Below the pieces are notes generated by a model. That model saw only the letters and a program-made list of their open reading frames with translations. It did not search any database and was not told the origin of the DNA. Shown one piece after another: positions 1 to 64,000 of a DNA stretch of 64,000 nucleotides. Position 1 is the stretch's first letter. The number at the start of each line of letters is the position of its first letter. The stretch is from Rheinheimera sp. SA_1 (GTDB taxonomy: Bacteria; Pseudomonadota; Gammaproteobacteria; Enterobacterales; Alteromonadaceae). The stretch lies in assembly GCF_001669775.1 (NCBI RefSeq), contig NZ_LXWK01000016.1, forward strand, positions 744,001 to 808,000, read 5' to 3'. The position numbers and the translations under genes were made by a program.

Positions 1-27
1 CCGGATACATTTCCGGGCCCTTTTTTG
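1..27 (+). terminator. Rho-independent terminator of a gene left of the window
   Basis: A short hairpin (CCGGA, loop, TCCGG) is followed within a few bases by a run of six T on the plus strand. It would stop transcripts entering from the left, convergent with the S46 peptidase gene that ends at 44. The stem is short and the upstream gene is not visible. Confidence 0.5.
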
Positions 28-43
28 TCTGCCAGCTACATCG

Positions 44-2269
44 TCAGTTGTGAACTATGCTCATCTCCGCCAGTAAATTATCCGCATTATCCACATATTG
101 CATCAGCCACAATACATAACGAATGTCGACATGAATGGCGCGGGTGACCGCTTCGTTAAAGTACCAATCTTTACTGATTGACTCGTAAGTAGAATCAAAA
201 TTCAGTCCGATCAATTCGCCTTTGGCATTGAGCACTGCCGATCCGGAGTTGCCGCCGGTGGTATCGGCACTGGACAGGAAGTTTAACGGTACAGAATTTA
301 CCGGCACAGCGGCAGGTTTAGCGCAGTTCACCACACCACACCACCAGCTATCATCAGCCTTGGCGGCCAAATCCTGATGATAAAACCCCTGATACCGTTG
401 CTGCTGATAAGCTTGCACTAACTTGTCCGGCACCAGAAATGGCGCGCTTTGTTGTTGTTTCGCCAGCATGCCGGCCACAGTGGTAAATGGTGTTTTATAC
501 ACCCCATCAGCCGCCGGATAGCCATCAACATGACCATAGGTGATACGCAAAGTACCGTTGGCATCCGGATACACCGGGCGACCTAAGGTTTTGTTGTAGG
601 CAATAACCGCCTGCATGTATGCCGGTCTGACGCTGGCGAATTCACCGGCCAGTTGATTTTTCTGCTGCTCCTGCTGCATTTGGGTTTCAAATAACGCCAC
701 CGCTAGTTTAATAAATGGATCATCACTTTGCGCAAATTGGGCGGGCGTTTTACCCAGCCAAGCCATCCTGCCGCTTAAGCTGGTTAAATCGCTGCGACTA
801 TACCAGTCTTGCAATAAGGTACTGATTTGCGCCGGAGTTTGGCCAGGCTTAAGCTGTAACGCCTGATCCAGTGCCTTGCTGCGTACAGCTTCAGGCTGCG
901 CCAGATACACCGCCAGTTGCTCCGACCATAACGCCAGATCAACTTCGGCGGCAAACCGGGTGTCGAGCCGTTTTAACTTGCCCTGAAACATCGTCAGATC
1001 ACGGTCCTGATAGCCCATTTCCCGCGCCGCATCTGGTTTTTGTTGCTCGACAGCTAACCGGTACAAATCACTGGCAGTCTGCAATAAATCGCTGCGTCTG
1101 GCGTTATCAAAATAATAGGTTTGCTGCAAAAACTGCTGCTCTTTGGCAACCAAGGCGCCAAGCTGCGTTACCGCCTGTTGATAAGCAGGTACTTCTGAGC
1201 TGGCAATCCACTGTTGCAGTTCTTGCTGCTGCTGGCGCTTAATGCTCTGAATATCGGTGGCCTTAAAGCCATCCAGTAAACCTTTGAGCTTTTTCATCCG
1301 GTTGTGATGACCTTTCACCACCGAGGCATACTTCACCTGATAATCGGCATTTTGCTGCCCTAACCGCTCAATGGTGCCAATCAACTCGGTGTATGTCTGA
1401 ATGTTTGCCGGATATTCCCAACTCGCGGCAAAGTCGATTTCTTCGGCTAAGCGGTAACGGCTGGTTTTCCCAGGATAACCGGCCAGCAAAATACCATCAC
1501 CGGCCCGCACACCACTGGCATTTACTTTCAGGAAATTTTTTGGCTGATACGGCACGTTATCGACGGAGTAGGCTGCCGGTTTGCCATCTTTCGCTACATA
1601 ACCACGTAAAAAGGTAAAGTCGCCGGTATGGCGTGGATATTCGTAATTATCAATATCCCCACCAAAATTGCCCACCGATTCTGGCGGCGCGTACACCAGG
1701 CGCACGTCCTGGATCATCAGCTGTTTGATCAGAAAATATTCCATACCATGGTGAAAGCTCACCACATTACAGCGATAGTTCGCGTCGGTTTCGCAGTCTT
1801 TGATCACTGTTTTACGATTATTTTCAATCGCCTGGTAACGCGCTAACGGCGTTATATCAGCTGCCAGCCCACCACTGACTTTCGCGGTAACATCCAGCAC
1901 CTGCTCGGTGATATACAGCCGCTCTTGTGGGCCGGCCGGTAATTCTTCGGCCAGCGTTTTGGCCAGAAAGCCCTGCGCCATTAAATTGCGCTCTTTGCTG
2001 GAATTTTGCTGAATGGCACCATAACCACAGTGGTGATTAGTGATCACAAGGCCGGTCGCCGACACAAAAGACGCCGAACAATAACCAAGACTGACGATAG
2101 CGTTCATTGGATATTGCGATAAATCAGCCAATTGCTCACCGCTCAGTTGAATGCCGCGGGCATCCAGTTGCGGTTGTAATTGTTTAAGTTGATGTGGTTG
2201 CCACTGGCCTTCGTCGGCAGTAACAGCAAGGCTGGCGAGGATGGCAGTTGTGAACAGCAGATACTTCAT
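44..2269 (-). CDS. S46 family dipeptidyl-peptidase, probably DPP11-like
   Basis: Secreted serine exopeptidase of 741 aa that should remove dipeptides from peptide N-termini in the periplasm. A signal peptide covers about residues 1-18. The chymotrypsin-like catalytic His is in TNHHCG (His80) and the nucleophile is in GGNSGS (Ser675). The Asn/Asp-rich GGDIDNYEYPRH segment is typical of S46. Eighteen residues after the nucleophile, at the site that separates DPP7 (Gly) from DPP11 (Arg or Ser), this protein has Ser693, in NFDST. That suggests a preference for acidic P1 residues; this is inference from family knowledge. The length fits the family. The ATG start follows an AGGGA-like site. It lies near a POT-type peptide importer, which fits peptide feeding. 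Confidence 0.92.
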   Translation of the reverse strand: MKYLLFTTAILASLAVTADEGQWQPHQLKQLQPQLDARGIQLSGEQLADLSQYPMNAIVSLGYCSASFVSATGLVITNHHCGYGAIQQNSSKERNLMAQGFLAKTLAEELPAGPQERLYITEQVLDVTAKVSGGLAADITPLARYQAIENNRKTVIKDCETDANYRCNVVSFHHGMEYFLIKQLMIQDVRLVYAPPESVGNFGGDIDNYEYPRHTGDFTFLRGYVAKDGKPAAYSVDNVPYQPKNFLKVNASGVRAGDGILLAGYPGKTSRYRLAEEIDFAASWEYPANIQTYTELIGTIERLGQQNADYQVKYASVVKGHHNRMKKLKGLLDGFKATDIQSIKRQQQQELQQWIASSEVPAYQQAVTQLGALVAKEQQFLQQTYYFDNARRSDLLQTASDLYRLAVEQQKPDAAREMGYQDRDLTMFQGKLKRLDTRFAAEVDLALWSEQLAVYLAQPEAVRSKALDQALQLKPGQTPAQISTLLQDWYSRSDLTSLSGRMAWLGKTPAQFAQSDDPFIKLAVALFETQMQQEQQKNQLAGEFASVRPAYMQAVIAYNKTLGRPVYPDANGTLRITYGHVDGYPAADGVYKTPFTTVAGMLAKQQQSAPFLVPDKLVQAYQQQRYQGFYHQDLAAKADDSWWCGVVNCAKPAAVPVNSVPLNFLSSADTTGGNSGSAVLNAKGELIGLNFDSTYESISKDWYFNEAVTRAIHVDIRYVLWLMQYVDNADNLLAEMSIVHN

Positions 2270-2443
2270 AGATTCCCTGTACGGATCGTTAAAAATAGCG
2301 CTGCAGATTACTTGCAGTCAGCAACAAAAGGCAACTGCTTGCGATCAATCCCCGGTCAACTTCGACCATTGGTAAAAATTGATTTACCACGTCGCAACCA
2401 ACCCCTACCATGCTGTAAATAAATTGCAATCAAGGAAGTTCTG

Positions 2444-3505
2444 ATGTGGTTAACAAATAAAATCCAGCCGATTTGGCAAAAACTGCAACCGGCACAACGT
2501 GGTTATGCACTGGCGACTGTCTGTGTGGGGTTATGGCTTCTGAGCTTTTGCAGTCAGCAATGGTTGTTATATGGCATGGCGCTGGCATTACTTTGCGCGG
2601 TAACCCAGGATATGTGGCAAGGCTTTTTGCGGATCTGGAACAGTCTGGCTGGTAAAGCCGTGATCGTGGTGTTTTATGCAATATTGGGTAACTTTTGCTT
2701 TGCGATGGCAGAAAGTCAGGTCAACAATCTGATTGGTATTCGCACCGACGTTGTGCCTTATACCGTCAATCTGACGGTGTTATTGCTGGCACCGATCTGG
2801 AGTTTTAGCCTGTCGCTGGTGGTGTTAACGTTATACACCATCCTGCATACCGGCAAAATTATGCTGTTGTTGCTGCTCCGGCCAATTGGCATACGCAGCC
2901 ACCATCTTCTCGGTGATGAAGCCTATCCGGTGAAAACTTTATTGGCGCGTATTGTTTATTTACCGGTGTTTATGAGTTGTTTAGCAGTACTGCCCAGCGC
3001 TTATTTAACCGGTGATAGCTCGCAGTTAACTAATCTGTTTAATGGCGAGCCAACGTTAGTCCCGGTTAAAAACAACGACGATGCAATAAGTGCTGCCGAT
3101 GCCCGCAGTGCGGCGAATGCAGCCGTGACGCCTCAAAACACCGTGGCTAGCGATGATCTCACCGGTTCTGCCACCACTGATTCAACGGCAACAACAGCTA
3201 CAAACACTAAAGTGACGGCCAGCCATAATGCCAAAGGCAGCAATCAGGTGGAAATCAATTTAGGTAGTGCCATCCCAACCATCCCGTGGCTGAACCGCAC
3301 TCTGGCTGGCTTTTTGTATCAGCTGGAAAGTATGGGCCGTTCAAGTTGTGTGATGTCCGGGCAAGAACATCTGGTCCATATCAATGACTACGAAGTGCTG
3401 GTGATCACCCCGGATAAAAAAGCCGAATCTGGTTATCAATACCAGGTCCGGCTTTGTGGTTCGGTCGGCTATCGCCAACCAGCGTCTTTACCGCCAGAGG
3501 CGTAG
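2444..3505 (+). CDS. Membrane protein of unknown family
   Basis: Protein of 353 aa that I do not recognise. It has about four or five hydrophobic segments in the first 190 residues, including two near residues 22-55, one near 68-88 and a pair near 105-145. An Ala/Thr/Asn-rich, probably disordered linker follows (about 205-265). The C-terminal domain (about 275-345) is soluble and has two Cys (in SSCVMSG and VRLCGS). The start is supported by AAGGAAG placed about 6 bases before the ATG. It is divergent from the S46 peptidase gene and convergent with the POT transporter gene. No function is proposed. Confidence 0.7.
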   Translation: MWLTNKIQPIWQKLQPAQRGYALATVCVGLWLLSFCSQQWLLYGMALALLCAVTQDMWQGFLRIWNSLAGKAVIVVFYAILGNFCFAMAESQVNNLIGIRTDVVPYTVNLTVLLLAPIWSFSLSLVVLTLYTILHTGKIMLLLLLRPIGIRSHHLLGDEAYPVKTLLARIVYLPVFMSCLAVLPSAYLTGDSSQLTNLFNGEPTLVPVKNNDDAISAADARSAANAAVTPQNTVASDDLTGSATTDSTATTATNTKVTASHNAKGSNQVEINLGSAIPTIPWLNRTLAGFLYQLESMGRSSCVMSGQEHLVHINDYEVLVITPDKKAESGYQYQVRLCGSVGYRQPASLPPEA

Positions 3506-3529
3506 TTGTAGCCGTAGCGGGTATATAGA

Positions 3530-5161
3530 TTAAACCGGCACAGTATTAGCAGTCTGTGCCTGCGTTTGCTGTTGCGCCCGCACGATCAGTCGATTCAATA
3601 GCGGGCCAATGGCAAACATAAAGACGGCAGTCCCCACCCCAACCCACCCGAGTACGGCAAACACTTCGCCATACAACGCCAGTGCATCGGGAACCGGTGT
3701 ACCGGCTGGCATTGAGGCCAGAGCGCCCAACCGACCGGCAATAATTTCACCAAAGGCCGAGGCCAGGAACCAGACGCCCATCATCAGACTGACGACCCTT
3801 GGTACGGATAACGCCGTTACCGCTGACAGGCCAATCGGCGACAATGCCATCTCACCAACCACTAATACAAAATACGCCAGAATAAACCACCAGAATCCGG
3901 CAAGGCCGTTCGCTTCCGGATTCAACGCTGCGTATTGCAGAATAAAGTGCGCTAAACCGGCCAGTAATAAAGCAAAACCAAACTTTACCGGCGACGACGG
4001 GTTTAAGCCTTTGCGATCCAACCATGGCCATAACCAGGCAAAGGGGATCGCCAGGATAATAATAAATAACGAGGCCACAAAAGTGAGCTGTGACGAGTTA
4101 AAGGCAAAACTGACAAAGCCCAAATCAAAAGTCGGGCTGTTCATTACCCGGTCGGAATAGGCCAGCCAGCTACCGTAAGTTTGTTCGTATAAGCCCCAGA
4201 ACACGGCAGAAATGGCGGTTAATACCATCAGCATGATCATACTGGCGCGTTCTAATACATTGCATTCAATAAACACGAATTTAAACCACCACACTAACAG
4301 CGCGATAGTCATTACCACGGCGACCACTTCAGTGGCAGTAATTTCAGCACCTTCCGCCATTCCCAATAACTGGCCGAGTGCACCGAAGTTAATGGTGGTT
4401 TGCAAAATCTGTTGCACCGCGACCACGCCAACCAGTGCCAGAATATAAATCAGCCATTCCCGTGACAAACCTGCGACTTTTTCTTTTAACAGCTCAGGAT
4501 TGGCCGGTTCTGCCTGACCGTGCAAATATTTAGTACCGCTGACAAACACCACCAGTCCCAACAACAAGCCAATACCGGCCGAGCCAAATCCGTATTCCCA
4601 GCCATACGCCTGACCAATCCAGCCAACAAATAAACTGGAAATAACCGCACCTAAATTAATGCCCATATAAAACAAGGTGAATGCAGAGTCACGCCGTGGA
4701 TCCTGGTCGTTGTATAAACGGCCAACAATGGTCGAAATATTCGGCTTTAAAAAACCAACCCCAACCGCCACTAAGGCTAAAGATGCATACATCACCTGTA
4801 ATGCCAGCTGATCAGCACCACCTTCAGTACTTGCCTGGGTTCCTTTGTAGGCCATGCCAAGCATCCCCAATGCCATCAGCGCGCCACCAAAAGTGACGGC
4901 TTTACGCATCCCCAGATATTTGTCTGCCAGCAATCCACCGACCACCGGCAACGCATATGCCAGGCCGGCATAAGTGCCCAGCAGGATATAACCGGTTTTA
5001 TCGGTAAATAAATGATGTTGTGTCAGATATAAAAACAGCAGTGCTTTTAAACCATAGAACGCAAAACGTTCCCACATTTCGGTAAAAAAGCAGACGTAAA
5101 GCCCGATCGGGTGGCCAAGCCATTGCCGTTGATTGGGCACTACAAAGGTAGAAGTCGTCAT
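3530..5161 (-). CDS. POT/PTR family proton-dependent oligopeptide transporter
   Basis: Inner-membrane symporter of 543 aa that should import di- and tripeptides with protons. The signature ExxERFxYYG is visible at residues 28-37 as EMWERFAFYG. A second conserved stretch, GINLGAVISSLFVGW, lies in helix 5, and there are about 14 hydrophobic segments, as in bacterial DtpA/DtpT-type proteins. The ATG start follows AGGAA. The exact substrate range cannot be read from the sequence. It could supply the cell with the dipeptides released by the neighbouring S46 peptidase. Confidence 0.92.
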   Translation of the reverse strand: MTTSTFVVPNQRQWLGHPIGLYVCFFTEMWERFAFYGLKALLFLYLTQHHLFTDKTGYILLGTYAGLAYALPVVGGLLADKYLGMRKAVTFGGALMALGMLGMAYKGTQASTEGGADQLALQVMYASLALVAVGVGFLKPNISTIVGRLYNDQDPRRDSAFTLFYMGINLGAVISSLFVGWIGQAYGWEYGFGSAGIGLLLGLVVFVSGTKYLHGQAEPANPELLKEKVAGLSREWLIYILALVGVVAVQQILQTTINFGALGQLLGMAEGAEITATEVVAVVMTIALLVWWFKFVFIECNVLERASMIMLMVLTAISAVFWGLYEQTYGSWLAYSDRVMNSPTFDLGFVSFAFNSSQLTFVASLFIIILAIPFAWLWPWLDRKGLNPSSPVKFGFALLLAGLAHFILQYAALNPEANGLAGFWWFILAYFVLVVGEMALSPIGLSAVTALSVPRVVSLMMGVWFLASAFGEIIAGRLGALASMPAGTPVPDALALYGEVFAVLGWVGVGTAVFMFAIGPLLNRLIVRAQQQTQAQTANTVPV

Positions 5162-5214
5162 AGCATTCCTGAATTAGTTGTATTTTTAATTATGGTTTGG
5201 GTGAACAAGAGGTA

Positions 5215-5245
5215 TATACCCAAAATCATTGCAGATGCGGGTATA
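5215..5245. repeat. 31-bp ERIC-end remnant (fused terminal inverted repeats)
   Basis: The sequence starts TATACCCAAAATCATTG, identical to the left end of the two longer ERIC elements in this window, and ends GCGGGTATA, like their right end. Nothing lies between the two ends, so it looks like an internally deleted ERIC element or a minimal palindromic form. It sits between the POT transporter promoter and the end of the GGDEF gene. Confidence 0.6.
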
Positions 5246-5283
5246 ACAGCGCATGACTATACCATGGAAAATTGGCTTTGAAA

Positions 5284-5303
5284 GCAAGGCTGGCAGCCTT
5301 TGC
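5284..5303 (-). terminator. Possible terminator of the GGDEF gene
   Basis: GCAAGGCT and AGCCTTTGC form a stem with a three-base loop downstream of the minus-strand GGDEF gene. On the minus strand it is followed only by a weak T-rich stretch (TTTCAAAG). Confidence 0.35.
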
Positions 5304-5334
5304 TGCTTGATTTAACCAGTGACCCGCTCCGTTC

Positions 5335-6567
5335 TCAGGCGATTTCCAACCGGTTTCGCCCAGCCAGTTTGGCTTGGTACAGCGCTGCGTCGGCCTGTTT
5401 AAATGCCTGATCCAAATCGACTCCAGGCTGAATTTGGGTAACACCGAAACTAGCCGTCAAGGGTATGCTTAGCGGTGGCAACGCTGTGGCTGGTTCGGCT
5501 GGCATCTCCGCCAGTGGTAATGAAGGCTGGGCGAAAGAAAGCTGCTGGACCAAAGGTTGCCGATGGATCTGCGTCTGTAATCGATGGATCCACAACACGG
5601 CACCGCTAATCGCGCAATCCGGCAACAACAACGCGAACTCTTCTCCCCCATAACGAACCAGCAAATCTGCCGGTTTTAATTGTTGCAGAATGATGGCGGC
5701 AAAGTGCTGCAGTACCAAGTCGCCAATTTGATGACCATGCTGATCGTTGACCTTTTTAAAATGGTCGATATCAATGATTACCAGACAAACCGGTTTTTTC
5801 TGTAAACGCATCTGCTGCAATATCTGGGGCGCAAAGCGGAAAAAATAACGGCGGTTTTTGGCTCCAGTCAGTTTATCGGTGTGAGCGTCATGGCGAAGTT
5901 TATCAATCAAATCATAGATATAACTTATCGCCAGACCTCCCACGCATAAAGTCTCCAGCGTTAGTGATACCAGCGTCGTCACTAAAATCTGGCTGGAATG
6001 ATCAGGCCGGAGCATAAAACTGAACAGCGGGTATAACGCCGGCAAGGTCAAAAGCGCGGTTAACACGCTAAGTTTCAGGATCCGATCACCAAGATTACTG
6101 GGCAGTCCAAATTGCCTGATCGTGGAAAAACTTAGCAACAGAGGCAAACACATCGACGCTAAAAAGATCGGTAACCGGATATACATGTCGTTGTGAATAA
6201 AACTGAAATACCACATCAGCACTGACATCAGCGCTAAATGGAATAGCGGCCAGACTAAAAAATGCCGGTGTATTGGTTGCTGATACCTGGCACGAATACC
6301 GAAATAAAACAGATAGATACTGCTAAGGTACAATAAATTGGCACTGACGACTGAAGTTGCATACCAGCCAAAATAACGCAGACAAAACAGTACAAAAGCA
6401 GCAAAACCTGTGACAAAAAACCAGCTGAAATAACGCAGTGCTGTGCGTTGGCTGGCATGGGGCTGCACCGGTAACGACTGAATAAACAGGATGTACGCCA
6501 GAGTTGCTATCAGCAGCACCGAAATACTAAATAGCACCAGATTGATATCTGCGGTCTGAAGTTGCAC
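5335..6567 (-). CDS. Membrane diguanylate cyclase (GGDEF)
   Basis: Protein of 410 aa predicted to make c-di-GMP at the inner membrane. About six or seven hydrophobic helices fill residues 8-215 and a GGDEF domain covers about 228-410. The active site is GGEEF at residues 307-311, with DIDHFKKVND upstream. The allosteric I-site position reads KPAD (298-301) instead of RxxD, so product inhibition may be weakened. A Pro/Ala-rich insert of about 30 residues (about 342-370) lies between the catalytic strand and the final helix. The start is GTG. The sensory membrane domain is not one I can name. Confidence 0.88.
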   Translation of the reverse strand: MQLQTADINLVLFSISVLLIATLAYILFIQSLPVQPHASQRTALRYFSWFFVTGFAAFVLFCLRYFGWYATSVVSANLLYLSSIYLFYFGIRARYQQPIHRHFLVWPLFHLALMSVLMWYFSFIHNDMYIRLPIFLASMCLPLLLSFSTIRQFGLPSNLGDRILKLSVLTALLTLPALYPLFSFMLRPDHSSQILVTTLVSLTLETLCVGGLAISYIYDLIDKLRHDAHTDKLTGAKNRRYFFRFAPQILQQMRLQKKPVCLVIIDIDHFKKVNDQHGHQIGDLVLQHFAAIILQQLKPADLLVRYGGEEFALLLPDCAISGAVLWIHRLQTQIHRQPLVQQLSFAQPSLPLAEMPAEPATALPPLSIPLTASFGVTQIQPGVDLDQAFKQADAALYQAKLAGRNRLEIA

Positions 6568-6653
6568 CTGTACCGATCCTGACTCAAAAATGGCGATAGT
6601 TCACCATAGTCAACTATGTGATTTCAGGCAAATATTTGATTTCAGTTAAAGAT

Positions 6654-6860
6654 TTACCTGGCTGGTGACTCAGGGCTGGTTTCCTTTGCCGCCATCTCTG
6701 GTGATGTAACCAGCTGTTGTTGCCAGAGACTCAGTTGATCCCGGTAATAATCCCAGACACAGGGACAACAACTGCCACTGCCACAACATTCATTACTGGC
6801 GGGCGGTTCGGGTTTTTCGATGATTTTTACCGGCATGGTTGGAGCTTCACTTCTGTTCAT
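6654..6860 (-). CDS. Small Cys-rich oxidoreductase-like domain protein
   Basis: Protein of 68 aa with the motif CCGSGSCCPCVWDYY, which matches the short oxidoreductase-like N-terminal domain family found in bacteria and in some eukaryotic mitochondrial proteins. The biochemical role is unknown. I chose the ATG at 6860 (MNRSEAP). It leaves 42 bp to the divergent alkyltransferase-like gene, and upstream in-frame codons would overlap that gene. Confidence 0.65.
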   Translation of the reverse strand: MNRSEAPTMPVKIIEKPEPPASNECCGSGSCCPCVWDYYRDQLSLWQQQLVTSPEMAAKETSPESPAR

Positions 6861-6902
6861 GGCATGCTGCAGGAAAGCTATTTTAACGGGACTGTGGGGC
6901 GA

Positions 6903-7241
6903 ATGTCTTCTGCTTATTACACTCAAATCTGGCAAACCGTCCGGCAAATCCCGCCAGGCAAAGTGGCAAGCTATGGCCAGATTGCCGATTTATCCGGCTT
7001 ACCCGGCCGCGCACGATTAGTCGGTAAGGCGCTGGGAATGGCTCCAGAATCAATGCCTTTGCCCTGGCATCGGGTGCTGCGCAGCAACCTGACACTGGCC
7101 TTTGCAGCAGGTACACCACAGGCATTATTGCAGCGCAGTTTGTTGTTGGCTGAAGGTGTTACTTTTCAGGGGCAACGCGTGGCGAAAACAGCGCAGTGGC
7201 AACCGGATTTAGCCGAGATGTTGTTTGCGCTGACATATTAG
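6903..7241 (+). CDS. Alkyltransferase-like protein (ATL, MGMT-related)
   Basis: Protein of 112 aa similar to the DNA-binding domain of O6-alkylguanine-DNA alkyltransferase. The active-site Cys of PCHR is replaced by Trp (PWHRV, Trp55), the hallmark of ATL proteins. These bind O6-alkylguanine lesions and hand them to nucleotide excision repair rather than removing the alkyl group. The helix-turn-helix stretch GKVASYGQIADLSG and the arginine finger region GRARLVGKAL are present. The start MSSAYYTQIW matches the usual family length; the reading frame continues upstream but without family similarity. It is divergent from the small Cys-rich gene. Confidence 0.85.
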   Translation: MSSAYYTQIWQTVRQIPPGKVASYGQIADLSGLPGRARLVGKALGMAPESMPLPWHRVLRSNLTLAFAAGTPQALLQRSLLLAEGVTFQGQRVAKTAQWQPDLAEMLFALTY

Positions 7242-7277
7242 CGCCTGTTGCAATGCCCGGCCTGATCTGGAGAACGG

Positions 7278-7303
7278 CTTAACTACCCGGCTTAACTACC
7301 CGG
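7278..7303. repeat. 13-bp tandem duplication over the HD-GYP stop codon
   Basis: Two perfect adjacent copies of CTTAACTACCCGG (plus strand) cover the end of the HD-GYP gene, followed by CTTA of a third copy. The stop codon used is in the copy nearest the gene. The second copy repeats the same Gly-Ser-stop coding in the 3' flank. Confidence 0.8.
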
Positions 7304-8551
7304 CTTATCACTTTGCACATAATAGCTAACCTGCGACCGCGGGTTCAGATACTCATAAACCGCTGGCGGTAAGGCGGAAGGCTTCAACACTTTTTCAATA
7401 GCCAGTTTGCCCTCTTCCAGACTAATGACCGGCGCTTCCAGCCTTGGGATCTGTGGGTCGTAAACCAGTACATTCGGGTACAACAGTTTGTCGCTATTGA
7501 CGGACATCACCAGGGCGACACGCTGATCAGTCAGCATCACCACTGTCCCTGGTGGATAAACGCCCATCATTTTGATCAGTTGCGCCATTTGCGCTGCGCC
7601 TAATTTCCCTTTCATGCTTTTAAACAAAAAAGACATCGCGTGGTGCGGCGAGCGGGCTTTGCTCGGATCTACCGGATGGCATAAGTTATCAAATTCGTTG
7701 ACCACCGCCACGATTTTGGCCAGTTCATCAATTTGTTCGCTTTTCAGACCCGCCGGATAACCACTGCCGTCTAACATTTCATGGTGTTGCAAAATCACCG
7801 GATAAGCTTCAACCGGAAATGCTTCGGTCAGGCGCAATAAATCGACGCCGTACTTGGTATGCAGTTTTAGTAAATTAGCTTCGGGGGCAGTTAATGGCTC
7901 GGTCTTACGCAATATTTGCGTCGGGATTTTTAGTTTTCCCATGTCATGGAACAAAGCACCAAGTCCGGTCAGCTTGATTTTCTCATCACTGAGCCCGAGA
8001 TTTTTTGCCAGCATCATCGACAACACCGACACGTTTAATACATGATAATAAAGGCTTTCCTGATCTTTGCCTGCCTGGGAAATCAAATGCAATACCAAGG
8101 CGTCGGCATTGATGATGGTATCGGCAACCCGATTAATCAGCTCGGTAGCTTCATCCACAGCCTGCAATGGACGACTGCCAATTTTCGCCATCACATTCCG
8201 CACCTGCACCATCGACTGTTCAAAGGCTTTTTCGGTCTTCTGAATTTGTCGGCGCTGCTCTTTTGCCTGTTCAATCCGGGCGTTTTTCTCCCGTTCCAGT
8301 TCATACCTCAACTGGGCCGCCTGCTGATTTAAATCAATCGCATTCGGTTCCGGCTCCGGGTTCAGGTCAATACTGCTTTTATCGGGAAAAAAATACACAA
8401 AGTCCAAATCCAGCGTCTGGATAATGGCAATTTGTTCGTAACTGTCGACTTTAAATTTATTGGAAATAAATGGATGTTTCATCCAATTCACCGGTAACTG
8501 GATGAAATAACCTATTTTTACCTGACTGGGACTTATTTTTGCTACTGACAC
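7292..8551 (-). CDS. HD-GYP domain c-di-GMP phosphodiesterase with DUF3391
   Basis: Cytoplasmic protein of 419 aa expected to hydrolyse c-di-GMP. Residues about 1-65 match the DUF3391 domain usually found ahead of HD-GYP (VKIGYFIQLPVNWMKHPF). A charged coiled-coil linker covers about 75-115. The metal-binding HD pair is at 202-203 (LFHDMGK) and the signature HHEMLDGSGYP at 256-266. All expected catalytic motifs are present. The start is GTG after AAAGGTGAC. It opposes the two GGDEF proteins encoded in the window. Confidence 0.92.
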   Translation of the reverse strand: MSVAKISPSQVKIGYFIQLPVNWMKHPFISNKFKVDSYEQIAIIQTLDLDFVYFFPDKSSIDLNPEPEPNAIDLNQQAAQLRYELEREKNARIEQAKEQRRQIQKTEKAFEQSMVQVRNVMAKIGSRPLQAVDEATELINRVADTIINADALVLHLISQAGKDQESLYYHVLNVSVLSMMLAKNLGLSDEKIKLTGLGALFHDMGKLKIPTQILRKTEPLTAPEANLLKLHTKYGVDLLRLTEAFPVEAYPVILQHHEMLDGSGYPAGLKSEQIDELAKIVAVVNEFDNLCHPVDPSKARSPHHAMSFLFKSMKGKLGAAQMAQLIKMMGVYPPGTVVMLTDQRVALVMSVNSDKLLYPNVLVYDPQIPRLEAPVISLEEGKLAIEKVLKPSALPPAVYEYLNPRSQVSYYVQSDKPGS

Positions 8552-8646
8552 CCGTCACCTTTAAAATCAATGGTCTGCTAATTGATGAGTCTGCCGGATT
8601 AGTTTAGCAATACCACATGCAGTTGTCTGTTTTGAAATTCACCGCA

Positions 8647-9264
8647 CTAGCGGTAGTGTTGCTGTAGTTCAGAAAAGTCGTCAATAATAAAATCGGCAAG
8701 TTCAGCAAAATGCGCGTTATCAGCTGTGCGATACAAACAAGAAGGCATCCCGGCTCTGGCAGCTGTTTGTAAATCAAACAGATAATCCCCGACAAACAAC
8801 AACTGCCGGCAATCCAGTTGCCACGTTCCGGCAATGTGCAACAAACCGGCCGGATCAGGTTTTGGCGTACAATCCTCGCGGGTTAACACCAGATCGACGT
8901 TAATCTGTAGATTTTTGATGCAAAGTTCGGTCGCCGATTTGATGTTGCGGGTTAAAATCGCCGTGGGGATTTTTTGTTGTTGCAGGTGCTGTAATAAAGC
9001 TGCTGCGCCTGGCATCCAGCAGGCTGTGGCTGCGCCTTCCAGTTCAAATTGTTCAATAATCTGCGCTGCCACGGCGACTTCCGCCGGATCGTTTAAAGTG
9101 GCCAGATGCTCCAGAATCGGGGTACCCGCCGGCCAGCCCAAGCGCTGACATAACAGTGAAAAATCCAGTCTGGAGTCGACTAAGGTGCCATCCAGATCAA
9201 AAATAATACCTTGATGTGTGCCTAATACTGTCATCGGATTTTGAAGGTTCGTCTGTAAAGCCAT
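8647..9264 (-). CDS. HAD-superfamily hydrolase, phosphoglycolate phosphatase-like
   Basis: Cytoplasmic phosphatase of 205 aa. The HAD motif I FDLDGTLVDS supplies the nucleophile and acid Asp. Motif II is around AILTRN, motif III is the Lys in TPKPDP, and motif IV is VGDYLFDLQ. The helical cap between motifs I and II is of the small type seen in Gph-like enzymes. The physiological substrate cannot be told. No ribosome-binding site clearly decides the start: I used the first ATG (9264), but a start at the ATG at 9234 is also possible. Confidence 0.85.
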   Translation of the reverse strand: MALQTNLQNPMTVLGTHQGIIFDLDGTLVDSRLDFSLLCQRLGWPAGTPILEHLATLNDPAEVAVAAQIIEQFELEGAATACWMPGAAALLQHLQQQKIPTAILTRNIKSATELCIKNLQINVDLVLTREDCTPKPDPAGLLHIAGTWQLDCRQLLFVGDYLFDLQTAARAGMPSCLYRTADNAHFAELADFIIDDFSELQQHYR

Positions 9265-9386
9265 CGTTAGCGACAATTATTGCACATTCTTTCCGATTGG
9301 CAGCAATAGCAAATCAACCAAAACTGCGCTTGCCGGTAAAAACGCTATCCAGGCGTTAAAAACCATAAAGTTCGCACAATAACAGG

Positions 9387-9436
9387 CAAAAGCAGCAGCC
9401 AACGTCGTTGACGGATTGGATCACTCTGGCTGCTGC
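9387..9436 (-). terminator. Terminator downstream of the DUF3718 gene
   Basis: Ten-base arms (GCAGCAGCCA at 9392-9401, TGGCTGCTGC at 9427-9436) enclose a smaller inner hairpin. On the minus strand they are followed by TTTTGCC. The structure lies about 55 bp after the DUF3718 stop codon. Confidence 0.55.
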
Positions 9437-9489
9437 CCTTTCGGTAAATGGCTCTGTTGGTTACTTTGAAGCCCTGACATCATAACGGA

Positions 9490-9873
9490 CTACGGTCTGG
9501 CGGCTTCGTTTACCTGACTACTGACCGTCATTATCTGCCCGTTAGCTGCTGGCAACTGCGCCAGATCACTGATTTCAACGTGGCCACGGCGATGGCGGTT
9601 TAACATCTTGTAATTACCTTCATTGCCGGCTTGCTGCGCAAAGCTGGTGATATTAGTGCCATTACAGGTGATCTTGTTTGCGGCATATCTTTTTGACACA
9701 CCGTTATCCCGCATTTCCACCATAAATTTGATCGGCCGGTCCATTGCGGCACTGACGCAAAGTTTACTGGCCGGGTTATCGTCAGCGGCAACATATTCAA
9801 CGGCATGAGCTGCAGTCGCAGTCGCAGTGATAGCCAGCAGGACGGCACAACTAACTAGTTGAAATTTTTTCAT
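9490..9873 (-). CDS. DUF3718 domain secreted protein
   Basis: Small exported protein of 127 aa. A signal peptide (MKKFQ...AHA, about residues 1-25) precedes a mature domain beginning EYVAADDNPASKLC, the pattern of the DUF3718 family found in marine gammaproteobacteria. Two Cys (in KLCVSA and ITCNGT) could form a disulfide. Function is unknown. I chose the ATG at 9873 because it begins the signal peptide and follows CTGGAG; the frame runs further upstream without support. Confidence 0.75.
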   Translation of the reverse strand: MKKFQLVSCAVLLAITATATAAHAVEYVAADDNPASKLCVSAAMDRPIKFMVEMRDNGVSKRYAANKITCNGTNITSFAQQAGNEGNYKMLNRHRRGHVEISDLAQLPAANGQIMTVSSQVNEAARP

Positions 9874-10284
9874 TGCTGTATCTCCAGAAAGTGATAGATC
9901 GCCGGATTGGCGCCTGATCTGTTGGCACTTGTAGCCGCCGGACACTGTCTGATATTGCCTGACACCGTCTGCAGTGGCTGATGCTTGCAGGTCTGAATTA
10001 ATAGTGGGCTTATTGGCAAAAAAGGTTGTAAATACCAGATTTACGGCTGTAACAACTCTACGGTGAACGCATAGATATTTTTTATTTAATCCATTGATTT
10101 AATATGGGATTTTTACCTCACTCAGCTTCTGGAACACATTTTCTGTTACAACAACAAAAAAATCATCAGCCTTTTTGCAGGGTTAACGCGATTGGAGCAC
10201 AATTTTCCGGAATGAGCTTGCCGCCTGAAACCAACACTATATACTGTATATAATTACAGTACATTATAGATAGAGGTATAGCTG
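9874..10284. other. Intergenic region between the DUF3718 gene and imuA
   Basis: This 411-bp gap contains the divergent promoters of the DUF3718 gene and the SOS operon. The only element I can identify is the LexA box near its right end. The middle is AT-rich with no reading frame that resembles a protein. Confidence 0.6.
10244..10259 (+). promoter_or_regulatory. LexA-binding SOS box upstream of imuA
   Basis: The sequence CTGTATATAATTACAG is a perfect CTGT-N8-ACAG palindrome with an AT-rich centre, the gammaproteobacterial LexA operator. It lies 25 bp before the imuA start codon, so LexA bound there would block the promoter of the whole mutagenesis operon. Confidence 0.93.
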
Positions 10285-10959
10285 ATGAGCACTGTGTCCG
10301 AACTGAAGGCCAGTGGCCATATCTGGTCATTGCATGATCAAGCAAGCCCCGGCACTGTGCTCAGTACCGGTTTTGCTGAACTTGACCAACTGCTGGCCGG
10401 TGGTTTTCCGGCGCATACCGTGATCGAATTACACAGCCCCATTGGCATCGGCGAGCTGCGGCTATTGTTGCCTTGTTTAACCAGAAGCCAAGCCAGCTCG
10501 CAATTACTGGTACTGATCAATCCACCGATGCTGATTGGCAGCCAGATGTTGCAAGCAGCCGGTTTGGCTGTGGAACAGGTTTTAGTATTACAGCCAGCGT
10601 CAGCACAAGACGCACTCTGGGCAGCCGAACAATGCCTGAAAAGCGGCTGTTGTGGTTCTGTGGTGCTGTGGCAATCAACCCTTTCGATTGCCCAGCTAAA
10701 ACGACTGCAACTGTGCGCGCAGCATGGCATGGCCAGTTTGTTTATTTTCCGCGGCCAGCAACAAAGCCAATTATTACTGCCGATAGCACTAAGTCTGCAA
10801 GTAAGTCCGGCATTACAAGGGGTCAAAGTTCAGGTGCTAAAACGCCGTGGTGGCTGGCCAATGGCGCCGGTGTTGGTTGATATGACGGCACGCTGGCCCA
10901 GGTTGGCGGTGCAAAACGCAGCCGCAAACTCTGCGCTGGTTCTGAGTCACAGTGCCTGA
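10285..10959 (+). CDS. imuA: ImuA, SulA/RecA-like translesion synthesis protein
   Basis: Protein of 224 aa, first gene of the SOS-induced mutagenesis cassette. It has a RecA/SulA-like fold; the opening segment VLSTGFAELDQLLAGGFPAHTVIEL is typical of ImuA. The Walker A position is not a canonical GxxxxGKT, as in other ImuA proteins. ImuA is thought to work with ImuB and DnaE2 during error-prone lesion bypass. The ATG is 25 bp after the LexA box. The gene is followed 13 bp later by imuB. Confidence 0.9.
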   Translation: MSTVSELKASGHIWSLHDQASPGTVLSTGFAELDQLLAGGFPAHTVIELHSPIGIGELRLLLPCLTRSQASSQLLVLINPPMLIGSQMLQAAGLAVEQVLVLQPASAQDALWAAEQCLKSGCCGSVVLWQSTLSIAQLKRLQLCAQHGMASLFIFRGQQQSQLLLPIALSLQVSPALQGVKVQVLKRRGGWPMAPVLVDMTARWPRLAVQNAAANSALVLSHSA

Positions 10960-10972
10960 GGAGAACAGAGTT

Positions 10973-12592
10973 ATGGCTTCGTTATGGTTATATCTGCATT
11001 TCCCAGCGCTGCAGCTCGACAGTCTGTTTCAGTCACCGCACCAGCCAGCGCCGCAGAAGTTATCTCACCCGCCATTGGCCGCACCCGAACCATCTCCTCC
11101 CCCCCTGTGCTTACTGGACGCAGGGACTTTCCTGATCAAACAGCTCAATACTGCCGCGCAGCAGCAAGGCATTAAAGCCGGGATGACCCTGAGCATGGCC
11201 AGCGCCCTTTGCCATGATCTGCAGGTACTGCCTTATCAGGCAGAGCAGGAACTGCAATATTTACAACAAATTGCCGCCTTGTTGTACCAAATCAGTGCCG
11301 ATATTGCCTTAGATCCACCTTGTGCTTTATGGCTGAGAATTGAACCGATGTTGGCGCTGTACGGCGGTTTGGCAGCTTATCTGGGCACCTTGTCGCAGCA
11401 CATAACGGCGCTACAGCTTCAGACCAGGATGGCGGTGGCCCATAGCGCGGCCGCGGCGCAATTATTATGTTTTAGCCAGCCGGGGTTTGTCAGTGACGAC
11501 CCGGCATTGATTACTGCAGCCTTGCATCATTGTCCGCTACACCACTGTCAGTTGCAGTCCACAGGGTCTGGCCAGAAAATCCTGCAGCAACTGCAGGCAA
11601 TGGGCATCAACAGTCTTGGCCAATTGCTGGCCATTCCAAGGTCTGAACTAAGCCGACGATTTAGTGCAGAAGTCATCATCATACTGGATCAGTTAACGGG
11701 TGACAGGCCAACAGTGAGCCAGTTTTACCAACCGCCGGAGCAATTTTGCCAGTCACTGGAACTGCTGTATCAGTTGGAACATAGCCAGCAACTGCAGGCC
11801 CCCTTAGGGTATTTACTGCAACTGCTGCAAAACTACCTGCAACTGCGGGATCAGCATTGTTATCAACTGCAGTTGCGACTGGAACTGCGTGATCACCCAC
11901 CTCTGGTACTGAGTCTGCAGTCGGCTTGTGGTGAATACCAACAAGGGCGCTGGTTGACGTTATTTCAGTTAAAACTGCAACAACTGAAATTACCGGCACC
12001 CTTGCTGAAAATGCAACTGAGCGCCGGCCAGACGACGGCCCGGGATGGGGATAATCTGCTGCTGTTTGGAGCCCGTTCTCAAGGCGCTACAGCCGATGCA
12101 GGAACCACAGTGACCAAAGCTGAGGTCTTGCGCCTACGATCTTTACTGGCGGCCAAGCTCGGGGCCGAACGGGTACAACAACCGCAACTGTTTGCCGATC
12201 ACCGGCCTGAACTGGCTAATGCTGCTCACGGCTCAGATCTGATTACTGGGGTTGGCGCTTTGGCGGCCAATGTTCAGCAGCACCAGTCCAATCACATACC
12301 AAGCGACTTACAGCAGCTGCGGCAAAATCGGCTGTACCTCCCCCCTCAGCTACAGGCCGCAAATCCATCACCACCAGTGACATTACCGCTGCGACCAGGC
12401 ATGTTGCTGGCGCGCCCTGTGCCGCTAAGGATGCAACTGCAATTACAGCCCGGATTAGAGCGGATCCAGACCGGCTGGTGGGATCAAAACCAGGTGCAGC
12501 GTGATTATTACATCGGCCGAAATAATCAGGGGCAGTGGTGCTGGGCGTTTAAGAATACCAGTGGCTGGTATTTACAGGGGTACTTTGCCTGA
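10973..12592 (+). CDS. imuB: ImuB, Y-family polymerase-like adaptor
   Basis: Protein of 539 aa related to Y-family polymerases (DinP/UmuC). In this family it acts as a catalytically inactive bridge between DnaE2, ImuA and the beta clamp. The little-finger-like region and a Gln-rich middle are visible, and the C-terminal part (about 440-535) has the ImuB-type PLPLRPGMLLARPVPLR segment. I placed the start at MASLWLYLHFPALQ because GAGGAGA precedes that ATG; an upstream in-frame ATG would overlap imuA. The stop codon overlaps the dnaE2 start by one base (TGATG), indicating translational coupling. Confidence 0.9.
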   Translation: MASLWLYLHFPALQLDSLFQSPHQPAPQKLSHPPLAAPEPSPPPLCLLDAGTFLIKQLNTAAQQQGIKAGMTLSMASALCHDLQVLPYQAEQELQYLQQIAALLYQISADIALDPPCALWLRIEPMLALYGGLAAYLGTLSQHITALQLQTRMAVAHSAAAAQLLCFSQPGFVSDDPALITAALHHCPLHHCQLQSTGSGQKILQQLQAMGINSLGQLLAIPRSELSRRFSAEVIIILDQLTGDRPTVSQFYQPPEQFCQSLELLYQLEHSQQLQAPLGYLLQLLQNYLQLRDQHCYQLQLRLELRDHPPLVLSLQSACGEYQQGRWLTLFQLKLQQLKLPAPLLKMQLSAGQTTARDGDNLLLFGARSQGATADAGTTVTKAEVLRLRSLLAAKLGAERVQQPQLFADHRPELANAAHGSDLITGVGALAANVQQHQSNHIPSDLQQLRQNRLYLPPQLQAANPSPPVTLPLRPGMLLARPVPLRMQLQLQPGLERIQTGWWDQNQVQRDYYIGRNNQGQWCWAFKNTSGWYLQGYFA

Positions 12593-15500
12593 TGCGCTAC
12601 GCCGAATTGTTTTGTCAGAGCAACTTCTCCTTTTTGACCGGCGCTTCCAGTCCGGAGCAACTGGTCAGCACTGCCGCCAGTCTGGGTTATCAGGCGCTGG
12701 CGTTGACAGACGAATGTTCGGTAGCAGGCGTGGTTCGGGCACATCGTCAGATCAAAGAGCAGCAACTACCGTTAAAGTTAATCGTCGGCGCATTTTTCCA
12801 ATATCAAAGTTCACTGCAGCTGGTGTTGTTATGCCCGGATCGGACAGCCTACGCTGAATTGTGCCGCATAATTACCAAAGCCCGCAGCCGCGCAGTAAAA
12901 GGCCAGTATCTGTTGGAATTATGGGATTTAAAAAGTTGCCGCCATTGCTTGGCGCTGTGGTTACCTTGCGGTGAAACCGCGACAGACCAACACTGGGGCG
13001 AGTGGCTGCAAAAACACTTTGGCCAGCGGCTGTATCTGGCGCAGCAGCGCTTGCTCAAAGCCGATGATGCCCAAAACCAGCTATATCTGCAGCAACTTGG
13101 CCACAGTTTTAGCCTTAAATGCTGCGCTGTAGGCGCGGTGCTGATGCATGACAGCGCCCAATTACCGCTACAGCATGTGCTGACCGCTATTCGGCTGGGA
13201 ACTACAGTTGCCGCAGCTGGTTTAGCGCTGGAAGCCAATGCTGAGCGCAGCTTAAGACCAATTGCCAAGCTGAAACCTTTGTTTTCAAAAGCATTACTGG
13301 AGCAAAGTGCTGCTATCGCCGATGGCTGCCAGTTTAATTTGGACTCGCTGCAATATGAATATCCGGCCGAACTGGTGCCTGAAGGACTAAGCGCCATGCA
13401 GTATTTAAAACAACTCGTGGCTGAAGGTTGCCTGCGACGTTTTAAAACCGGGGTGCCGGCGGATATTCAGCAACTGATTACCAAAGAGCTGCAACTCATC
13501 GAAGAACTTCATTACGCCTATTTTTTTCTGACCATCGCCGACATTGTCCGTTTTGCTCAAAACCAACAGATCCTGTATCAGGGTCGCGGCTCTGCGGCTA
13601 ATTCGGTGGTCTGTTATTGCCTGGAAATTACTGCTGTGGATCCTCGGCAAATTTCGGTGTTGTTCGAGCGGTTTATCTCCAGAGAACGTGCCGAGCCGCC
13701 GGATATTGACGTCGATTTTGAACATGAACGCCGCGAAGAAATTATTCAGTACATTTACCGGAAATATGGCAGGCAACGTGCGGCGCTGGCGGCCACGGTG
13801 ATTAGTTACCGGCTACGCAGCAGTGTGCGCGATGTGGGTAAAGCCTTGGGTTTCCATCCAACTCAGCTTGAACACTTTTTGCAGCAAATCAACCGCCGGG
13901 ATCCCCATCAGCCCTGGTATCAGCAGTTGGCTGCTGTCGGCTTCGATTTGCAATCGGCAATAGCGCAGCAGTTTATTCAACTGGTGAACCAAATCCGCGG
14001 TTTTCCCAGGCATTTGTCGCAGCATGTCGGTGGTTTTGTCATTTCTGCCGGTCCTTTGTACGAACTGGTGCCGGTGGAAAATGCGGCAATGGCAGAGCGC
14101 ACTGTGATTCAATGGGACAAAGATGATTTGGAAACCCTGGGGTTATTAAAAGTCGATATTCTGGCGCTGGGTATGCTCACCGCCTTGCGAAAAACTCTGC
14201 AGCTGGTCGCCACGGAGCATCAGCGGCCGTTGCAACTGGCCGACATCAGCCGGATGGGCGACGATCCGGCGGTGTACCAGATGATCCAGCATGCCAACAC
14301 CGTGGGGCTGTTTCAAATTGAATCGCGGGCACAAATGAGTATGCTTCCCAGGCTCAAACCGGCGTGCTTTTATGACTTGGTGATTCAGATTGCGATTGTC
14401 CGGCCTGGGCCCATTCAAGGCGGCATGGTGCATCCGTTTTTACGGCGGCGCAGCGGCCTGGAAGCGGTCAGTTATCCTTCGGTTGCATTACAGGAAGTAC
14501 TAGGCCGCACCATGGGCGTGCCGATTTTTCAGGAGCAGGTGATTAAACTGGCGATGGTAGCGGCTGGTTTTAGTGGTGGCGAAGCAGATAAGCTACGCCG
14601 GGCGATGGCCAGCTGGAAAAAAACCGGCGAGCTGACGCAGTTCTGGCCCAAGCTGCAACAAGGTATGCTGGCGCGGGGTTACACCGAAGCCTACGCCAAA
14701 CAGATTTTTCAGCAAATTTGTGGTTTTGGCGAATATGGATTTCCGGAGTCCCATTCTGCCAGTTTTGCACTGTTGGCTTATGCCTCGGCCTGGCTGAAAT
14801 ATTATTATCCGCTGGAGTTTTTTACATGTTTGCTCAATAGCTTACCAATGGGCTTTTATTCGGCATCGCAGCTGGTGCAAGATGCCACACGCCAGCAACT
14901 GCGGATCCTGCCGGTCTGTATTCAGCATTCTGGTTGGGATCATCAGCTAGAACATTTGCCGGTGAGCCAGTTGCCCGATGCCAGTCAGACAGCGACTACC
15001 GGTCGGGCATTACGACTGGGTTTTCGGCAAATTAAAGGGCTCAATCAGCAACGTTGCCAGCACATGGTCGCGATGCGGCCCGCCAATGGTTTTGCCAACC
15101 TCGCCGCATTAAGCCACAGCGGCATGCGCAAAGACGATTTAGCCCTGTTGGCCAGCAGCGGTGCTTTGCAACTATTGAGTGGCCATCGATATCAAAGCCG
15201 CTGGCAGTTACAGGACAGTCTGACCGATTTACCCTTATTTGCTGATATGGCGCTGGCAGCTGTCGCACAAACCGCGCCCGCCTACCGCAGTAGCAAACAG
15301 CTGGAACTGCTCGCAGAACCTCAGTCGGTGGCGCCATTGCCGCCTCAGCACAAAGCCGGGGATCTGCAACTGCTCACCGAAGATCCGGCACCGTCACCGG
15401 ACTTAGATTCAGCAGCGTTTACCCTGCCAGCCCCAGCGCCTATTGATGATTTAATTGAAGATTATGCCAGGCTGGGGTTAAGTCTTCATCAACATCCCAT

Positions 15501-15855
15501 GGCATTGCTGCGCCAGGCGGGTTTACCACACAAGGTGAAAACAGCTGCGCAACTGAATAGCCTGAATGATAAAACCGCAGTGCAGGTGGCGGGTTTGGTG
15601 ACTGCACGACAAAGCCCGGGCACTGCGGGTGGTGTTACTTTTGTAACGCTGGAAGATGAAACCGGCAATGTTAATTTGCTGGTGTGGCGCGCCACGGCCA
15701 TCGCACAAAAAACGCCTTTTTTAACCGCCAGATTATTATGGGTGCATGGCATGTTACAACGCGAAGGTGAGGTCATTCATGTGATCGCTGGTCAGCTGCA
15801 AAGCCTGGATCATTTACTGCCAGAGCTGCAAAGTGCCAGCCGTAATTTCCATTAA
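12592..15855 (+). CDS. dnaE2: DnaE2, error-prone DNA polymerase III alpha subunit
   Basis: Protein of 1087 aa that carries out mutagenic translesion synthesis after SOS induction. An N-terminal PHP domain (MRYAELFCQSNFSFLTGASS, ALTDEC) is followed by the polymerase core with the acidic motif PDIDVDF at residues 370-376. The palm and finger motifs VGLFQIESRAQMSMLPRLKP and RPGPIQGGMVHP, and SHSASFALLAYASAW, are all present. A C-terminal OB-fold domain (about 1000-1075) ends the protein. The length matches DnaE2 and is shorter than replicative DnaE. It is the last gene of the imu operon. Confidence 0.95.
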   Translation: MRYAELFCQSNFSFLTGASSPEQLVSTAASLGYQALALTDECSVAGVVRAHRQIKEQQLPLKLIVGAFFQYQSSLQLVLLCPDRTAYAELCRIITKARSRAVKGQYLLELWDLKSCRHCLALWLPCGETATDQHWGEWLQKHFGQRLYLAQQRLLKADDAQNQLYLQQLGHSFSLKCCAVGAVLMHDSAQLPLQHVLTAIRLGTTVAAAGLALEANAERSLRPIAKLKPLFSKALLEQSAAIADGCQFNLDSLQYEYPAELVPEGLSAMQYLKQLVAEGCLRRFKTGVPADIQQLITKELQLIEELHYAYFFLTIADIVRFAQNQQILYQGRGSAANSVVCYCLEITAVDPRQISVLFERFISRERAEPPDIDVDFEHERREEIIQYIYRKYGRQRAALAATVISYRLRSSVRDVGKALGFHPTQLEHFLQQINRRDPHQPWYQQLAAVGFDLQSAIAQQFIQLVNQIRGFPRHLSQHVGGFVISAGPLYELVPVENAAMAERTVIQWDKDDLETLGLLKVDILALGMLTALRKTLQLVATEHQRPLQLADISRMGDDPAVYQMIQHANTVGLFQIESRAQMSMLPRLKPACFYDLVIQIAIVRPGPIQGGMVHPFLRRRSGLEAVSYPSVALQEVLGRTMGVPIFQEQVIKLAMVAAGFSGGEADKLRRAMASWKKTGELTQFWPKLQQGMLARGYTEAYAKQIFQQICGFGEYGFPESHSASFALLAYASAWLKYYYPLEFFTCLLNSLPMGFYSASQLVQDATRQQLRILPVCIQHSGWDHQLEHLPVSQLPDASQTATTGRALRLGFRQIKGLNQQRCQHMVAMRPANGFANLAALSHSGMRKDDLALLASSGALQLLSGHRYQSRWQLQDSLTDLPLFADMALAAVAQTAPAYRSSKQLELLAEPQSVAPLPPQHKAGDLQLLTEDPAPSPDLDSAAFTLPAPAPIDDLIEDYARLGLSLHQHPMALLRQAGLPHKVKTAAQLNSLNDKTAVQVAGLVTARQSPGTAGGVTFVTLEDETGNVNLLVWRATAIAQKTPFLTARLLWVHGMLQREGEVIHVIAGQLQSLDHLLPELQSASRNFH

Positions 15856-15889
15856 ACTAGGCATCGAACCAACATTGAGAGTAACTCAC

Positions 15890-16075
15890 TTATGGCTGAG
15901 ATTTTTGTTGTTGCTCAAGTTGTTGTACCTGTTGCCATAAAGCTTCACTTTCTGCGGTTAAATCAGCAAATAACCGCAAATTGCCACTGCGCTGCGCCAG
16001 CATTGCCTGCTCCAGTTTTTGATCGTATTGCTGACGCAGTTTTTTGACCGGGTCTTTTTTAAATAAACCAAACAT
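15890..16075 (-). CDS. DUF6435 (Lacal_2735-type) small protein
   Basis: Protein of 61 aa beginning MFGLFKKDPVKKLRQQYD, the typical opening of a small helical family of unknown function. The rest is a predicted alpha-helical pair rich in Gln, Glu and Leu. I used the second of two adjacent start codons (GTG-ATG), which is 7 bases after GGAG. It is convergent with dnaE2. Confidence 0.75.
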   Translation of the reverse strand: MFGLFKKDPVKKLRQQYDQKLEQAMLAQRSGNLRLFADLTAESEALWQQVQQLEQQQKSQP

Positions 16076-16334
16076 CACTTACTCCAAATTACGAAAATCT
16101 AAACCATAGGCTTAAGACTAACTACGCAACCAAGGGCAACAAAGTTCATTGATACCGCGATAATCCGGCAGCAGCCTCCACCCAGGCGCAAAACGGCAGC
16201 GGTAATTCAGCGATATAACTGCATACGTTTGCAGACTATCACCCTTTAGCAAAAGTCTGCGCTTTAGCCGCTACACTCCGGAGCCGGACACTGTTAAACT
16301 CAAACCGACTTTGTGGACAAGGATACCTATTGTG

Positions 16335-18884
16335 ATGCGCGCTGCCCTCTCCTTCACCAAATCTGCTACCGCTATATGTGTGGTTATGTTTTTCTCAGCA
16401 CCGCTGCTGGCCAATAGCGAAGGCAGTTTGCAACAACGCCAGTATGCCCATCAGTTTGGTAAGGTCTCGATCGAAGCCTTGCAACAAGCCGACGGTCAGC
16501 GCGAATTTAAATTACAAACCGCCGGCAAGCGAAAAACTATCGATGTTGATGCAACGCAGCTACAGGTTCACAGCAACAATGCGTTATTTGATGCACTGTT
16601 CAGCCTGACACAACAGGAACGTGCACAAAACAGTGTCAGCGAAATTACCGACTGGGGCTTTAACGATCAGCAACCGGTGCCCTGTCCTTGTTTTGAAACC
16701 GGCGCCAAATGGCATTATGTCTGGACCCGCGATTTATCCTACAGTCTGGATTTAGGCTTGGGTTATCTTGACCCGGAACGCGCTACCAATTCGTTAATGT
16801 TCAAAACATCCAAAGTCCGGCCAGAGCTGATTGCCCGTGGCGTGGCGCCGACCGAAGTCGCATTGCAGGACACCGGCTCCGGCGGCAGTTGGCCGGTGAG
16901 TTCCGATCGGGTCGTTTGGGTGTTAGCCGCTAGCAACTTAACCGCCAAAGCGGCAGATGAAGGTTCCAGCAGTGACGCGCAACAAGCCTGGTTGGAAAAA
17001 TGGTACCCCATTGCCAAACAAACCTTGTTGCAAGACCGCCAGCATATTTTCAGCAACAAGCTCGGTTTATACCGTGGTGAAACTTCATTTTTAGACTGGC
17101 GTGAGCAAACTTATCCAGGTTGGACCGCAAAAGATACGCTGTATCTTGCTGAATCTTATGCACTCTCTACCAACGTGCTGCATTATGTCGCGCTGGAACG
17201 CACCGCAGCTGCAGCTAAAGTACTGGAACCGGCGATGGCCGCACAGTTCAGTCAGTGGGCTGCGGCACTTAAAATCTCCATCAATCAGTCGTTCTGGCTG
17301 GCTGAGCAAGGGTTATATGCCAGTTATATTGGCGAAGAATATAACCCGCTACCAGTGCAACAATTTGATTTACTTGGCCTTTCCTTGGCCATCACCCATC
17401 AGGTCGCAAACAGTGCCCAGGCGTCGCAAATTCTGGCCAATTACCCGCTGACCCCGGCCGGGCCTCCGGTGATTTTTCCGGCACGGCAACAAATCCCGAT
17501 TTACCATAACCGCGCTATCTGGCCTTTTGTCAGCAGTTATGCGCTGCGCGCTGCCAAACAGCAGCAACATACCGAGCTGTTTCATTTAATTGCCATGTCG
17601 TTGTTTCAGGGCGCAGCCTTTAATCTGTCGAATATGGAAAACCTGGAATGGTTAACCCAGCAAGAGCATGTCGATGACGGTGAGTTATCCGGTCCGGTGA
17701 TTAATTCCGAGCGTCAGCTCTGGTCCGTGGCGGCTTATCATGATTTTGTTGCGAACAGTTTGTTTGGTATCGAGATTAACGCCCGCGAACTTCGGATCAA
17801 CCCCTTTATTCCGGCGCTGACCCAACAAGCTTTGCAACTAGGTAAAGAACTGAAATTACAACAACTGCCGATTGCTGCAGGCCGCTTGAATGTCACGTTA
17901 AAACTCAATGGCAGCGCTAGCCGCGCGCAAAGTTACCGTTTACAAAAAGCGCTGCTAAACGGCGTCGAAACTGCATTAACCGCTACACATCAGCTGACGC
18001 TGAAAGTGGATGATTTATCCGGTGAGCAAAACGAGCTGGAGCTTGAACTGACCGCGGTTGACATGCCACGGCAAAACCTGACGCGGCTCAAAGCTGCCAA
18101 TCCAGCCAAGCTAACCGCAACAGAGCAACACACCTTATTTGCGCCGAAAGAGCCGCTGCTGAGCCTTATACAAAACAGCAAAGGCCAGACTGAACTGACC
18201 TTCGATAGTAATGGCGAAGAAAAAACCCGCTTCACCTTGTACAAAAATGGCAGTAAGGTGACGTTAAAACGGGGAAAAACCGATTACACCGACACCGATC
18301 GCAGCAAGGTCAGTCAGTGTTATGCTTTGGTGCAGAGTTACCAGAGCAAACCTCATAACAGCAATTTAACCTCATTGCCGAGCAAAACCCTCTGTACTAC
18401 GCCTGGCCAGCAAATCTTTGTCGCAGGTCAGGGTTTACAAAGCCCGGATCTTGTCGCCAGTAAACATCTGAGTTTGGATGTCTTTAAAAACTGGGGCTTG
18501 CCCGAGCAACAATTACAGCTGACTTTCAACGCGGCACATAGTGGCCCGCACCGTTTACAACTGCAATATTTTATCGACAACGGTCCAATTAATACCGGCA
18601 TTACGGCAGTGGTTAAAACCGCCCGGATCCAATGTGGTGAAGCTAAACCGCAACAAGGCACCCTCGTCATGCCACATTTGTCGATTGCCACTGAACAAGG
18701 TGTTTCATCACAGCTGGAATTTCAGGCGACTGCCAGCCAAAGCTGTGCCATCACCATCCAGGATGGTTTTAATATGAGTTATTTACAGCATTTTGAGCTT
18801 TACACCGGCGGCAAAGGTGGTCGCAGTGGCCCGTTAAATCAGGCAGTTATCCATGCAGCCAGCATAGTTCCGGCAGCAGATTAA
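16335..18884 (+). CDS. Secreted six-hairpin glycosidase-like protein
   Basis: Exported protein of 849 aa. A signal peptide (about 1-28, ending PLLA) is followed by a short beta region and an (alpha/alpha)6 catalytic-type domain (about 85-490). Conserved segments include HYVWTRDLSYSLDLGLGYLDP, TGSGGSWPVSSDR, ETSFLDWREQTYPGW and WPFVSSYALRAAK, which resemble glucoamylase- and trehalase-type enzymes. A C-terminal beta-rich part (about 505-845) may be a carbohydrate-binding module. The sugar substrate is unknown. The start is the ATG (or the GTG just before it) 8-11 bases after AAGGA; an upstream TTG has no ribosome-binding site. Confidence 0.8.
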   Translation: MRAALSFTKSATAICVVMFFSAPLLANSEGSLQQRQYAHQFGKVSIEALQQADGQREFKLQTAGKRKTIDVDATQLQVHSNNALFDALFSLTQQERAQNSVSEITDWGFNDQQPVPCPCFETGAKWHYVWTRDLSYSLDLGLGYLDPERATNSLMFKTSKVRPELIARGVAPTEVALQDTGSGGSWPVSSDRVVWVLAASNLTAKAADEGSSSDAQQAWLEKWYPIAKQTLLQDRQHIFSNKLGLYRGETSFLDWREQTYPGWTAKDTLYLAESYALSTNVLHYVALERTAAAAKVLEPAMAAQFSQWAAALKISINQSFWLAEQGLYASYIGEEYNPLPVQQFDLLGLSLAITHQVANSAQASQILANYPLTPAGPPVIFPARQQIPIYHNRAIWPFVSSYALRAAKQQQHTELFHLIAMSLFQGAAFNLSNMENLEWLTQQEHVDDGELSGPVINSERQLWSVAAYHDFVANSLFGIEINARELRINPFIPALTQQALQLGKELKLQQLPIAAGRLNVTLKLNGSASRAQSYRLQKALLNGVETALTATHQLTLKVDDLSGEQNELELELTAVDMPRQNLTRLKAANPAKLTATEQHTLFAPKEPLLSLIQNSKGQTELTFDSNGEEKTRFTLYKNGSKVTLKRGKTDYTDTDRSKVSQCYALVQSYQSKPHNSNLTSLPSKTLCTTPGQQIFVAGQGLQSPDLVASKHLSLDVFKNWGLPEQQLQLTFNAAHSGPHRLQLQYFIDNGPINTGITAVVKTARIQCGEAKPQQGTLVMPHLSIATEQGVSSQLEFQATASQSCAITIQDGFNMSYLQHFELYTGGKGGRSGPLNQAVIHAASIVPAAD

Positions 18885-18965
18885 CAACACACGACATTAA
18901 AATTTTAATCAAATGGCTCACCAATGACCGCCTGCAGTCATTGGCTGCCGTTTGCAGGAGCAGTT

Positions 18966-19850
18966 TTGAACCGGTATTTGTTGTTAGCGTTGTTCTCAGC
19001 GATTTGTATGGCGAGCAGCGGTATTATTGCCAGATATAGCCAATTATCCGCCGCCGAACTGACCTTCTGCAGGCTCGCTGTTGGCGCCTTGTGCCTTGGC
19101 TTGTTCTTGTTACTCAGTGGCAAAGGCCAACAACTTACACGCTGGCCAGACCGAATTGTTGTCATCAACGGCATCTTGCTGGCCAGTTTTATGCTGGGGT
19201 TTTTACAGGCCATTCAAAGCATTAGCCTGGCCAACGCTATTATGCTGGTGTATCTGGCACCACCGCTAACTGCGGTGGTTGCTCATTTTCTTTATGACGA
19301 AAAACTCACCTTGCTGAGCTTACTGTTTATTGCCTTGTCGGTACTTGGTTTTGCCATGCTGCAGCAATTTAAACTCGATTTAGCGCTGACGCCTGCGCAA
19401 TTACCTGGTTTTGGCTTTGCGGTGTTTTCGTTGCTGACTTACGCTGGGTTTTTATTACTTAACCGCAAACCGCTATCCGCACAATCAACAACATCGGCAA
19501 CATCGGCGCCATCCGCTTATCAGCGCAGTTTTTATCAATTATTGCTCGGCGCTTGTTGTGTAGTACCTTTTTTAACTAACAGCCACCTGCCACCGGTGAC
19601 CGAATTACCCTGGATTTTACTTGCAGGTATTTTCCCCGGTTTCCTGGCGATTGTTGGTGCCATCGTCGCGCTGCAGCATTTGCCGGTCCGGGTGTTTGGC
19701 ACCTTAGCCTATATCGAACCTGTAACCGTGATATTGGCCGGCTGGTGGTTATTTCAGGAAGTGTTGATGCCAGTGCAGCTGGCCGGCGTGCTGCTGATTT
19801 TAGGTTGTGGTGTGGCGCAGGCCGCACTTGCCAGACCATCCGCTGCGTAA
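18966..19850 (+). CDS. EamA/DMT family membrane transporter
   Basis: Inner-membrane protein of about 294 aa with two EamA repeats and about ten hydrophobic helices. Typical segments are SAAELTFCRLAVGAL in the first repeat and VFGTLAYIEPVTVILAGWWLF in the second. The family exports metabolites or amino acids; the substrate here cannot be told. I placed the start at a TTG five bases after AGGAG (LNRYLLLALFSAI), because the ATG at 18924 adds 14 residues unlike the family and has no ribosome-binding site. Confidence 0.82.
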   Translation: MNRYLLLALFSAICMASSGIIARYSQLSAAELTFCRLAVGALCLGLFLLLSGKGQQLTRWPDRIVVINGILLASFMLGFLQAIQSISLANAIMLVYLAPPLTAVVAHFLYDEKLTLLSLLFIALSVLGFAMLQQFKLDLALTPAQLPGFGFAVFSLLTYAGFLLLNRKPLSAQSTTSATSAPSAYQRSFYQLLLGACCVVPFLTNSHLPPVTELPWILLAGIFPGFLAIVGAIVALQHLPVRVFGTLAYIEPVTVILAGWWLFQEVLMPVQLAGVLLILGCGVAQAALARPSAA

Positions 19851-19923
19851 TCATCCCCAACCACTTGCCAGACCGGCCAAGCCTTTGCATACTGGAAGTG
19901 GAAATTCATCGGCGAGCACCGTC

Positions 19924-20697
19924 ATGTCTCGAACAGTTTTTTACTGCGGCTTACGGTTTTCGGCACTGAAGTGTGCTTTGTTGCAGTTATTCTGTTCTGC
20001 ACTATTTTCCGGGATCTGTACTGCACAGCCGGCAGTAGCGCCAGTGGTGCTGAAAATGGGCATTCACAACTTTCCACCAAATATAATTGTACATGCCGAT
20101 GGCCGTTGTGGCGGGCCAGCGCTCGAACTCAGCCGGGACATTTTCGAAGCGGCTGGCATGCAGGTGGAACCCCGCTGTATTACCCCGGCCCGCATGTACT
20201 TGTTGCTCGACAGCGGCGACATCGATTTTTCCATCAATATTAAAAGCACCCTAAAACTATCCCGCCAGCATCTGCCGGTCGAGCCGCCTTATTCAAAGCT
20301 GCAGTTAGTGCTTTACAGTCACAACCACAGCAGCGAAGCGCCGCGTGATGATAGTGTGGCGGCGATCCGCGCTTTTGATTATCAGGGGCAACGGCAGCAG
20401 TTACTGCTGCGGGGCTATATTTTTGTCGACTTGCCCGATAGCGTCAGCGCCAGCCAGTTTTTTCTGCACCAGCGCAGTCAACATTTGATCACTTACGATG
20501 GCCCCTTTCGCAGCTTTCTCAATAAAGAGCAGCCCGAATTACTCAAAGAGTTACAGCGCAAGCCCATCACCAGCATCGATACTTTTTATATTTTATCGGC
20601 GCAATCAGAACATCAGGCCGCGATGCAACAGGCAATTACCCAATTTGCCCAAAAACATCGTTGTTTGTATTTAGCCCACTGTCTGCCACAACCATGA
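19924..20697 (+). CDS. Periplasmic solute-binding protein, family 3-like
   Basis: Exported protein of 257 aa. A signal peptide (about 1-33) precedes a two-lobed family-3 solute-binding fold: MGIHNFPPNII, then GGPALELSRDIFEAAGMQVEPRC, RMYLLLDSGDIDFSINIK and the final helix QQAITQFAQKHRC. No permease or ATPase gene is adjacent, so it may be a sensory or orphan binding protein. The ATG at 19924 begins the signal peptide. Its stop codon overlaps the start of acpH (ATGA), so the two genes are translationally coupled. Confidence 0.75.
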   Translation: MSRTVFYCGLRFSALKCALLQLFCSALFSGICTAQPAVAPVVLKMGIHNFPPNIIVHADGRCGGPALELSRDIFEAAGMQVEPRCITPARMYLLLDSGDIDFSINIKSTLKLSRQHLPVEPPYSKLQLVLYSHNHSSEAPRDDSVAAIRAFDYQGQRQQLLLRGYIFVDLPDSVSASQFFLHQRSQHLITYDGPFRSFLNKEQPELLKELQRKPITSIDTFYILSAQSEHQAAMQQAITQFAQKHRCLYLAHCLPQP

Positions 20698-21296
20698 ATT
20701 ACCTGGCGCACTTATTTTTTGCTGACGACAATTCGCAATCGCGCATTGGCAACTTATTAGGCGACTTTTGCCGTGGTGTGGATATCAAAAGTCTGCCCGA
20801 GGCAGTGCAACTAGGGCTGCGCCAACACCGGGCTGTCGATGCTTTTACCGATCACAGTGCAGAAGTGCTGGCCGCTAAACAATACTTTTCAGCAGAGCGC
20901 CGCCGTTTTGCTGGTATCGCCATCGATATGTTGTTTGACCATTTTTTGATCCGGCATTGGGCGACCTTTCATCCACAACCTTTTAATTTATATACCAAGC
21001 AGCTGTATCAAAAACTTCAAACCGACCTGCCGCAGATGCCAGCTTCGATGCAGCCAACAGTGAGCGCTATTATTCGTCAAGATTGGTTTTTAAGTTATGC
21101 CGACATCAACCAACTCGGTCACGCGTTGGATCGGGTGGCGCAGCGCATCCGTTTTGCCAATCAGTTTGCCGGTGCCGCCGCTGATATTCAGGCGCATTAC
21201 GTTGAGCTTGAGCAGTTGTTTTTGCAGTTTTTCCCGCGATTACAACAGCATGTGCAGCAACAGCACTGGTTAACCGCAGAAAAGCCTGCCCGATAA
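20694..21296 (+). CDS. acpH: ACP phosphodiesterase AcpH
   Basis: Cytoplasmic enzyme of 200 aa that removes the 4'-phosphopantetheine arm from acyl carrier protein. The opening MNYLAHLFFADD, the segment GNLLGDFCRG and the metal-site motif LRQHRAVDAFTD with a later DMLFDHFLIRHW are characteristic of AcpH. These belong to the HD-like fold. The start is the ATG that overlaps the preceding stop codon. Length equals that of the Escherichia coli enzyme (about 193 aa) within a few residues. Confidence 0.9.
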   Translation: MNYLAHLFFADDNSQSRIGNLLGDFCRGVDIKSLPEAVQLGLRQHRAVDAFTDHSAEVLAAKQYFSAERRRFAGIAIDMLFDHFLIRHWATFHPQPFNLYTKQLYQKLQTDLPQMPASMQPTVSAIIRQDWFLSYADINQLGHALDRVAQRIRFANQFAGAAADIQAHYVELEQLFLQFFPRLQQHVQQQHWLTAEKPAR

Positions 21297-21349
21297 CGCA
21301 GAAGCTTGCTAAACTAGCGCCTTTGATTTTTCACGACGGGAGCTTTTTT

Positions 21350-21745
21350 ATGAGTCAATTTCCGGATGATGGCAACGGTGATATGTTGCAAGCAATGGCC
21401 GATGCTGGCCTCGATTTAACCCAAAGTCTGGCGCTGGATTTTTATCTGGTGTTTCCAAACCGCGACAAAGCCGAAATGGCATTAAACGCGCTGACGGCCT
21501 TAGACCAGCCTGGTGAAGTAGAACTGAATTTTAACGATCTGGAACAGTGGGAGCTGATTGTCAGCCTGACCATGGTGCCAGAGCACGCAACCGTAACCGC
21601 CAAAGAAGCTGAACTGGATAAGTTTGCTAAGAAATTTGGTGGTCATAACGATGGTTGGGGCGTGATGCAAAATCAGGACGGCGACGACGAGTTTGCCGAT
21701 GATGATGATCATGATTGTGATGACCATTGCGGGCATCACCATTAA
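21350..21745 (+). CDS. rraB: RraB-family regulator of RNase E
   Basis: Protein of 131 aa matching the RraB family, which binds RNase E and limits its activity. The conserved C-terminal core HNDGWGVMQNQDGDDEFADDDD is easily aligned with RraB proteins. An unusual tail (residues 117-131) follows, rich in Asp, His and Cys and ending CGHHH. The start is the ATG after GGGAGC. A strong terminator follows. The name is given by family resemblance; the N-terminal half is less similar to the enterobacterial protein. Confidence 0.75.
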   Translation: MSQFPDDGNGDMLQAMADAGLDLTQSLALDFYLVFPNRDKAEMALNALTALDQPGEVELNFNDLEQWELIVSLTMVPEHATVTAKEAELDKFAKKFGGHNDGWGVMQNQDGDDEFADDDDHDCDDHCGHHH

Positions 21746-21764
21746 TCCTCACCGTAAAATGAAC

Positions 21765-21792
21765 AAGGCAGCTAAATGAGCTGCCTTTTTTT
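21765..21792 (+). terminator. Terminator of rraB
   Basis: AAGGCAGCT and AGCTGCCTT form a perfect nine-base stem with a five-base loop, followed by a T run. It lies 20 bp after the rraB stop, between convergent genes. Confidence 0.9.
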
Positions 21793-21806
21793 CACATATT
21801 GATGAG

Positions 21807-22241
21807 TTAATTCCCGAACAACAACTGCCAGAAACTCGGACTACGTTCTTTATGATATTGTTTTTTAAGCAAATCAACCTGCTTTAGCTGTTGTTTGGCT
21901 TGTTCATGGTTGTTAGCAACCAGACTCACTTGTACCAAATCCAGTTGCAACTGCACTTCTGTCAAGCCTTGCTGAAATTTAGCCTGTTTCTCCTTCGGAA
22001 ATTGCACCAACTGCACTGAAGCAACCAGCTGCTGCAATTCGCTGATCTGCTGCTGCATCTGCGGCACATCGGCGGCTGTCATGGCTTTTTTATAGGCAAA
22101 GGCCATGGCTTTCATGGTGGCTTCTACATCGGTGCTGGCCGTTACTGTCGCCACCGGTTCTTCAGCATACACTTTGGCAGAAAACTCAGTCGCACCACAC
22201 AGCAGTAATAAAGTTAAACTTAGACTCTTCAACAACGTCAT
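21807..22241 (-). CDS. cybC: Cytochrome b562 family protein
   Basis: Periplasmic four-helix-bundle protein of 144 aa. A signal peptide (about 1-26, ending VYA) precedes the bundle. The axial haem ligands of cytochrome b562 are a Met near the start of helix 1 and a His near the end of helix 4. Here they match Met43 (VEATMKAM) and His130 (KKQYHKER). No CxxCH is present, so haem would be non-covalent. A short tail SPSFWQLLFGN extends past the usual end. Function as an electron carrier is inferred; overall identity to known cytochromes b562 looks low. Confidence 0.7.
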   Translation of the reverse strand: MTLLKSLSLTLLLLCGATEFSAKVYAEEPVATVTASTDVEATMKAMAFAYKKAMTAADVPQMQQQISELQQLVASVQLVQFPKEKQAKFQQGLTEVQLQLDLVQVSLVANNHEQAKQQLKQVDLLKKQYHKERSPSFWQLLFGN

Positions 22242-22280
22242 TTTTGCACCACTATCTTTGAAAAGGCCGCCAGTCTAACA

Positions 22281-22440
22281 TATACCCAAAATCATTGAAG
22301 ATTCGGGTAGGCGACAACTGAACGAATCTGGAACGCCAGCCCGGCCCAGGAGCTTAGCTGTTCTAAGTGACTGGGTCGGACTGACGCTTCAGTGAGTGAA
22401 GGCGGTCAACAACCCCGAATTTTCAAGGATGACGGGTATA
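22281..22440. repeat. ERIC-type intergenic repeat, extended form
   Basis: A 160-bp element between TATACCC and GGGTATA. Its ends form an imperfect inverted repeat (GAAGATTCGGGT against CCCCGAATTTTCAAGG). The centre has the ERIC hallmark CCAGGAGCTTA...TAAGTGACTGGG, forming a long hairpin. Relative to the 128-bp copy at 40578 it has about 16 extra bases in each arm of the central stem. It lies between the cytochrome b562 and yebC-like genes, in a 313-bp gap with no other visible feature. Confidence 0.85.
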
Positions 22441-22554
22441 ATTGGCGCAACGCTGAGCCCGCCTGTTGCGCCAAAGCAGGCCATTGGCTAGACTACGGCG
22501 GTTTTCTCATTCTATTTCTTCAGACAATTTTCAGCATATAGCGAGACTGCAGCC

Positions 22555-23256
22555 ATGGGCGCACAATGGAAAAATAAACACAAAAGCGATACCGCCGCCG
22601 CCAAAGGTAAGATTTTTACCAAACTGGCCAAAGAAATTATGGTTGCCGCCAAAAATGGCGCTGATCCATCGATGAACTCCAAATTACGGCTGGCGATTGA
22701 AACGGCGCGTAAGGCATCGATGCCAAAAGACACGCTGGAACGTGCCATCAAAAAAGGCGCCGGTTTACTGGACGGCCCGGTCAACTACGAGCACGTGGTT
22801 TATGAAGGTTTTGCACCACACCAGGTGCCGGTAATTGTTGAATGTCTGACCGACAATAAAAACCGCTCAGCGCAAAGTATCCGCGTGTTATTCCGCAAAG
22901 GTCAATTAGGTAGTTCAGGCGCAGTGTCTTGGGATTTTGACTATTTAGGTGCCATTGAAGCCACTGCTTTAACCAAAGATGCCGACGTTGAAGTTGCCGC
23001 CATTGAAGCCGGAGCCCAGGATTTTGAGCAGGACGAAGAAGGCGGCGTGGTGTTTTACACTGAACCAACTGATTTAGATTTAGTGCAAAAAGCCTTACCT
23101 GAATTTGGTTTTAGCGTAAGTTCTGCCCGGCTGATTTATAAGCCGAAAAACCCGGTAACGCTGGACGATGCCGCCCGTGCTGAAGTTGAAGCTTTTTTAG
23201 ATGCGATCGACGGCGATGACGACGTGCAACATGTTTACGTTGGTTTAGCCGGCTAA
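22555..23256 (+). CDS. YebC/PmpR family protein
   Basis: Cytoplasmic protein of 233 aa of the YebC/TACO1 family, linked to transcription regulation and, in more recent work, to translation. The opening [23 protein letters not shown], the central [23 protein letters not shown] and [10 protein letters not shown], and the late [14 protein letters not shown] are all typical. The start departs from the classical MAGHSKW and resembles the YeeN-like subgroup, so this may be a paralogue of the ruvC-linked yebC. A terminator follows. Confidence 0.88.
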
Positions 23257-23285
23257 ATCTATAACGTTTCCATTGTTATGATCTC

Positions 23286-23313
23286 AAGGCAGCTGCGGCT
23301 GCCTTACTTTTTC
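23286..23313 (+). terminator. Terminator of the YebC-family gene
   Basis: AAGGCAGC and GCTGCCTT form a perfect eight-base stem with a four-base loop, followed by ACTTTTTCC. Confidence 0.8.
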
Positions 23314-23333
23314 CTGCTATGGAGAAGTTATTG

Positions 23334-23846
23334 ATGTGGACTATTGCCGTTGCCTCGGCCAATCCGGCGAAAATTAATGCCGTGCGCCAGTGTTTTAGTG
23401 ACACCTTCCCAGACAAAACCTTCCAGATCACCGGCTATGCCGTGCCTTCAGGCGTGGCAGCGCAGCCGATGTGCAGCGATGAAACCTTACTCGGCGCAAA
23501 AAATCGCATCGAAGCGCTAAAGCAACTGAAGCAGGCCGATGTTTACGTCAGTATTGAAGCTGGATTAGATGGTGCTTTTACTTTTGCCTGGATGCTGATT
23601 GAACATCAGGGGCAACGAGGGATGGCGCGCTCGGCCAGTCTGATGCTACCGCCTGCAGCGCTGGATTTAATCAAGCAGGGACAGGAACTGGGTGACGTGA
23701 TGGATCAGCTGTTTGGCACCGACAATATCAAACAAGCCGGCGGCGCTATTGGTTTATTAACCCACAACCGGCTGAGCCGGTCGTCGGTGTATCAACAAGC
23801 CTTATTGCTGGCGCTCATTCCAATGCTCAATCCACAGTGGTTTTAA
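23334..23846 (+). CDS. yjjX: Inosine/xanthosine triphosphatase (YjjX/NTPase PRRC1-like)
   Basis: Cytoplasmic house-cleaning enzyme of 170 aa that hydrolyses non-canonical nucleotides such as ITP and XTP. Family segments visible are VASANPAKINAVRQCF, VPSGVAAQPMCSDETLLGAKNR, SIEAGLDG and GAIGLLTHNRLSRSSVYQQAL. Length equals that of Escherichia coli YjjX. I used the ATG nine bases after GGAG; an ATG five codons upstream overlaps that site. Confidence 0.92.
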   Translation: MWTIAVASANPAKINAVRQCFSDTFPDKTFQITGYAVPSGVAAQPMCSDETLLGAKNRIEALKQLKQADVYVSIEAGLDGAFTFAWMLIEHQGQRGMARSASLMLPPAALDLIKQGQELGDVMDQLFGTDNIKQAGGAIGLLTHNRLSRSSVYQQALLLALIPMLNPQWF

Positions 23847-23877
23847 GCCCTTTTCACCTTGAAGATCCAGGATACAG

Positions 23878-24270
23878 CTAAACCGGATCTGCCAGTAAAG
23901 CCAACTCCGCTGGCACAAAAGGTCGGCCTTTAGCGTTAAGTGCAGTGCCAATTACCAGCGCTTGCAGCATCACCGCACCATCGGGTTGGCGAATGACTTG
24001 CTGGCGAAAGCCAAATCTGAGTTTGGAAATGCTTTCAAAGGCGACGGTGACTACAAACTGGTCGCCACTGGTCAGCGAGTTCTTGTAATCCATCTCGCTG
24101 CGTACCACCACCAGATTCACTTTATCGCGTGCCAAAGCGGCAAAATCGATACCGCGGCTGTGCAGAAATTCGTGGCGGGCATGCTCTAAATAATTAAAAT
24201 ACACCGCGTTGTTGACGATGCCTTGCATGTCACATTCGTAATCACGCACTTTAAATTCGACACTAAACAA
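23878..24270 (-). CDS. Acyl-CoA thioesterase, 4HBT/YbgC-like
   Basis: Hotdog-fold enzyme of 130 aa expected to cleave acyl-CoA thioesters in the cytoplasm. The signature segment VRDYECDMQGIVNNAVYFNYLEHARHEF contains the family's conserved Asp-x-x-Gly-x-Val-x-x-x-x-Tyr pattern. The start is a TTG seven bases after AGGAG (codon at 24270); longer in-frame forms add residues without similarity. The true acyl substrate is unknown. Confidence 0.85.
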   Translation of the reverse strand: MFSVEFKVRDYECDMQGIVNNAVYFNYLEHARHEFLHSRGIDFAALARDKVNLVVVRSEMDYKNSLTSGDQFVVTVAFESISKLRFGFRQQVIRQPDGAVMLQALVIGTALNAKGRPFVPAELALLADPV

Positions 24271-24340
24271 TCCAATTCTCCTAATCTGGCTACGCCGATG
24301 TTGCTGGATGAATAACACCGGCTGCGCTGCTTCAGTCTAA

Positions 24341-25585
24341 CTACCCTGCCGTCACTGCTGAGTTTGCCAAAAGCGTTTCCAGCGTATGCTGCTTAATGCC
24401 ATAAAATGCTTTTAACTCAGCAATTTGCTTCAACACTGCAGCGTTATCACCAGCTTTCTTGCATTTTTGCGCCAGGATCATTTTGTTTTTGCTGGTGTGT
24501 TCCAGCGAAATAAATTCAAACACCTGAGTGTCATAACCATGAGCTTCCAATAATAAAGCGCGCAGGCCGTCAGTCAGCATTTCAGCTTCCTGCCCTAAAT
24601 GAATACCGTGAATTAACAACGGTGACAACACGGCCGGGCTTTGTAATTGCGGCCGTAATTCTTTATGGCAACAAGGCGAACACATAATAATTTCAGCGCC
24701 GGTACGGATCCCCATCTCAATAGCGTAATCGGTGGCGATATCACAGGCATGCAATGCAATCATCACATTGATGCCGCGGGCCTGAAAGTGTTTCACATCA
24801 CCTTGTTCAAACTGCAAGCCGCTTAACTGTAACCGGGTCGCGGCTTCGTTGCATAAATCAACCAGCGGCTGGCGCAGTTCGACACCTGTGACTTTGGCTG
24901 CAAGGGCCAGCGTGCTGGTCAGATAATCAAATACCGCGAAGGTCAGATAAGCTTTGCCGGAACCAAAATCCGCCACATGCAGTTGCTGCGAATGTGTCAG
25001 GCCGGTTTGTTGGATTGCTTTGGCGAGCACTTCAATAAACTTATTGATTTGCTTCCACTTTTTTGACATCGCTGGAATGATGTCGCCTTTGGCATCCGTA
25101 ATGCCAAGTGCCTGTAGATAGGGCCGGCTTTGTTCCACATAACGCTGTTTGGCCTTGTTGTGCGTTAGATCAACCGCGGTTTCCACAGTAGCTACGGCCG
25201 ATTTCACCGGATGTTTACTCAGCAACACTTTGCCTTTTTTGCTAAAGCTTAGCTGCTGTTCATGGCTGGAGGTTTGTAAATGGGCACTGAAAAACTGCTG
25301 GCCAAGCTGTTGTTTTAACAAAGATAATGCATCGGATAACGGATAATTATGGGTTTGATCAAAGGTGCGGTTTTGACTTAAAAATGACAGCTGTAGCTCA
25401 TTTTTTAACAGCACCGGCCGGATCACCAAGCGCTGCAATTCCGGATCCGATCCCTGATACTTTGATAACACCAACCGCACTAATTGCGCGTTTTGAAAAG
25501 CATCTGTCAGCAGCTGCAGGAATTGCAAAAGCTTAGGATCGTCAAGGGTGTTGGTTTGAAGCGTTGGTTTAATTGCAGCAGTCAT
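24341..25585 (-). CDS. SAM-dependent methyltransferase (Methyltransf_32/METTL25-like)
   Basis: Protein of 414 aa. The C-terminal half is a class I methyltransferase: motif I is LHVADFGSGKAYLTFAVFDYL (about 203-223), then VTGVELRQPLVD, QGDVKHF and IALHACDIATDYAI. A Cys/His-rich CSPCCHKEL follows and may bind a metal. The N-terminal half (about 1-140) is less conserved and could bind substrate. The YVEQSRPYLQALGI linker is typical of this family, related to eukaryotic METTL25/RRNAD1. The target molecule is unknown. Confidence 0.85.
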   Translation of the reverse strand: MTAAIKPTLQTNTLDDPKLLQFLQLLTDAFQNAQLVRLVLSKYQGSDPELQRLVIRPVLLKNELQLSFLSQNRTFDQTHNYPLSDALSLLKQQLGQQFFSAHLQTSSHEQQLSFSKKGKVLLSKHPVKSAVATVETAVDLTHNKAKQRYVEQSRPYLQALGITDAKGDIIPAMSKKWKQINKFIEVLAKAIQQTGLTHSQQLHVADFGSGKAYLTFAVFDYLTSTLALAAKVTGVELRQPLVDLCNEAATRLQLSGLQFEQGDVKHFQARGINVMIALHACDIATDYAIEMGIRTGAEIIMCSPCCHKELRPQLQSPAVLSPLLIHGIHLGQEAEMLTDGLRALLLEAHGYDTQVFEFISLEHTSKNKMILAQKCKKAGDNAAVLKQIAELKAFYGIKQHTLETLLANSAVTAG

Positions 25586-25643
25586 CGGCAGTCTCAGGGG
25601 ATGGCACTTGGAAGAAGTGCCGCATTATAACAAAGACTTTCAC

Positions 25644-26573
25644 CTATTTGGGCTTCACGCTAATCACCCGCGCTGCCGAAGGTAATTGTAGCCAGTAGGC
25701 AGGTTGATTGACCGGTGTTTGTTCCGGCAAAATCGGATTCACCAAATTAAACACCAGCGAGTCATTAAACTGGCTCAGCGGGAACACATGGCGGGTTACC
25801 GGATGTTGTTGCATAAACTGCTGTAATTTCCCTGACAACGCCAATTCCGACAAACCACGTTCTAGTCTCGCGGCGAGCGCGAGATTGTCCTTTTTAACAA
25901 AAAAGTACATGGCATAGGGGTACTTTAATAAAATGCCGGTATCAAAATACAAATCCGGATAATATTTACTGAACTGCCGCACTTCGGAAGGGCCTTCAAA
26001 AATACTGCGCGGAAAATAATCACAGCGCTTTTTGCTGAGCATTTGCAGCATCTGATCATAACCGTCGACGCGAAGCACTTTTAACCCGGCATATTCCAGA
26101 ATGGTCGAATCCGGCCAGATATGGCCCTGACAGGCGGTGAGATTTTTCAGTTGCGACAAACTATCGAGCTGACTAAAAGCCATTGCATCGGCTTTGCGGA
26201 TCAGCAAGCCGCGCCAGCCAAGGCCGCCTGCCAGTAACGGTACCCGGATCGGTAGTAAATCTTGCTCTACTTTTAAATCGGTTCCAAAGCGATGTAAATC
26301 GATGAAATTACCTTTCATCAGCAAATAATGCATATCGCCTTGAGCGGGTGGTTTTAATTCGCGGATTTCAGCTTTGCCAAACTCAGCTTCGGTATTTTTA
26401 AGGACCAACGCCAGTAAATCCTGATAATAAGCGTGGCTGGCTTCCTGAACCGATTGTTGCCCGAGCGTATGAATATACTGTACATCATCCGCCGCCAGCG
26501 TTTTGCCGCTTAGCGCAGCGATAAAGGTCAACAATATCCAACGCGCTGTAACGACTCTTGTTAATCGATTCAT
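25644..26573 (-). CDS. Periplasmic solute-binding-like protein
   Basis: Exported protein of 309 aa. A signal peptide (about 1-27, ending TLAA) precedes a solute-binding-type fold. The segments AYYQDLLALVLKNTEAEFG, GWRGLLIRKADAM, LTACQGHIWPDSTILEYAGLKV and MLSKKRCDYFPRSIFEG resemble family-3 binding proteins of the kind found as stand-alone proteins in marine gammaproteobacteria. There is no adjacent transport gene. It lies 145 bp downstream of torT on the same strand. I used the ATG at 26573 (MNRLTRV). Confidence 0.7.
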   Translation of the reverse strand: MNRLTRVVTARWILLTFIAALSGKTLAADDVQYIHTLGQQSVQEASHAYYQDLLALVLKNTEAEFGKAEIRELKPPAQGDMHYLLMKGNFIDLHRFGTDLKVEQDLLPIRVPLLAGGLGWRGLLIRKADAMAFSQLDSLSQLKNLTACQGHIWPDSTILEYAGLKVLRVDGYDQMLQMLSKKRCDYFPRSIFEGPSEVRQFSKYYPDLYFDTGILLKYPYAMYFFVKKDNLALAARLERGLSELALSGKLQQFMQQHPVTRHVFPLSQFNDSLVFNLVNPILPEQTPVNQPAYWLQLPSAARVISVKPK

Positions 26574-26718
26574 GTTGTTAAATCGCAGCACTCAGCAATA
26601 ACCACATCCACCCTCTGATAAAACCAGCATAGAGGAAATCCTGGCGTCGGGCTAGCTCAGCTATTGGTTAAAAATACGCCCGACTGCTACTGAGCACAGG
26701 GCAGCTTGCAGCATGGTT

Positions 26719-27756
26719 TTAATCCTGTGCCGGAATATCCAGCAACTCACGGCGGATGATCCATTGCTCATCCGGCGGCAATAGCCGGCTTAAATCAAAA
26801 TCGGCCAACGTCGCTGGGGTCAGCACTTCAATTTGCGGTGATACCCGTTTCGGCACTTTTTCGCCTTGCAAACTGCGCACGGCTAAATCGACGGCAATCC
26901 GCGCCTGCAGTACCGGTGAATCAGTCACAGCTGCCGCAAGCTGTTGCATCTGCAACATTTCAATCACTGCCGGATTGGCATAATAAGCCACAATCGGGCT
27001 TTGGCTGACCGGATTTCGAAGCTGGTATTGTGCCACAGCTTTGGCCGCAACGGCATTGGCCAGAACATAGTCCACGGCGCTGTGATCCTGATAAAACTGT
27101 CGCGTTAACCCGGCCTGATGAAAAGCATCGGGCGGGCCATAACCGGCATTCAATAAGGTAATATTGCCGTGCTGGATTTGGCTTTGCACGCCAAGATCAG
27201 CATCACGTACCCAGGCCGCACCTTTGGGACCTGGAAACCAGCCAAGCCGGATTGGTTTGGCCGATTGTTGCAGGATATACCGCAAAGCGGTGGCTGACAT
27301 ATCGGTAAAAGACACCACCGAATGGCTGGTGACGGCATTGCCATCAATGCCATTAATTAAATCAATCACCGGAATACCGGCTTGTGCCAGCTGCTGTAAT
27401 TCCTGACTGAGGCCATCGGCAGCAATGGCAGCGATAATGTAAGCGTCAGCCTTTTTCTGCCGGCACTGCAGTAATTGCGCCCGTTGTTTGTCCGGCTGAT
27501 CATAACCACCGGCTTCATAAATGCCGAGCATGACGCCTTGCCGGCTGGCTTCCTCTGACAACCCCCTGGCCACACCCCACCAATAATGATCTTTACCGTG
27601 GGGTAATAAGGCGCAAATCCGCCAGATTTTGCTGGCTTTTGCCAGTGGCTGATATTGCTGCGTTACCCCATCGGCCTGCACCGTCACCGGAAACCAGTTG
27701 TCGCTAAACGCCATGAACGGCCACCATACCAACAGCACTGCAATTAATTTGCCCAT
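26719..27756 (-). CDS. torT: TorT-like periplasmic binding protein
   Basis: Exported protein of 345 aa with a signal peptide (about 1-18). It has a type I periplasmic-binding fold (ICALLPHGKDHYWWGVARGLSEEA, ADAYIIAAIAADGL, GIPVIDLINGI) and the TorT-type segment KPIRLGWFPGPKGAAWVRDADLG. In Escherichia coli TorT detects trimethylamine N-oxide and signals through the sensor kinase TorS. No torS, torR or torCAD gene is in the window, so the partner is unknown. The ATG follows AAGGA. The identification is by overall resemblance. Confidence 0.75.
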   Translation of the reverse strand: MGKLIAVLLVWWPFMAFSDNWFPVTVQADGVTQQYQPLAKASKIWRICALLPHGKDHYWWGVARGLSEEASRQGVMLGIYEAGGYDQPDKQRAQLLQCRQKKADAYIIAAIAADGLSQELQQLAQAGIPVIDLINGIDGNAVTSHSVVSFTDMSATALRYILQQSAKPIRLGWFPGPKGAAWVRDADLGVQSQIQHGNITLLNAGYGPPDAFHQAGLTRQFYQDHSAVDYVLANAVAAKAVAQYQLRNPVSQSPIVAYYANPAVIEMLQMQQLAAAVTDSPVLQARIAVDLAVRSLQGEKVPKRVSPQIEVLTPATLADFDLSRLLPPDEQWIIRRELLDIPAQD

Positions 27757-27913
27757 AGCACCGTCCTTTTTTGTTTCGAGTGGTTGCGAATTGCGGCGAA
27801 GTCCCTGATCCGACTATAGTCAACAGAATCAGCGCCGACAATTCACTTGGCAGCAACCTGTCCAGGTATTAGCATACGCAGCAACAACCCAAGGCTGTCA
27901 CAGGATTTTTTTG

Positions 27914-28555
27914 ATGCACTTCACCAGGATTTTTCAACTACTTCGGTTGGTCGCGCTGGCATTGGTACTGAGTAGTTGCAGCAGTATCAGCCAGCAGGAA
28001 TGTGAAATTGGTGACTGGTACAGTATCGGCGTCAACGACGGTAAAGCCGGTGCTGACAGCAAACAATACCGCAAGTATCAAAAGGAATGCGCTGGCCATG
28101 GGATTCAAGCCGACTATACACGTTATCAACAGGGTTACGAGCAAGGTTTAGTGTTCTATTGTGACTTTGCCCACGGTGAAGCACATGGCCGCTCCGGCGC
28201 TTCCTACAACACCGCTTGCAGTGGCAGATTAGAGCACCAGTTCCGGCAGGGTTATGAACGCGGCAATCGTTGGTATCAGGTGAAAGCAGCGGTGAATAAT
28301 CTGCAGTTCGAACTTGATCAACGTTTTCGTCAGATCCAACAACACCGCGATCTGATTTATTCCAACAACCAACGGCTGGCGCGGGAACAAAACGCTGACG
28401 TCAGAGCACAGTTGTTATATCGCAATGATCATTTAAGCGCCGAGTTGCAGCAGCTGAATACCGAAGTTGGCCGGTTACAGGTCCAGTTGTATCAGGCGGA
28501 ACATGCGTATTCGCAAGTGGAACAACAACAGCGGCAAAATCAGCGGCAGCGCTAA
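27914..28555 (+). CDS. DUF2799 lipoprotein with C-terminal coiled coil
   Basis: Lipoprotein of 213 aa. The signal peptide ends in a lipobox LVLSSC with Cys22 as the lipidation site. Residues about 30-115 match DUF2799, with the repeated pattern DWYSIGVNDGKAG, YQQGYEQGLVFYC and QGYERGNRW and several Cys. Residues about 125-210 form a Gln/Glu-rich coiled coil. Function is unknown. The ATG at 27914 is preferred to the TTG directly before it. Confidence 0.75.
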   Translation: MHFTRIFQLLRLVALALVLSSCSSISQQECEIGDWYSIGVNDGKAGADSKQYRKYQKECAGHGIQADYTRYQQGYEQGLVFYCDFAHGEAHGRSGASYNTACSGRLEHQFRQGYERGNRWYQVKAAVNNLQFELDQRFRQIQQHRDLIYSNNQRLAREQNADVRAQLLYRNDHLSAELQQLNTEVGRLQVQLYQAEHAYSQVEQQQRQNQRQR

Positions 28556-28620
28556 ACAAAGTGTTCATCGCGGCAAAGCGTCTTATCCGCCGCACCGCCG
28601 CTGACGCAGTAAGTGATGCC

Positions 28621-29547
28621 CTACTCTTTTGGATAAATCGACTTTGGATAAACCGGCCAGCCGGCTAATTGCCTACTGCTGCGGAACTCTCGTTTTTCGC
28701 CACACAACGGATCAATAAAACTCAGTTCAGCCGCCAATAATTGCAGCGGCTGACTAAAATCGAGCGCCGTTTTTGGCTGCAACTGCGGATAATATTTGTC
28801 ATTGAGCAGCGGCATGCCGAGCCCCAGCATATGCACGCGTAGCTGATGGGTTTTGCCGGTGTGCGGCGTCAACTTAAACAAGCCCAAATTGCCCTGCCGC
28901 TGCAGCAATTCGATGCTCGAACGGGCATTTATTTCGCCCTCAACCTGCTGCATTAAAAACTTCGGCTGTGATTTCTCCAGCCGGTTGTGCACTTGCCATT
29001 GTTGACCAGGTTCCGCCGGAATGTGATCGGCAATCTGCGCCAATGCCAGATAACTTTTATCAATCTGACCGCTGGCAAATAGCTGGTAATAATCGGCGCG
29101 GCTTTGCACTTGTTTGCTAAACAGCACCAGCCCGGCGGTTTCCCGATCCAGCCGGTGTACTGCAACTAAATCAGGCGCTTGGTACTTTTGTCGTAACCGC
29201 TCCAGCAAACATTCGTTGATATATTCGCCACCCGGGATCACCGGTAGAAAATGCGGCTTGCAGGCGATGAGCAGATGCTCGTCCTGATACACCAATTCTT
29301 CACTAAACGGAATTTGCGGCTCGGCGCTGACTTCCCGAAAATAACACAGCCTTCGACTGGGGCTGAACGGCGTTTCCCGGCTGACAGTTTCACCACCAAA
29401 CCAAAACACCTTGCCGTCCTGCAATCGCTCTAACCAGATTGTTGCGTCAATCCGCGGAAACTGCCAGCATAAAAATTCATACAAATTGACCCAGCCCTGA
29501 TTGCTGGCTGGCAAGGTAATTTCAGAAGGACGATTGGCAATGGCCAT
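28621..29547 (-). CDS. RluA-family pseudouridine synthase
   Basis: Protein of 308 aa that isomerises uridine to pseudouridine in RNA. The catalytic motif is HRLDRETAGLVLFSK, where Asp is the nucleophile. It is preceded by YQDEHLLIACKPHFLPVIPGG and followed by KSYLALA and the late LFKLTPHTGKTHQLRVHMLGLGMPLLND. A short N-terminal extension replaces a clear S4 domain. The RNA target cannot be told; the sequence looks closest to the stand-alone RluA/TruC-like group. The ATG at 29547 is chosen because the upstream extension has no family resemblance. Confidence 0.88.
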   Translation of the reverse strand: MAIANRPSEITLPASNQGWVNLYEFLCWQFPRIDATIWLERLQDGKVFWFGGETVSRETPFSPSRRLCYFREVSAEPQIPFSEELVYQDEHLLIACKPHFLPVIPGGEYINECLLERLRQKYQAPDLVAVHRLDRETAGLVLFSKQVQSRADYYQLFASGQIDKSYLALAQIADHIPAEPGQQWQVHNRLEKSQPKFLMQQVEGEINARSSIELLQRQGNLGLFKLTPHTGKTHQLRVHMLGLGMPLLNDKYYPQLQPKTALDFSQPLQLLAAELSFIDPLCGEKREFRSSRQLAGWPVYPKSIYPKE

Positions 29548-29674
29548 AACAATAACCGGACTTTTACAACAGGCTTGAATGGGCCGCAGCATACCATATG
29601 CGTTATGATCGCAGCCATCAGCGGGCATTGACCACAGCAGTTTAGTCAGACTTTGTCCTATGGCTATTTGCGCT

Positions 29675-30943
29675 TTAAAACAGCAGCGCCAGCAATCCAG
29701 TCACACTAATCAACAGGCTGCTCAGCAGCAAATGACGGCGCAGCGCCGGGCTGCCAATCACCAGTACCAAAGCACATTTCACCAGGGTATTGCTTAACGC
29801 GGCGATAATTACCGCAGTAGCCACCAGCGCTGGCGCACTGCCCTGGCGCGCCAGTTCGGTCATCGACAAGGTAATAGCATCGACATCGGTCATACCGGCA
29901 ATCGCTGCCAGCCAATACAATCCCTGCGTCGGCAGATAATGTTCCGTCAGTTTGACTGCAAGCAGTACAGCACCAAACAACAAGGCAAATTTACTGGCTT
30001 CCCATAAACTAAAAGGGTTGGTCAGCGGCACCGGATCTTGCTGCAACGGCTGTCGCTGTTGGCCCTGCCAGAAACAATAACCGGCAAAACCAAGCGTCAC
30101 CAACGCCATCAGACTCAACGGCAGCCAAATGCCCGCCAGCAGTGGAAAATACACCAGCGCCACCATCACCATCATCCGTAATAACATCACTAGCCAGGCT
30201 AATAAAATGCCACTGGCCAGCATGGCTCCGGCTGCCGGATCCACTGCAGTTTTACTTTGTCGGGCAAAGCTTAACGTGACCGCCGTCGACGATACCAAGC
30301 CACCGCTAAAACCAGCAATGGCGGTGCCGCGCGCTGCGCCCAACCAACGGGTCGCCAGATAACCAGCCAATGACAGGCTCGAAATAAGGATCACCAACAA
30401 CCATAACTTAAACGGATTCAGCGCTTGCCAGGGATCAATACTGGTATTGGGCAACAAAGGTAAGATGATAAAAGTCGCCAGTAATAATTTGATGGCGGCA
30501 TATAAATCGCTGCTGTCGATTTTACTGACCAGCCCGTGCAGCGGCTGCTTAAAGGTTAAAATGGCCGAAGTTAAAATCGCCAGCACCACCGCAATTTCCG
30601 CCTGGTCATACATCACGGCGCCACCGAGTAAACAGACGGTCACCGCGCTGATTTCAGTGGTTAAACCAAGTGCCGGCCGCAGCCGATTTTCCAGCACATA
30701 AGCGCTGAGCACCAGCGCCAGTACGGCCATTACCGTGACCAAAAATAGCCATGGACTTGCTAATTGCAGCGATAACCAGGCACTGATGGCGCCGGCCTGA
30801 GCGAGCAGAATAAAGGTCCGCAAGCCACCAAAACTGCCCGGATGTTCAGCAGTTTTGTGTTTTTCCCGCTCAATGCCAACTAATGCGCCAATGGCCAATG
30901 CCAGCAAAAAATTGCGTACCACGACACCATCCAATTCCATCAT
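29675..30943 (-). CDS. MgtC/SapB-family and DUF4010 membrane protein
   Basis: Inner-membrane protein of 422 aa. The N-terminal part (about 1-140) is MgtC-like: NFLLALAIGALVGIEREKH, FGGLRTFILLAQAG and ALGLTTEISAVTVCLLGG. The C-terminal part (about 180-420) is DUF4010, with AGFSGGLVSSTAVTLSFARQS and IAGMTDVDAITLSMTELARQG. About eleven or twelve helices are predicted. The family function is not established; MgtC itself is linked to Mg2+ limitation. The start is the first ATG; a TTG two codons earlier is possible. Confidence 0.85.
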   Translation of the reverse strand: MMELDGVVVRNFLLALAIGALVGIEREKHKTAEHPGSFGGLRTFILLAQAGAISAWLSLQLASPWLFLVTVMAVLALVLSAYVLENRLRPALGLTTEISAVTVCLLGGAVMYDQAEIAVVLAILTSAILTFKQPLHGLVSKIDSSDLYAAIKLLLATFIILPLLPNTSIDPWQALNPFKLWLLVILISSLSLAGYLATRWLGAARGTAIAGFSGGLVSSTAVTLSFARQSKTAVDPAAGAMLASGILLAWLVMLLRMMVMVALVYFPLLAGIWLPLSLMALVTLGFAGYCFWQGQQRQPLQQDPVPLTNPFSLWEASKFALLFGAVLLAVKLTEHYLPTQGLYWLAAIAGMTDVDAITLSMTELARQGSAPALVATAVIIAALSNTLVKCALVLVIGSPALRRHLLLSSLLISVTGLLALLF

Positions 30944-30984
30944 TGCCAAAGTCTCAGTTTTGTCGGTTATGCCGTTGTTTCAGC

Positions 30985-32565
30985 CTATTGCAGTGAGATA
31001 CTTTGGGCAATAACTACTTGATTACGGCCATTATTTTTCGCCTGATATAAGGCCTGATCGGCTTTTTCAATCAGCACTATGCTGGTTTCGTGCGCTTGTG
31101 GCACCAGCACGGCAATGCCAATACTAACCGTCAACCGGCCCAGCGGTGACGTTTGATGCGCGATATTCAGTGAGGCAAAAGCCATCCGCAACATGTCTGC
31201 CTGTTGTTTCAGATATTTAGCATCGGCCAACGGTACGACCAAAGCAAACTCTTCACCGCCATAACGTGCCGCTAAATCGGTGGTGCGTCTGGCGCCAAGC
31301 CGCAGCAGTTGCCCGACCTGACGCAAGGCTTCGTCGCCCTGTAAATGGCCATAACAGTCGTTGTAATTTTTAAACCAATCCACATCCAGCATCATCAGCC
31401 CCAGCGGCTGCTGCAAGCGACTGGCGCGTTGCCATTCGGCCTGCAGATATTCATCAAAGCGCCGCCGGTTGGCGAGCTGGGTTAAGCCGTCGGTGACACT
31501 GAGTTGTTCTAATTGCCGGTTGGCATCAGACAATTGCCGCGTGCGCTCCTGCACACGCTGTTCTAATTTACGATTGCTGCTGAGTAAATCTGAAGTCCAC
31601 AATTTGCGAAGTTTGCGTTGCTCACATAATAACGCCTGAATAATCAGCACCACCGCCGCTAAAAATCCGCAGAACAACTGCATGGCAGTCGCTGTTTCAG
31701 CTGCATGTTCAGTGATAAAAGGCCCGTAACCCATCGTAGTGCCGACCCATACCAACAAAAACGTCAGGCCTTGAAAGATAAAGATAAAACTCTGATTAGC
31801 GGTTAAAGCTACAAACAATAACGGCATCAGTAATAAGGCAGGTTGCTGGAAACCCGGTGGCAACCAAATCTGACCAGGACCAAACAAAAAAAACGCCAGC
31901 AACAGCAGACAACACACTGCCTGATATTTCCAGCGGACTTTATCCAGCATCCGCCGCCAGCCCGGTTGTAGCCAGCAACTGATCAACAATGGAGTGCCAA
32001 TAAGTGCCCCCACCATATTACTGACACTCCAGTTGGCGATGCCAGTCACATAATGCTCACCCCAGGACAACCCTAACAACCAATAAACGCCGATGCCAAA
32101 TAACGAGGCCACTCCGCCACAAATGGCAGTGGCCGGTAAAAAGCGTTTCAGCACCCACTGCAAATCGCCAAAAGAATGCTGTAACGAGGTCACCCGACCA
32201 CAAAAATACAACGCCAACAGAGCCGACAAAGTATTACCTGTGGCGGTTGCCAACATGATCAACAGGCTATGAGTAACAGAAAAAGGCTGATCGAGGCTGG
32301 CTAAATAAATCAGGATCACAGCCAGCGACGCGATAAAGATAGCCGGCCAAATCCGCCGGCCACACAGCAAAAACGCCGCCAGCGCCACACCGGTCGAAGG
32401 CCAGACGGTAATGGTTTCGAAGATAAACATCGTGATGAGCGCAAGGACCAGATACAGACTAAACATCAGTAATAACAGTACTGACAGTGGCTGACGTTTC
32501 GGTTTTTCCAGAAAGCCGATCCGCATCTTTTTTGTGCGCTGTCGTGGCAACTCAGACTCGGTCAA
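30985..32565 (-). CDS. MASE1-GGDEF diguanylate cyclase
   Basis: Protein of up to 526 aa predicted to make c-di-GMP. Residues about 28-312 form a MASE1 membrane sensor (WPSTGVALAAFLLCGRRIWPAIF). A coiled coil (about 318-352) links it to a GGDEF domain. The active site is GGEEF at 436-440, preceded by RTTD (427-430), an intact RxxD inhibitory site, unlike the cyclase at 5335. A TTG opens the longest frame; the ATG at 32526 (MRIGFLEK) is an alternative, and neither has a strong ribosome-binding site. Confidence 0.88.
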   Translation of the reverse strand: MTESELPRQRTKKMRIGFLEKPKRQPLSVLLLLMFSLYLVLALITMFIFETITVWPSTGVALAAFLLCGRRIWPAIFIASLAVILIYLASLDQPFSVTHSLLIMLATATGNTLSALLALYFCGRVTSLQHSFGDLQWVLKRFLPATAICGGVASLFGIGVYWLLGLSWGEHYVTGIANWSVSNMVGALIGTPLLISCWLQPGWRRMLDKVRWKYQAVCCLLLLAFFLFGPGQIWLPPGFQQPALLLMPLLFVALTANQSFIFIFQGLTFLLVWVGTTMGYGPFITEHAAETATAMQLFCGFLAAVVLIIQALLCEQRKLRKLWTSDLLSSNRKLEQRVQERTRQLSDANRQLEQLSVTDGLTQLANRRRFDEYLQAEWQRASRLQQPLGLMMLDVDWFKNYNDCYGHLQGDEALRQVGQLLRLGARRTTDLAARYGGEEFALVVPLADAKYLKQQADMLRMAFASLNIAHQTSPLGRLTVSIGIAVLVPQAHETSIVLIEKADQALYQAKNNGRNQVVIAQSISLQ

Positions 32566-32640
32566 CTCAAACGTCCCAAATTATTATTGTGATTGTCGCT
32601 TAAGCATTGCTGGTTTCGGCGGACAGTCAAATAAATAACC

Positions 32641-32672
32641 AAAATGGCCGGTGTGATGGTACCGGCCATTTT
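32641..32672. terminator. Strong bidirectional terminator
   Basis: AAAATGGCCGGT and ACCGGCCATTTT form a perfect 12-base stem with an eight-base loop, with T runs on both strands. It lies 51 bp after the minus-strand S9 peptidase stop, and so mainly ends that gene before the GGDEF gene. Confidence 0.92.
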
Positions 32673-32723
32673 TATAACGATCTTAACTACGGCCTGCTCC
32701 AGTCTGAACGCTAATCAAGGCAG

Positions 32724-34829
32724 TTATTTCGTCCGGTACATCTCAAACCAGGCCAGCATCGTTTCAACTTTGGCAATCATCCGGCTTGGTTTATTGGAAA
32801 TTCCATGCGGCGCGCCAGGCACCCGCACCAGCACAGTGTCCACTTTGCGCAGTTTTAACGCCTGATAAAACTGTTCTGATTCACTGATTGGCGTGCGACG
32901 GTCTTCTTCACCTGTCATCAACAAGGTCGGCGTTTTGACATTACCCGCCAGTGACAACGGTGAGCGTTTCCAATAATGCTCAACGTTTTCCCAAGGCACG
33001 CCAGGGAACTGATGATAGGTTTGATACAGGTAACTATCACCGGTCAGCACTTTACTGAGCCAGTTGATAATAGGTTTAATGACGGCTGCGGCTTTATAGC
33101 GGTCTGTTAACCCCACCGCATAAGCTGTAGCAATACCCCCGGCGGAACCACCAGCGATAAACAGGTTGTTTTCATCAACAAAACCAAGTTTAATCATGGC
33201 GTTAACGCCAGAATCGTGGTCGGCATAATCTTCTTCGGAACTGTATTTGCCGTTCAGCAGCATGGCAAAGCGTTCACCGTAACTGGTGCTACCACGGTGG
33301 TTGTCATAAAACACCACATAACCAGCGGCGGCATAACGCTGCATTTCAGCGCTGAAATGCGGGCCATACGCCAGATGCGGGCCACCGTGAATTTCCAGGA
33401 TCAGCGGGTATTTTTTCGCGGGGTCAAAATCTGGTGGGGTTAAATACCAGCCTTGCATTGGTTCGTTGTCGAACGACGACTGGTAATTAATTTCCTGCAC
33501 CTGCGCCAGTTTTTTATGCGCCAGTAAATCTTCATTCAACGCCGTTAACACCCGGCTTTTGCCCTGACTAATCACCGCGATATCGGCTGGACGTTGGCTG
33601 TTACCGTGGGTGTAGCTAATCACGCCGTTACTTAAATGATAATCACCACTTAAATAGGGTTGCGGTAATGCCGTGCCGGAAAGGCTGGCCGTAAGCTCTT
33701 CACGCTGGCCTTTTAAGTTTATTTTCGCCAGTTTGCGCAGTCCACGTTCGTCATATTGCACCACCAGCTCCGAATTATTCAGCCACTGTGGCGAAACCAG
33801 ATCCAAATCAAGATCTTTCGCTACATCAGCAATAGCGCCGCTTTTCAGATCCAGTACTTTGAGTTTGCCATTGGTAAAAGGCACCTTGGCATTATTGCCC
33901 CAGATAAAGGCCAGCTTGTTGCCATCCGGGGAAAACTGCGCCGATTCTTCCTGCCCGGGCATTGTCGTCAGCGCTTTTAAAGCTCCACTTTGTAAATTCA
34001 GCTGATACAGGTTTTTATCCCGTGGCTGGTATTCCCATTCCGCATCCAGATTGGCGGAAAACACCAGGCTTTGACCATCCGGCGTAAAAGTTAAATCAGA
34101 ACCATGGTGGCGCTCGCCTTGTGTCAGCTGACGCTCTTTGCCCCCCATGGCAGGCAGCACAAAAATTTGCCGGAACTCAGGTTTCAAAAAACCCTGACCA
34201 TCGGCCTGATATTGCGCGCGGTCAATCACTACCACCGGTTCTGCCCATTTGGCACCGTTTGGTTTTTTTGGCATTTTGGTCAGCTGCGCCAATTTGGCCG
34301 CTGCACCAGCAACACTCATGCTAAACGCCAGTTGTTCGCCATCCGGTGACCAGGTTAGGTTAGCAGGACTTTTTGGCAACGCACTTAACAGCGCGGTGCG
34401 ATTTTCAGCCAGCCAATGCAAATGAATTTGTCTTGAACCAGACCGGTCGGAAATAAAGGCTATTTTACTGCCATCCGGCGACCACTGCGGCTGACTGTAA
34501 TTAAACTGGTCAACAAACAACGGTGTTTGTTGACCCGATTTTACATCGACCAGCCATAAAGTGCTGTGAGTACCGTCGGTCATAATGTCGTTGCTATTAC
34601 GCACATAAACCACAGTTTTACCATCCGGTGACACTTGCGGTTCACTGGCGTATTCCAGCGCAAAAATATCTTCGGCGTTAAAATAGCTTGTTGGTAACAC
34701 GCCAGTCTGGGCAGCAGTTTGAACAGCACTGGTGGTGGCAGCATTTGCCTGTACGACAAGCGGCAACTGGCTACACAATAATACGGCAGCAAGCTGGCAT
34801 AAACGCCGGGAATGGAAAGTCGGTTTCAT
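32724..34829 (-). CDS. S9 family prolyl-oligopeptidase-type peptidase
   Basis: Exported serine peptidase of 701 aa. A signal peptide (about 1-28, ending QANA) is followed by WD40-like/TolB-type beta-propeller repeats with recurring SPDGxxLAF motifs (about 45-400). An alpha/beta-hydrolase domain follows (about 430-700). The catalytic triad reads Ser562 (GGSAGG), Asp643 (GEEDRRTP) and His675 (APHGIS). The nucleophile elbow GGSAGG differs slightly from the common GGSYGG. Likely a dipeptidyl- or acylaminoacyl-peptidase acting on peptides outside the cytoplasm. The ATG lies six bases after AAGGG. Confidence 0.9.
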   Translation of the reverse strand: MKPTFHSRRLCQLAAVLLCSQLPLVVQANAATTSAVQTAAQTGVLPTSYFNAEDIFALEYASEPQVSPDGKTVVYVRNSNDIMTDGTHSTLWLVDVKSGQQTPLFVDQFNYSQPQWSPDGSKIAFISDRSGSRQIHLHWLAENRTALLSALPKSPANLTWSPDGEQLAFSMSVAGAAAKLAQLTKMPKKPNGAKWAEPVVVIDRAQYQADGQGFLKPEFRQIFVLPAMGGKERQLTQGERHHGSDLTFTPDGQSLVFSANLDAEWEYQPRDKNLYQLNLQSGALKALTTMPGQEESAQFSPDGNKLAFIWGNNAKVPFTNGKLKVLDLKSGAIADVAKDLDLDLVSPQWLNNSELVVQYDERGLRKLAKINLKGQREELTASLSGTALPQPYLSGDYHLSNGVISYTHGNSQRPADIAVISQGKSRVLTALNEDLLAHKKLAQVQEINYQSSFDNEPMQGWYLTPPDFDPAKKYPLILEIHGGPHLAYGPHFSAEMQRYAAAGYVVFYDNHRGSTSYGERFAMLLNGKYSSEEDYADHDSGVNAMIKLGFVDENNLFIAGGSAGGIATAYAVGLTDRYKAAAVIKPIINWLSKVLTGDSYLYQTYHQFPGVPWENVEHYWKRSPLSLAGNVKTPTLLMTGEEDRRTPISESEQFYQALKLRKVDTVLVRVPGAPHGISNKPSRMIAKVETMLAWFEMYRTK

Positions 34830-35069
34830 CAAAAGCCCTTAGTGAATTCTTATTTTTAGCATGGTAAACAAGCTACAACGGTGCCTGCAACAACACAATT
34901 TTGTCGCGACCAATAACCCTGATTTAACGGCACGCGGCAGGTAGAAAAGGTCCGCTAAGCTTTTAGTAAGTTAAATGTCGTTTTTTTATCAGCGACTGTC
35001 GCTGGTGGCTGGCTGTTATCATGGTTAGGCTCAGGGTTATCAACTTTCCACCTGACGGGTATTTCCACC

Positions 35070-35930
35070 ATGCACATCCAATCTATGACGACACGCCATA
35101 ATCACTGGCTAACCACGATTTTTCTGCTGTGGTCAGGCGCGGCATTAACCGGCTGTGGCGGCTCCGGCAGCCCGGACAGCGTCGTTATTCCCACACCAGT
35201 TCAAACGGTGCCACAAAATCCACCACCCGCAACTCAGCCGCCGGTAAATCTCGCCGTGCCAGACAACCGCACCGTGACCGAGTTCCGGGTAGCGTTGCTT
35301 GGCAACAGTCACGTCGCCAATCAGAATATCGCCGGACTGTTAAAAGAATTGCTGCAAACCGGTCGGCCGCAGGCAAAGGTGTTTACCCAAACGGCTGGTG
35401 GCCGGGGTTATCTGGATGAACGACTCAACGACAATGTTACCTTGCCATTGTTAACAGAGCAAAACTGGACTCATGTGATCCTGCAAGGGCAAAAATACTC
35501 GACCAGCGGGTTATACTCCTACCCCATCGACGCCGCGCTCTACTGGGTGGCGCTGATTAAATCACGCCAGGGCACGCCTATTCTATTTCCGGAACATGCC
35601 ACTTTGGGCAACAATACTGAAGGTGCCCGGGTTTATCAGCTCCATCAATCGATAGTGCAACAGCAAGCAGCTTGCCTGACACCGGTGCCGCAAGCCTGGG
35701 CCAGCACCCTGGCACAGTGGCCGGACATACATCTGCATCTGAACGATGGTAACCACGCCAGCTTGTCAGGTGCGGTGCTAACTTCGATGTTGTTTTATCA
35801 GGTGATCACCGGTAATCCAGCCGACCAACTGCCCTATATCGCCGACCTTGGTCTATCGGCCTCAGTGCAACAACGGCTGGCCCAACAAGCTTCGGCCAGC
35901 TTACAACAACATCCGGCTTGTCCGTTTTAA
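35070..35930 (+). CDS. SGNH-hydrolase-like lipoprotein
   Basis: Lipoprotein of 286 aa. The lipobox LTGC places the lipidated Cys at 29, followed by a Pro/Thr-rich spacer (about 35-65). Block I of the SGNH fold appears as LLGNSHVA (Ser80), with Asn in place of the usual Asp of GDSL. Block V appears as DGNHASLSG (Asp226, His229). The segment HVILQGQKY may supply another conserved position. It is probably an esterase or sugar deacetylase at the cell surface; the substrate is unknown. It lies 361 bp upstream of an Oar-like TonB receptor on the same strand. Confidence 0.65.
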   Translation: MHIQSMTTRHNHWLTTIFLLWSGAALTGCGGSGSPDSVVIPTPVQTVPQNPPPATQPPVNLAVPDNRTVTEFRVALLGNSHVANQNIAGLLKELLQTGRPQAKVFTQTAGGRGYLDERLNDNVTLPLLTEQNWTHVILQGQKYSTSGLYSYPIDAALYWVALIKSRQGTPILFPEHATLGNNTEGARVYQLHQSIVQQQAACLTPVPQAWASTLAQWPDIHLHLNDGNHASLSGAVLTSMLFYQVITGNPADQLPYIADLGLSASVQQRLAQQASASLQQHPACPF

Positions 35931-36096
35931 GCCGCTTTTAGTGCAACCTTCCCACGCAACGGTCAGTTCAGGATGTCTCTGAAATAAAAAAGGCATCCTG
36001 ATCCAGCTCTATGCGCCCTCATCTGACCAAAAAAAATACGACCACAATGGCGGCACTTTTGGGGCCACCCAACGCCGGCACTAATACTCTATCCAT

Positions 36097-36110
36097 ATGA
36101 TTTAAATCAT
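36097..36110. promoter_or_regulatory. Palindrome resembling an FNR/CRP-type operator
   Basis: ATGATTTAAATCAT is a perfect palindrome. Its inner TGAT-N4-ATCA matches the FNR half-site core, with the outermost base A/T instead of T/A. It lies 182 bp before the receptor start codon. Binding by a specific regulator is not shown. Confidence 0.4.
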
Positions 36111-36253
36111 TTTTACATTAAATATAGCTTCGCAACTGAAGCTACACTTTGCAACTAACTTTACTTGCCCAGCCGACCTTCGCCGCAAATTCCCGAATTG
36201 CCTCTTTACAACTGTTGAATTTTTAATCTAGGATGGTCTCCACCTTAAATGGT

Positions 36254-36277
36254 ATACAATATATTACATACAATATA
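36254..36277 (+). promoter_or_regulatory. Direct repeats at the Oar-like receptor promoter
   Basis: Two copies of ATACAATATA are spaced 14 bp apart start to start, ending about 14 bp before the GTG start codon. They could be a paired operator or simply an AT-rich core promoter. Confidence 0.3.
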
Positions 36278-36291
36278 ATAAGGAATGTAGA

Positions 36292-39267
36292 GTGAAACAC
36301 AGTCACCAAATCAACAGCTTACGTTTGTCCCTACTGGCAAGTGCGCTGGCCGTTGCGCTGCACTCGGCGCCGGTATTGGCACAAGACAATACTTCAGGCC
36401 TGCTGCGCGGCGTCGTCAGCTCCACCAGTGGCCAGCAACTGTCGGATGTCACCATCACCGTCAAGCATCTGGAACAAGGCTTTAGCCGCTCGGTGCAGAC
36501 CAATAGCAAAGGTGAATACGTGTTGCGTGGTCTGCCGGTTGGCCGTTATCAGGTACTCGCCAGTCGCAACGGGCAAACGCCGGTAGAATTGCAACAGTTA
36601 CAAATCAGCCTCGGTCAGTCGCAGGTGTTTACACCGGTACTGCCAGATAGTGGCGACATCGAACGAATTGGTGTAACCGCTGCGGCGATGCGGCAAATTG
36701 ACACCGGCGACTCCACCGCCGGTCTGACTTTTGACGCCGACACCCTGGATTTAATGCCGGTCAACACCGGTTTTGAAAACGTCGCGTTACTGACACCTGG
36801 CGTCGCCAGAAGCTCGCAGTTTGATGCGTCGAGTTTCGGTGGTGCTTCTGCTGCTGAAAACGGCTATTTCTTAAACGGTATGAATATCAGCGCACTGCGT
36901 ACCGGTATTGGTTCAATTAATTTGCCTTGGGAAGCCATTGCCCAGACGCAGGTGAAAACCGGTGGTATTTCGGCTGAATATGACCGTTTTATCGGCGGTG
37001 TCGTAAATGCCGTCTCTCAATCAGGTACCAATGAATTCCGATATGGCGGTGAAGTGCGGCTGGATCCATCGGCGCTTTATAGCGGCCATGACAGCGTATA
37101 TAACCCAAATGGCAGTATGTCGATTAACAATCACGCTTCTGATGAAAATTTTCGTGAAGCCAATGTTTGGGTCAGCGGCCCCATTTTAGAAGACAAAGCG
37201 TTTTTCTATGCGCTGCTCAATCCAAGAAGATTCAACCAAGAATATGCCAACTCGGCCGGCACGGCTTTTACCGAACATGAGAAAAAAGAAGACCGCTGGT
37301 TTGTCAATCTCGACTGGTACATCACCGAAGATCACACCCTTACCGTCACCGCGCTGGATAACAGCGCTGATGAAAGCTGGCAAAGTTACAAGTGGAATAC
37401 CGAACAAGGCACCGGCGATCATACCGGAACGACCTTAGGTTCGGCCGGTGGCAACATGTATTCGGCGCGCTACCAGGGCTTTTTAACCGATGATTTATCG
37501 ATTTCCGCCACTATCGGTCGGGTCGAAGATACCCGCGACACAGTTCCGACCAATGCCTTACCCGGCGTCTGGGACTATGTCAATCTAAACGGCGAGCGCA
37601 TCGGCGACTGGACCACCAACAACCTGATCAGCGAGACTTATCAGCGTGATCAGGCCAGGGTTGACCTGACATGGCAACTCGAAGCGCACACCTTACAGTT
37701 TGGTCTGGACAGTGAAAAACTGAAAGTCGATTATCTGGAATATCAAAATGGTGTTGGCGCGGCCCGTGGCTGGTGGGAGTACCGCACTTATCCTGCGATC
37801 CCACGCATTAACCTGCCAGGCGGTACTTACATTCGCCAACGGCAGCGTGATACCGGCGGCGAGACTGAAGTGAACTCTGCTGCAGTTTACCTGCAAGACA
37901 GCTGGCAAATTAATGATTCACTGGTGCTCAATGCCGGCCTGCGCTACAGCAACTTTGAAAATACCGCCACGACCGGCGAAGCCTACGCAGAACTCAAACG
38001 CCAGCTGGCACCACGGCTGCAGCTGATTTGGGATCCAACTGGTAACGGCGATAAAAAAGTGTTTGCTACTGTTGGCCGTTACTTCCAGCCAATCGCCGCC
38101 AACATGAATATTAAACAGGCCAGTGGCCAGAAAGATCTGCATTTTTATTACAAACCAGGCCAACTGGCCGCGAATGGCAGCCCGGTACTCAAACCTGACG
38201 GCTCGCCGGATATTGGCGCCCTCGTTGCGACCAACACAGTACAAAGTGGCGCGGTGGATGTGGAGCGGATTGCGTCAGATAACTTAGGCCCAATGTACTC
38301 GGACGAATGGACTTTAGGCTACGAGCAGGAGCTTGGGGATAACCTCAAAGGTGGCGTGCGTTTTGTTTATCGCGATTTAAAACAATCGATTGAAGACTCA
38401 GACTTAGGCCCGGTGGTGGCGCAGTGGCTGACGAAAAATAACGTGCAGAACAAGGTCAACGAAAGTTACTTCTACACTCTGATTAACCCGGGCAAAGACG
38501 TCAGCTTTTTCTACGATTTTGACCTAGATGGCAAAAAAGAACATGTGCAGTTAAGTGCCGCAGATCTGGCGTTACCAGATCCAAAACGCCGTTATCTGGC
38601 CTGGGAATTTACCCTTGAAGGCCGGCCAACCGAAGATTTGCAGATATTTGGATCTTACGTTTGGTCACATAGTTGGGGCATGACCGAAGGTCTGGTGCGA
38701 ACCGATAACGGCCAGGCTGATCCGGGCTGGACCACTTCTTACGATTACGCCGATTTAATGGACCATGGTGCTGGTAACCTGCCAAACGACCGTCGTCACG
38801 TGCTAAAACTGAGTGGTATTTACGATTTAAATGACGACTGGAAAGTCGGTTTAGTGACCCGCGCTACCGCAGGCCAGCCGCTGAACCGTTTCAGTATTCA
38901 CCCAACTGGCGTGGATACTTGTAAAGCGCCAAGCCTCTGGGCCGACTGGTGTGCCAGCCAATGGTATGATCAAGCTTCGTTCTACGATTGGGATGGTAAA
39001 CCAGCACCACGCGGTTCAGCCGGTAACCTGGACTGGTTATATGAAGTCGATTTGTCGTTGACTTACCTGACCAGCGTGGCCGGTGGTGATCTGACGGTAA
39101 AAGGCACCATCTACAACCTGTTTAACTTCGATACGCCGCTGCGCGTCAACGAAGTGGCTCAGGTTACCAAAGCAGATGGCAGTTTTGCCGCCAACCCGGA
39201 TTGGGGTGTCGCCACTCGTCTCCAGAAAAACCGCACCATGTCATTGGTGGTACGTTATCAGTTCTGA
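36292..39267 (+). CDS. Oar-like TonB-dependent receptor with carboxypeptidase-regulatory domain
   Basis: Outer-membrane protein of 991 aa. A signal peptide (about 1-30, ending VLAQ) is followed by a carboxypeptidase-regulatory-like beta-sandwich (about 36-110; LLRGVVSSTSGQQLSDVTITV). A plug domain (about 130-250; ENGYFLNGMNISAL, VSQSGTNEF) and a large beta-barrel ending in VVRYQF complete the protein. Oar-type receptors in this group often take up or interact with peptides and oligosaccharides; the ligand here is unknown. The start is GTG 9 bases after AAGGA. A terminator follows the gene. Confidence 0.88.
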   Translation: MKHSHQINSLRLSLLASALAVALHSAPVLAQDNTSGLLRGVVSSTSGQQLSDVTITVKHLEQGFSRSVQTNSKGEYVLRGLPVGRYQVLASRNGQTPVELQQLQISLGQSQVFTPVLPDSGDIERIGVTAAAMRQIDTGDSTAGLTFDADTLDLMPVNTGFENVALLTPGVARSSQFDASSFGGASAAENGYFLNGMNISALRTGIGSINLPWEAIAQTQVKTGGISAEYDRFIGGVVNAVSQSGTNEFRYGGEVRLDPSALYSGHDSVYNPNGSMSINNHASDENFREANVWVSGPILEDKAFFYALLNPRRFNQEYANSAGTAFTEHEKKEDRWFVNLDWYITEDHTLTVTALDNSADESWQSYKWNTEQGTGDHTGTTLGSAGGNMYSARYQGFLTDDLSISATIGRVEDTRDTVPTNALPGVWDYVNLNGERIGDWTTNNLISETYQRDQARVDLTWQLEAHTLQFGLDSEKLKVDYLEYQNGVGAARGWWEYRTYPAIPRINLPGGTYIRQRQRDTGGETEVNSAAVYLQDSWQINDSLVLNAGLRYSNFENTATTGEAYAELKRQLAPRLQLIWDPTGNGDKKVFATVGRYFQPIAANMNIKQASGQKDLHFYYKPGQLAANGSPVLKPDGSPDIGALVATNTVQSGAVDVERIASDNLGPMYSDEWTLGYEQELGDNLKGGVRFVYRDLKQSIEDSDLGPVVAQWLTKNNVQNKVNESYFYTLINPGKDVSFFYDFDLDGKKEHVQLSAADLALPDPKRRYLAWEFTLEGRPTEDLQIFGSYVWSHSWGMTEGLVRTDNGQADPGWTTSYDYADLMDHGAGNLPNDRRHVLKLSGIYDLNDDWKVGLVTRATAGQPLNRFSIHPTGVDTCKAPSLWADWCASQWYDQASFYDWDGKPAPRGSAGNLDWLYEVDLSLTYLTSVAGGDLTVKGTIYNLFNFDTPLRVNEVAQVTKADGSFAANPDWGVATRLQKNRTMSLVVRYQF

Positions 39268-39287
39268 TTGAACTGAGATCCAATAGC

Positions 39288-39324
39288 GGCGGACTAGCCT
39301 TCGGCTGAGTCCGCCCAACTTTTC
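39288..39324 (+). terminator. Terminator of the Oar-like receptor gene
   Basis: GGCGGACT and AGTCCGCC, with an inner GCC/GGC pair around a TTC loop, form a long hairpin followed by CAACTTTTCC. Confidence 0.75.
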
Positions 39325-39474
39325 CACATATAAACAGATATTTACCGTAGTGCGCGACTCGCCGCGTCAGCGGCAGTGCGCCAGATGGTCAATTGATGCC
39401 GATGAGCTTGACGGCGGGCTAGCCTGCAGCTGCATTGCACCTTACTTTTGATTGCAAAAGACTTGTTCAAAACC

Positions 39475-39735
39475 TTAGTGCAGGATCCCGGCCGACCACA
39501 ACCAAAGCCACACCATAAACAGCAGGAGCAGCATCACCACACCACAACCAACTTTCAGACTTTCGGATTGTTCAGCCACTGGCCCTGCCGGATAACGGCC
39601 GCCGGTGATAAGTTTCAACAGTTTGATCCCAGCATATCCCAACCCCTGTAACACCAGATCAATCAGGATATCGATCAGCAAAAAACGAATGGTTCGGACA
39701 AGCAGCGACCACAGTGTTTCAAAAATGTGTTCCAA
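39475..39735 (-). CDS. Small two-helix membrane protein
   Basis: Protein of about 86 aa that I do not recognise. It has a hydrophobic, amphipathic N-terminal region (about 5-45) and a strong C-terminal membrane helix (about 62-82; VGCGVVMLLLLFMVWLWLW). I chose the TTG eight bases after AAAGGA; the longer frame begins inside that site. Confidence 0.5.
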   Translation of the reverse strand: MEHIFETLWSLLVRTIRFLLIDILIDLVLQGLGYAGIKLLKLITGGRYPAGPVAEQSESLKVGCGVVMLLLLFMVWLWLWSAGILH

Positions 39736-39888
39736 AAAATTGATTCCTTTCAAGTAAATATCGACAAGTGGCGTTAGAGCTCCGTGTGCCGGTGCTGCTA
39801 CAGCAAAACATCAACGTTCGCCGCCCAGTCCTGTGTGGTTTGGTTGTATTTCAGAGACAAACCAGACAAGACAAGACTACGGATGTCG

Positions 39889-40131
39889 TTAGGGTTTTGG
39901 TTCGTCAAGGTCAGCCGCAGCAGTCGCTGTTGCAGATGGTAGATCTTTTTTCAGCAGTAACAGCACCAGATAAATGACAAATAACGGTGGCATCACTGCC
40001 AGCACCCCACCGACCAGCGCCATTAAAAAAGGCCGGTTAGTTTTACGCCGCCCCAATAAATAACTGACGCTGGTACCAAACAGAAACAGCATGACAACGG
40101 CTTGAATCGAGATATACGAAGGTAAATTCAT
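39889..40131 (-). CDS. Small membrane protein of unknown function
   Basis: Protein of 80 aa with two membrane helices (about 8-25 and 38-60) separated by a short basic loop GRRKTNRP, and an Ala/Asp/Pro-rich tail. The ATG (MNLPSYISIQ) follows AGGAA. It is 25 bp downstream of the cupin gene on the same strand, so the two may be co-transcribed. Not recognised. Confidence 0.55.
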   Translation of the reverse strand: MNLPSYISIQAVVMLFLFGTSVSYLLGRRKTNRPFLMALVGGVLAVMPPLFVIYLVLLLLKKDLPSATATAAADLDEPKP

Positions 40132-40156
40132 CGGGTTATTCCTGTAAATCAAATAC

Positions 40157-40564
40157 CTACAGCGACCGTGCTTTGTGTTCAGTGCCGGCGCCTGGGGTAA
40201 AAAATAACAACGTACAAAGGTCGTTGTGGTCTAAAATCGGGTCTGCAGTATGCCAGACACCCGCCGGCACTAACACAAAATCTCCGGTTTGTTGCAACAA
40301 TTGTCGCGATTCGATGCCATCTTGTTCCAGGATCAACGTGGCCGCGCCTTTGAGTAATAACACCAGTTCAGCTCCGGTTGGATGCCGCTCCCAGCTTGGC
40401 CATGGCGCATCAAAACTAAAAGCCGAGCACAACATACCTTGCTCTAATTGCGGATGTTGGCCCGACGCCAGTTCTTGCCAGAAGGTGGCAGCCGGGAGCA
40501 AAGCGCCAAACTGACCTTCAGCCGAAAGATGTAAATAATGCTCTGTGATTTGAGAAACTTGCAT
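40157..40564 (-). CDS. Cupin-domain (ChrR-like) protein
   Basis: Protein of 135 aa with a single cupin barrel. Metal-ligand-type positions are in RHPTGAELVLLLKG and the late DFVLVPAGVWHTADP. It resembles the anti-ECF-type cupin of ChrR but lacks the zinc-binding anti-sigma domain, so a regulatory role is not supported. The start is an ATG behind a perfect GGAGGT. Immediately upstream lies a full ERIC element. Confidence 0.7.
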   Translation of the reverse strand: MQVSQITEHYLHLSAEGQFGALLPAATFWQELASGQHPQLEQGMLCSAFSFDAPWPSWERHPTGAELVLLLKGAATLILEQDGIESRQLLQQTGDFVLVPAGVWHTADPILDHNDLCTLLFFTPGAGTEHKARSL

Positions 40565-40577
40565 CAACACCTCCGTC

Positions 40578-40705
40578 TATACCCAAAATCATTGAAGATT
40601 CGGGTAGGCGGCAACTGAACGAATCCCCAGGAGAATAGTAGTCCTATGTGACTGGGGTTCGTGAAGGCGGCCAACAACCCCGAATCTTCAAGGATGACGG
40701 GTATA
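40578..40705. repeat. ERIC element, standard length
   Basis: A 128-bp element with ends TATACCC and GGGTATA. It contains GGCGGCAACTGAACG, the central AATCCCCAGGAG and TGACTGGGG hallmark of ERIC, and GGCGGCCAACAACCCCG. Ends are inverted repeats (GAAGATTCGGG against CCCGAATCTTC). It lies between the cupin and gamma-glutamylcyclotransferase genes and covers the likely cupin promoter or leader. Confidence 0.92.
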
Positions 40706-40738
40706 TAAGCTATTTGTGTTTTTCCTGACTAAGTCAGT

Positions 40739-41098
40739 TCACTTGCTATCAGCAGCCACATAAACCCAGGCCGCCTGGCCAGACAACAATGTCGTTGCCA
40801 CCCGCTGATAATCATCAACTTCATAGCTGTCCGCTGCCGCAAGTTCGGCCGCGCTCAACGCAAACACCGTGCCTGCCACCTGATCTGATGACTCACCGCT
40901 GTAACGCAAAATAGGGTGATATTCCTGACCGCTGCTCGCCAGCACCTTTGGGTCCGTGATCCGCATTTGCGCCAGCTGATAGCCGACCAGCGCATCAGCC
41001 TTGCCGGCAAGCGCCCGGCCAAAGGTATCCAGCTGTACTTGCAGTTGTTGCAAGGTGCCATATGAAAACAAAAATTCAGTTTGTTGCGCCGGTTCCAC
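40739..41098 (-). CDS. Gamma-glutamylcyclotransferase-family protein
   Basis: Protein of 119 aa with the AIG2/GGCT-like fold. The substrate-loop motif FSYGTL is at about residues 9-14 and the likely catalytic Glu is in DSYEVDDYQRV. Members release 5-oxoproline from gamma-glutamyl peptides, though many have other specificities. The start is a GTG following AAGGAGG, 25 bp after the CstA-type gene stops, so the two are probably co-transcribed. Confidence 0.82.
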   Translation of the reverse strand: MEPAQQTEFLFSYGTLQQLQVQLDTFGRALAGKADALVGYQLAQMRITDPKVLASSGQEYHPILRYSGESSDQVAGTVFALSAAELAAADSYEVDDYQRVATTLLSGQAAWVYVAADSK

Positions 41099-41123
41099 TT
41101 TGCCTCCTTTCATCAAGATTTCA

Positions 41124-42590
41124 CTATGAATCTGCCTGCATCTGCCGGCGCCGATGCATCACTACTAACGCCAGCAGGCCTAATACAGCCACCACAATGC
41201 CAACGGGTTTGCCGTACGTCATCGGTAAATTAAAACCAATGCTGGCGGTCAGAATATAAGAAAGCGTCATGCTGCTACCCAGCACCGCCGGGATACTGGC
41301 CACCCAGTGAAAACTGCCGCGATCGAACAAATATTTGGTTGCCAGCCACAATACGCTGGTCGATAACAACATGTTACAGAAGGCGAAATAGCGCCAGATC
41401 AGGCTGAAATCCAACATCGTCATCAAGTAGGCGATCAATAAAATCGGCACCGACAACAACAAGCGGTTACGCAGACTTTGTTTGATTTTAAAGGCATCCA
41501 CGATGGTCAACCGCAGTGAGCGAAAGGCGGTATCCCCCGAGGTAATAGGGAAAATTGCCACTGCAATAATGGCCATCACGCCACCAAAGACGCCTAAATA
41601 ACCGGTGGCGATATGATTGACTACGAGCCCTGGCCCACCTTGATCCAGCATGGCTTTTAGCTCAGGATATCCGCCCGGAAAGGCCGCAATACCCGCCAGT
41701 GCCCAGACACAAGCAACAATGCCTTCGCAGGTCATGGCGCCGTAATACACCGGCCGCACGTATTTTTCGTTGGTCAGACAGCGCGCAATAATCGGCGCCT
41801 GGGTCGAATGAAAACCGCTAATGGCACCGCAGGTAATGGTTAAAAATAGCAATGGCCAGACCGGCAGGCCATCGGCATTTGGCGCTAAAAAGTCGTGCCG
41901 GTGCTCGTCAGTAAAATAGGCAAAAAAATCGCCCGCCACCGGTAAATTTGGTGCTTCCAGCAATAAGGCACCAGCCATCAATACCGTCATCACAATCATC
42001 AATAAACCAAAGGCCGGATACAATTTGGTGATGATTTGATCGATTGGTAATAAGGTTGCCAAAAAGTAGTAGACCAAAATGACCAGCACCCAAAAGGTGT
42101 TACCGGCCAGAAAAGTCCCTTCAAAATACGATAAATTACTCAGTAGCCCAGCCGGGCTCATAATAAACACCACCCCGACAAAAAACAGCAGTGCGGCGGT
42201 GAACACCAACATTAAGCCTTTGAAAAATATATTGTAATAATGCCCGGCAATTTCCGGTAGGCTTTTACCATCTTCCTTAATGCTCATCACGCCGGAGAAA
42301 TAATCGTGCACCGCACCGCCCAGAATATTACCGATCACAATCCACACCAGCGCCACCGGGCCATATAAAGCACCGAGAATAGGACCAAAAATTGGACCGA
42401 CCCCCGCAACATTCAGAAATTGGATCAGGAAGGCTTTAGAAGGTGAAATGGCAACATAATCAACGCCTTCGCTAAATCTGGCTTGTGGCGTACTGGCATT
42501 GCTATCGATGCCGGCCTGCTTTTCGACAAAAGGACTGTAAAACTTGTAGCCCAACACCAGCAAGGTGATACAGATGAAAAAAATCAGCAT
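41124..42590 (-). CDS. CstA-family carbon starvation transporter
   Basis: Inner-membrane protein of 488 aa with about 12-13 helices. The CstA core is clear: FLNVAGVGPIFGPILGALYGP, VIGNILGGAVHDYFSG and SGFHSTQAPIIARCL. It is shorter than Escherichia coli CstA (about 700 aa), as in a common second subgroup. CstA-type proteins import peptides or pyruvate under carbon limitation; which applies here is unknown. Co-transcription with the downstream gamma-glutamylcyclotransferase gene fits peptide use. Confidence 0.88.
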   Translation of the reverse strand: MLIFFICITLLVLGYKFYSPFVEKQAGIDSNASTPQARFSEGVDYVAISPSKAFLIQFLNVAGVGPIFGPILGALYGPVALVWIVIGNILGGAVHDYFSGVMSIKEDGKSLPEIAGHYYNIFFKGLMLVFTAALLFFVGVVFIMSPAGLLSNLSYFEGTFLAGNTFWVLVILVYYFLATLLPIDQIITKLYPAFGLLMIVMTVLMAGALLLEAPNLPVAGDFFAYFTDEHRHDFLAPNADGLPVWPLLFLTITCGAISGFHSTQAPIIARCLTNEKYVRPVYYGAMTCEGIVACVWALAGIAAFPGGYPELKAMLDQGGPGLVVNHIATGYLGVFGGVMAIIAVAIFPITSGDTAFRSLRLTIVDAFKIKQSLRNRLLLSVPILLIAYLMTMLDFSLIWRYFAFCNMLLSTSVLWLATKYLFDRGSFHWVASIPAVLGSSMTLSYILTASIGFNLPMTYGKPVGIVVAVLGLLALVVMHRRRQMQADS

Positions 42591-42750
42591 AATAAATTCA
42601 ACATAATAAAGGTTCCGATGAAAGTCCGTGGCAGCTCAGGGGGTTAATCTACCATTCTGCCACCGACAAGTGCATGGAGTTTATTTGGTTTTTTATGCGC
42701 TGAGTTGGTTAAGTCCTGCTAATCGACCATGCATCAATAGCAGCAAGGGC

Positions 42751-43164
42751 TCAGGCCTGATCAAGTGTGGCATGAAACATCCAGCGGACACCAAAGTTGT
42801 CATTCAGCGCGCCATAAAGCCCAAAAGGCTGCTCCGTCAACGGATCGGTCACTATGGCCTGTGCTGCTAACAAGGCAAAAATTTCGCGGGTCCGGCTGAC
42901 ACTGCCGCCACGCAGATACAGGCACAGCATATTGCCTGGTTTTGGTTGTTCGGTTGGGTGTAACCAATCCGACGCTGAGATATCCACTTCGTTTGAAGTC
43001 AATCTGGCATTGAGCACCCGCTCCTGCAACGCTTCCGGAAACATCGGCTGCATTGGCGAATCTTTCACTTTGATAAGATGTAGTTCACCGCCAAACACTT
43101 GCTGGTAAAAGCTCATCGCACTGTGACACTGGCCGTCATACAACGCATAAACAGATAATTGCAT
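42751..43164 (-). CDS. VOC/PhnB-like protein
   Basis: Protein of 137 aa with the glyoxalase/bleomycin-resistance fold of the PhnB type: LSVYALYDGQCHSAMSFYQQVFGGEL, then PGNMLCLYLRGG and the late LYGALNDNFGVRWMF. The function of PhnB is not established. The ATG (MQLSVYA) follows GGAG; the frame continues upstream without similarity. Confidence 0.82.
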   Translation of the reverse strand: MQLSVYALYDGQCHSAMSFYQQVFGGELHLIKVKDSPMQPMFPEALQERVLNARLTSNEVDISASDWLHPTEQPKPGNMLCLYLRGGSVSRTREIFALLAAQAIVTDPLTEQPFGLYGALNDNFGVRWMFHATLDQA

Positions 43165-43294
43165 CGGGTTTTCTCCATATAGCCGAGGGATGTTCATCAG
43201 GCCATCCCAGAAAACAAAAAGCCACAATTGCAATACAACTGCAGCTTTTAGCTTAGTTTTTGCGGTTCATCAGAACTGGTGTCCAGCCTCAACA

Positions 43295-45190
43295 TTAGCT
43301 TGCGCTTTTGACACTATCAACCCACTGCTGCACCCGTTTTTCCAGCAATTCGAGTGGCAATGCGCCGCCGTTTAATACCGTGTCATGGAAACCACGGATA
43401 TCAAATTTGTCGCCCAGTTGCTCACGCGCTTTGGCGCGAATTTCCAGAATTTTCAGCATACCGATTTTATAAGAAGTGGCCTGACCCGGAGTCACCAAAT
43501 AACGGCGCACTTCGGAAATCACCGCTGTTTTAGCCACCGGCGTTTTTTCCAGAAAATAATCAATGGCTTGTTGTTCGCTCCAACCTTTAGCGTGCATGCC
43601 GGTGTCGACCACCAAACGCACCGCACGCCACATTTCGGTGATCAGCCGGCCAAAATCACTGTACGGACTTTGATAACCGCCCATTTCTTTGGCCAGTATT
43701 TCCGAATATAACCCCCAGCCTTCAGAATAAGCGGTAAAACGCGCCTGAGTTCTGAATTTAGGAACTGCGGTCAGCTCCTGCGCAATCGAAATTTGCATAT
43801 GATGGCCTGGGCTGCCTTCATGATAAGCGATGGCTTCCATTTCATTTTTTGGCATGGCTTTCATATCGGACAAATGCGCGTAATAAACGCCTGGGCGCGA
43901 ACCATCGGCAGTCCCGGAGGAATAATGCTGCGCCGCACCTGGTTGTTCACGGAAGGCTTCAACCCGTTTTACCACCAGTTTGGCTTTAGGCAAAATACCA
44001 AAATACTGCGGTAACTTGTCGGCAATCACCGCTAAATACGCTTCTGAATCAGTAATATAAGCTTGGCGACCTTCATCGGTATCCGGGTAGAAAAACTGCG
44101 GATCGGTTTTGATAAATTGGAAAAACGCCGCTAAGTCGCCTTTAAAACCGACTTTGTCTTTGATCGCAATCATTTCCTGGGTCAAACGAGCTACTTCGTC
44201 CAGACCAATCTGATGAATTTCATCGGCAGTTAAAGTGGTGGTGGTCGACTGTTTTAAGCGTAAATTGTAAAACTCAACGCCGTTTGGTAGCGTTGATGCC
44301 CCCTGAGCTTGCGCACTGGTATGTGCAAGTTCCGACTGTAAAAAATCTCGAAGTGCAGTGTACGCCGGCTGGAACTGGCTGGTTAAGGCGGTTTTGGCGT
44401 CATTGCGCAATTGGGTTGCCTGCGCGTCGGTCAGCTTATCAGCCTTGATCAGCGCATCGATTTTTTTGTTGACGTCAGTCCAGAGCGGCGCTTCTTTTTG
44501 ATCAGCCCCCACTTTACCATCATCACTAAACGGCTGACCGCTCAGCAAATTATTTAACTGAACTAAGACACCTTCATAAGCAAAACGCGGTGGCCGCACG
44601 CCAAGTTCGGCTGATTTTGCGGCGCGTTGCTGTAAATCAGCAATGGCTTTAGCAATCCCACCAATCCGTTTGATGTAGGCTTCTAAATCAGCAACTTCAT
44701 CAACTTTATGAAAGTTCATCAGCATCTGCGGCAACATCGAATGCATACCGCGCATCTGATTAAACCAATAATTGTGGTCACGGAATTTCGCCGCGTCTAC
44801 ACTACGCTGGTACTGATAAATCCATAAATCGTATGAAGTTTTAGCTTCGATATCGAGTTTGCTGTAATCAAACTGGCTTTTCAGCTGCTCAACAGTCGCT
44901 GCCAGCCAGGCCAATTGCTGTTCTTCCGCTTCCGAGGTTACATCATCAATCTGATCGTATTTGTCTTTGCGTCCTTGCGCCGTCAGTTGCAGCGGACTCA
45001 TCTGCAATTGCTCTTCGTATTTGGCCTCAAACCATTGGTTTAACTTAGCCGATTCTGATTCAGCAGCAACGGTTACCGGAGCAATTGCTGTTTCTGGGGC
45101 TGCAGCCGGCGCGGCCGATTCGGGTGTTGCTGCAGGCTGGCAACCCGCCAGCACAGTGGCCAGACTTAACGCTAATAATGAATATCGCAC
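43295..45190 (-). CDS. DUF885 family lipoprotein, putative metallopeptidase
   Basis: Lipoprotein of 631 aa with lipobox LAGC near residue 16, then an Ala/Pro/Glu-rich linker. The DUF885 domain fills the rest. A zinc-peptidase-like motif HEGSPGHH lies at about 457-464, with a downstream Glu-containing YSEGWGLYSE. Members are thought to be metal-dependent peptidases. The start is a GTG seven bases after AAGGAT; an upstream in-frame start at 45226 would place the lipobox unusually far from the N-terminus. Confidence 0.85.
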   Translation of the reverse strand: MRYSLLALSLATVLAGCQPAATPESAAPAAAPETAIAPVTVAAESESAKLNQWFEAKYEEQLQMSPLQLTAQGRKDKYDQIDDVTSEAEEQQLAWLAATVEQLKSQFDYSKLDIEAKTSYDLWIYQYQRSVDAAKFRDHNYWFNQMRGMHSMLPQMLMNFHKVDEVADLEAYIKRIGGIAKAIADLQQRAAKSAELGVRPPRFAYEGVLVQLNNLLSGQPFSDDGKVGADQKEAPLWTDVNKKIDALIKADKLTDAQATQLRNDAKTALTSQFQPAYTALRDFLQSELAHTSAQAQGASTLPNGVEFYNLRLKQSTTTTLTADEIHQIGLDEVARLTQEMIAIKDKVGFKGDLAAFFQFIKTDPQFFYPDTDEGRQAYITDSEAYLAVIADKLPQYFGILPKAKLVVKRVEAFREQPGAAQHYSSGTADGSRPGVYYAHLSDMKAMPKNEMEAIAYHEGSPGHHMQISIAQELTAVPKFRTQARFTAYSEGWGLYSEILAKEMGGYQSPYSDFGRLITEMWRAVRLVVDTGMHAKGWSEQQAIDYFLEKTPVAKTAVISEVRRYLVTPGQATSYKIGMLKILEIRAKAREQLGDKFDIRGFHDTVLNGGALPLELLEKRVQQWVDSVKSAS

Positions 45191-45362
45191 AGGGCAGATC
45201 CTTAAAATAGAATGGAAAAAAACCAATGTCTCGGTTTCGTAAATTCATTCCATAGTGCAGGCTGTGTCACGCATCTGCAAGACAGTGACCCAGTCAGTGG
45301 TAGCACTTGTTTGTAGATTGGTAGCATTTGCAGTTGTTATCGCTGTGCTGTGTTGAGGTATA

Positions 45363-45788
45363 TCAGCAGTGACAGCCGGACTGCGTGCCATCGTCCGGCT
45401 GATTGAGCACAGCTTCAATCCGATAACCATCCGGATCCAGCACAAAAGCCGCGTAATAGTGATCACCATAATCCGGACGTAACCCGGCCGGACCATTGTC
45501 GAGCCCACCATTGGCCAAAGCCGCGGCATAAAATGCATCGACGGCCGCCCGATTTGGCGCGGCAAAGGCCAGATGAAAACCAGCACCAGCAATCACTTGC
45601 TGCCCGGCACGAAGTTTTAGAGCGAATTTATCGCCACCACCAGCATGGCCGTAGCCCACAGCGGCGTCCGGATCCCCCTCATCAAAATCCGTCCACACCC
45701 GCTGATAACCAAGGCTCGTCAGTACCGCATCATAAAACCGCACCGAACGATGCATATCTGTCACGCCAAACGAAATATGATGTAGCAC
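45363..45788 (-). CDS. VOC family (glyoxalase-like) protein
   Basis: Protein of 141 aa with a single glyoxalase-type fold: LHHISFGVTDMHRSVRFYDAVLTSLGY, GAGFHLAFAAPNRAAVDAFY and the terminal HYYAAFVLDPDGYRIEAV. His4, a central His and the late Glu are candidate metal ligands. The start is GTG. Substrate unknown. The terminal sequence GTQSGCHC carries two extra Cys. Confidence 0.85.
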   Translation of the reverse strand: MLHHISFGVTDMHRSVRFYDAVLTSLGYQRVWTDFDEGDPDAAVGYGHAGGGDKFALKLRAGQQVIAGAGFHLAFAAPNRAAVDAFYAAALANGGLDNGPAGLRPDYGDHYYAAFVLDPDGYRIEAVLNQPDDGTQSGCHC

Positions 45789-46015
45789 CTAGCTGTACTC
45801 CTGAAGATAGAAACATGGGTAAGTCATTCATTAACCGGCAATTTACTCATTAGTTACTACAAATACAATCAATCCCAATCTAATAGCACCGCATTCAATT
45901 CCCAATCCCATTTTACCGCTGGAACCCCGCCATTAAACGGATCCAGTTGCAGCCGCAGCCCTTGCTTGCGACACTGCGATATCAGGTCTTCACAATAATT
46001 AAAAACGGGAAAATC

Positions 46016-47668
46016 ATGTTCAAACGCGCACTGCTGAGTTGTTGTTTATTGGTATTGTTCACGCACGCCAGTCCGGTGCTGGCATTAAGCAATACTGCTG
46101 ACCGTGTGGAGAGCGCCAGTCCGGCGAAAAAACCGGAACGAACGACATCAGCGCCAGAGCGCGATCGCGGTGATGGCCCTTATGCCCGGTTAATTTTGCG
46201 TGGTGGTACTTATATCAGTGGCGAAGGCGCGCCGCCGCTGGGGCCTGTGGATATCGTGATTGAAAACGATCGCATTGTCGAAATCACTGCTGTGGGTAAC
46301 CCTGGGGTGCCCATTCTGCCAGAAGGCCGGCCAAAAGCTGCTCAAGGCGATCAGGAACTGGACGTCAGCGGCATGTATATTCTGCCCGGTTTTATTGATA
46401 TGCATGGCCATATTGGTGGCTCGGCCAACGGCATTCCGGCCGAATACGTGTTTAAACTGTGGCTGGCGCATGGCATTACCACAGTGCGCGAACCCGGCAG
46501 TTTTAATGGTGTGGAATGGACCATGCGCCACGTCAAAGCTGCCGCCGACAACCGTATTGTCGCGCCCCGTATCGTGCCTTATGTCGGTTTTGGTCAGGGC
46601 TTAAGCAAGCCGGTATTCAGCCCGGATCAGGCGCGCAAATGGGTGAAAGAGATTAAAAAAGCCGGCGCTTCCGGTATTAAGTTTTTTGGCGCGCCGCCAG
46701 CTATTATCGCGGCGGCACTGGACGAAGCCAAACTGCAAAAGCTTGGCACCATGATGCACCATGCACAGCTGAATGTGCTGCGTACCAATGTGCTCGACAG
46801 CGCACGTTTGGGTTTAACCTCAATGGAACACTGGTATGGCTTGCCAGAGGCACTTTATACCGGACAGACCATTCAGAATTATCCGGCGCACTACAATTAT
46901 CAGAATGAACAAGACCGGTTTGGCGCCGCCGGTGAGCTTTGGAAACAAGCAGCAGCGCCGGGATCCGAGCGTTGGAATGCGGTGCGCGATGAACTGATCC
47001 AACTCGATTTTACCATCAACCCGACGCTTACAATTTATGAGGCCACCCGCGACGCCGAAGCACAGCGTAACGCCAGCTGGCATCAGGAATACACCCTGCC
47101 AACTTTAAGTAATTTCTTTAAACCAAATCGCTACGCCCACGGTTCGTTCTGGTTTGACTGGACCACCGATCAGGAAATCGCATGGCGCGAAAATTACCGA
47201 TTATGGATGCAGTTTTTAAACGACTATAAAAACCATGGCGGCCGCATCACCGCGGGCTCAGACGCCGGTTATATCTATAAAATTTATGGTTTTGCCTATA
47301 TTCAGGAATTGGAACTGCTGCGTGAAGCCGGTTTTAACCCGCTGGAAGTGATCCAGGCAGCGACGCTTAACGGCGCTCAGGCGCTGGGTTTAGCTGATGA
47401 GATAGGTAGTCTGTTACCCGGCAAAAAAGCCGATATGCTGATTGTCGCCGAAAACCCACTGGCCAATTTTAAAGTGTTATACGGCACCGGCCATTATCAG
47501 CTCAACGCCAACAACCAGCCAGAACGCAGCAAAGGCGTGCGCTACACCATTAAAGACGGTGTGGTTTATGATGCGCAGCAGTTGTTGAGTGATGTTAGGA
47601 AGATGGTTGAGCAGGCGAAATTAGCTGAGCCTGCAATTAAAACCGCGTCAGCCGCGAAGGATGAATAA
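46016..47668 (+). CDS. Secreted metal-dependent amidohydrolase
   Basis: Exported protein of 550 aa. A signal peptide (about 1-24, ending VLA) is followed by a charged Pro/Glu-rich stretch and an amidohydrolase (imidazolonepropionase/prolidase-like) domain. Metal ligands are His130 and His132 in IDMHGHIGG, further His in MMHHAQLN and MEHWYGL, and Asp in TAGSDAGYIY. The end ALGLADEIGSLLPGKKADMLI is typical. Related secreted enzymes cleave Xaa-Pro or cyclic amides; the substrate is unknown. The ATG at 46016 starts the signal peptide. Confidence 0.85.
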   Translation: MFKRALLSCCLLVLFTHASPVLALSNTADRVESASPAKKPERTTSAPERDRGDGPYARLILRGGTYISGEGAPPLGPVDIVIENDRIVEITAVGNPGVPILPEGRPKAAQGDQELDVSGMYILPGFIDMHGHIGGSANGIPAEYVFKLWLAHGITTVREPGSFNGVEWTMRHVKAAADNRIVAPRIVPYVGFGQGLSKPVFSPDQARKWVKEIKKAGASGIKFFGAPPAIIAAALDEAKLQKLGTMMHHAQLNVLRTNVLDSARLGLTSMEHWYGLPEALYTGQTIQNYPAHYNYQNEQDRFGAAGELWKQAAAPGSERWNAVRDELIQLDFTINPTLTIYEATRDAEAQRNASWHQEYTLPTLSNFFKPNRYAHGSFWFDWTTDQEIAWRENYRLWMQFLNDYKNHGGRITAGSDAGYIYKIYGFAYIQELELLREAGFNPLEVIQAATLNGAQALGLADEIGSLLPGKKADMLIVAENPLANFKVLYGTGHYQLNANNQPERSKGVRYTIKDGVVYDAQQLLSDVRKMVEQAKLAEPAIKTASAAKDE

Positions 47669-47679
47669 ACAAGGTGGAC

Positions 47680-47706
47680 GAGAGTAACGCCGTTAGCGTT
47701 ACTCTC
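47680..47706 (+). terminator. Hairpin after the amidohydrolase gene
   Basis: GAGAGTAACGC and GCGTTACTCTC form a perfect 11-base stem with a five-base loop, 11 bp after the stop codon. No strong T run follows on the plus strand, so it may act as an RNA-end stabiliser as much as a terminator. Confidence 0.6.
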
Positions 47707-47768
47707 TTAAGCATCAAACAGCTTGAACAAACAACAATTGGGGATTAAGCCCGGCGCTGTGCAAACTA

Positions 47769-48299
47769 TCAGACTGGATTTCTCGCCTGATACAACCACA
47801 ACTTTTGCGTGGTTTCAGCGAACGACACTTCCTTTTCAAACACCAAACCGAGTTTTTCCAACACCCGCACCGAGGCGGTATTTTGCGGAAAAACCGTGGC
47901 AACTATCTTGTCGAGTTGGAGCTTTTCATAACCATATTGCAGCAGCGTCGTTGCAGCTTCTGTCGCAAAGCCCTGTCCCCAGTATTCCGGCAAAATCCGA
48001 TAACCAAAAGCAAAACTATCGTGCTCCGGCGCTGGTCTTAATCCGGCAATGCCAACCACCAGCCCGGTCGACTTTTCAACACAAGCAAAGCGGCCAAGAC
48101 CAACGCTTTCATCAGCGCGAAAATCAGCACTTTCCAACGTCGTCGCGGCCTCAGCCAATGAAGTTAACGCCGCTCTGGTGGTATATTTCACCAGCTCGGG
48201 TTCGGAATTAATCCGGAAAAATACCTCGGCGTCCTCGCTGGTAAAACGTCGTAGGGTTAATCTTTCGCTATGCAGCATAGGGTTCTCTGGAGCAGACAT
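47769..48299 (-). CDS. GNAT N-acetyltransferase, RimJ/RimL-like
   Basis: Protein of 176 aa. The acetyl-CoA-binding motif GYRILPEYWGQGFATEAATTLLQYGYEKL is clear, preceded by SERLTLRRFTSEDAEVF and followed by NTASVRVLEKLGLVFE. It could acetylate a small molecule or a protein N-terminus. The ATG is two bases after the stop codon of the upstream tautomerase-like gene, so the genes are probably coupled; the internal MLHSERL start is an alternative. Confidence 0.85.
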   Translation of the reverse strand: MSAPENPMLHSERLTLRRFTSEDAEVFFRINSEPELVKYTTRAALTSLAEAATTLESADFRADESVGLGRFACVEKSTGLVVGIAGLRPAPEHDSFAFGYRILPEYWGQGFATEAATTLLQYGYEKLQLDKIVATVFPQNTASVRVLEKLGLVFEKEVSFAETTQKLWLYQARNPV

Positions 48300-48300
48300 T

Positions 48301-48636
48301 TCAACGTACTATTTTGCGATAACTAGCGCGGTCGATATCAATCACTTCAACTGAAATGGAGCTTGGTGCTAGCGCAAGCACTGCGAGTTGTTGCAGCACG
48401 GTTTCTGCCAAATGGGCTTTTTGCGCGGCGCTTCTGCCAGATAAAATGTTTAACGACACATGGATAAAATCGGCCTTCGTGTTGCCGGTTCGAAAATGCT
48501 CAAACACCCTAGCCCGAACTTTAATATCGCTGCCATCTTCTTCAAAAAGCTGTGACTGAAAAGCGCCGGCAAAGACTTTGTCCATCACTACAGCACTTTC
48601 AAAGGCGGCTGAATGTTCAATCACACAATGGGGCAT
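48301..48636 (-). CDS. 5-carboxymethyl-2-hydroxymuconate isomerase-like protein
   Basis: Protein of 111 aa of the tautomerase superfamily, CHMI/HpaF type. The start MPHCVIEHS gives Pro2, the catalytic amino-terminal proline after Met removal. RARVFEHFRTGNTKADFIHVSLNILSGRS matches the HpaF core. No other homoprotocatechuate-pathway gene is nearby, so its true substrate may differ. The ATG follows GGAG. Confidence 0.75.
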   Translation of the reverse strand: MPHCVIEHSAAFESAVVMDKVFAGAFQSQLFEEDGSDIKVRARVFEHFRTGNTKADFIHVSLNILSGRSAAQKAHLAETVLQQLAVLALAPSSISVEVIDIDRASYRKIVR

Positions 48637-48667
48637 AGACAACTCCGCTAAAAAACATCACCAGTTA

Positions 48668-49282
48668 TCAGACTGGTTTTTTCAAATCCGTCACTTCAGC
48701 TGCATTCAACACCCGCGGCACCGATCTTGGCGAACCATCAGCATTAAATAGAGGGGATTGCAGATACCTGCCACTCACCCGCTCAGAGATGAGTAACCAC
48801 AAAAAGCTGCTAATGACCCTGAACAAACCATGTTGCTGTGGCTTGGGTGTCCCCAATGCGGTGTTGGTATTGAGTTGTGCAACTTTGTCGCCAAAATCGG
48901 CGTTTAGTTGCGGGTGGGTCAAACAACTGTGGATCAGTCCTATAAAAGCACCGCCACGACTTGCCATCGTGTTACCAATCGGCGTGTGACAACAGCGGGT
49001 ATACCAACGGATCATGCCTTGCTCCGTGAGTCGTACCGCCAGCAATTGATCTTCACCTTGCAGGAACCTGAGCTTTGACTGCGCGACTTGGATAAGTTCT
49101 GTACCGCCTTGTGCGTCCAGTATCGGATGGTCAGAGCCTGAGTTGGCAGCTGTTTCGCGTAATCCAACCACAAACCGTCCAAAGGCCCGACAATCGGTGC
49201 AATAACAAATCAGCCGATTGTGCGTGCCGCGACAATCGACCTCAGCACGAACCAAACCACATTGACACTGTAATTGATGCAT
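48668..49282 (-). CDS. DUF6151 (GFA-like zinc) protein
   Basis: Protein of 204 aa with a Cys pattern similar to the GFA/Mss4-like fold: LQCQCGLVRAEV, RLICYCTDCRAFGRFV and TRCCHTPIGN. This arrangement probably binds zinc. The C-terminal part (about 150-204) is different from GFA and has a hydrophobic helix (FRVISSFLWLLISE). Function unknown. ATG after GAAGG. Confidence 0.7.
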   Translation of the reverse strand: MHQLQCQCGLVRAEVDCRGTHNRLICYCTDCRAFGRFVVGLRETAANSGSDHPILDAQGGTELIQVAQSKLRFLQGEDQLLAVRLTEQGMIRWYTRCCHTPIGNTMASRGGAFIGLIHSCLTHPQLNADFGDKVAQLNTNTALGTPKPQQHGLFRVISSFLWLLISERVSGRYLQSPLFNADGSPRSVPRVLNAAEVTDLKKPV

Positions 49283-49292
49283 GATTGGCCTT

Positions 49293-49334
49293 CATTCATT
49301 AAGCTTACCGATGTTAACGATAATTTAATGAATG
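49293..49334. promoter_or_regulatory. Inverted repeat upstream of the DUF6151 gene
   Basis: CATTCATTAA and TTAATGAATG are perfect ten-base arms with a 22-bp centre containing the smaller GTTAAC palindrome. The structure ends 11 bp before the DUF6151 start codon (minus strand). It could be an operator or a leader hairpin. Confidence 0.5.
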
Positions 49335-49428
49335 TACCTTGCTATGTCATCTATTTATTTCGTCTAAGCAGGAACAATTTGGTGGCCGATGGCGTCACTA
49401 ACTCCAGTTGCCATCGGCCTCAATCTAC

Positions 49429-50925
49429 TTAGTTTTTCACTTCCAACAAATACTTCGCCACTGCCAGCCGGGTTTCAGCGTCGAGGTAATCTTGTTTTGG
49501 CATGTGCGGATAGTCTTCACGTTTTTTCACCGGATTGGCGATGTAATCAGCCAGTGCTTGCGGGTCGTCCATGTATAACGACTGGATCACTTGCACTGGT
49601 GGACCAATCAGCCGGCCAGTGTAGGCGTGACATCCGGTACAGATGCCAAGATAGGCATATTTACCTTTATCAGCTGCCGCCACTGAACGTGGTGCAGCTG
49701 GGGTGTCGAGCAAATAACTGACCACTGAATCGGTGTTACTAAAGCTACAGGCTGGCCAGCTGCTGACGCCGACAGTCACATATTGCTGGGCATTATTAAT
49801 ACAACTGTTGTTGGTATTACCGACCCGCACGATGTCCGGGTTGCCTTGTTTCAGCTCTGTCGATAGCAGCACTTTAGCTTCGGCAATGGTGTCATAGCCA
49901 TTGTTATACATCATATTATTTAAAATCATGATTTCATCAGGTGTTGGATCAGACCCCGGATCCAAGGTGGTATTCGGCGCATTTTGATGGTCGGTAATAA
50001 TAATACCGGCGGTTTTATTGTTGAGGATCAGGTTGTCTTCAACGATGACCTTATCCGCCGCCATAATCAGAATACCGGTACCGGCCGGGATGCCCGCCAC
50101 CATACTGCCCGACGCACCAAAGTTTTTGGTGTTGTTGTCGCTGATCCAGTTGTTGCGGATAATCACATCAACGGTGTCTTTGATTGGCAACCCTGGCGTC
50201 ACAAAGGCCAGAATGCCGCCAGTGTTGTGATGCACGAAGTTATTTTCGACCACAGCATGGCGGCTGTTTTCAATTTCAATACCGGCCACGCTGTCGAATA
50301 CTTCATTGTTGGCGACATGGATATAATCGCTCATGCCGACATAAATGGCGGCGTCTTCAATGCCCGACACCACGTTATGTTCGACGATGCCGTTTTCGCC
50401 CAGTTGCGGGAAAATGCCATACACGCCGGTGTCTTCGATGATGTTGTTGCGGATCTCAAAGTTGTTGCCGGCCTGGCCCATAATGCCGTTGCCTTTGTAT
50501 TTGGTGATCAGGAAGTTCTCGACCACGATATTGTTGCCCGAATACAAAATGGCATCGTTTAAGTGACCGTCGCCAAACAGTTTTGGCCTTTTACCTTCAA
50601 CAATCACCCCGCTTAACCGGATATTGTTTTTATCGATATACACGGTTTCAGTATAAGTACCGGGCCAAACCTCAATCACATCGCCCGGATTGGCCGCTTT
50701 CACCGCGTCCATAATCAGCTGACCGTCTTTCACCTGATGCACTTTGCCGGTAGGCGCGGCGTTAATCACCGACTTTTTCACATTGCCAGATGTTGTTGCA
50801 CCGCCGGCGTTGTAGCTGACTTCCGGTGCGTAAGTGGGTGCCACCGGTGCTTTGGCGCTTAAAAACTTACCGGCAAAAAATGCCACGGGCACCAGTAACG
50901 CCAGCGCAATCGTCGTTTTTTTCAT
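49429..50925 (-). CDS. Parallel beta-helix protein fused to a c-type cytochrome domain
   Basis: Exported or membrane-anchored protein of 498 aa with an N-terminal signal/anchor helix (about 1-24). Residues about 60-385 form a right-handed parallel beta-helix: repeated short strands with N-x-x-x-x-N turns, e.g. NNFEIRNNIIEDTG, VEHNVVSGIEDAAIYVG, VENNFVHHNTGGI. Residues about 420-498 are a class I cytochrome c with haem motif CTGCH (429-433) and distal ligand Met475 (YPHMPKQ). Beta-helix NosD/CASH-type domains bind or cut polysaccharides or help insert metals; which applies is unknown. Its start overlaps the stop of the dihaem enzyme gene upstream (ATGA). Confidence 0.85.
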   Translation of the reverse strand: MKKTTIALALLVPVAFFAGKFLSAKAPVAPTYAPEVSYNAGGATTSGNVKKSVINAAPTGKVHQVKDGQLIMDAVKAANPGDVIEVWPGTYTETVYIDKNNIRLSGVIVEGKRPKLFGDGHLNDAILYSGNNIVVENFLITKYKGNGIMGQAGNNFEIRNNIIEDTGVYGIFPQLGENGIVEHNVVSGIEDAAIYVGMSDYIHVANNEVFDSVAGIEIENSRHAVVENNFVHHNTGGILAFVTPGLPIKDTVDVIIRNNWISDNNTKNFGASGSMVAGIPAGTGILIMAADKVIVEDNLILNNKTAGIIITDHQNAPNTTLDPGSDPTPDEIMILNNMMYNNGYDTIAEAKVLLSTELKQGNPDIVRVGNTNNSCINNAQQYVTVGVSSWPACSFSNTDSVVSYLLDTPAAPRSVAAADKGKYAYLGICTGCHAYTGRLIGPPVQVIQSLYMDDPQALADYIANPVKKREDYPHMPKQDYLDAETRLAVAKYLLEVKN

Positions 50926-52151
50926 GGTTGGATCCTTTGATTATTAGATGGTGCTGAGGTTGTAGTCGTTGTGGAGCTAATATCCGAGTTCTGAACTGTG
51001 GCTGTCGGCGATTCAGCCACCTGAATTTCAGCTGGCAACGGCAAACCCGAAGGCAGCCTGGTTGGCACTGCCGGCAACAGGCTTTCGTCAGTTAAGGTGT
51101 GCAAAAACTTGCTGATTTGACCAATCTCTTCCGGGGTCAGTTTTGGCTCCCAGATATGCCAGTGCAACAACAGTTTTTGATCCGCCACTGCATGGCCGCG
51201 ACCTTTGGTATAAAACTCTGCGGCTTCATCCAAAGTGGCAAAACGGCCGGAGTGCATATATGGTGCGGTGCGGGCCACGTTACGCAAGCTCGGCACTTTA
51301 AAGGCGCCGCGTAATTTAGTCTTTTCACTGTTGTTGCCAGCGCCCTGATCAAAGGGCATACCGGCCGGCTCGGGCGTACCAATCACCGCTATTTGCTGAT
51401 TGGTAAACAGCGGCGGTGTGTGACATTCGGCGCAGCGCGCGACAAAAGAGCGAAATACGTTCAGCCCATTAATCTCTTCTGGATCAAGCGCTTCGTGATA
51501 ACCATGGGCGTATTGATCGTAACGGCTATTCAGCGAAATCAACGAGCTTTGAAAAGCCGATAGCGCAGTAGCCACCTGCGACAACTCCAACTGCTGCGCT
51601 TCTGGAAATGCTTGCCGAAATAACGCCGGATATGCGCTACTTGCCGTTAAATCAGTCAATAACTGCTCTGCGGTATTGGCCATTTCGTGCGGGGCAAATA
51701 ACGGGATCAAGGCTTGTTGCTCCAGTGAATCAGCGCGGGCATCCCAGAATAGTTTTTTTAGAAAACCGACATTCCATAAACTGGGCGCACTGCGCGTCCC
51801 GACGTCACCATGGGTGCCGGTACTGAGCGCTTTACCGTCCGTAAACCCTTGCCCCGGCTGATGGCAACTGGCGCAAGCCTGGCGATGATTACCCGACAGC
51901 AGCGGATCAAAAAACAAATATCGTCCCAAATCAATTTGCTGTGGACTAAAGCCATCACGTGTTTTGGGTAATGCGGTTTGGGTGCCGCCAACTCCCTTAT
52001 TATGCAGCGAATCATAAGCGTCATAACGAGTCACCAGCTGACAAGTATTGGCCGCGGTGCGCTCAAAACTGGGCGGACAGTTGGAATTCAGGGTGATCGG
52101 AGCTGCAGCCGCAGCGGATGTGGCCAGCGCCAACAGCAAAGTCAGCATCAT
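50922..52151 (-). CDS. MauG/CcpA-type dihaem c-type cytochrome peroxidase
   Basis: Exported protein of 409 aa with a signal peptide (about 1-17) and two covalent haem motifs, CASCH (93-97) and CAECH (240-244). Family segments DLGRYLFFDPLLSGN, CHQPGQGFTDG, LFWDARADSLEQQAL and KVPSLRNVARTAPYMHSGRF are all seen. Such enzymes reduce hydrogen peroxide or oxidise residues of a partner protein, as MauG does. A Thr/Ser/Pro-rich tail (about 365-409) is unusual. Starts and stops overlap both neighbours by ATGA, so three genes form one tightly coupled operon. Confidence 0.9.
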   Translation of the reverse strand: MMLTLLLALATSAAAAAPITLNSNCPPSFERTAANTCQLVTRYDAYDSLHNKGVGGTQTALPKTRDGFSPQQIDLGRYLFFDPLLSGNHRQACASCHQPGQGFTDGKALSTGTHGDVGTRSAPSLWNVGFLKKLFWDARADSLEQQALIPLFAPHEMANTAEQLLTDLTASSAYPALFRQAFPEAQQLELSQVATALSAFQSSLISLNSRYDQYAHGYHEALDPEEINGLNVFRSFVARCAECHTPPLFTNQQIAVIGTPEPAGMPFDQGAGNNSEKTKLRGAFKVPSLRNVARTAPYMHSGRFATLDEAAEFYTKGRGHAVADQKLLLHWHIWEPKLTPEEIGQISKFLHTLTDESLLPAVPTRLPSGLPLPAEIQVAESPTATVQNSDISSTTTTTSAPSNNQRIQP

Positions 52152-52774
52152 GGTAATCCCGCACCGATATAAGCAGCCACGGCGGCAATATCCGCATCCG
52201 TCAGCTGGCGGCTCATCAACGCCATTTGCCGGCCCGGTTTATCGGTTTTGTTACTTCCCCTTACTCCGCCCCGAAAATGCTGCAGCTGCAATTGTAAATA
52301 ACCAGCGTCCAACTGCTGCAACGCTGGTGCATTTAACGTTGGATTGCCTTCAGCTTTGGCGCCATGACAGGCACCACAAGAACCAATATATAACCGGCGG
52401 CCTTGGTCAAGTTGCGCTGCATCAAGCTTGTCGCCTGCTACAGTTTCAGCTGTCGCCGTTTGCTGGCTGTAAAAAATCGCCAGAGTTTCAATCTCAGCCG
52501 CCGTCAGCGTTTTGGCCATCGCGGCCATTTGTTGTCCGGTCAGATCATTGGCGGCTGCACCCCGTTCGCCCAACTGAAACTGCAAAAGTTGCTTTTTAAG
52601 GTACGAAGCCGACTGCCCGGCAAGTTGTGGAGCTTTACTCGCCTGGCGCACTCCATCAGCATGACAGGCGTTGCAGGTGTCAGCTGTCGCGGCAAACACT
52701 CGTTCAGCGTTAAATAATAAACACAATAAAAACAACAATCTGGCTGAGATCAGCAGAACTTTTGGTGTTGGCAT
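52148..52774 (-). CDS. Dihaem cytochrome c4-like protein
   Basis: Exported protein of 208 aa with a signal peptide (about 1-28) and two cytochrome c domains. Haem motifs are CNACH (34-38) and CGACH (133-137); likely Met ligands are in QQMAAMAKTL and RQMALMSRQL, the pattern of cytochrome c4. It should carry electrons in the periplasm, probably to or from the downstream dihaem enzyme. First gene of the operon, divergent from the TonB receptor gene. Confidence 0.88.
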   Translation of the reverse strand: MPTPKVLLISARLLFLLCLLFNAERVFAATADTCNACHADGVRQASKAPQLAGQSASYLKKQLLQFQLGERGAAANDLTGQQMAAMAKTLTAAEIETLAIFYSQQTATAETVAGDKLDAAQLDQGRRLYIGSCGACHGAKAEGNPTLNAPALQQLDAGYLQLQLQHFRGGVRGSNKTDKPGRQMALMSRQLTDADIAAVAAYIGAGLP

Positions 52775-52892
52775 CAGACTTCAGCAGACGCTGCTCGTGC
52801 TATTGGACATGGGCTGTAGCTTGCTTTTTTGAGACTCAAGGTTCAAACCGAAAAGTGTGCAAAATTGTCCAGTTGGCTTTCTTTAGCGCTTT

Positions 52893-52911
52893 GCATTGTT
52901 ACTATCAATGC
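52893..52911. promoter_or_regulatory. Inverted repeat between the cytochrome operon and the TonB receptor
   Basis: GCATTG-N7-CAATGC lies within the 270-bp divergent promoter region. It may be an operator for the response regulator encoded downstream, but nothing else shows this. Confidence 0.35.
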
Positions 52912-53044
52912 GACCAGGACCCTCTCTGACAGGTTGCGAAAAAGCAGGTTGCAAATGAGCAGAGCCAAATTCAGATCCAGGGCCAACAACGAATAATAAT
53001 TACAACAAACGGTAAAAAAACCGGTACTAAAAACGGAGAGAGCG

Positions 53045-55657
53045 ATGTCAACAACAGCTAAGTCCAGAAGCGCTGCGCCTACCAGGTCAAATCAACCCGC
53101 ATTTCATGCAACCGGCAATCTGCTGACATTCAAAGCGCAGCCATTAGCCCTTTGCATCACCTTGCTGCTGGCCGGTTACAGCACCCCATTGCTGGCGCAG
53201 GAAAGCGCCGCTGCCACCCAAACCAGCAGCACCAATAACAATAAAGATGCCGCCATCGAAACCATCACCGTCACCGCGCAAAAACGGGTGCAGAATGTGA
53301 TGGATGTGCCAGTGGCAATCGACAGCATTTCCGCCACCGATTTAAAAGAAACCAACTCGGTGCTGCTCGGCGATATTGCCGATTACACGCCAGGCTTTAA
53401 ATTCAGCAAAGACGCGGTGGTTCAGGCCAGTGCCACTATGCGCGGTATTTCCAGCAGCAATATCAGCACCGGCGGCGACCCGTCGGTGGCGATTTTTTTC
53501 GATGATTTTTACCTGCCACGCGCCGCGCAAAGTGTGATGTTCTCCGATATGCAGCGCATTGAAATTCTGAAAGGCCCACAGGGCACGCTATTTGGGAAAA
53601 ACGCCGCTGCCGGTGTGGTCAATATGATCCCAAATGCGCCGTCGCAAGAAGACGAAGCCTTTTTAAAAGCCACGGTCGGCAACTATGCGCTGCGCCGTTA
53701 TGAAGCGATGGCCAATACCGCGATGAGTGATGAATTTGCGCTGCGCTTGAATTTAATGAGCAATCAGCGTGATTCATTTTTAGACAACGTTTATCAGAAC
53801 TACCAGGGCGAAGAGCTTGGTAACACCGATCATCAGGCAGCACGCCTGGCCACTTTGTGGCAACCGAACTCCGCCACCAAAGTGCAATTTAGTTACGACT
53901 GGGACGATGTGAATCAGGGTTATGCACCGTCGATTGGCCTGAGTCCTTACGCTTACAGCACCAACCCGCTTGATCGCACCATTGAAAACGATGTGATTGA
54001 CGGTCATGAACGCCGTGATATGAGCGCGTTGTCGCTGAAAATAACCCACGATTTTAACGACGACTGGTCGGGCAAACTGATTAGCAGCAAACGGCAATGG
54101 GAAGTGTCAGGCCGTGATGATTCAGACGGCACTGCCGATAAAACCCGTTATTTGGACACCATCAACTTTGAAGACTCCGATATTTTCTACAACGAACTGC
54201 AAATTAACTATCAAAAAGATCGGCTGAGCTATGTCGGCGGCATCACCTACAGCACCGAAAATGTCTACCAGAAAACCAGCCTGAATATTATGGCCGACAC
54301 TGTCGCCAGGCTTACCACCGCCAATCTCAATGGCATGCTGATCGGCGCTTTGCAGGGTGCTGGCTTGCCAGATGAAATGATTGCGCAAATGGGTCTGCCG
54401 GCCGATCACCTGTGGAACCCACAAGACTGGGCCAGCATTTTAAGTGTGATGGCGATGGTTGATCCCAGCGTCGGTGAGTTATTGCAAATGTTAGGCGCAG
54501 CGCCTTTTAGCCCGGAGTTAGTGGGTGCAATCGCTGCCACCGGCGATTTAACCTATCAGGCAATCGGTGCCGGTCTTGGCATCAACGAGATTTTTGGCCC
54601 ATCCAATGCCGGAAAACTCTGGGCGGAAGATATCATCAACAGCGGCAAATTTACCTCTTATGGCATCTATTCCGACGTCGATTATCAACTCAATGACCAG
54701 TGGGGATTCACCGCAGGCTTACGTTACAGCCGCGATGACAAAGACTTCAGTTGGGAAATTAAAGAGCGTTCTTTTGGCGCGGCGATGCCTGGCCTGACCG
54801 ACTTTTTATTTCCGGTGATGCCACGCCTCGATGCCGGTCATAGCTGGAGCAAACTCACTGGCCGCGCGGTGACCCGTTATCATCTGAATGAAGACAGCAT
54901 GCTGTATCTGTCTTATTCAACCGGTTATAAATCAGGAGGTTACGATTCGTTAGACCCACGTTCAGCGCTCACCCCCTTTGCGCCGGAAGAAGTCGGCAAC
55001 TTAGAGCTGGGCTACAAAGCTGATTTATGGGGCAAAGTGCGGCTGCAACTGGTTGGCTTTCAGATGGATTTAACCAACCGCCAGCGCTCGGTGAATAGCA
55101 AAGAGCCGGGCTCTGGTGTGGCGGTGCCGGTGGTGATTAACGGCGATCAGGATATCAACGGCGTGGAAATGATCCTCGACTACCAGGCGACCGACACGCT
55201 GAAACTGGGTCTGGTGACCGAATATCGCAGTACCGAATCCAAGTGGCAGCAGTTCTACAACGCCGAAGGTAATTTAGTGACCGATGTCGAAAAATCGTCC
55301 ACCGCCGATTCTTATACCCTCAGTGCCGACTGGACTCCGGTGCAGCAATGGCTGGCCGGTGATATCAAACTGCATCTGGATTATGTATTTGAAGAAAATA
55401 CCCGTGCGGACGACCCGGATTTATTAGAAGTTGCCAAAACCATTCCGGCTTATTTTGCCGACAGCAAAAGCGTCAATGCCAGAGTGAGCTGGGCTAGTGC
55501 TGACCAAAAATGGGAGCTGGCGCTGTGGGGTAAAAACCTGACCGACAGTGAAACCACCGGCGGTATTGGTGGCTGGGCAGCGGATGTGTTAGGTACTCCT
55601 ATCACTTCGCTCAATCCACCGCGCACTTATGGCGCTGAAGTGCGGTATCAGTTCTGA
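53045..55657 (+). CDS. TonB-dependent receptor with large hydrophobic insert
   Basis: Outer-membrane receptor of 870 aa. The signal peptide has a long basic n-region (cleavage near residue 56, LLAQE). The TonB box is ETITVTAQKR, followed by a plug domain (about 80-210; IEILKGPQGTLFGKNAAAGVVNM). The barrel ends in YGAEVRYQF. Residues about 415-535 form an unusual, hydrophobic segment rich in Met, Ala, Gly and Leu, inserted between barrel strands. The ligand is unknown. The ATG follows GGAGAGA. Divergent from the cytochrome operon and upstream of the DUF3019/two-component genes. Confidence 0.88.
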   Translation: MSTTAKSRSAAPTRSNQPAFHATGNLLTFKAQPLALCITLLLAGYSTPLLAQESAAATQTSSTNNNKDAAIETITVTAQKRVQNVMDVPVAIDSISATDLKETNSVLLGDIADYTPGFKFSKDAVVQASATMRGISSSNISTGGDPSVAIFFDDFYLPRAAQSVMFSDMQRIEILKGPQGTLFGKNAAAGVVNMIPNAPSQEDEAFLKATVGNYALRRYEAMANTAMSDEFALRLNLMSNQRDSFLDNVYQNYQGEELGNTDHQAARLATLWQPNSATKVQFSYDWDDVNQGYAPSIGLSPYAYSTNPLDRTIENDVIDGHERRDMSALSLKITHDFNDDWSGKLISSKRQWEVSGRDDSDGTADKTRYLDTINFEDSDIFYNELQINYQKDRLSYVGGITYSTENVYQKTSLNIMADTVARLTTANLNGMLIGALQGAGLPDEMIAQMGLPADHLWNPQDWASILSVMAMVDPSVGELLQMLGAAPFSPELVGAIAATGDLTYQAIGAGLGINEIFGPSNAGKLWAEDIINSGKFTSYGIYSDVDYQLNDQWGFTAGLRYSRDDKDFSWEIKERSFGAAMPGLTDFLFPVMPRLDAGHSWSKLTGRAVTRYHLNEDSMLYLSYSTGYKSGGYDSLDPRSALTPFAPEEVGNLELGYKADLWGKVRLQLVGFQMDLTNRQRSVNSKEPGSGVAVPVVINGDQDINGVEMILDYQATDTLKLGLVTEYRSTESKWQQFYNAEGNLVTDVEKSSTADSYTLSADWTPVQQWLAGDIKLHLDYVFEENTRADDPDLLEVAKTIPAYFADSKSVNARVSWASADQKWELALWGKNLTDSETTGGIGGWAADVLGTPITSLNPPRTYGAEVRYQF

Positions 55658-55763
55658 CCAAATGGGGTGCTTTGCCGCGCTTTACCTCTGGCAAGGAACA
55701 CGGCAGTATCTGTTACAGGCAAAGCCCGGTGTGATACCGGGTCACTGAACACAGGAGCAAACC

Positions 55764-56153
55764 ATGATTGGCAGGTTGTTGATGGTACTTTCGGCTGGCC
55801 TGTGGTTGGCGCTTGGTTGTATCAGCCAGCCGCTTGCAGCCGCAGAGTTTAAATTGCAGCCCAGATTGTGCCTGCACTATCCACAACAACAGTGTGAACT
55901 CAAGGTCAAGGTAAGTTGGCAACAACAGGAGCCAGCTTGTCTATACCAAAAAGCCGCGCAACAGCCACTGCTTTGTGGTGATGGCAAAGAGCAGCTACTC
56001 ACTCTCAATTTAACCGCTCACACTCAATTTGAACTACGTTCACAACCTGATGGCGTTGTGCTGGATTCGCGTTTGATCCGAGTGCTGCAGGTCGATTTAA
56101 ATGCCGGCGATCAGCTGTTAAAACGCAGCCGCGCCAGCTGGGGCAACCCATAA
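55764..56153 (+). CDS. DUF3019 secreted protein
   Basis: Small exported protein of 129 aa. A signal peptide (about 1-27) precedes a beta-rich DUF3019 domain with four Cys (RLCLHY, QQCELKV, PACLY, LLCGDG), probably two disulfides. Function is unknown; in marine gammaproteobacteria these genes commonly precede a response regulator. ATG after AGGAG. Its stop overlaps the regulator start by one base (TAATG), so it is translated in one unit with the two-component genes and may be a periplasmic partner of the kinase. Confidence 0.82.
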   Translation: MIGRLLMVLSAGLWLALGCISQPLAAAEFKLQPRLCLHYPQQQCELKVKVSWQQQEPACLYQKAAQQPLLCGDGKEQLLTLNLTAHTQFELRSQPDGVVLDSRLIRVLQVDLNAGDQLLKRSRASWGNP

Positions 56154-56896
56154 TGCACCAGTTATTGTTGATTGAAGACGATTTAGAACTGGCAAAGTTA
56201 GTCGCCGATTTCCTGCAAAGCGAAGGTTATCAGGTGACCAGCTGTGGTAATGCGCAAAAAGCCAAAAAGCTGTTATTGGCGCAACGTTTTGATTTAATTG
56301 TTTGTGATGTGATGTTGCCGGGTAGCAGTGGTTTTGACTTAGTGCGGCAGATCCGCCAGCAATTTAAAGGGCCGATTTTATTTATGACGGCGCAAACCTC
56401 GGTCGGTGCCCAGCTGCAGGGATTGGAATTGGGAGCACAGGATTATCTGTTAAAACCTTTGGATCCACGCATTTTGCTGGCAAAAATCAGAATATTTCTA
56501 AGCGCCACGGATCCAATTGCAGCCAACACTGTGCTGGAAAACCACAATCTGACGGTCGATCGGATCAGCGGCTTGGTCAGTATGGCTGGTCAGAATATTT
56601 GCCTGACCAACGCCGAACATCAGTTACTGCTGGCACTGCTGGATAATTACGGCATGGCGATTAGCCGCGAGCGGCTGTTTCGCGAACAACTGGGCCGCGA
56701 ATATGACGGCGAAGACCGCACCATGGACGGCCGCGCTTCAAGATTGCGCCGTAAATTACAAGCCATTGATCCGCATTGGAATATCCGGGTGATGTGGGGC
56801 CAGGGTTATAGCATCAGTTATGCCGATGTCCCACCCGCTGAGACGGTGAGGGAAACTGAGACAGAAAAGCCTGACCCAGCGGAGCCAAGCCAATGA
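56153..56896 (+). CDS. OmpR/PhoB-family response regulator
   Basis: Protein of 247 aa. The receiver domain has acidic residues Glu9 and Asp10, the phosphoacceptor Asp52 (IVCDVMLPG) and the conserved Lys in YLLKPLDP. A winged-helix DNA-binding domain (about 135-228) shows LTNAEHQLLLALLDNYG and RTMDGRASRLRRKL. The C-terminal 20 residues are a Glu/Pro-rich tail. It overlaps the kinase gene by ATGA. Likely controls the divergent cytochrome operon and receptor gene; this is inference. Confidence 0.92.
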   Translation: MHQLLLIEDDLELAKLVADFLQSEGYQVTSCGNAQKAKKLLLAQRFDLIVCDVMLPGSSGFDLVRQIRQQFKGPILFMTAQTSVGAQLQGLELGAQDYLLKPLDPRILLAKIRIFLSATDPIAANTVLENHNLTVDRISGLVSMAGQNICLTNAEHQLLLALLDNYGMAISRERLFREQLGREYDGEDRTMDGRASRLRRKLQAIDPHWNIRVMWGQGYSISYADVPPAETVRETETEKPDPAEPSQ

Positions 56897-58215
56897 GATC
56901 AACGCTGCTGCGGTTTTATCTGGGCATCGTGCTGGTGGTGTTGCTGCTATTTTTCAGTCTGAATCAGCTCTATAGCTGGGTCTATCAGCGTGACGATATC
57001 GCCGATGCCGCACAAAGTATGCTGCTGCACGTCAATGAATATACATCGCAGCACCGGCTTAGTTGTCGCATTTCTGATACCGACGATTGCCTGGATGCGT
57101 TATTTGTCACTTACCCATCCGGCATGTGGCAGCCGCAACCGGGTTTTTATTACGCCATTGAAGTGATGCGTGACGCCAGCGGCCATGCCTCGATGTGCAG
57201 CGAAGTAGCCGGCGGCGAGCTACTGTGTTTAAGTCAGCTCAACCTACCCGACGGCACCGATTTTAGTATTGATCTTGCCCATGTGTTTATTCTGCTGTTG
57301 CTGCTCTGTATGTTTTGGCTGAGCCGCAATGTGTTTCGCGATGTTGAAACGCTACGGCAAAGTGCATTGCAGGAAATTAAACTCGGCCATTTACCGGCAT
57401 TTCGCCTCAGCGCCAAATCTTATCTGCAACCGCTCGCCCGCTCATTAAGCCGGATGAATCAACGTATTACCGACTTAAATTCATTGCAGCGGGAAATGGC
57501 GGATACGGTTTGCCACGACATCAAAACGCCATTGGCACGGCTGCGTTTTATTATGCTGAGCATCGAAGCGCAGATCAGCCCGGCGCATTACGCCCAGGTG
57601 CACCGCAATCTGCTGGAAATTGAAGAGAATGTGTATGACTACCTGCGACTGGCACAACAGGATTTTCGCGCAGATTTACAGCTCAGTCAGCTCGATTTAC
57701 CGCAACTGGTGCAGGAACTGATTGATAAATTCGCCGCCAATTCCGAGCATCAGTTGGCCTTATTGCCAGGCCCAATGTTGATGATCCAGGCCGACCAAAA
57801 ACTATTACAACGGGCGCTTTCGAATTTACTTAGTAATGCGCTGCGCTATTGTCGCGATAAAGTATGGATTGAACTCAGTATTCAAGGCACTGATATTTTG
57901 ATAGATATTTGTGATGATGGCAGTGGCTGGCAACAGCCACCGGTAAAAGAAAGCAGCGCAGCTTATCCAGCAAATCTAATAAATCCGATAAGTCCGGCCG
58001 CAAGTTCAACCAATAGTGAGCACACCGATGGCGTCTCGCACCATGGCATTGGACTTGCGATTGTTTCCAGAGTAGCGCATCAACACGGCGGTGAGTTTAT
58101 TCGCCTCGATCGGCCAGAAGGCGGCGCTATCGCGAGGTTACGGCTGCCGGTGGGATCGGACTCGGTATCAGAAACAGCGACTAATATAAATACTGCGGCA
58201 GACCAAAGCTGGTAA
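56893..58215 (+). CDS. Sensor histidine kinase with four-cysteine periplasmic domain
   Basis: Inner-membrane kinase of 440 aa. Two membrane helices (about 7-27 and 130-146) enclose a periplasmic domain with Cys58, Cys66, Cys102 and Cys112. A HAMP-like linker leads to the phosphoacceptor His208 (CHDIKTPLARL). The ATPase domain shows NLLSNALRYC, CDDGSGW and HGIGLAIVSRVAHQHGG, all of which are needed for activity. A Ser/Pro/Asn-rich insert lies between the G1 and G2 boxes. The periplasmic Cys could sense redox state or metal. Confidence 0.92.
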   Translation: MRSTLLRFYLGIVLVVLLLFFSLNQLYSWVYQRDDIADAAQSMLLHVNEYTSQHRLSCRISDTDDCLDALFVTYPSGMWQPQPGFYYAIEVMRDASGHASMCSEVAGGELLCLSQLNLPDGTDFSIDLAHVFILLLLLCMFWLSRNVFRDVETLRQSALQEIKLGHLPAFRLSAKSYLQPLARSLSRMNQRITDLNSLQREMADTVCHDIKTPLARLRFIMLSIEAQISPAHYAQVHRNLLEIEENVYDYLRLAQQDFRADLQLSQLDLPQLVQELIDKFAANSEHQLALLPGPMLMIQADQKLLQRALSNLLSNALRYCRDKVWIELSIQGTDILIDICDDGSGWQQPPVKESSAAYPANLINPISPAASSTNSEHTDGVSHHGIGLAIVSRVAHQHGGEFIRLDRPEGGAIARLRLPVGSDSVSETATNINTAADQSW

Positions 58216-58244
58216 GCAGTTAAAACTAAAGATAGATCCTCTAG

Positions 58245-58379
58245 CTAGGCCACCACAATACTGCCAAACAGATGCGGCATGTTATCGCGCTTAAACAAGC
58301 GGCTCAGCAGATAACGTTCGCCCAGTACCGAATGCACCACACCACATAACAGCAGTAAAATGGCCGCAACAATCAGCAT
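58245..58379 (-). pseudogene. Truncated small membrane protein remnant
   Basis: Reading frame of 44 codons that begins normally, six bases after AAGGAT, with MLIVAAILLLLCGVVHSVLGE. It then reads YLLSRLFKRDNMPHLFGS before an early stop. Its sequence resembles the N-terminus of a family of small multi-helix membrane proteins of about 130 aa, so the rest seems lost. Alternatively it is a genuine short protein. Confidence 0.6.
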
Positions 58380-58398
58380 AAAAAATCCTTATATAGGG

Positions 58399-58803
58399 TT
58401 AACGCCCTGGCTCATAACTATCGGAGCGTGGCAGCTGTGCATCCAAATCATCCCAGTTTGCTTTTGATGACACAAAGTTATGTGACATTGGCCGCTCGTT
58501 GATCGGTGAATCCAAAATACCAAGCCGTAACCGAACTTGCTCCGGAACGGCAGCATTGGTACTGAATACCGGACATGCACAGATTTTGCAGAAATGGCGA
58601 TGTTTGCCAGGGGCACTTTCAAAACTTGCCAATAGCTGATCACCAGCAGTTATGTTCAAATCGTTAACCGCGACAAAACCGTTGGTGGCGTATGCAGTGC
58701 CACTACTTTTGCGACATTTTGAACAGTGGCAGTGGATAATCGAAGTAATAGGCCCGGTGATTTCCAGACGAATGCCACCGCATAAACAACTTCCGAAGTA
58801 CAT
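58399..58803 (-). CDS. GFA-family zinc protein (first copy)
   Basis: Protein of 134 aa with the glutathione-dependent formaldehyde-activating (GFA)/CENP-V fold. Zinc-ligand Cys are in SCLCGGIRLEI, IHCHCSKCRK and HFCKICACPVF; the last usually reads CxxCG, so Ala replaces Gly here. Catalytic activity is not established for most members. A second, different GFA gene lies at 59917. Confidence 0.88.
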   Translation of the reverse strand: MYFGSCLCGGIRLEITGPITSIIHCHCSKCRKSSGTAYATNGFVAVNDLNITAGDQLLASFESAPGKHRHFCKICACPVFSTNAAVPEQVRLRLGILDSPINERPMSHNFVSSKANWDDLDAQLPRSDSYEPGR

Positions 58804-58860
58804 GATTATTCTCTCTGTTAGCGAAGTGCAGACGAAGGTTTTAGCACTAAACAGCTGCCG

Positions 58861-59259
58861 TTAAAGCCAAACCAGTCCAGAGTAAGGCGCTGTTTTTAGT
58901 GAATTTAAACGACTTTGTAAACTGCCACAATGAATTTCCAGCTTGTGTCCATCCGGATCCAGAAAATAACAGGACTCGCCTTCACTACGATTCTGTCGCC
59001 ACTCCCGGACGCCGGACGCCCTTAATCGCGCCACCAAAGCCGGGAAATCCGGTTTGGCTATATCAAACGCAATATGCGAATAATCATGGCTTGGTGATAC
59101 TTCATCACAAGACAAGCAGAACCAGAACCCGCCCAGACTTAAATAGGCTCCGCCATCCCAGCGCACATGCGCTTTCATCCCAAGTAGTTCAGTGTAAAAA
59201 GCCAACGATGTTGATAAATCGCTGACGGCGATAGTTATATGATTGAGTCCGCTAAGCAC
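58861..59259 (-). CDS. FosA-like fosfomycin/glutathione transferase
   Basis: Protein of 132 aa that aligns end to end with FosA, the Mn2+- and K+-dependent enzyme that adds glutathione to fosfomycin. Metal ligands His7, His62 and Glu108 are present, as are Thr9, the loop NRSEGES and the Tyr and Arg (Arg117) that contact the phosphonate. The Lys of WKQN (Lys90 in FosA) is Arg88 here (EWRQN). The start is a GTG after GGTGG; the frame extends upstream without similarity. A role in resistance is predicted but untested. Confidence 0.85.
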   Translation of the reverse strand: MLSGLNHITIAVSDLSTSLAFYTELLGMKAHVRWDGGAYLSLGGFWFCLSCDEVSPSHDYSHIAFDIAKPDFPALVARLRASGVREWRQNRSEGESCYFLDPDGHKLEIHCGSLQSRLNSLKTAPYSGLVWL

Positions 59260-59323
59260 ATTGCCACCTTTACAAAATCTATGACGCTCGATAACCACAG
59301 ACAGGAGATTATTCGTTACGGCA

Positions 59324-59836
59324 TTATTTGTTAAGGCATTTGCCTGAAACTGCCCCTTGTTCAGCAATCGGCAGACCTGCTTTTTCAACATGATAATACA
59401 ATGATAAAATCTTCCACTGGTCACCGTCTTGGTACAGCTGCACACTGTTCACACCGACAAAATCTGGCTTTATTGCCGTTTTTTCGGTTCTGGATTCAAC
59501 CACACTGTAGGCCACGGCGAAACGATCATAAGACTGCACCATTCTGGAAATTTCACACTCGTAAAAGCCTTTTTCCTGCACCTTTGCCAATGGTTTCAGA
59601 AAATCTGGCAGCAAGCTGCGCCGCACCACTGGCTTGCCATCTTTGTAACGCCCACCAAAAATCACTGCGTCCTGATGGAAAATACGTTGTAGCGTTGCCG
59701 CATCTGCTGTGGCACCGGCATCATTGGATATCGCGTTCCACAGTGCCGCGACCGTTTCTGCTGGTGAATTCTCTGCCGCACCGCTGGAAAATGGCATTAC
59801 AAACATAGGTACTAGCAATAACAAAAACTGTCGCAT
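59324..59836 (-). CDS. Secreted NTF2/SnoaL-like protein
   Basis: Protein of 170 aa with a signal peptide (about 1-20, ending GAAE). It has an NTF2-like cone fold: AETVAALWNAISNDAGATADAATLQRIFHQDAVIFGG, then FAVAYSVVESRTE and a terminal WKILSLYYHVE. The exported location is less common for this family. Catalytic or carrier role unknown. ATG after AAGGA. Confidence 0.8.
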   Translation of the reverse strand: MRQFLLLLVPMFVMPFSSGAAENSPAETVAALWNAISNDAGATADAATLQRIFHQDAVIFGGRYKDGKPVVRRSLLPDFLKPLAKVQEKGFYECEISRMVQSYDRFAVAYSVVESRTEKTAIKPDFVGVNSVQLYQDGDQWKILSLYYHVEKAGLPIAEQGAVSGKCLNK

Positions 59837-59916
59837 TTGAGTTCCTTGGTGAGGACTTTATGTTAACGATAACAATCCTAAGGCTGGCGTTTGATGATTA
59901 GCGGCTGTGCACGAAT

Positions 59917-60294
59917 TCAACCTGGCGTACCACGCTGAGCGCCCGGACACCAGGGCGCGCGGCTTTGGGTATAAATATCCGGAATATGTTCGGGCACCAA
60001 CGGCGTATCAAAACTAGCCAGCGCCGCAGCAATTTCGTCGCTGCTGCTATCACGCCAAAACAGACTGGAGCCACAACAATGACAAAAACCGCGGTAAATC
60101 CCGGCAGATGACTGAAACTGCACCAGTAGGTCGTCACCGGCAAGCAGTTGAAAATCAGCAAGTTTCACACTGACGTAAGTTGCAAAAGCAGCGCCATGCT
60201 GTTTCTGACACATCCGGCAATGACAATGGGAGGCTCGAATTGGCGTCGTTAGCTGAAACCGGACTTGCCCACATAAACAACTACCCTGGTACAT
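59917..60294 (-). CDS. GFA-family zinc protein (second copy)
   Basis: Protein of 125 aa with the GFA/CENP-V fold and complete zinc-ligand pattern: SCLCGQVRFQL, SHCHCRMCQKQHG and GFCHCCGSSLFW. It is clearly different from the copy at 58399, so it is not a recent duplication. ATG preceded by GGAAGGAAC. Confidence 0.88.
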   Translation of the reverse strand: MYQGSCLCGQVRFQLTTPIRASHCHCRMCQKQHGAAFATYVSVKLADFQLLAGDDLLVQFQSSAGIYRGFCHCCGSSLFWRDSSSDEIAAALASFDTPLVPEHIPDIYTQSRAPWCPGAQRGTPG

Positions 60295-60331
60295 GATTGG
60301 TGTTCCTTCCTGGCGGTGAGTGACAAGATGA

Positions 60332-60739
60332 CTACTTCATTTCAATACCAGCTGCCCGGGCAAAAGCAGCGTAATTCAGCGCAGTATTCTGGTCATGGAC
60401 AATTCGCCATTGGCCTTGTTGCAGCTGAAAAACATACGTCAGCCAGCTATGAAAACCTTCGGCTGCCTTATGAGGCCGATAGTGGTAATTAATCAGTGCC
60501 ATTGCCACATCCTCCCCCACGACTTTATGCACCACGCTGGCTTCCCAGGTCCAGTTTGGGTCCAAAAACCACTGCTGGTGCAACTCGACAGTTTCTGCAA
60601 CGCTGGTAAAAGCGTGACCATTCTGGACTATGGTGTACAGCGTTTCACTGTCGGTCAGGTGGGATTTAAAGGCTTCAATATCCCGCGCTGCAATAGCCGC
60701 AAAATGCTGATGTAGCGCTTGGTCAAAATTTGCGGTCAT
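60332..60739 (-). CDS. NTF2/SnoaL-like cytoplasmic protein
   Basis: Protein of 135 aa with an NTF2-like fold (DQALHQHFAAIAARDIEAFKSHLTDSETLYTIVQNG; WRIVHDQNTALNY). No signal peptide. Function unknown; relatives act as isomerases, hydrolases or ketosteroid-type carriers. ATG after AGGAT. Confidence 0.8.
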   Translation of the reverse strand: MTANFDQALHQHFAAIAARDIEAFKSHLTDSETLYTIVQNGHAFTSVAETVELHQQWFLDPNWTWEASVVHKVVGEDVAMALINYHYRPHKAAEGFHSWLTYVFQLQQGQWRIVHDQNTALNYAAFARAAGIEMK

Positions 60740-60803
60740 GGCAGATCCTACTTTTTCTAACTATCAACTGATTCATATATCCAGCCGTCGACAATCCGCA
60801 ACG

Positions 60804-61262
60804 TCAACCATGGTCCGGAATGGTCGGCTCCACCAGTTTAGCCAGTTGTTCCAACGATTCCTGCCAGCCTAAATAACACATTTCGGTTGGGATCACGGCC
60901 GGGATCCCTTGTTGCACAATACTGATTTCAGTGCCGCAAAGCACCGTTTTCAATTGAACCGTGACCTGCATTTCACCCGGCAGATTGCTATCGTCGAACA
61001 CATCGGTATGGCGGATCAGCGTATCCGGAATCAGTTCCAGATAAGTCACAGCAAACGAATGGCTGCTACCGGTACCAAAATTGGTGAATGACATCCGGTA
61101 ACCACCACCGACCCGAACATCGATGTCATGAATAGTACCGATAAAACCATAAGGTGGCACCCAACGTTCCAACGCTCCCCGGTCGGTAAAAGCTTTATAA
61201 ACCCGCGCTGCTGGTGCTCTTAACACCCGGTGTAACCGCACTGTACCTGTTTCATTCGACAT
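60804..61262 (-). CDS. SRPBCC/AHSA1-like protein
   Basis: Protein of 152 aa with a START-like hydrophobic pocket fold of the Aha1 C-terminal type: VLRAPAARVYKAFTDRGALERWVPPYGF and the terminal GWQESLEQLAKLVEP. Members bind or modify small hydrophobic molecules. It is the first gene of a run of small genes on this strand. ATG after AAGGAG. Confidence 0.85.
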   Translation of the reverse strand: MSNETGTVRLHRVLRAPAARVYKAFTDRGALERWVPPYGFIGTIHDIDVRVGGGYRMSFTNFGTGSSHSFAVTYLELIPDTLIRHTDVFDDSNLPGEMQVTVQLKTVLCGTEISIVQQGIPAVIPTEMCYLGWQESLEQLAKLVEPTIPDHG

Positions 61263-62147
61263 TTTATGCTCCTTATTTTGGTATATTTACTCTCGTTGTC
61301 AGCCCGACCATGCGGTGAATGCCGTTGCACTGATACCGAGTTTTTAATACAACGCATTTTCGACGGCCATAATCGAATTGATTCGGGTAGAATCGACAAC
61401 AGCTCTTAAACTTTTTAATGAACAACACTCAAAACTGTCTTAAAAATGTGCTGTGTACACCAGATATTTTAGCCATAGCTATTCGCTGGGAAAGTGATTG
61501 ATCCTTAAACCCACAATGCTGAATAACCACATCATCCCTGTAAAAAGGACTGCAAAAGACCTATAGGAACGGAAACAAACAAACTGGTGACTCTGATAAC
61601 CGCCGCATCATTCCGGTTCACGGTCTCACAACCAAATAATGACAAAATTCCCATGAAGATAGAAAATGCCAAAATTCCATATCCAATACTTTTAAACAGC
61701 AAAACAAAATACGATTTTTAGGAAATTTAATTTTTATTAATATTTATATAAATCAAATACATAAGACAACCTTTTCTCAACTCCCTTGTTGCAAAGGCCT
61801 TCCAACACCTGTTGTAACATGCAGTTTGCATATATTTCAAGTTGTTTGCTATCTAGACATCCAGACTTACTTGACTGGTACATCTTTAATAAACTTTGGC
61901 GACGATTTAGCTACAGGCAATGATGTCTGGCAGACGAAACTTTGCTGTTTAATGATTTACATCTCGCTAAGTTAGGTACCCGAAGCTAGTTTTTATACGT
62001 CGATTCTGTATCTCAACTGCTAACTGCTTTCATCGAAAATTGCAAATTCATCACATTTATGTTTCGCAACTCAGCAGCAATAGTATAATGCTGCCGCGGT
62101 TTGTCACCGTATCCATAAAACCTTAAAGAATCTTCCTGCTTGGCGAT
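61263..62147. other. AT-rich gene-free stretch
   Basis: An 885-bp region with no supported gene. A weak ERIC-end-like segment (GATTCGGGTAG followed by CGACAAC) lies near 61369-61401. A short frame from 61819 codes for about 34 aa that I do not recognise. The middle (about 61560-61760) is markedly AT-rich compared with the rest of the window. Confidence 0.5.
61369..61401. repeat. Possible degenerate ERIC end
   Basis: The segment contains GATTCGGGTAG and CGACAAC in the same order and nearly the same spacing as the left end of the ERIC element at 22281, with several mismatches. No matching right end is found. Confidence 0.3.
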
Positions 62148-63563
62148 TTGTTTGGTTGTTTTATTCACGATATCGATGTGCTTTTGCACAGCAAGGGATT
62201 TTTGGTGTTTCTAAAGTTACATGCTGTTTTTTCTTTGTTCCTTTATGCCGCAGCATTTTTAGCCAGTACATTATTAGCGTCCAGCATTTCCCGCATCACT
62301 GATATTGGTAATCTATTTGATTTCAAACGCTTTCTGGCAATCAGCGTTATTTTGAGTTCAGTGTTGATTCTGGCATCCCCGCGACAACTGCGGGGTGCTC
62401 GATTGCAACCGACATCCATTGTGGCGCTTTTGACGTTCTTCATACTTGGGATGATATCAGCAATCAACAGTGCGAAACCTTATTGGGGGATGGTCGAACT
62501 GGCGAATTGCGGATTGCTGCTGATTGCATTTTTTACTTGTTGTATCTGTATGAATTATGTCTCAAAACGATCACTGTTTCGTGGCGTGTACATTTTTGTG
62601 GCGGCATTTTCGTTGTTGTTCTTAATGCAGTTTGTCATCAAGCTGTTGATCCATATGCTGGAGGCAAAAAAGCCGGGCATGTTTAGTTTGATCTCGGGTT
62701 TTGACAATCCACGGATCTTAAATCAACTTCAAGTCATGTTACTGCCACTGTTACTATTGCCTTTTATCACATTATCCTTAGCAAAATATCAGCGGCTTTC
62801 CGTGTTCTTAATGGCTATTCATTGGATGGCCATGATTCAGACTGAAGCAAGAGGTGCTATTTTGTCGTTAACCCTTGCCGGAGCACTTGTTTTATATTTC
62901 AACCGCGCAGCGGATCGAAAAACCATATTAAAACCCCTGGCACAATCCATATTGGTAGGTTTAGCACTCTGGGCTGTTCTGATTGTCGTGATACCTTACC
63001 TGCTGATTGGCGAGACCAATTTAAGGTTTAGAACTGGCAGTTCCGGGCGTGCCGAATTATGGCTATACGCACTAAATTCAATTCGGGATAATTTTTGGCT
63101 AGGTTTAGGGCCTATGAGTTTCGCTTGGGCAGAAGGAAAACCGCTGTTTAATGCACACCCTCACAACTCCTCGCTGCAAATACTTTATGAATATGGCTTT
63201 TTGGTTTTTTTAGTGTTGCTGATATGGGTGACGAGAGCTCTACACATTGCTCTGAAAAAAATCGACAGTGACTTACATCGGGAAACGGATACCGTTGTAT
63301 TGTTCTCAATTCTATCGGCGTTGTGTTACTCGCAGTTGTCCGGGGTAATTGTGATGCCAATAACGCAATTGATGTTGGTGTTTCTAATTGCGCTTTATCA
63401 TTATCAGTCAAATACTTGCAATATAAGCATTAAGATGCGATGGGTGATTCCAGCCAGTGCCTTACTCCTGGCAACCTTTATATATTCAACTTATGAGCAT
63501 CAACAACTGCAGCATCTGAAAATGCCCCGCCTGTGGCAACATGGGCTGATTAGTCCAAAATAA
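62148..63563 (+). CDS. O-antigen ligase/polymerase-like membrane protein
   Basis: Protein of up to 471 aa with about 11-12 membrane helices and the Wzy_C domain. The signature segment is FRTGSSGRAELWLYALNSIRDNFWLGLGPMSF, with HPHNSSLQILYEYGF close behind; the Arg and His in these are usually essential in O-antigen ligases. It could join or polymerise O-antigen or another glycan. No other glycan gene is nearby. The first codon is TTG with no clear ribosome-binding site; a later start (for example GTG at 62178) is possible. Confidence 0.82.
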   Translation: MFGCFIHDIDVLLHSKGFLVFLKLHAVFSLFLYAAAFLASTLLASSISRITDIGNLFDFKRFLAISVILSSVLILASPRQLRGARLQPTSIVALLTFFILGMISAINSAKPYWGMVELANCGLLLIAFFTCCICMNYVSKRSLFRGVYIFVAAFSLLFLMQFVIKLLIHMLEAKKPGMFSLISGFDNPRILNQLQVMLLPLLLLPFITLSLAKYQRLSVFLMAIHWMAMIQTEARGAILSLTLAGALVLYFNRAADRKTILKPLAQSILVGLALWAVLIVVIPYLLIGETNLRFRTGSSGRAELWLYALNSIRDNFWLGLGPMSFAWAEGKPLFNAHPHNSSLQILYEYGFLVFLVLLIWVTRALHIALKKIDSDLHRETDTVVLFSILSALCYSQLSGVIVMPITQLMLVFLIALYHYQSNTCNISIKMRWVIPASALLLATFIYSTYEHQQLQHLKMPRLWQHGLISPK

Positions 63564-63631
63564 GCTTTCGTCGTCTGTCATCAGCAACCACCGGGCCAAG
63601 CCACTTCGGCTGCGCCTTCATACTCGTAAAG

Positions 63632-64000
63632 TTATGCCGTAACACATTTTCTTTCCGAATTAACAGAGCTGCTGGACGTCACTATCTGCTGAACATTCGG
63701 CTCCAGCACATACACGGTCACCGCGCGGTCATCCGGATCTGCCACTTGCCGATCAGGCTTAAACTGTGGATCTTGAAAGATGCTTTGCCAGAATAACTGA
63801 GCTTCAGTCGCTTCATCAAACACCACCACGGTCCAGGGCTCGACCCGCTGCCCCATAAAATGTTGTACCACTTTTCGTGCAATACCATGCCGTCGAAAAC
63901 GTTTCATCACAAACAAATCAGCAATTTCCTGTGCATCGTCCAGTGCTTCGGATGCTTCAAGCAAGGCAAAACCAGCAATGGCGCCATTCCAGCGCAATAG
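63632..64000 (-). CDS. GNAT N-acetyltransferase, cut by the window edge
   Basis: The 3' part of a minus-strand gene is present; the N-terminus lies outside the window. The acetyl-CoA-binding region is seen in AQEIADLFVMKRFRRHGIARKVVQHF, where RRHGIARKV fits the Q/RxxGxG/A loop. The rest (FDEATEAQLFWQSIF) fits the C-terminal GNAT strand and helix. Substrate unknown. Confidence 0.75.
   Translation of the reverse strand, partial: LLRWNGAIAGFALLEASEALDDAQEIADLFVMKRFRRHGIARKVVQHFMGQRVEPWTVVVFDEATEAQLFWQSIFQDPQFKPDRQVADPDDRAVTVYVLEPNVQQIVTSSSSVNSERKCVTA

Follow-up and report, generated by a model that had tools for sequence, protein, structure and literature searches.

A MauG-type dihaem enzyme constantly paired with a beta-helix/cytochrome protein and its predicted regulation in Rheinheimera

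To our knowledge, few enzymes of the MauG superfamily have a known protein partner. A locus of Rheinheimera sp. SA_1 raises the question of whether one more such pair can be recognized from gene conservation: in the 64,000-nucleotide stretch of DNA analysed here (the window), the gene for a MauG-type dihaem enzyme lies between those for a c4-like cytochrome and a beta-helix/cytochrome fusion, close to a TonB-dependent receptor and a two-component system. A preliminary description had taken the seven genes to form one module, a view to be given up if they were rarely neighbours in other genomes. We asked which of the genes belong together, what the dihaem enzyme may act on and how the locus may be controlled.

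Gene Organization of the Locus

All seven ORFs are found where the preliminary description had placed them, between positions 49429 and 58215 of the window (Table 1). The minus-strand operon is real, its three genes being joined by two 4-base ATGA overlaps. On the plus strand, the receptor gene is separated by 106 bases from the DUF3019 gene, which forms an overlapping unit with the genes for the response regulator and the kinase, as had been proposed (overlaps of 1 base and then 4 bases). Scans of the locus for sigma-70 promoters and terminators gave signals no better than those from shuffled sequences.

Table 1. Genes and predicted operator of the locus (positions in the window)
Feature	Position	Strand	Evidence and remarks
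c4-like dihaem cytochrome c	52148..52774	-	operon gene 1; Cytochrom_C 68.2 bits, two CXXCH
MauG-type dihaem enzyme	50922..52151	-	CCP_MauG 182.6 bits
Parallel beta-helix protein with C-terminal cytochrome c domain	49429..50925	-	TIGR03805 186.6 bits
TonB-dependent receptor, divergent from operon	53045..55657	+	Plug and TonB_dep_Rec_b-barrel
DUF3019 protein, four Cys, probably exported	55764..56153	+	PF11456 51.1 bits, cut-off 25
OmpR-family response regulator	56153..56896	+	Response_reg and Trans_reg_C; nearest RstA
Sensor histidine kinase	56893..58215	+	HATPase_c; nearest RstB
Probable operator, RstA-box format	52856..52871	+	conserved TGTGCAAAATTGTCCA in shared divergent promoter

Conservation of the Core Genes

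To follow the genes across genomes, we fetched the best 80 of 369 matching loci, a sample tilted to close relatives. The dihaem enzyme and the beta-helix protein occur together in all 80 loci, and the c4 gene is present in 72, in every case upstream of the dihaem enzyme gene. The two paired genes are found in the identical 17 of 60 genomes, the window's own included, and in the identical 7 of 398 genomes of the phylum, where a gap from 606 to 227 bits separates the scores. The pair is also carried by Ruegeria pomeroyi. Such conservation of the core greatly exceeds what chance would give, and the dihaem/beta-helix pair is one inherited unit in many bacteria. Constant pairing fits a maturase and a redox partner alike. 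On one weak gene tree (17 rows, with half of the inner branches open), the presence of the module needs three changes, and descent may thus explain part of the co-occurrence.

The regulator behaves differently. DUF3019, response regulator and kinase adjoin the core in 7 of the 80 loci; an AraC regulator stands there in 38 (its identity was confirmed with Pfam in four cluster members) and neither type in 35. Rare adjacency thus holds for the regulator and fails for the core: c4, dihaem enzyme and beta-helix protein stand as a set, and we replaced the conserved seven-gene module by a core with a regulator that is exchanged between loci.

The TonB receptor takes an intermediate place. Of the 80 loci, some of them truncated at the end of a contig, 56 contain it; within the genus it is present (E <= 1e-120) in 11 of 12 genomes with the module and in 0 of 10 without. 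No such receptor is among the annotated features around the R. pomeroyi cluster. Its association with the module is therefore frequent, as had been supposed, while the core does not depend on TonB import in every host.

A natural fusion was considered as proof of contact between the dihaem enzyme and the beta-helix protein, and the idea was dropped since haem-motif counts revealed no fused ORF among the 77 and 73 ORFs; two over-long ORFs (L099 and L118) hold only their own haem motifs.

The Dihaem Enzyme

Alignment A4 comprises 56 rows: 53 of 73 dihaem enzyme ORFs, the sequence from the window and two more. The two CXXCH motifs (C93/C96/H97 and C240/C243/H244) are present in every row, and so is Tyr at position 314, which a gap-free alignment places at residue 294 of 3l4m, the Tyr-294 haem ligand of MauG; R. 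pomeroyi also has Tyr here. Judged from residue identity, this Tyr would be the axial ligand of a six-coordinate haem. Equally invariant are W136, Q146, P150 and E156, whose spacings equal those of MauG W93, which we take to be the inter-haem Trp position, and of Q103, P107 and E113, pocket residues taken from PDB titles. A motif H330-W331-H332, found in 56/56 rows, is a signature of the family.

The likeness to MauG and methylamine dehydrogenase (MADH) thus covers the CCP_MauG domain, the Tyr, the inter-haem Trp, the Gln/Pro/Glu spacing and a dedicated periplasmic partner. The differences are the nature of that partner, here a beta-helix/cytochrome fusion, the His-Trp-His signature, and an Ala (Ala238, 56/56 rows) two residues before the second CXXCH, at the place of MauG W199, the surface Trp that serves as a relay for electron hopping to the partner. 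The NCBIfam models of MauG (TIGR03791; 183.2 bits, cut-off 443.85) and MbnH (224.6 bits, cut-off 362.85) are both missed, which, like the Ala, speaks against the oxidation of the partner proposed below.

Bacterial cytochrome c peroxidases share the fold and the CXXCH pair, and differ at the Tyr: in a profile alignment, the peroxidase 3hq8 has Met there. A passage in PMC6405878 describes a Tyr-ligated six-coordinate haem as the mark of MauG and BthA and Met as that of peroxidases. This argues against a reading without any protein modification, in which the beta-helix domain is itself an oxidoreductase for a small molecule, c4 exchanges electrons with the fused cytochrome domain, and the dihaem enzyme is a terminal peroxidase or oxidase or itself acts on a small molecule. 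We consider that reading somewhat unlikely.

The Beta-Helix Partner and Its Relatives

The beta-helix protein matches TIGR03805 above the curated cut-off of 141.5 bits and has a predicted structure (pLDDT 88.1) nearest in fold to polysaccharide-acting enzymes. It has one CXXCH near the C terminus, where the Pfam model Cytochrome_CBB3 scores 21.6, below its cut-off of 27; what supports the assignment of a cytochrome domain is therefore the presence of C429/C432/H433 and M475 in all 59 rows of the alignment (A3: 56 of 77 ORFs, the window's own sequence and two more).

Ten residues (Y96, K99, M149, Q151, F172, Q174, M198, F210, C375 and C393) are fixed in the MauG-paired group (58-59 of 59 rows), are kept in R. 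pomeroyi and occur in none of 13 unpaired sequences, while Y169, D191, Y195, E217, E219 and N220 are fixed in both groups. No column holds an invariant Trp, the best reaching 34 of 59 rows, and Trp was for that reason ruled out as the target of oxidation in the partner. The modified residue of MADH and MopE is a Trp, so this observation speaks against maturation; the pairing in all 80 loci, the Tyr ligand, the ten residues that set the paired group apart and the missing dihaem relatives described next speak for it.

Some beta-helix relatives have no cytochrome domain. We looked at 16 of 33 such matches, with the beta-helix ORF itself called in 12, and found no MauG-type enzyme near any of them. 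A two-CXXCH neighbour is present in 12 of the 16 loci (the one neighbour scanned belongs to the SO2930 family) and a TonB receptor in six. These TIGR03805 and TIGR03806 (SO2930 family) pairs resemble the present module in the beta-helix domain, the shared fixed residues, a c-type haem partner and an occasional nearby receptor, and differ in having the cytochrome as a protein of its own and, in the 16 loci, no MauG-type enzyme in the vicinity. None of eight proteins scanned between positions 48668 and 58215 belongs to TIGR03806. Passages of open-access Shewanella papers list SO2930 and SO2931 of Shewanella oneidensis as outer-membrane cytochromes; among the matches listed, such passages give no function for this beta-helix pair.

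The relatives bear on the reading without protein modification. Because D191, Y195, E217, E219 and N220 are fixed in MauG-less proteins encoded mostly beside a two-CXXCH cytochrome, this domain functions with cytochromes alone in other loci. The outer-membrane listing of the Shewanella pair points in the same direction, as do the fold and the neighbouring genes: aldehyde dehydrogenase-cluster genes lie downstream in loci L081, L087, L088, L114 and L118 (L081 and L114 were scanned), and genes for aldehyde and alcohol dehydrogenases stand beside the SO2930 pair of Novosphingobium. Set against this, fixed changes of beta-helix residues accompany the presence of MauG in the paired group. Downstream genes are heterogeneous, for which reason we gave up deriving a substrate from the neighbourhood; the cluster with aldehyde dehydrogenase is seen in 7 of the 80 loci.

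A metal-related role would make the module an analogue of MbnH/MbnP, with a metal complex taken up through the receptor and beta-helix residues oxidized into a metal site by the dihaem enzyme. The combination of dihaem enzyme, partner and TonB receptor is indeed the MbnP/MbnH arrangement as given in a passage of PMC3621798, and MbnH/MbnP, SACCP/MopE and CorB/CorA all share with our locus a dihaem enzyme with the aligned Tyr, a single partner protein and often a nearby TonB receptor. Two of the invariant residues kept in R. pomeroyi are Met (M149 and M198), the receptor is closest to siderophore receptors, and the Pfam NosD domain scores above its cut-off (45.1 vs 23.6), but the NosD protein model stays far under its own (66.1 vs 300). 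The partner, however, belongs to TIGR03805 instead of MbnP and has no invariant Trp, metal-uptake genes are absent among the scanned recurring neighbours, and the receptor is not annotated near the R. pomeroyi cluster and scores far under every listed cut-off. We regard this role as quite improbable. The match scores of the receptor being uninformative, its homology was dropped as a guide to the ligand.

Probable Regulation of the Module

The regulatory proteins have RstA and RstB as their nearest named relatives, at scores far under the NCBIfam cut-offs (response regulator 145.1 bits, cut-off 330; kinase 125.5 bits, cut-off 478). The description of the system as Cys-rich is borne out, with four Cys in DUF3019 and four in the sensor of the window's kinase, the first two of which are kept in close relatives.

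The site in the promoter shared by c4 and the receptor consists of tandem half sites 10 bases apart and resembles the RstA box, described in a passage of PMC4117788 as tandem TACA sites. We aligned the motif in 10 loci. It is rare, and it is found at the module in 10 of 10 module-bearing genomes of the genus searched, in 12 of the 13 closest loci, each time immediately upstream of c4, and in 0 of 67 other loci. The operator so predicted plausibly ties DUF3019 and the two-component system to the module in Rheinheimera. A difference from RstA/RstB, which the predicted tandem half sites otherwise recall, is the DUF3019 gene ahead of the regulator and, in other settings, MipA.

In those settings, the three genes typically follow MipA (identified by Pfam in seven upstream genes and three more that were checked; in L205 by a 22% BLAST match, with a putative DUF3019). 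The two-component system could thus be an unrelated neighbour serving MipA-type or envelope-stress genes, and the promoter motif that of another regulator. Units unlinked from the module in three genomes (G003, G010 and G018) have no site of their own and would fit this. However, every kinase relative of at least 66% identity within the genus, unlinked cases counted, comes from a genome with the module (10 of 12 such genomes, against 0 of 10 that lack it), and one rare motif marks the module promoter as well as the sequence upstream of MipA-DUF3019; locus L205 was added to the motif count after its sites had been seen, and its omission leaves 4 sites at 3 of 25 loci. An unrelated neighbour is distinctly unlikely in our judgement, and the module in Rheinheimera appears to be under its own two-component sensor. 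Two observations speak against RstA-like control: neither the three unlinked units nor the other two DUF3019 loci in this genome have the motif, and 4 of 19 motif sites in 14 genomes lie at unexplained places, including one in a genome that lacks the module.

Discussion

We propose that the operon encodes a periplasmic redox pair. The dihaem enzyme, of MauG/MbnH type by its Tyr ligand, inter-haem Trp and Gln/Pro/Glu distal pocket, most likely oxidizes its dedicated beta-helix partner, and the partner's cytochrome domain and c4 would carry electrons between it and the respiratory chain, in either direction. The oxidized or matured face of the beta-helix might then handle a ligand, perhaps imported through the TonB receptor in many hosts. 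In Rheinheimera, an RstA-like regulator would act at the predicted operator on transcription of operon and receptor, a role that in many other genera may fall to the AraC regulator. We give the proposal as a whole, from oxidation of the partner to RstA-like control, a probability of roughly 0.45.

A bolder version, which we think unlikely, is that the dihaem enzyme turns residues of the beta-helix face into a redox-active group, a protein-derived cofactor that would make the partner a self-wired oxidoreductase. Candidates for modification are Y96, M149, Y195, M198 and F172/F210, with the exposed face assigned from strand register alone. No quinoprotein-like enzyme with a fold of the polysaccharide-lyase type is known to us, and the beta-helix/cytochrome protein would be the first.

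Among the matches listed in the open-access literature, no title or abstract links a beta-helix with MauG. Searches there for a parallel beta-helix with TonB receptor and cytochrome c peroxidase, for the genome neighbourhood of MauG or diheme enzymes, and for TIGR03806 and DUF3019 returned nothing; for TIGR03805, no title was on topic. The locus belongs to a sharply bounded MauG subfamily whose one constant partner has a fold that our searches of that literature did not connect with MauG chemistry. The contrast group, with the same beta-helix and no MauG nearby, points to the residues of interest, and the presence of the module in the sequenced marine bacterium R. pomeroyi DSS-3 as well as in Rheinheimera makes the chemistry directly testable.

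Conservation of the Core and Exchange of the Regulator

The seven genes named in the preliminary description were all present at the positions tabulated below and overlapped as it had said. They were assigned to the families c4-like dihaem cytochrome, CCP_MauG enzyme, TIGR03805 beta-helix protein with a C-terminal CXXCH, TonB receptor, DUF3019, OmpR-type regulator and histidine kinase; among named organisms, Rheinheimera riviphila has the closest match to the beta-helix protein (97% identity). The module, built around the c4-dihaem-beta-helix core, is bracketed on both sides by GFA-type genes, and its flanks in the window are common to one other genome (G005) and mostly absent from other species.

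In a set of 60 genomes, made up of that of the window and 59 related ones, we found beta-helix matches in 19, of which 17 were full-length with at least 590 bits; the dihaem enzyme was found in exactly these 17. Among 398 genomes of the phylum, the dihaem profile matched 66 (7 with at least 606 bits, next best 227) and the beta-helix profile 40 (7 with at least 674 bits, next best 204), and the top seven genomes were the same, the two draws being treated as the same genomes on agreement of the listed handles. A scan of species genomes gave 369 beta-helix relatives, and the locus counts in this paragraph refer to the best 80 of them. The dihaem gene was present in all 80 and c4 in 72, always in the order c4-dihaem-beta-helix, and the TonB receptor in 56. 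Among the eight loci without c4, one ends at a contig end (L048), two start less than 500 bases from the dihaem gene (L073 and L113), and the remaining five gave no c4 match at 50 bits. The DUF3019-regulator-kinase unit was found in just 7 of the 80, 38 loci having an AraC-type regulator and 35 neither type. The interpretation in the preliminary description is partly supported: the core genes are conserved neighbors, and the regulatory unit rarely adjoins them. The genes flanking the core vary even inside Rheinheimera, which suggests that the core travels as a unit.

DUF3019 occurred in 18 of the 398 phylum genomes. A gene of 240 to 345 codons lies directly upstream of it in 25 of 28 loci, and all seven such genes scanned were MipA. 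Within the genus, kinase relatives of at least 66% identity were found in 10 of 12 module-bearing versus 0 of 10 module-less genomes, two of the latter having relatives of 45 to 48% identity. In three genomes (G003, G010 and G018) the close kinase relative is unlinked from the module; the unlinked unit of G003 is preceded by a Spo0M gene in place of MipA, and those of the other two by a gene of similar size.

Positions of features in the window (plain coordinates), in searched genomes (G, with contig C; G000 is the window's own) and in fetched loci (L)
Feature	Position	Strand	Remark
c4-like cytochrome gene	52148-52774	-	core
Dihaem enzyme gene	50922-52151	-	core
Beta-helix/cytochrome gene	49429-50925	-	core
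TonB receptor gene	53045-55657	+	
DUF3019 gene	55764-56153	+	
Response regulator gene	56153-56896	+	
Histidine kinase gene	56893-58215	+	
RstA-box-like site	52856-52871		c4/receptor promoter
DUF6151 gene	48668-49282		GFA match sub-threshold
GFA-type genes	58399-58803; 59917-60294		both above Pfam cut-off
O-antigen ligase type gene	62148-63563		Wzy_C
Further DUF3019 genes	G000:C17:244138-244431; G000:C18:195670-195963		each after MipA; no operator motif nearby
Operator-like sites	G000:C17:329234-329249; G019:C22:259448-259463; G019:C27:276483-276498; G001:C81:116666-116681		no link seen to module or MipA
Spo0M gene	L202:6940-7671		G003
S8 peptidase gene and MipA-DUF3019	L239:3-1304; L239:1722-2920		G021
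TPR protein gene	L242:10883-11959		Ruegeria pomeroyi, between dihaem and beta-helix genes

A Conserved Motif, Probably an Operator

The c4/receptor promoter contains a conserved motif, whose format agrees with the RstA box of tandem TACA sites (PMC4117788). The pattern TGTNCAAAANTGTNCA occurred 19 times in 14 chosen genomes, versus 6 times when reversed as a control. All 10 of the module-bearing genomes have it at the module (10 sites); another 5 sites lie close to MipA-type genes (G016, G010, G021 and twice in G007), and 4 lie elsewhere. Allowing a looser spacer, the motif was found in 12 of the 13 closest loci (L048 being cut by the contig end) versus 0 of 67 others, in all 12 just upstream of c4, the L046 copy falling inside an over-long called receptor ORF. 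In the window the exact site occurs once, and matches with two mismatches are at chance expectation.

Upstream of MipA-position genes in 26 loci, there were 6 sites versus 0.54 in shuffles, and none of 300 shuffles reached 6; this set includes L205, added after its sites were seen, and without it there are 4 sites in 3 of 25 loci. Counting against a link to the regulator, sites were not enriched across whole DUF3019 loci (12, strand-counted, versus 8.8 expected) and were absent from the other two DUF3019 loci of the window's genome and from the unlinked units. In G021, the putative operator has an S8 peptidase gene, transcribed divergently, on one side and MipA-DUF3019 on the other, which suggests a protease in the same regulon.

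The Beta-Helix Protein and Its Unpaired Relatives

The beta-helix protein was modeled as a right-handed beta-helix (pLDDT 88.1), and the nearest folds, with low TM-scores, were mannuronan epimerase and alginate lyase structures. Relatives lacking the cytochrome domain made up 33 of the 40 phylum matches. No dihaem relative was found in 16 fetched stretches around such genes; a protein with two CXXCH motifs was a neighbor in 12 and a TonB receptor in 6. One of these two-CXXCH proteins was scanned and belongs to TIGR03806, the SO2930 family; SO2930 and SO2931 of Shewanella oneidensis are listed as outer-membrane cytochromes (PMC4837345, PMC12175506).

A more distant core lies on the megaplasmid of Ruegeria pomeroyi DSS-3, with genes for a divergent AraC regulator, a cytochrome c, the dihaem enzyme (51% identity to the window's) and the beta-helix protein (41%), the last two separated by a gene for a TPR protein. 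A TonB receptor was absent among the 21 annotated features of this 25-kb stretch, an absence that is not absolute given the incomplete PLSDB gene table.

Comparing 59 paired with 12 or 13 unpaired beta-helix sequences, we found Y169, D191, Y195, E217, E219, N220 and several Asn fixed in both alike. Y96, K99, M149, Q151, F172, Q174, M198, F210, C375 and C393 were fixed in 58 to 59 of the 59 paired sequences, retained in R. pomeroyi and absent from all 13 unpaired sequences. R. pomeroyi has lost Y128, F241 and Y382. From the strand register of the model, residues 149/151, 172/174, 195 and 217/219 are predicted to share one outward face. No Trp was invariant across the aligned sequences.

The Dihaem Enzyme and Its Probable Partner

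The closest solved structures to the dihaem enzyme were cytochrome c peroxidases, MbnH and MauG, and it scored below the cut-offs of both MauG and MbnH; its model (pLDDT 79.6, haem-free) was used for the fold alone. Residue 314, which aligns without gaps with the Tyr haem ligand of MauG (residue 294), is Tyr in all 56 aligned sequences, while the cytochrome c peroxidase 3hq8 has Met at this place. Also kept in 56 of 56 are W136, Q146, P150 and E156, spaced as in MauG, two N-terminal Cys, and an H330-W331-H332 signature shared by R. pomeroyi. The aligned segment of MbnH has no counterpart of this signature, which is possibly an extra metal site or an interface.

MauG with MADH is a partner-modifying enzyme pair, and SACCP with MopE has been suggested to be another, according to PMC6405878 and PMC3621798, respectively. 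The module resembles both in that its Tyr-type dihaem enzyme is constantly paired with a single protein. The main rival, to which we give a rather low probability, is a plain electron-transfer route. Neighboring aldehyde and alcohol dehydrogenases in a few loci are only a hint of a substrate. Because enzymes that modify a partner show just such constant pairing, we tentatively favor, with a probability of roughly 0.45 and by analogy, the reading that the dihaem enzyme would oxidize the beta-helix protein.
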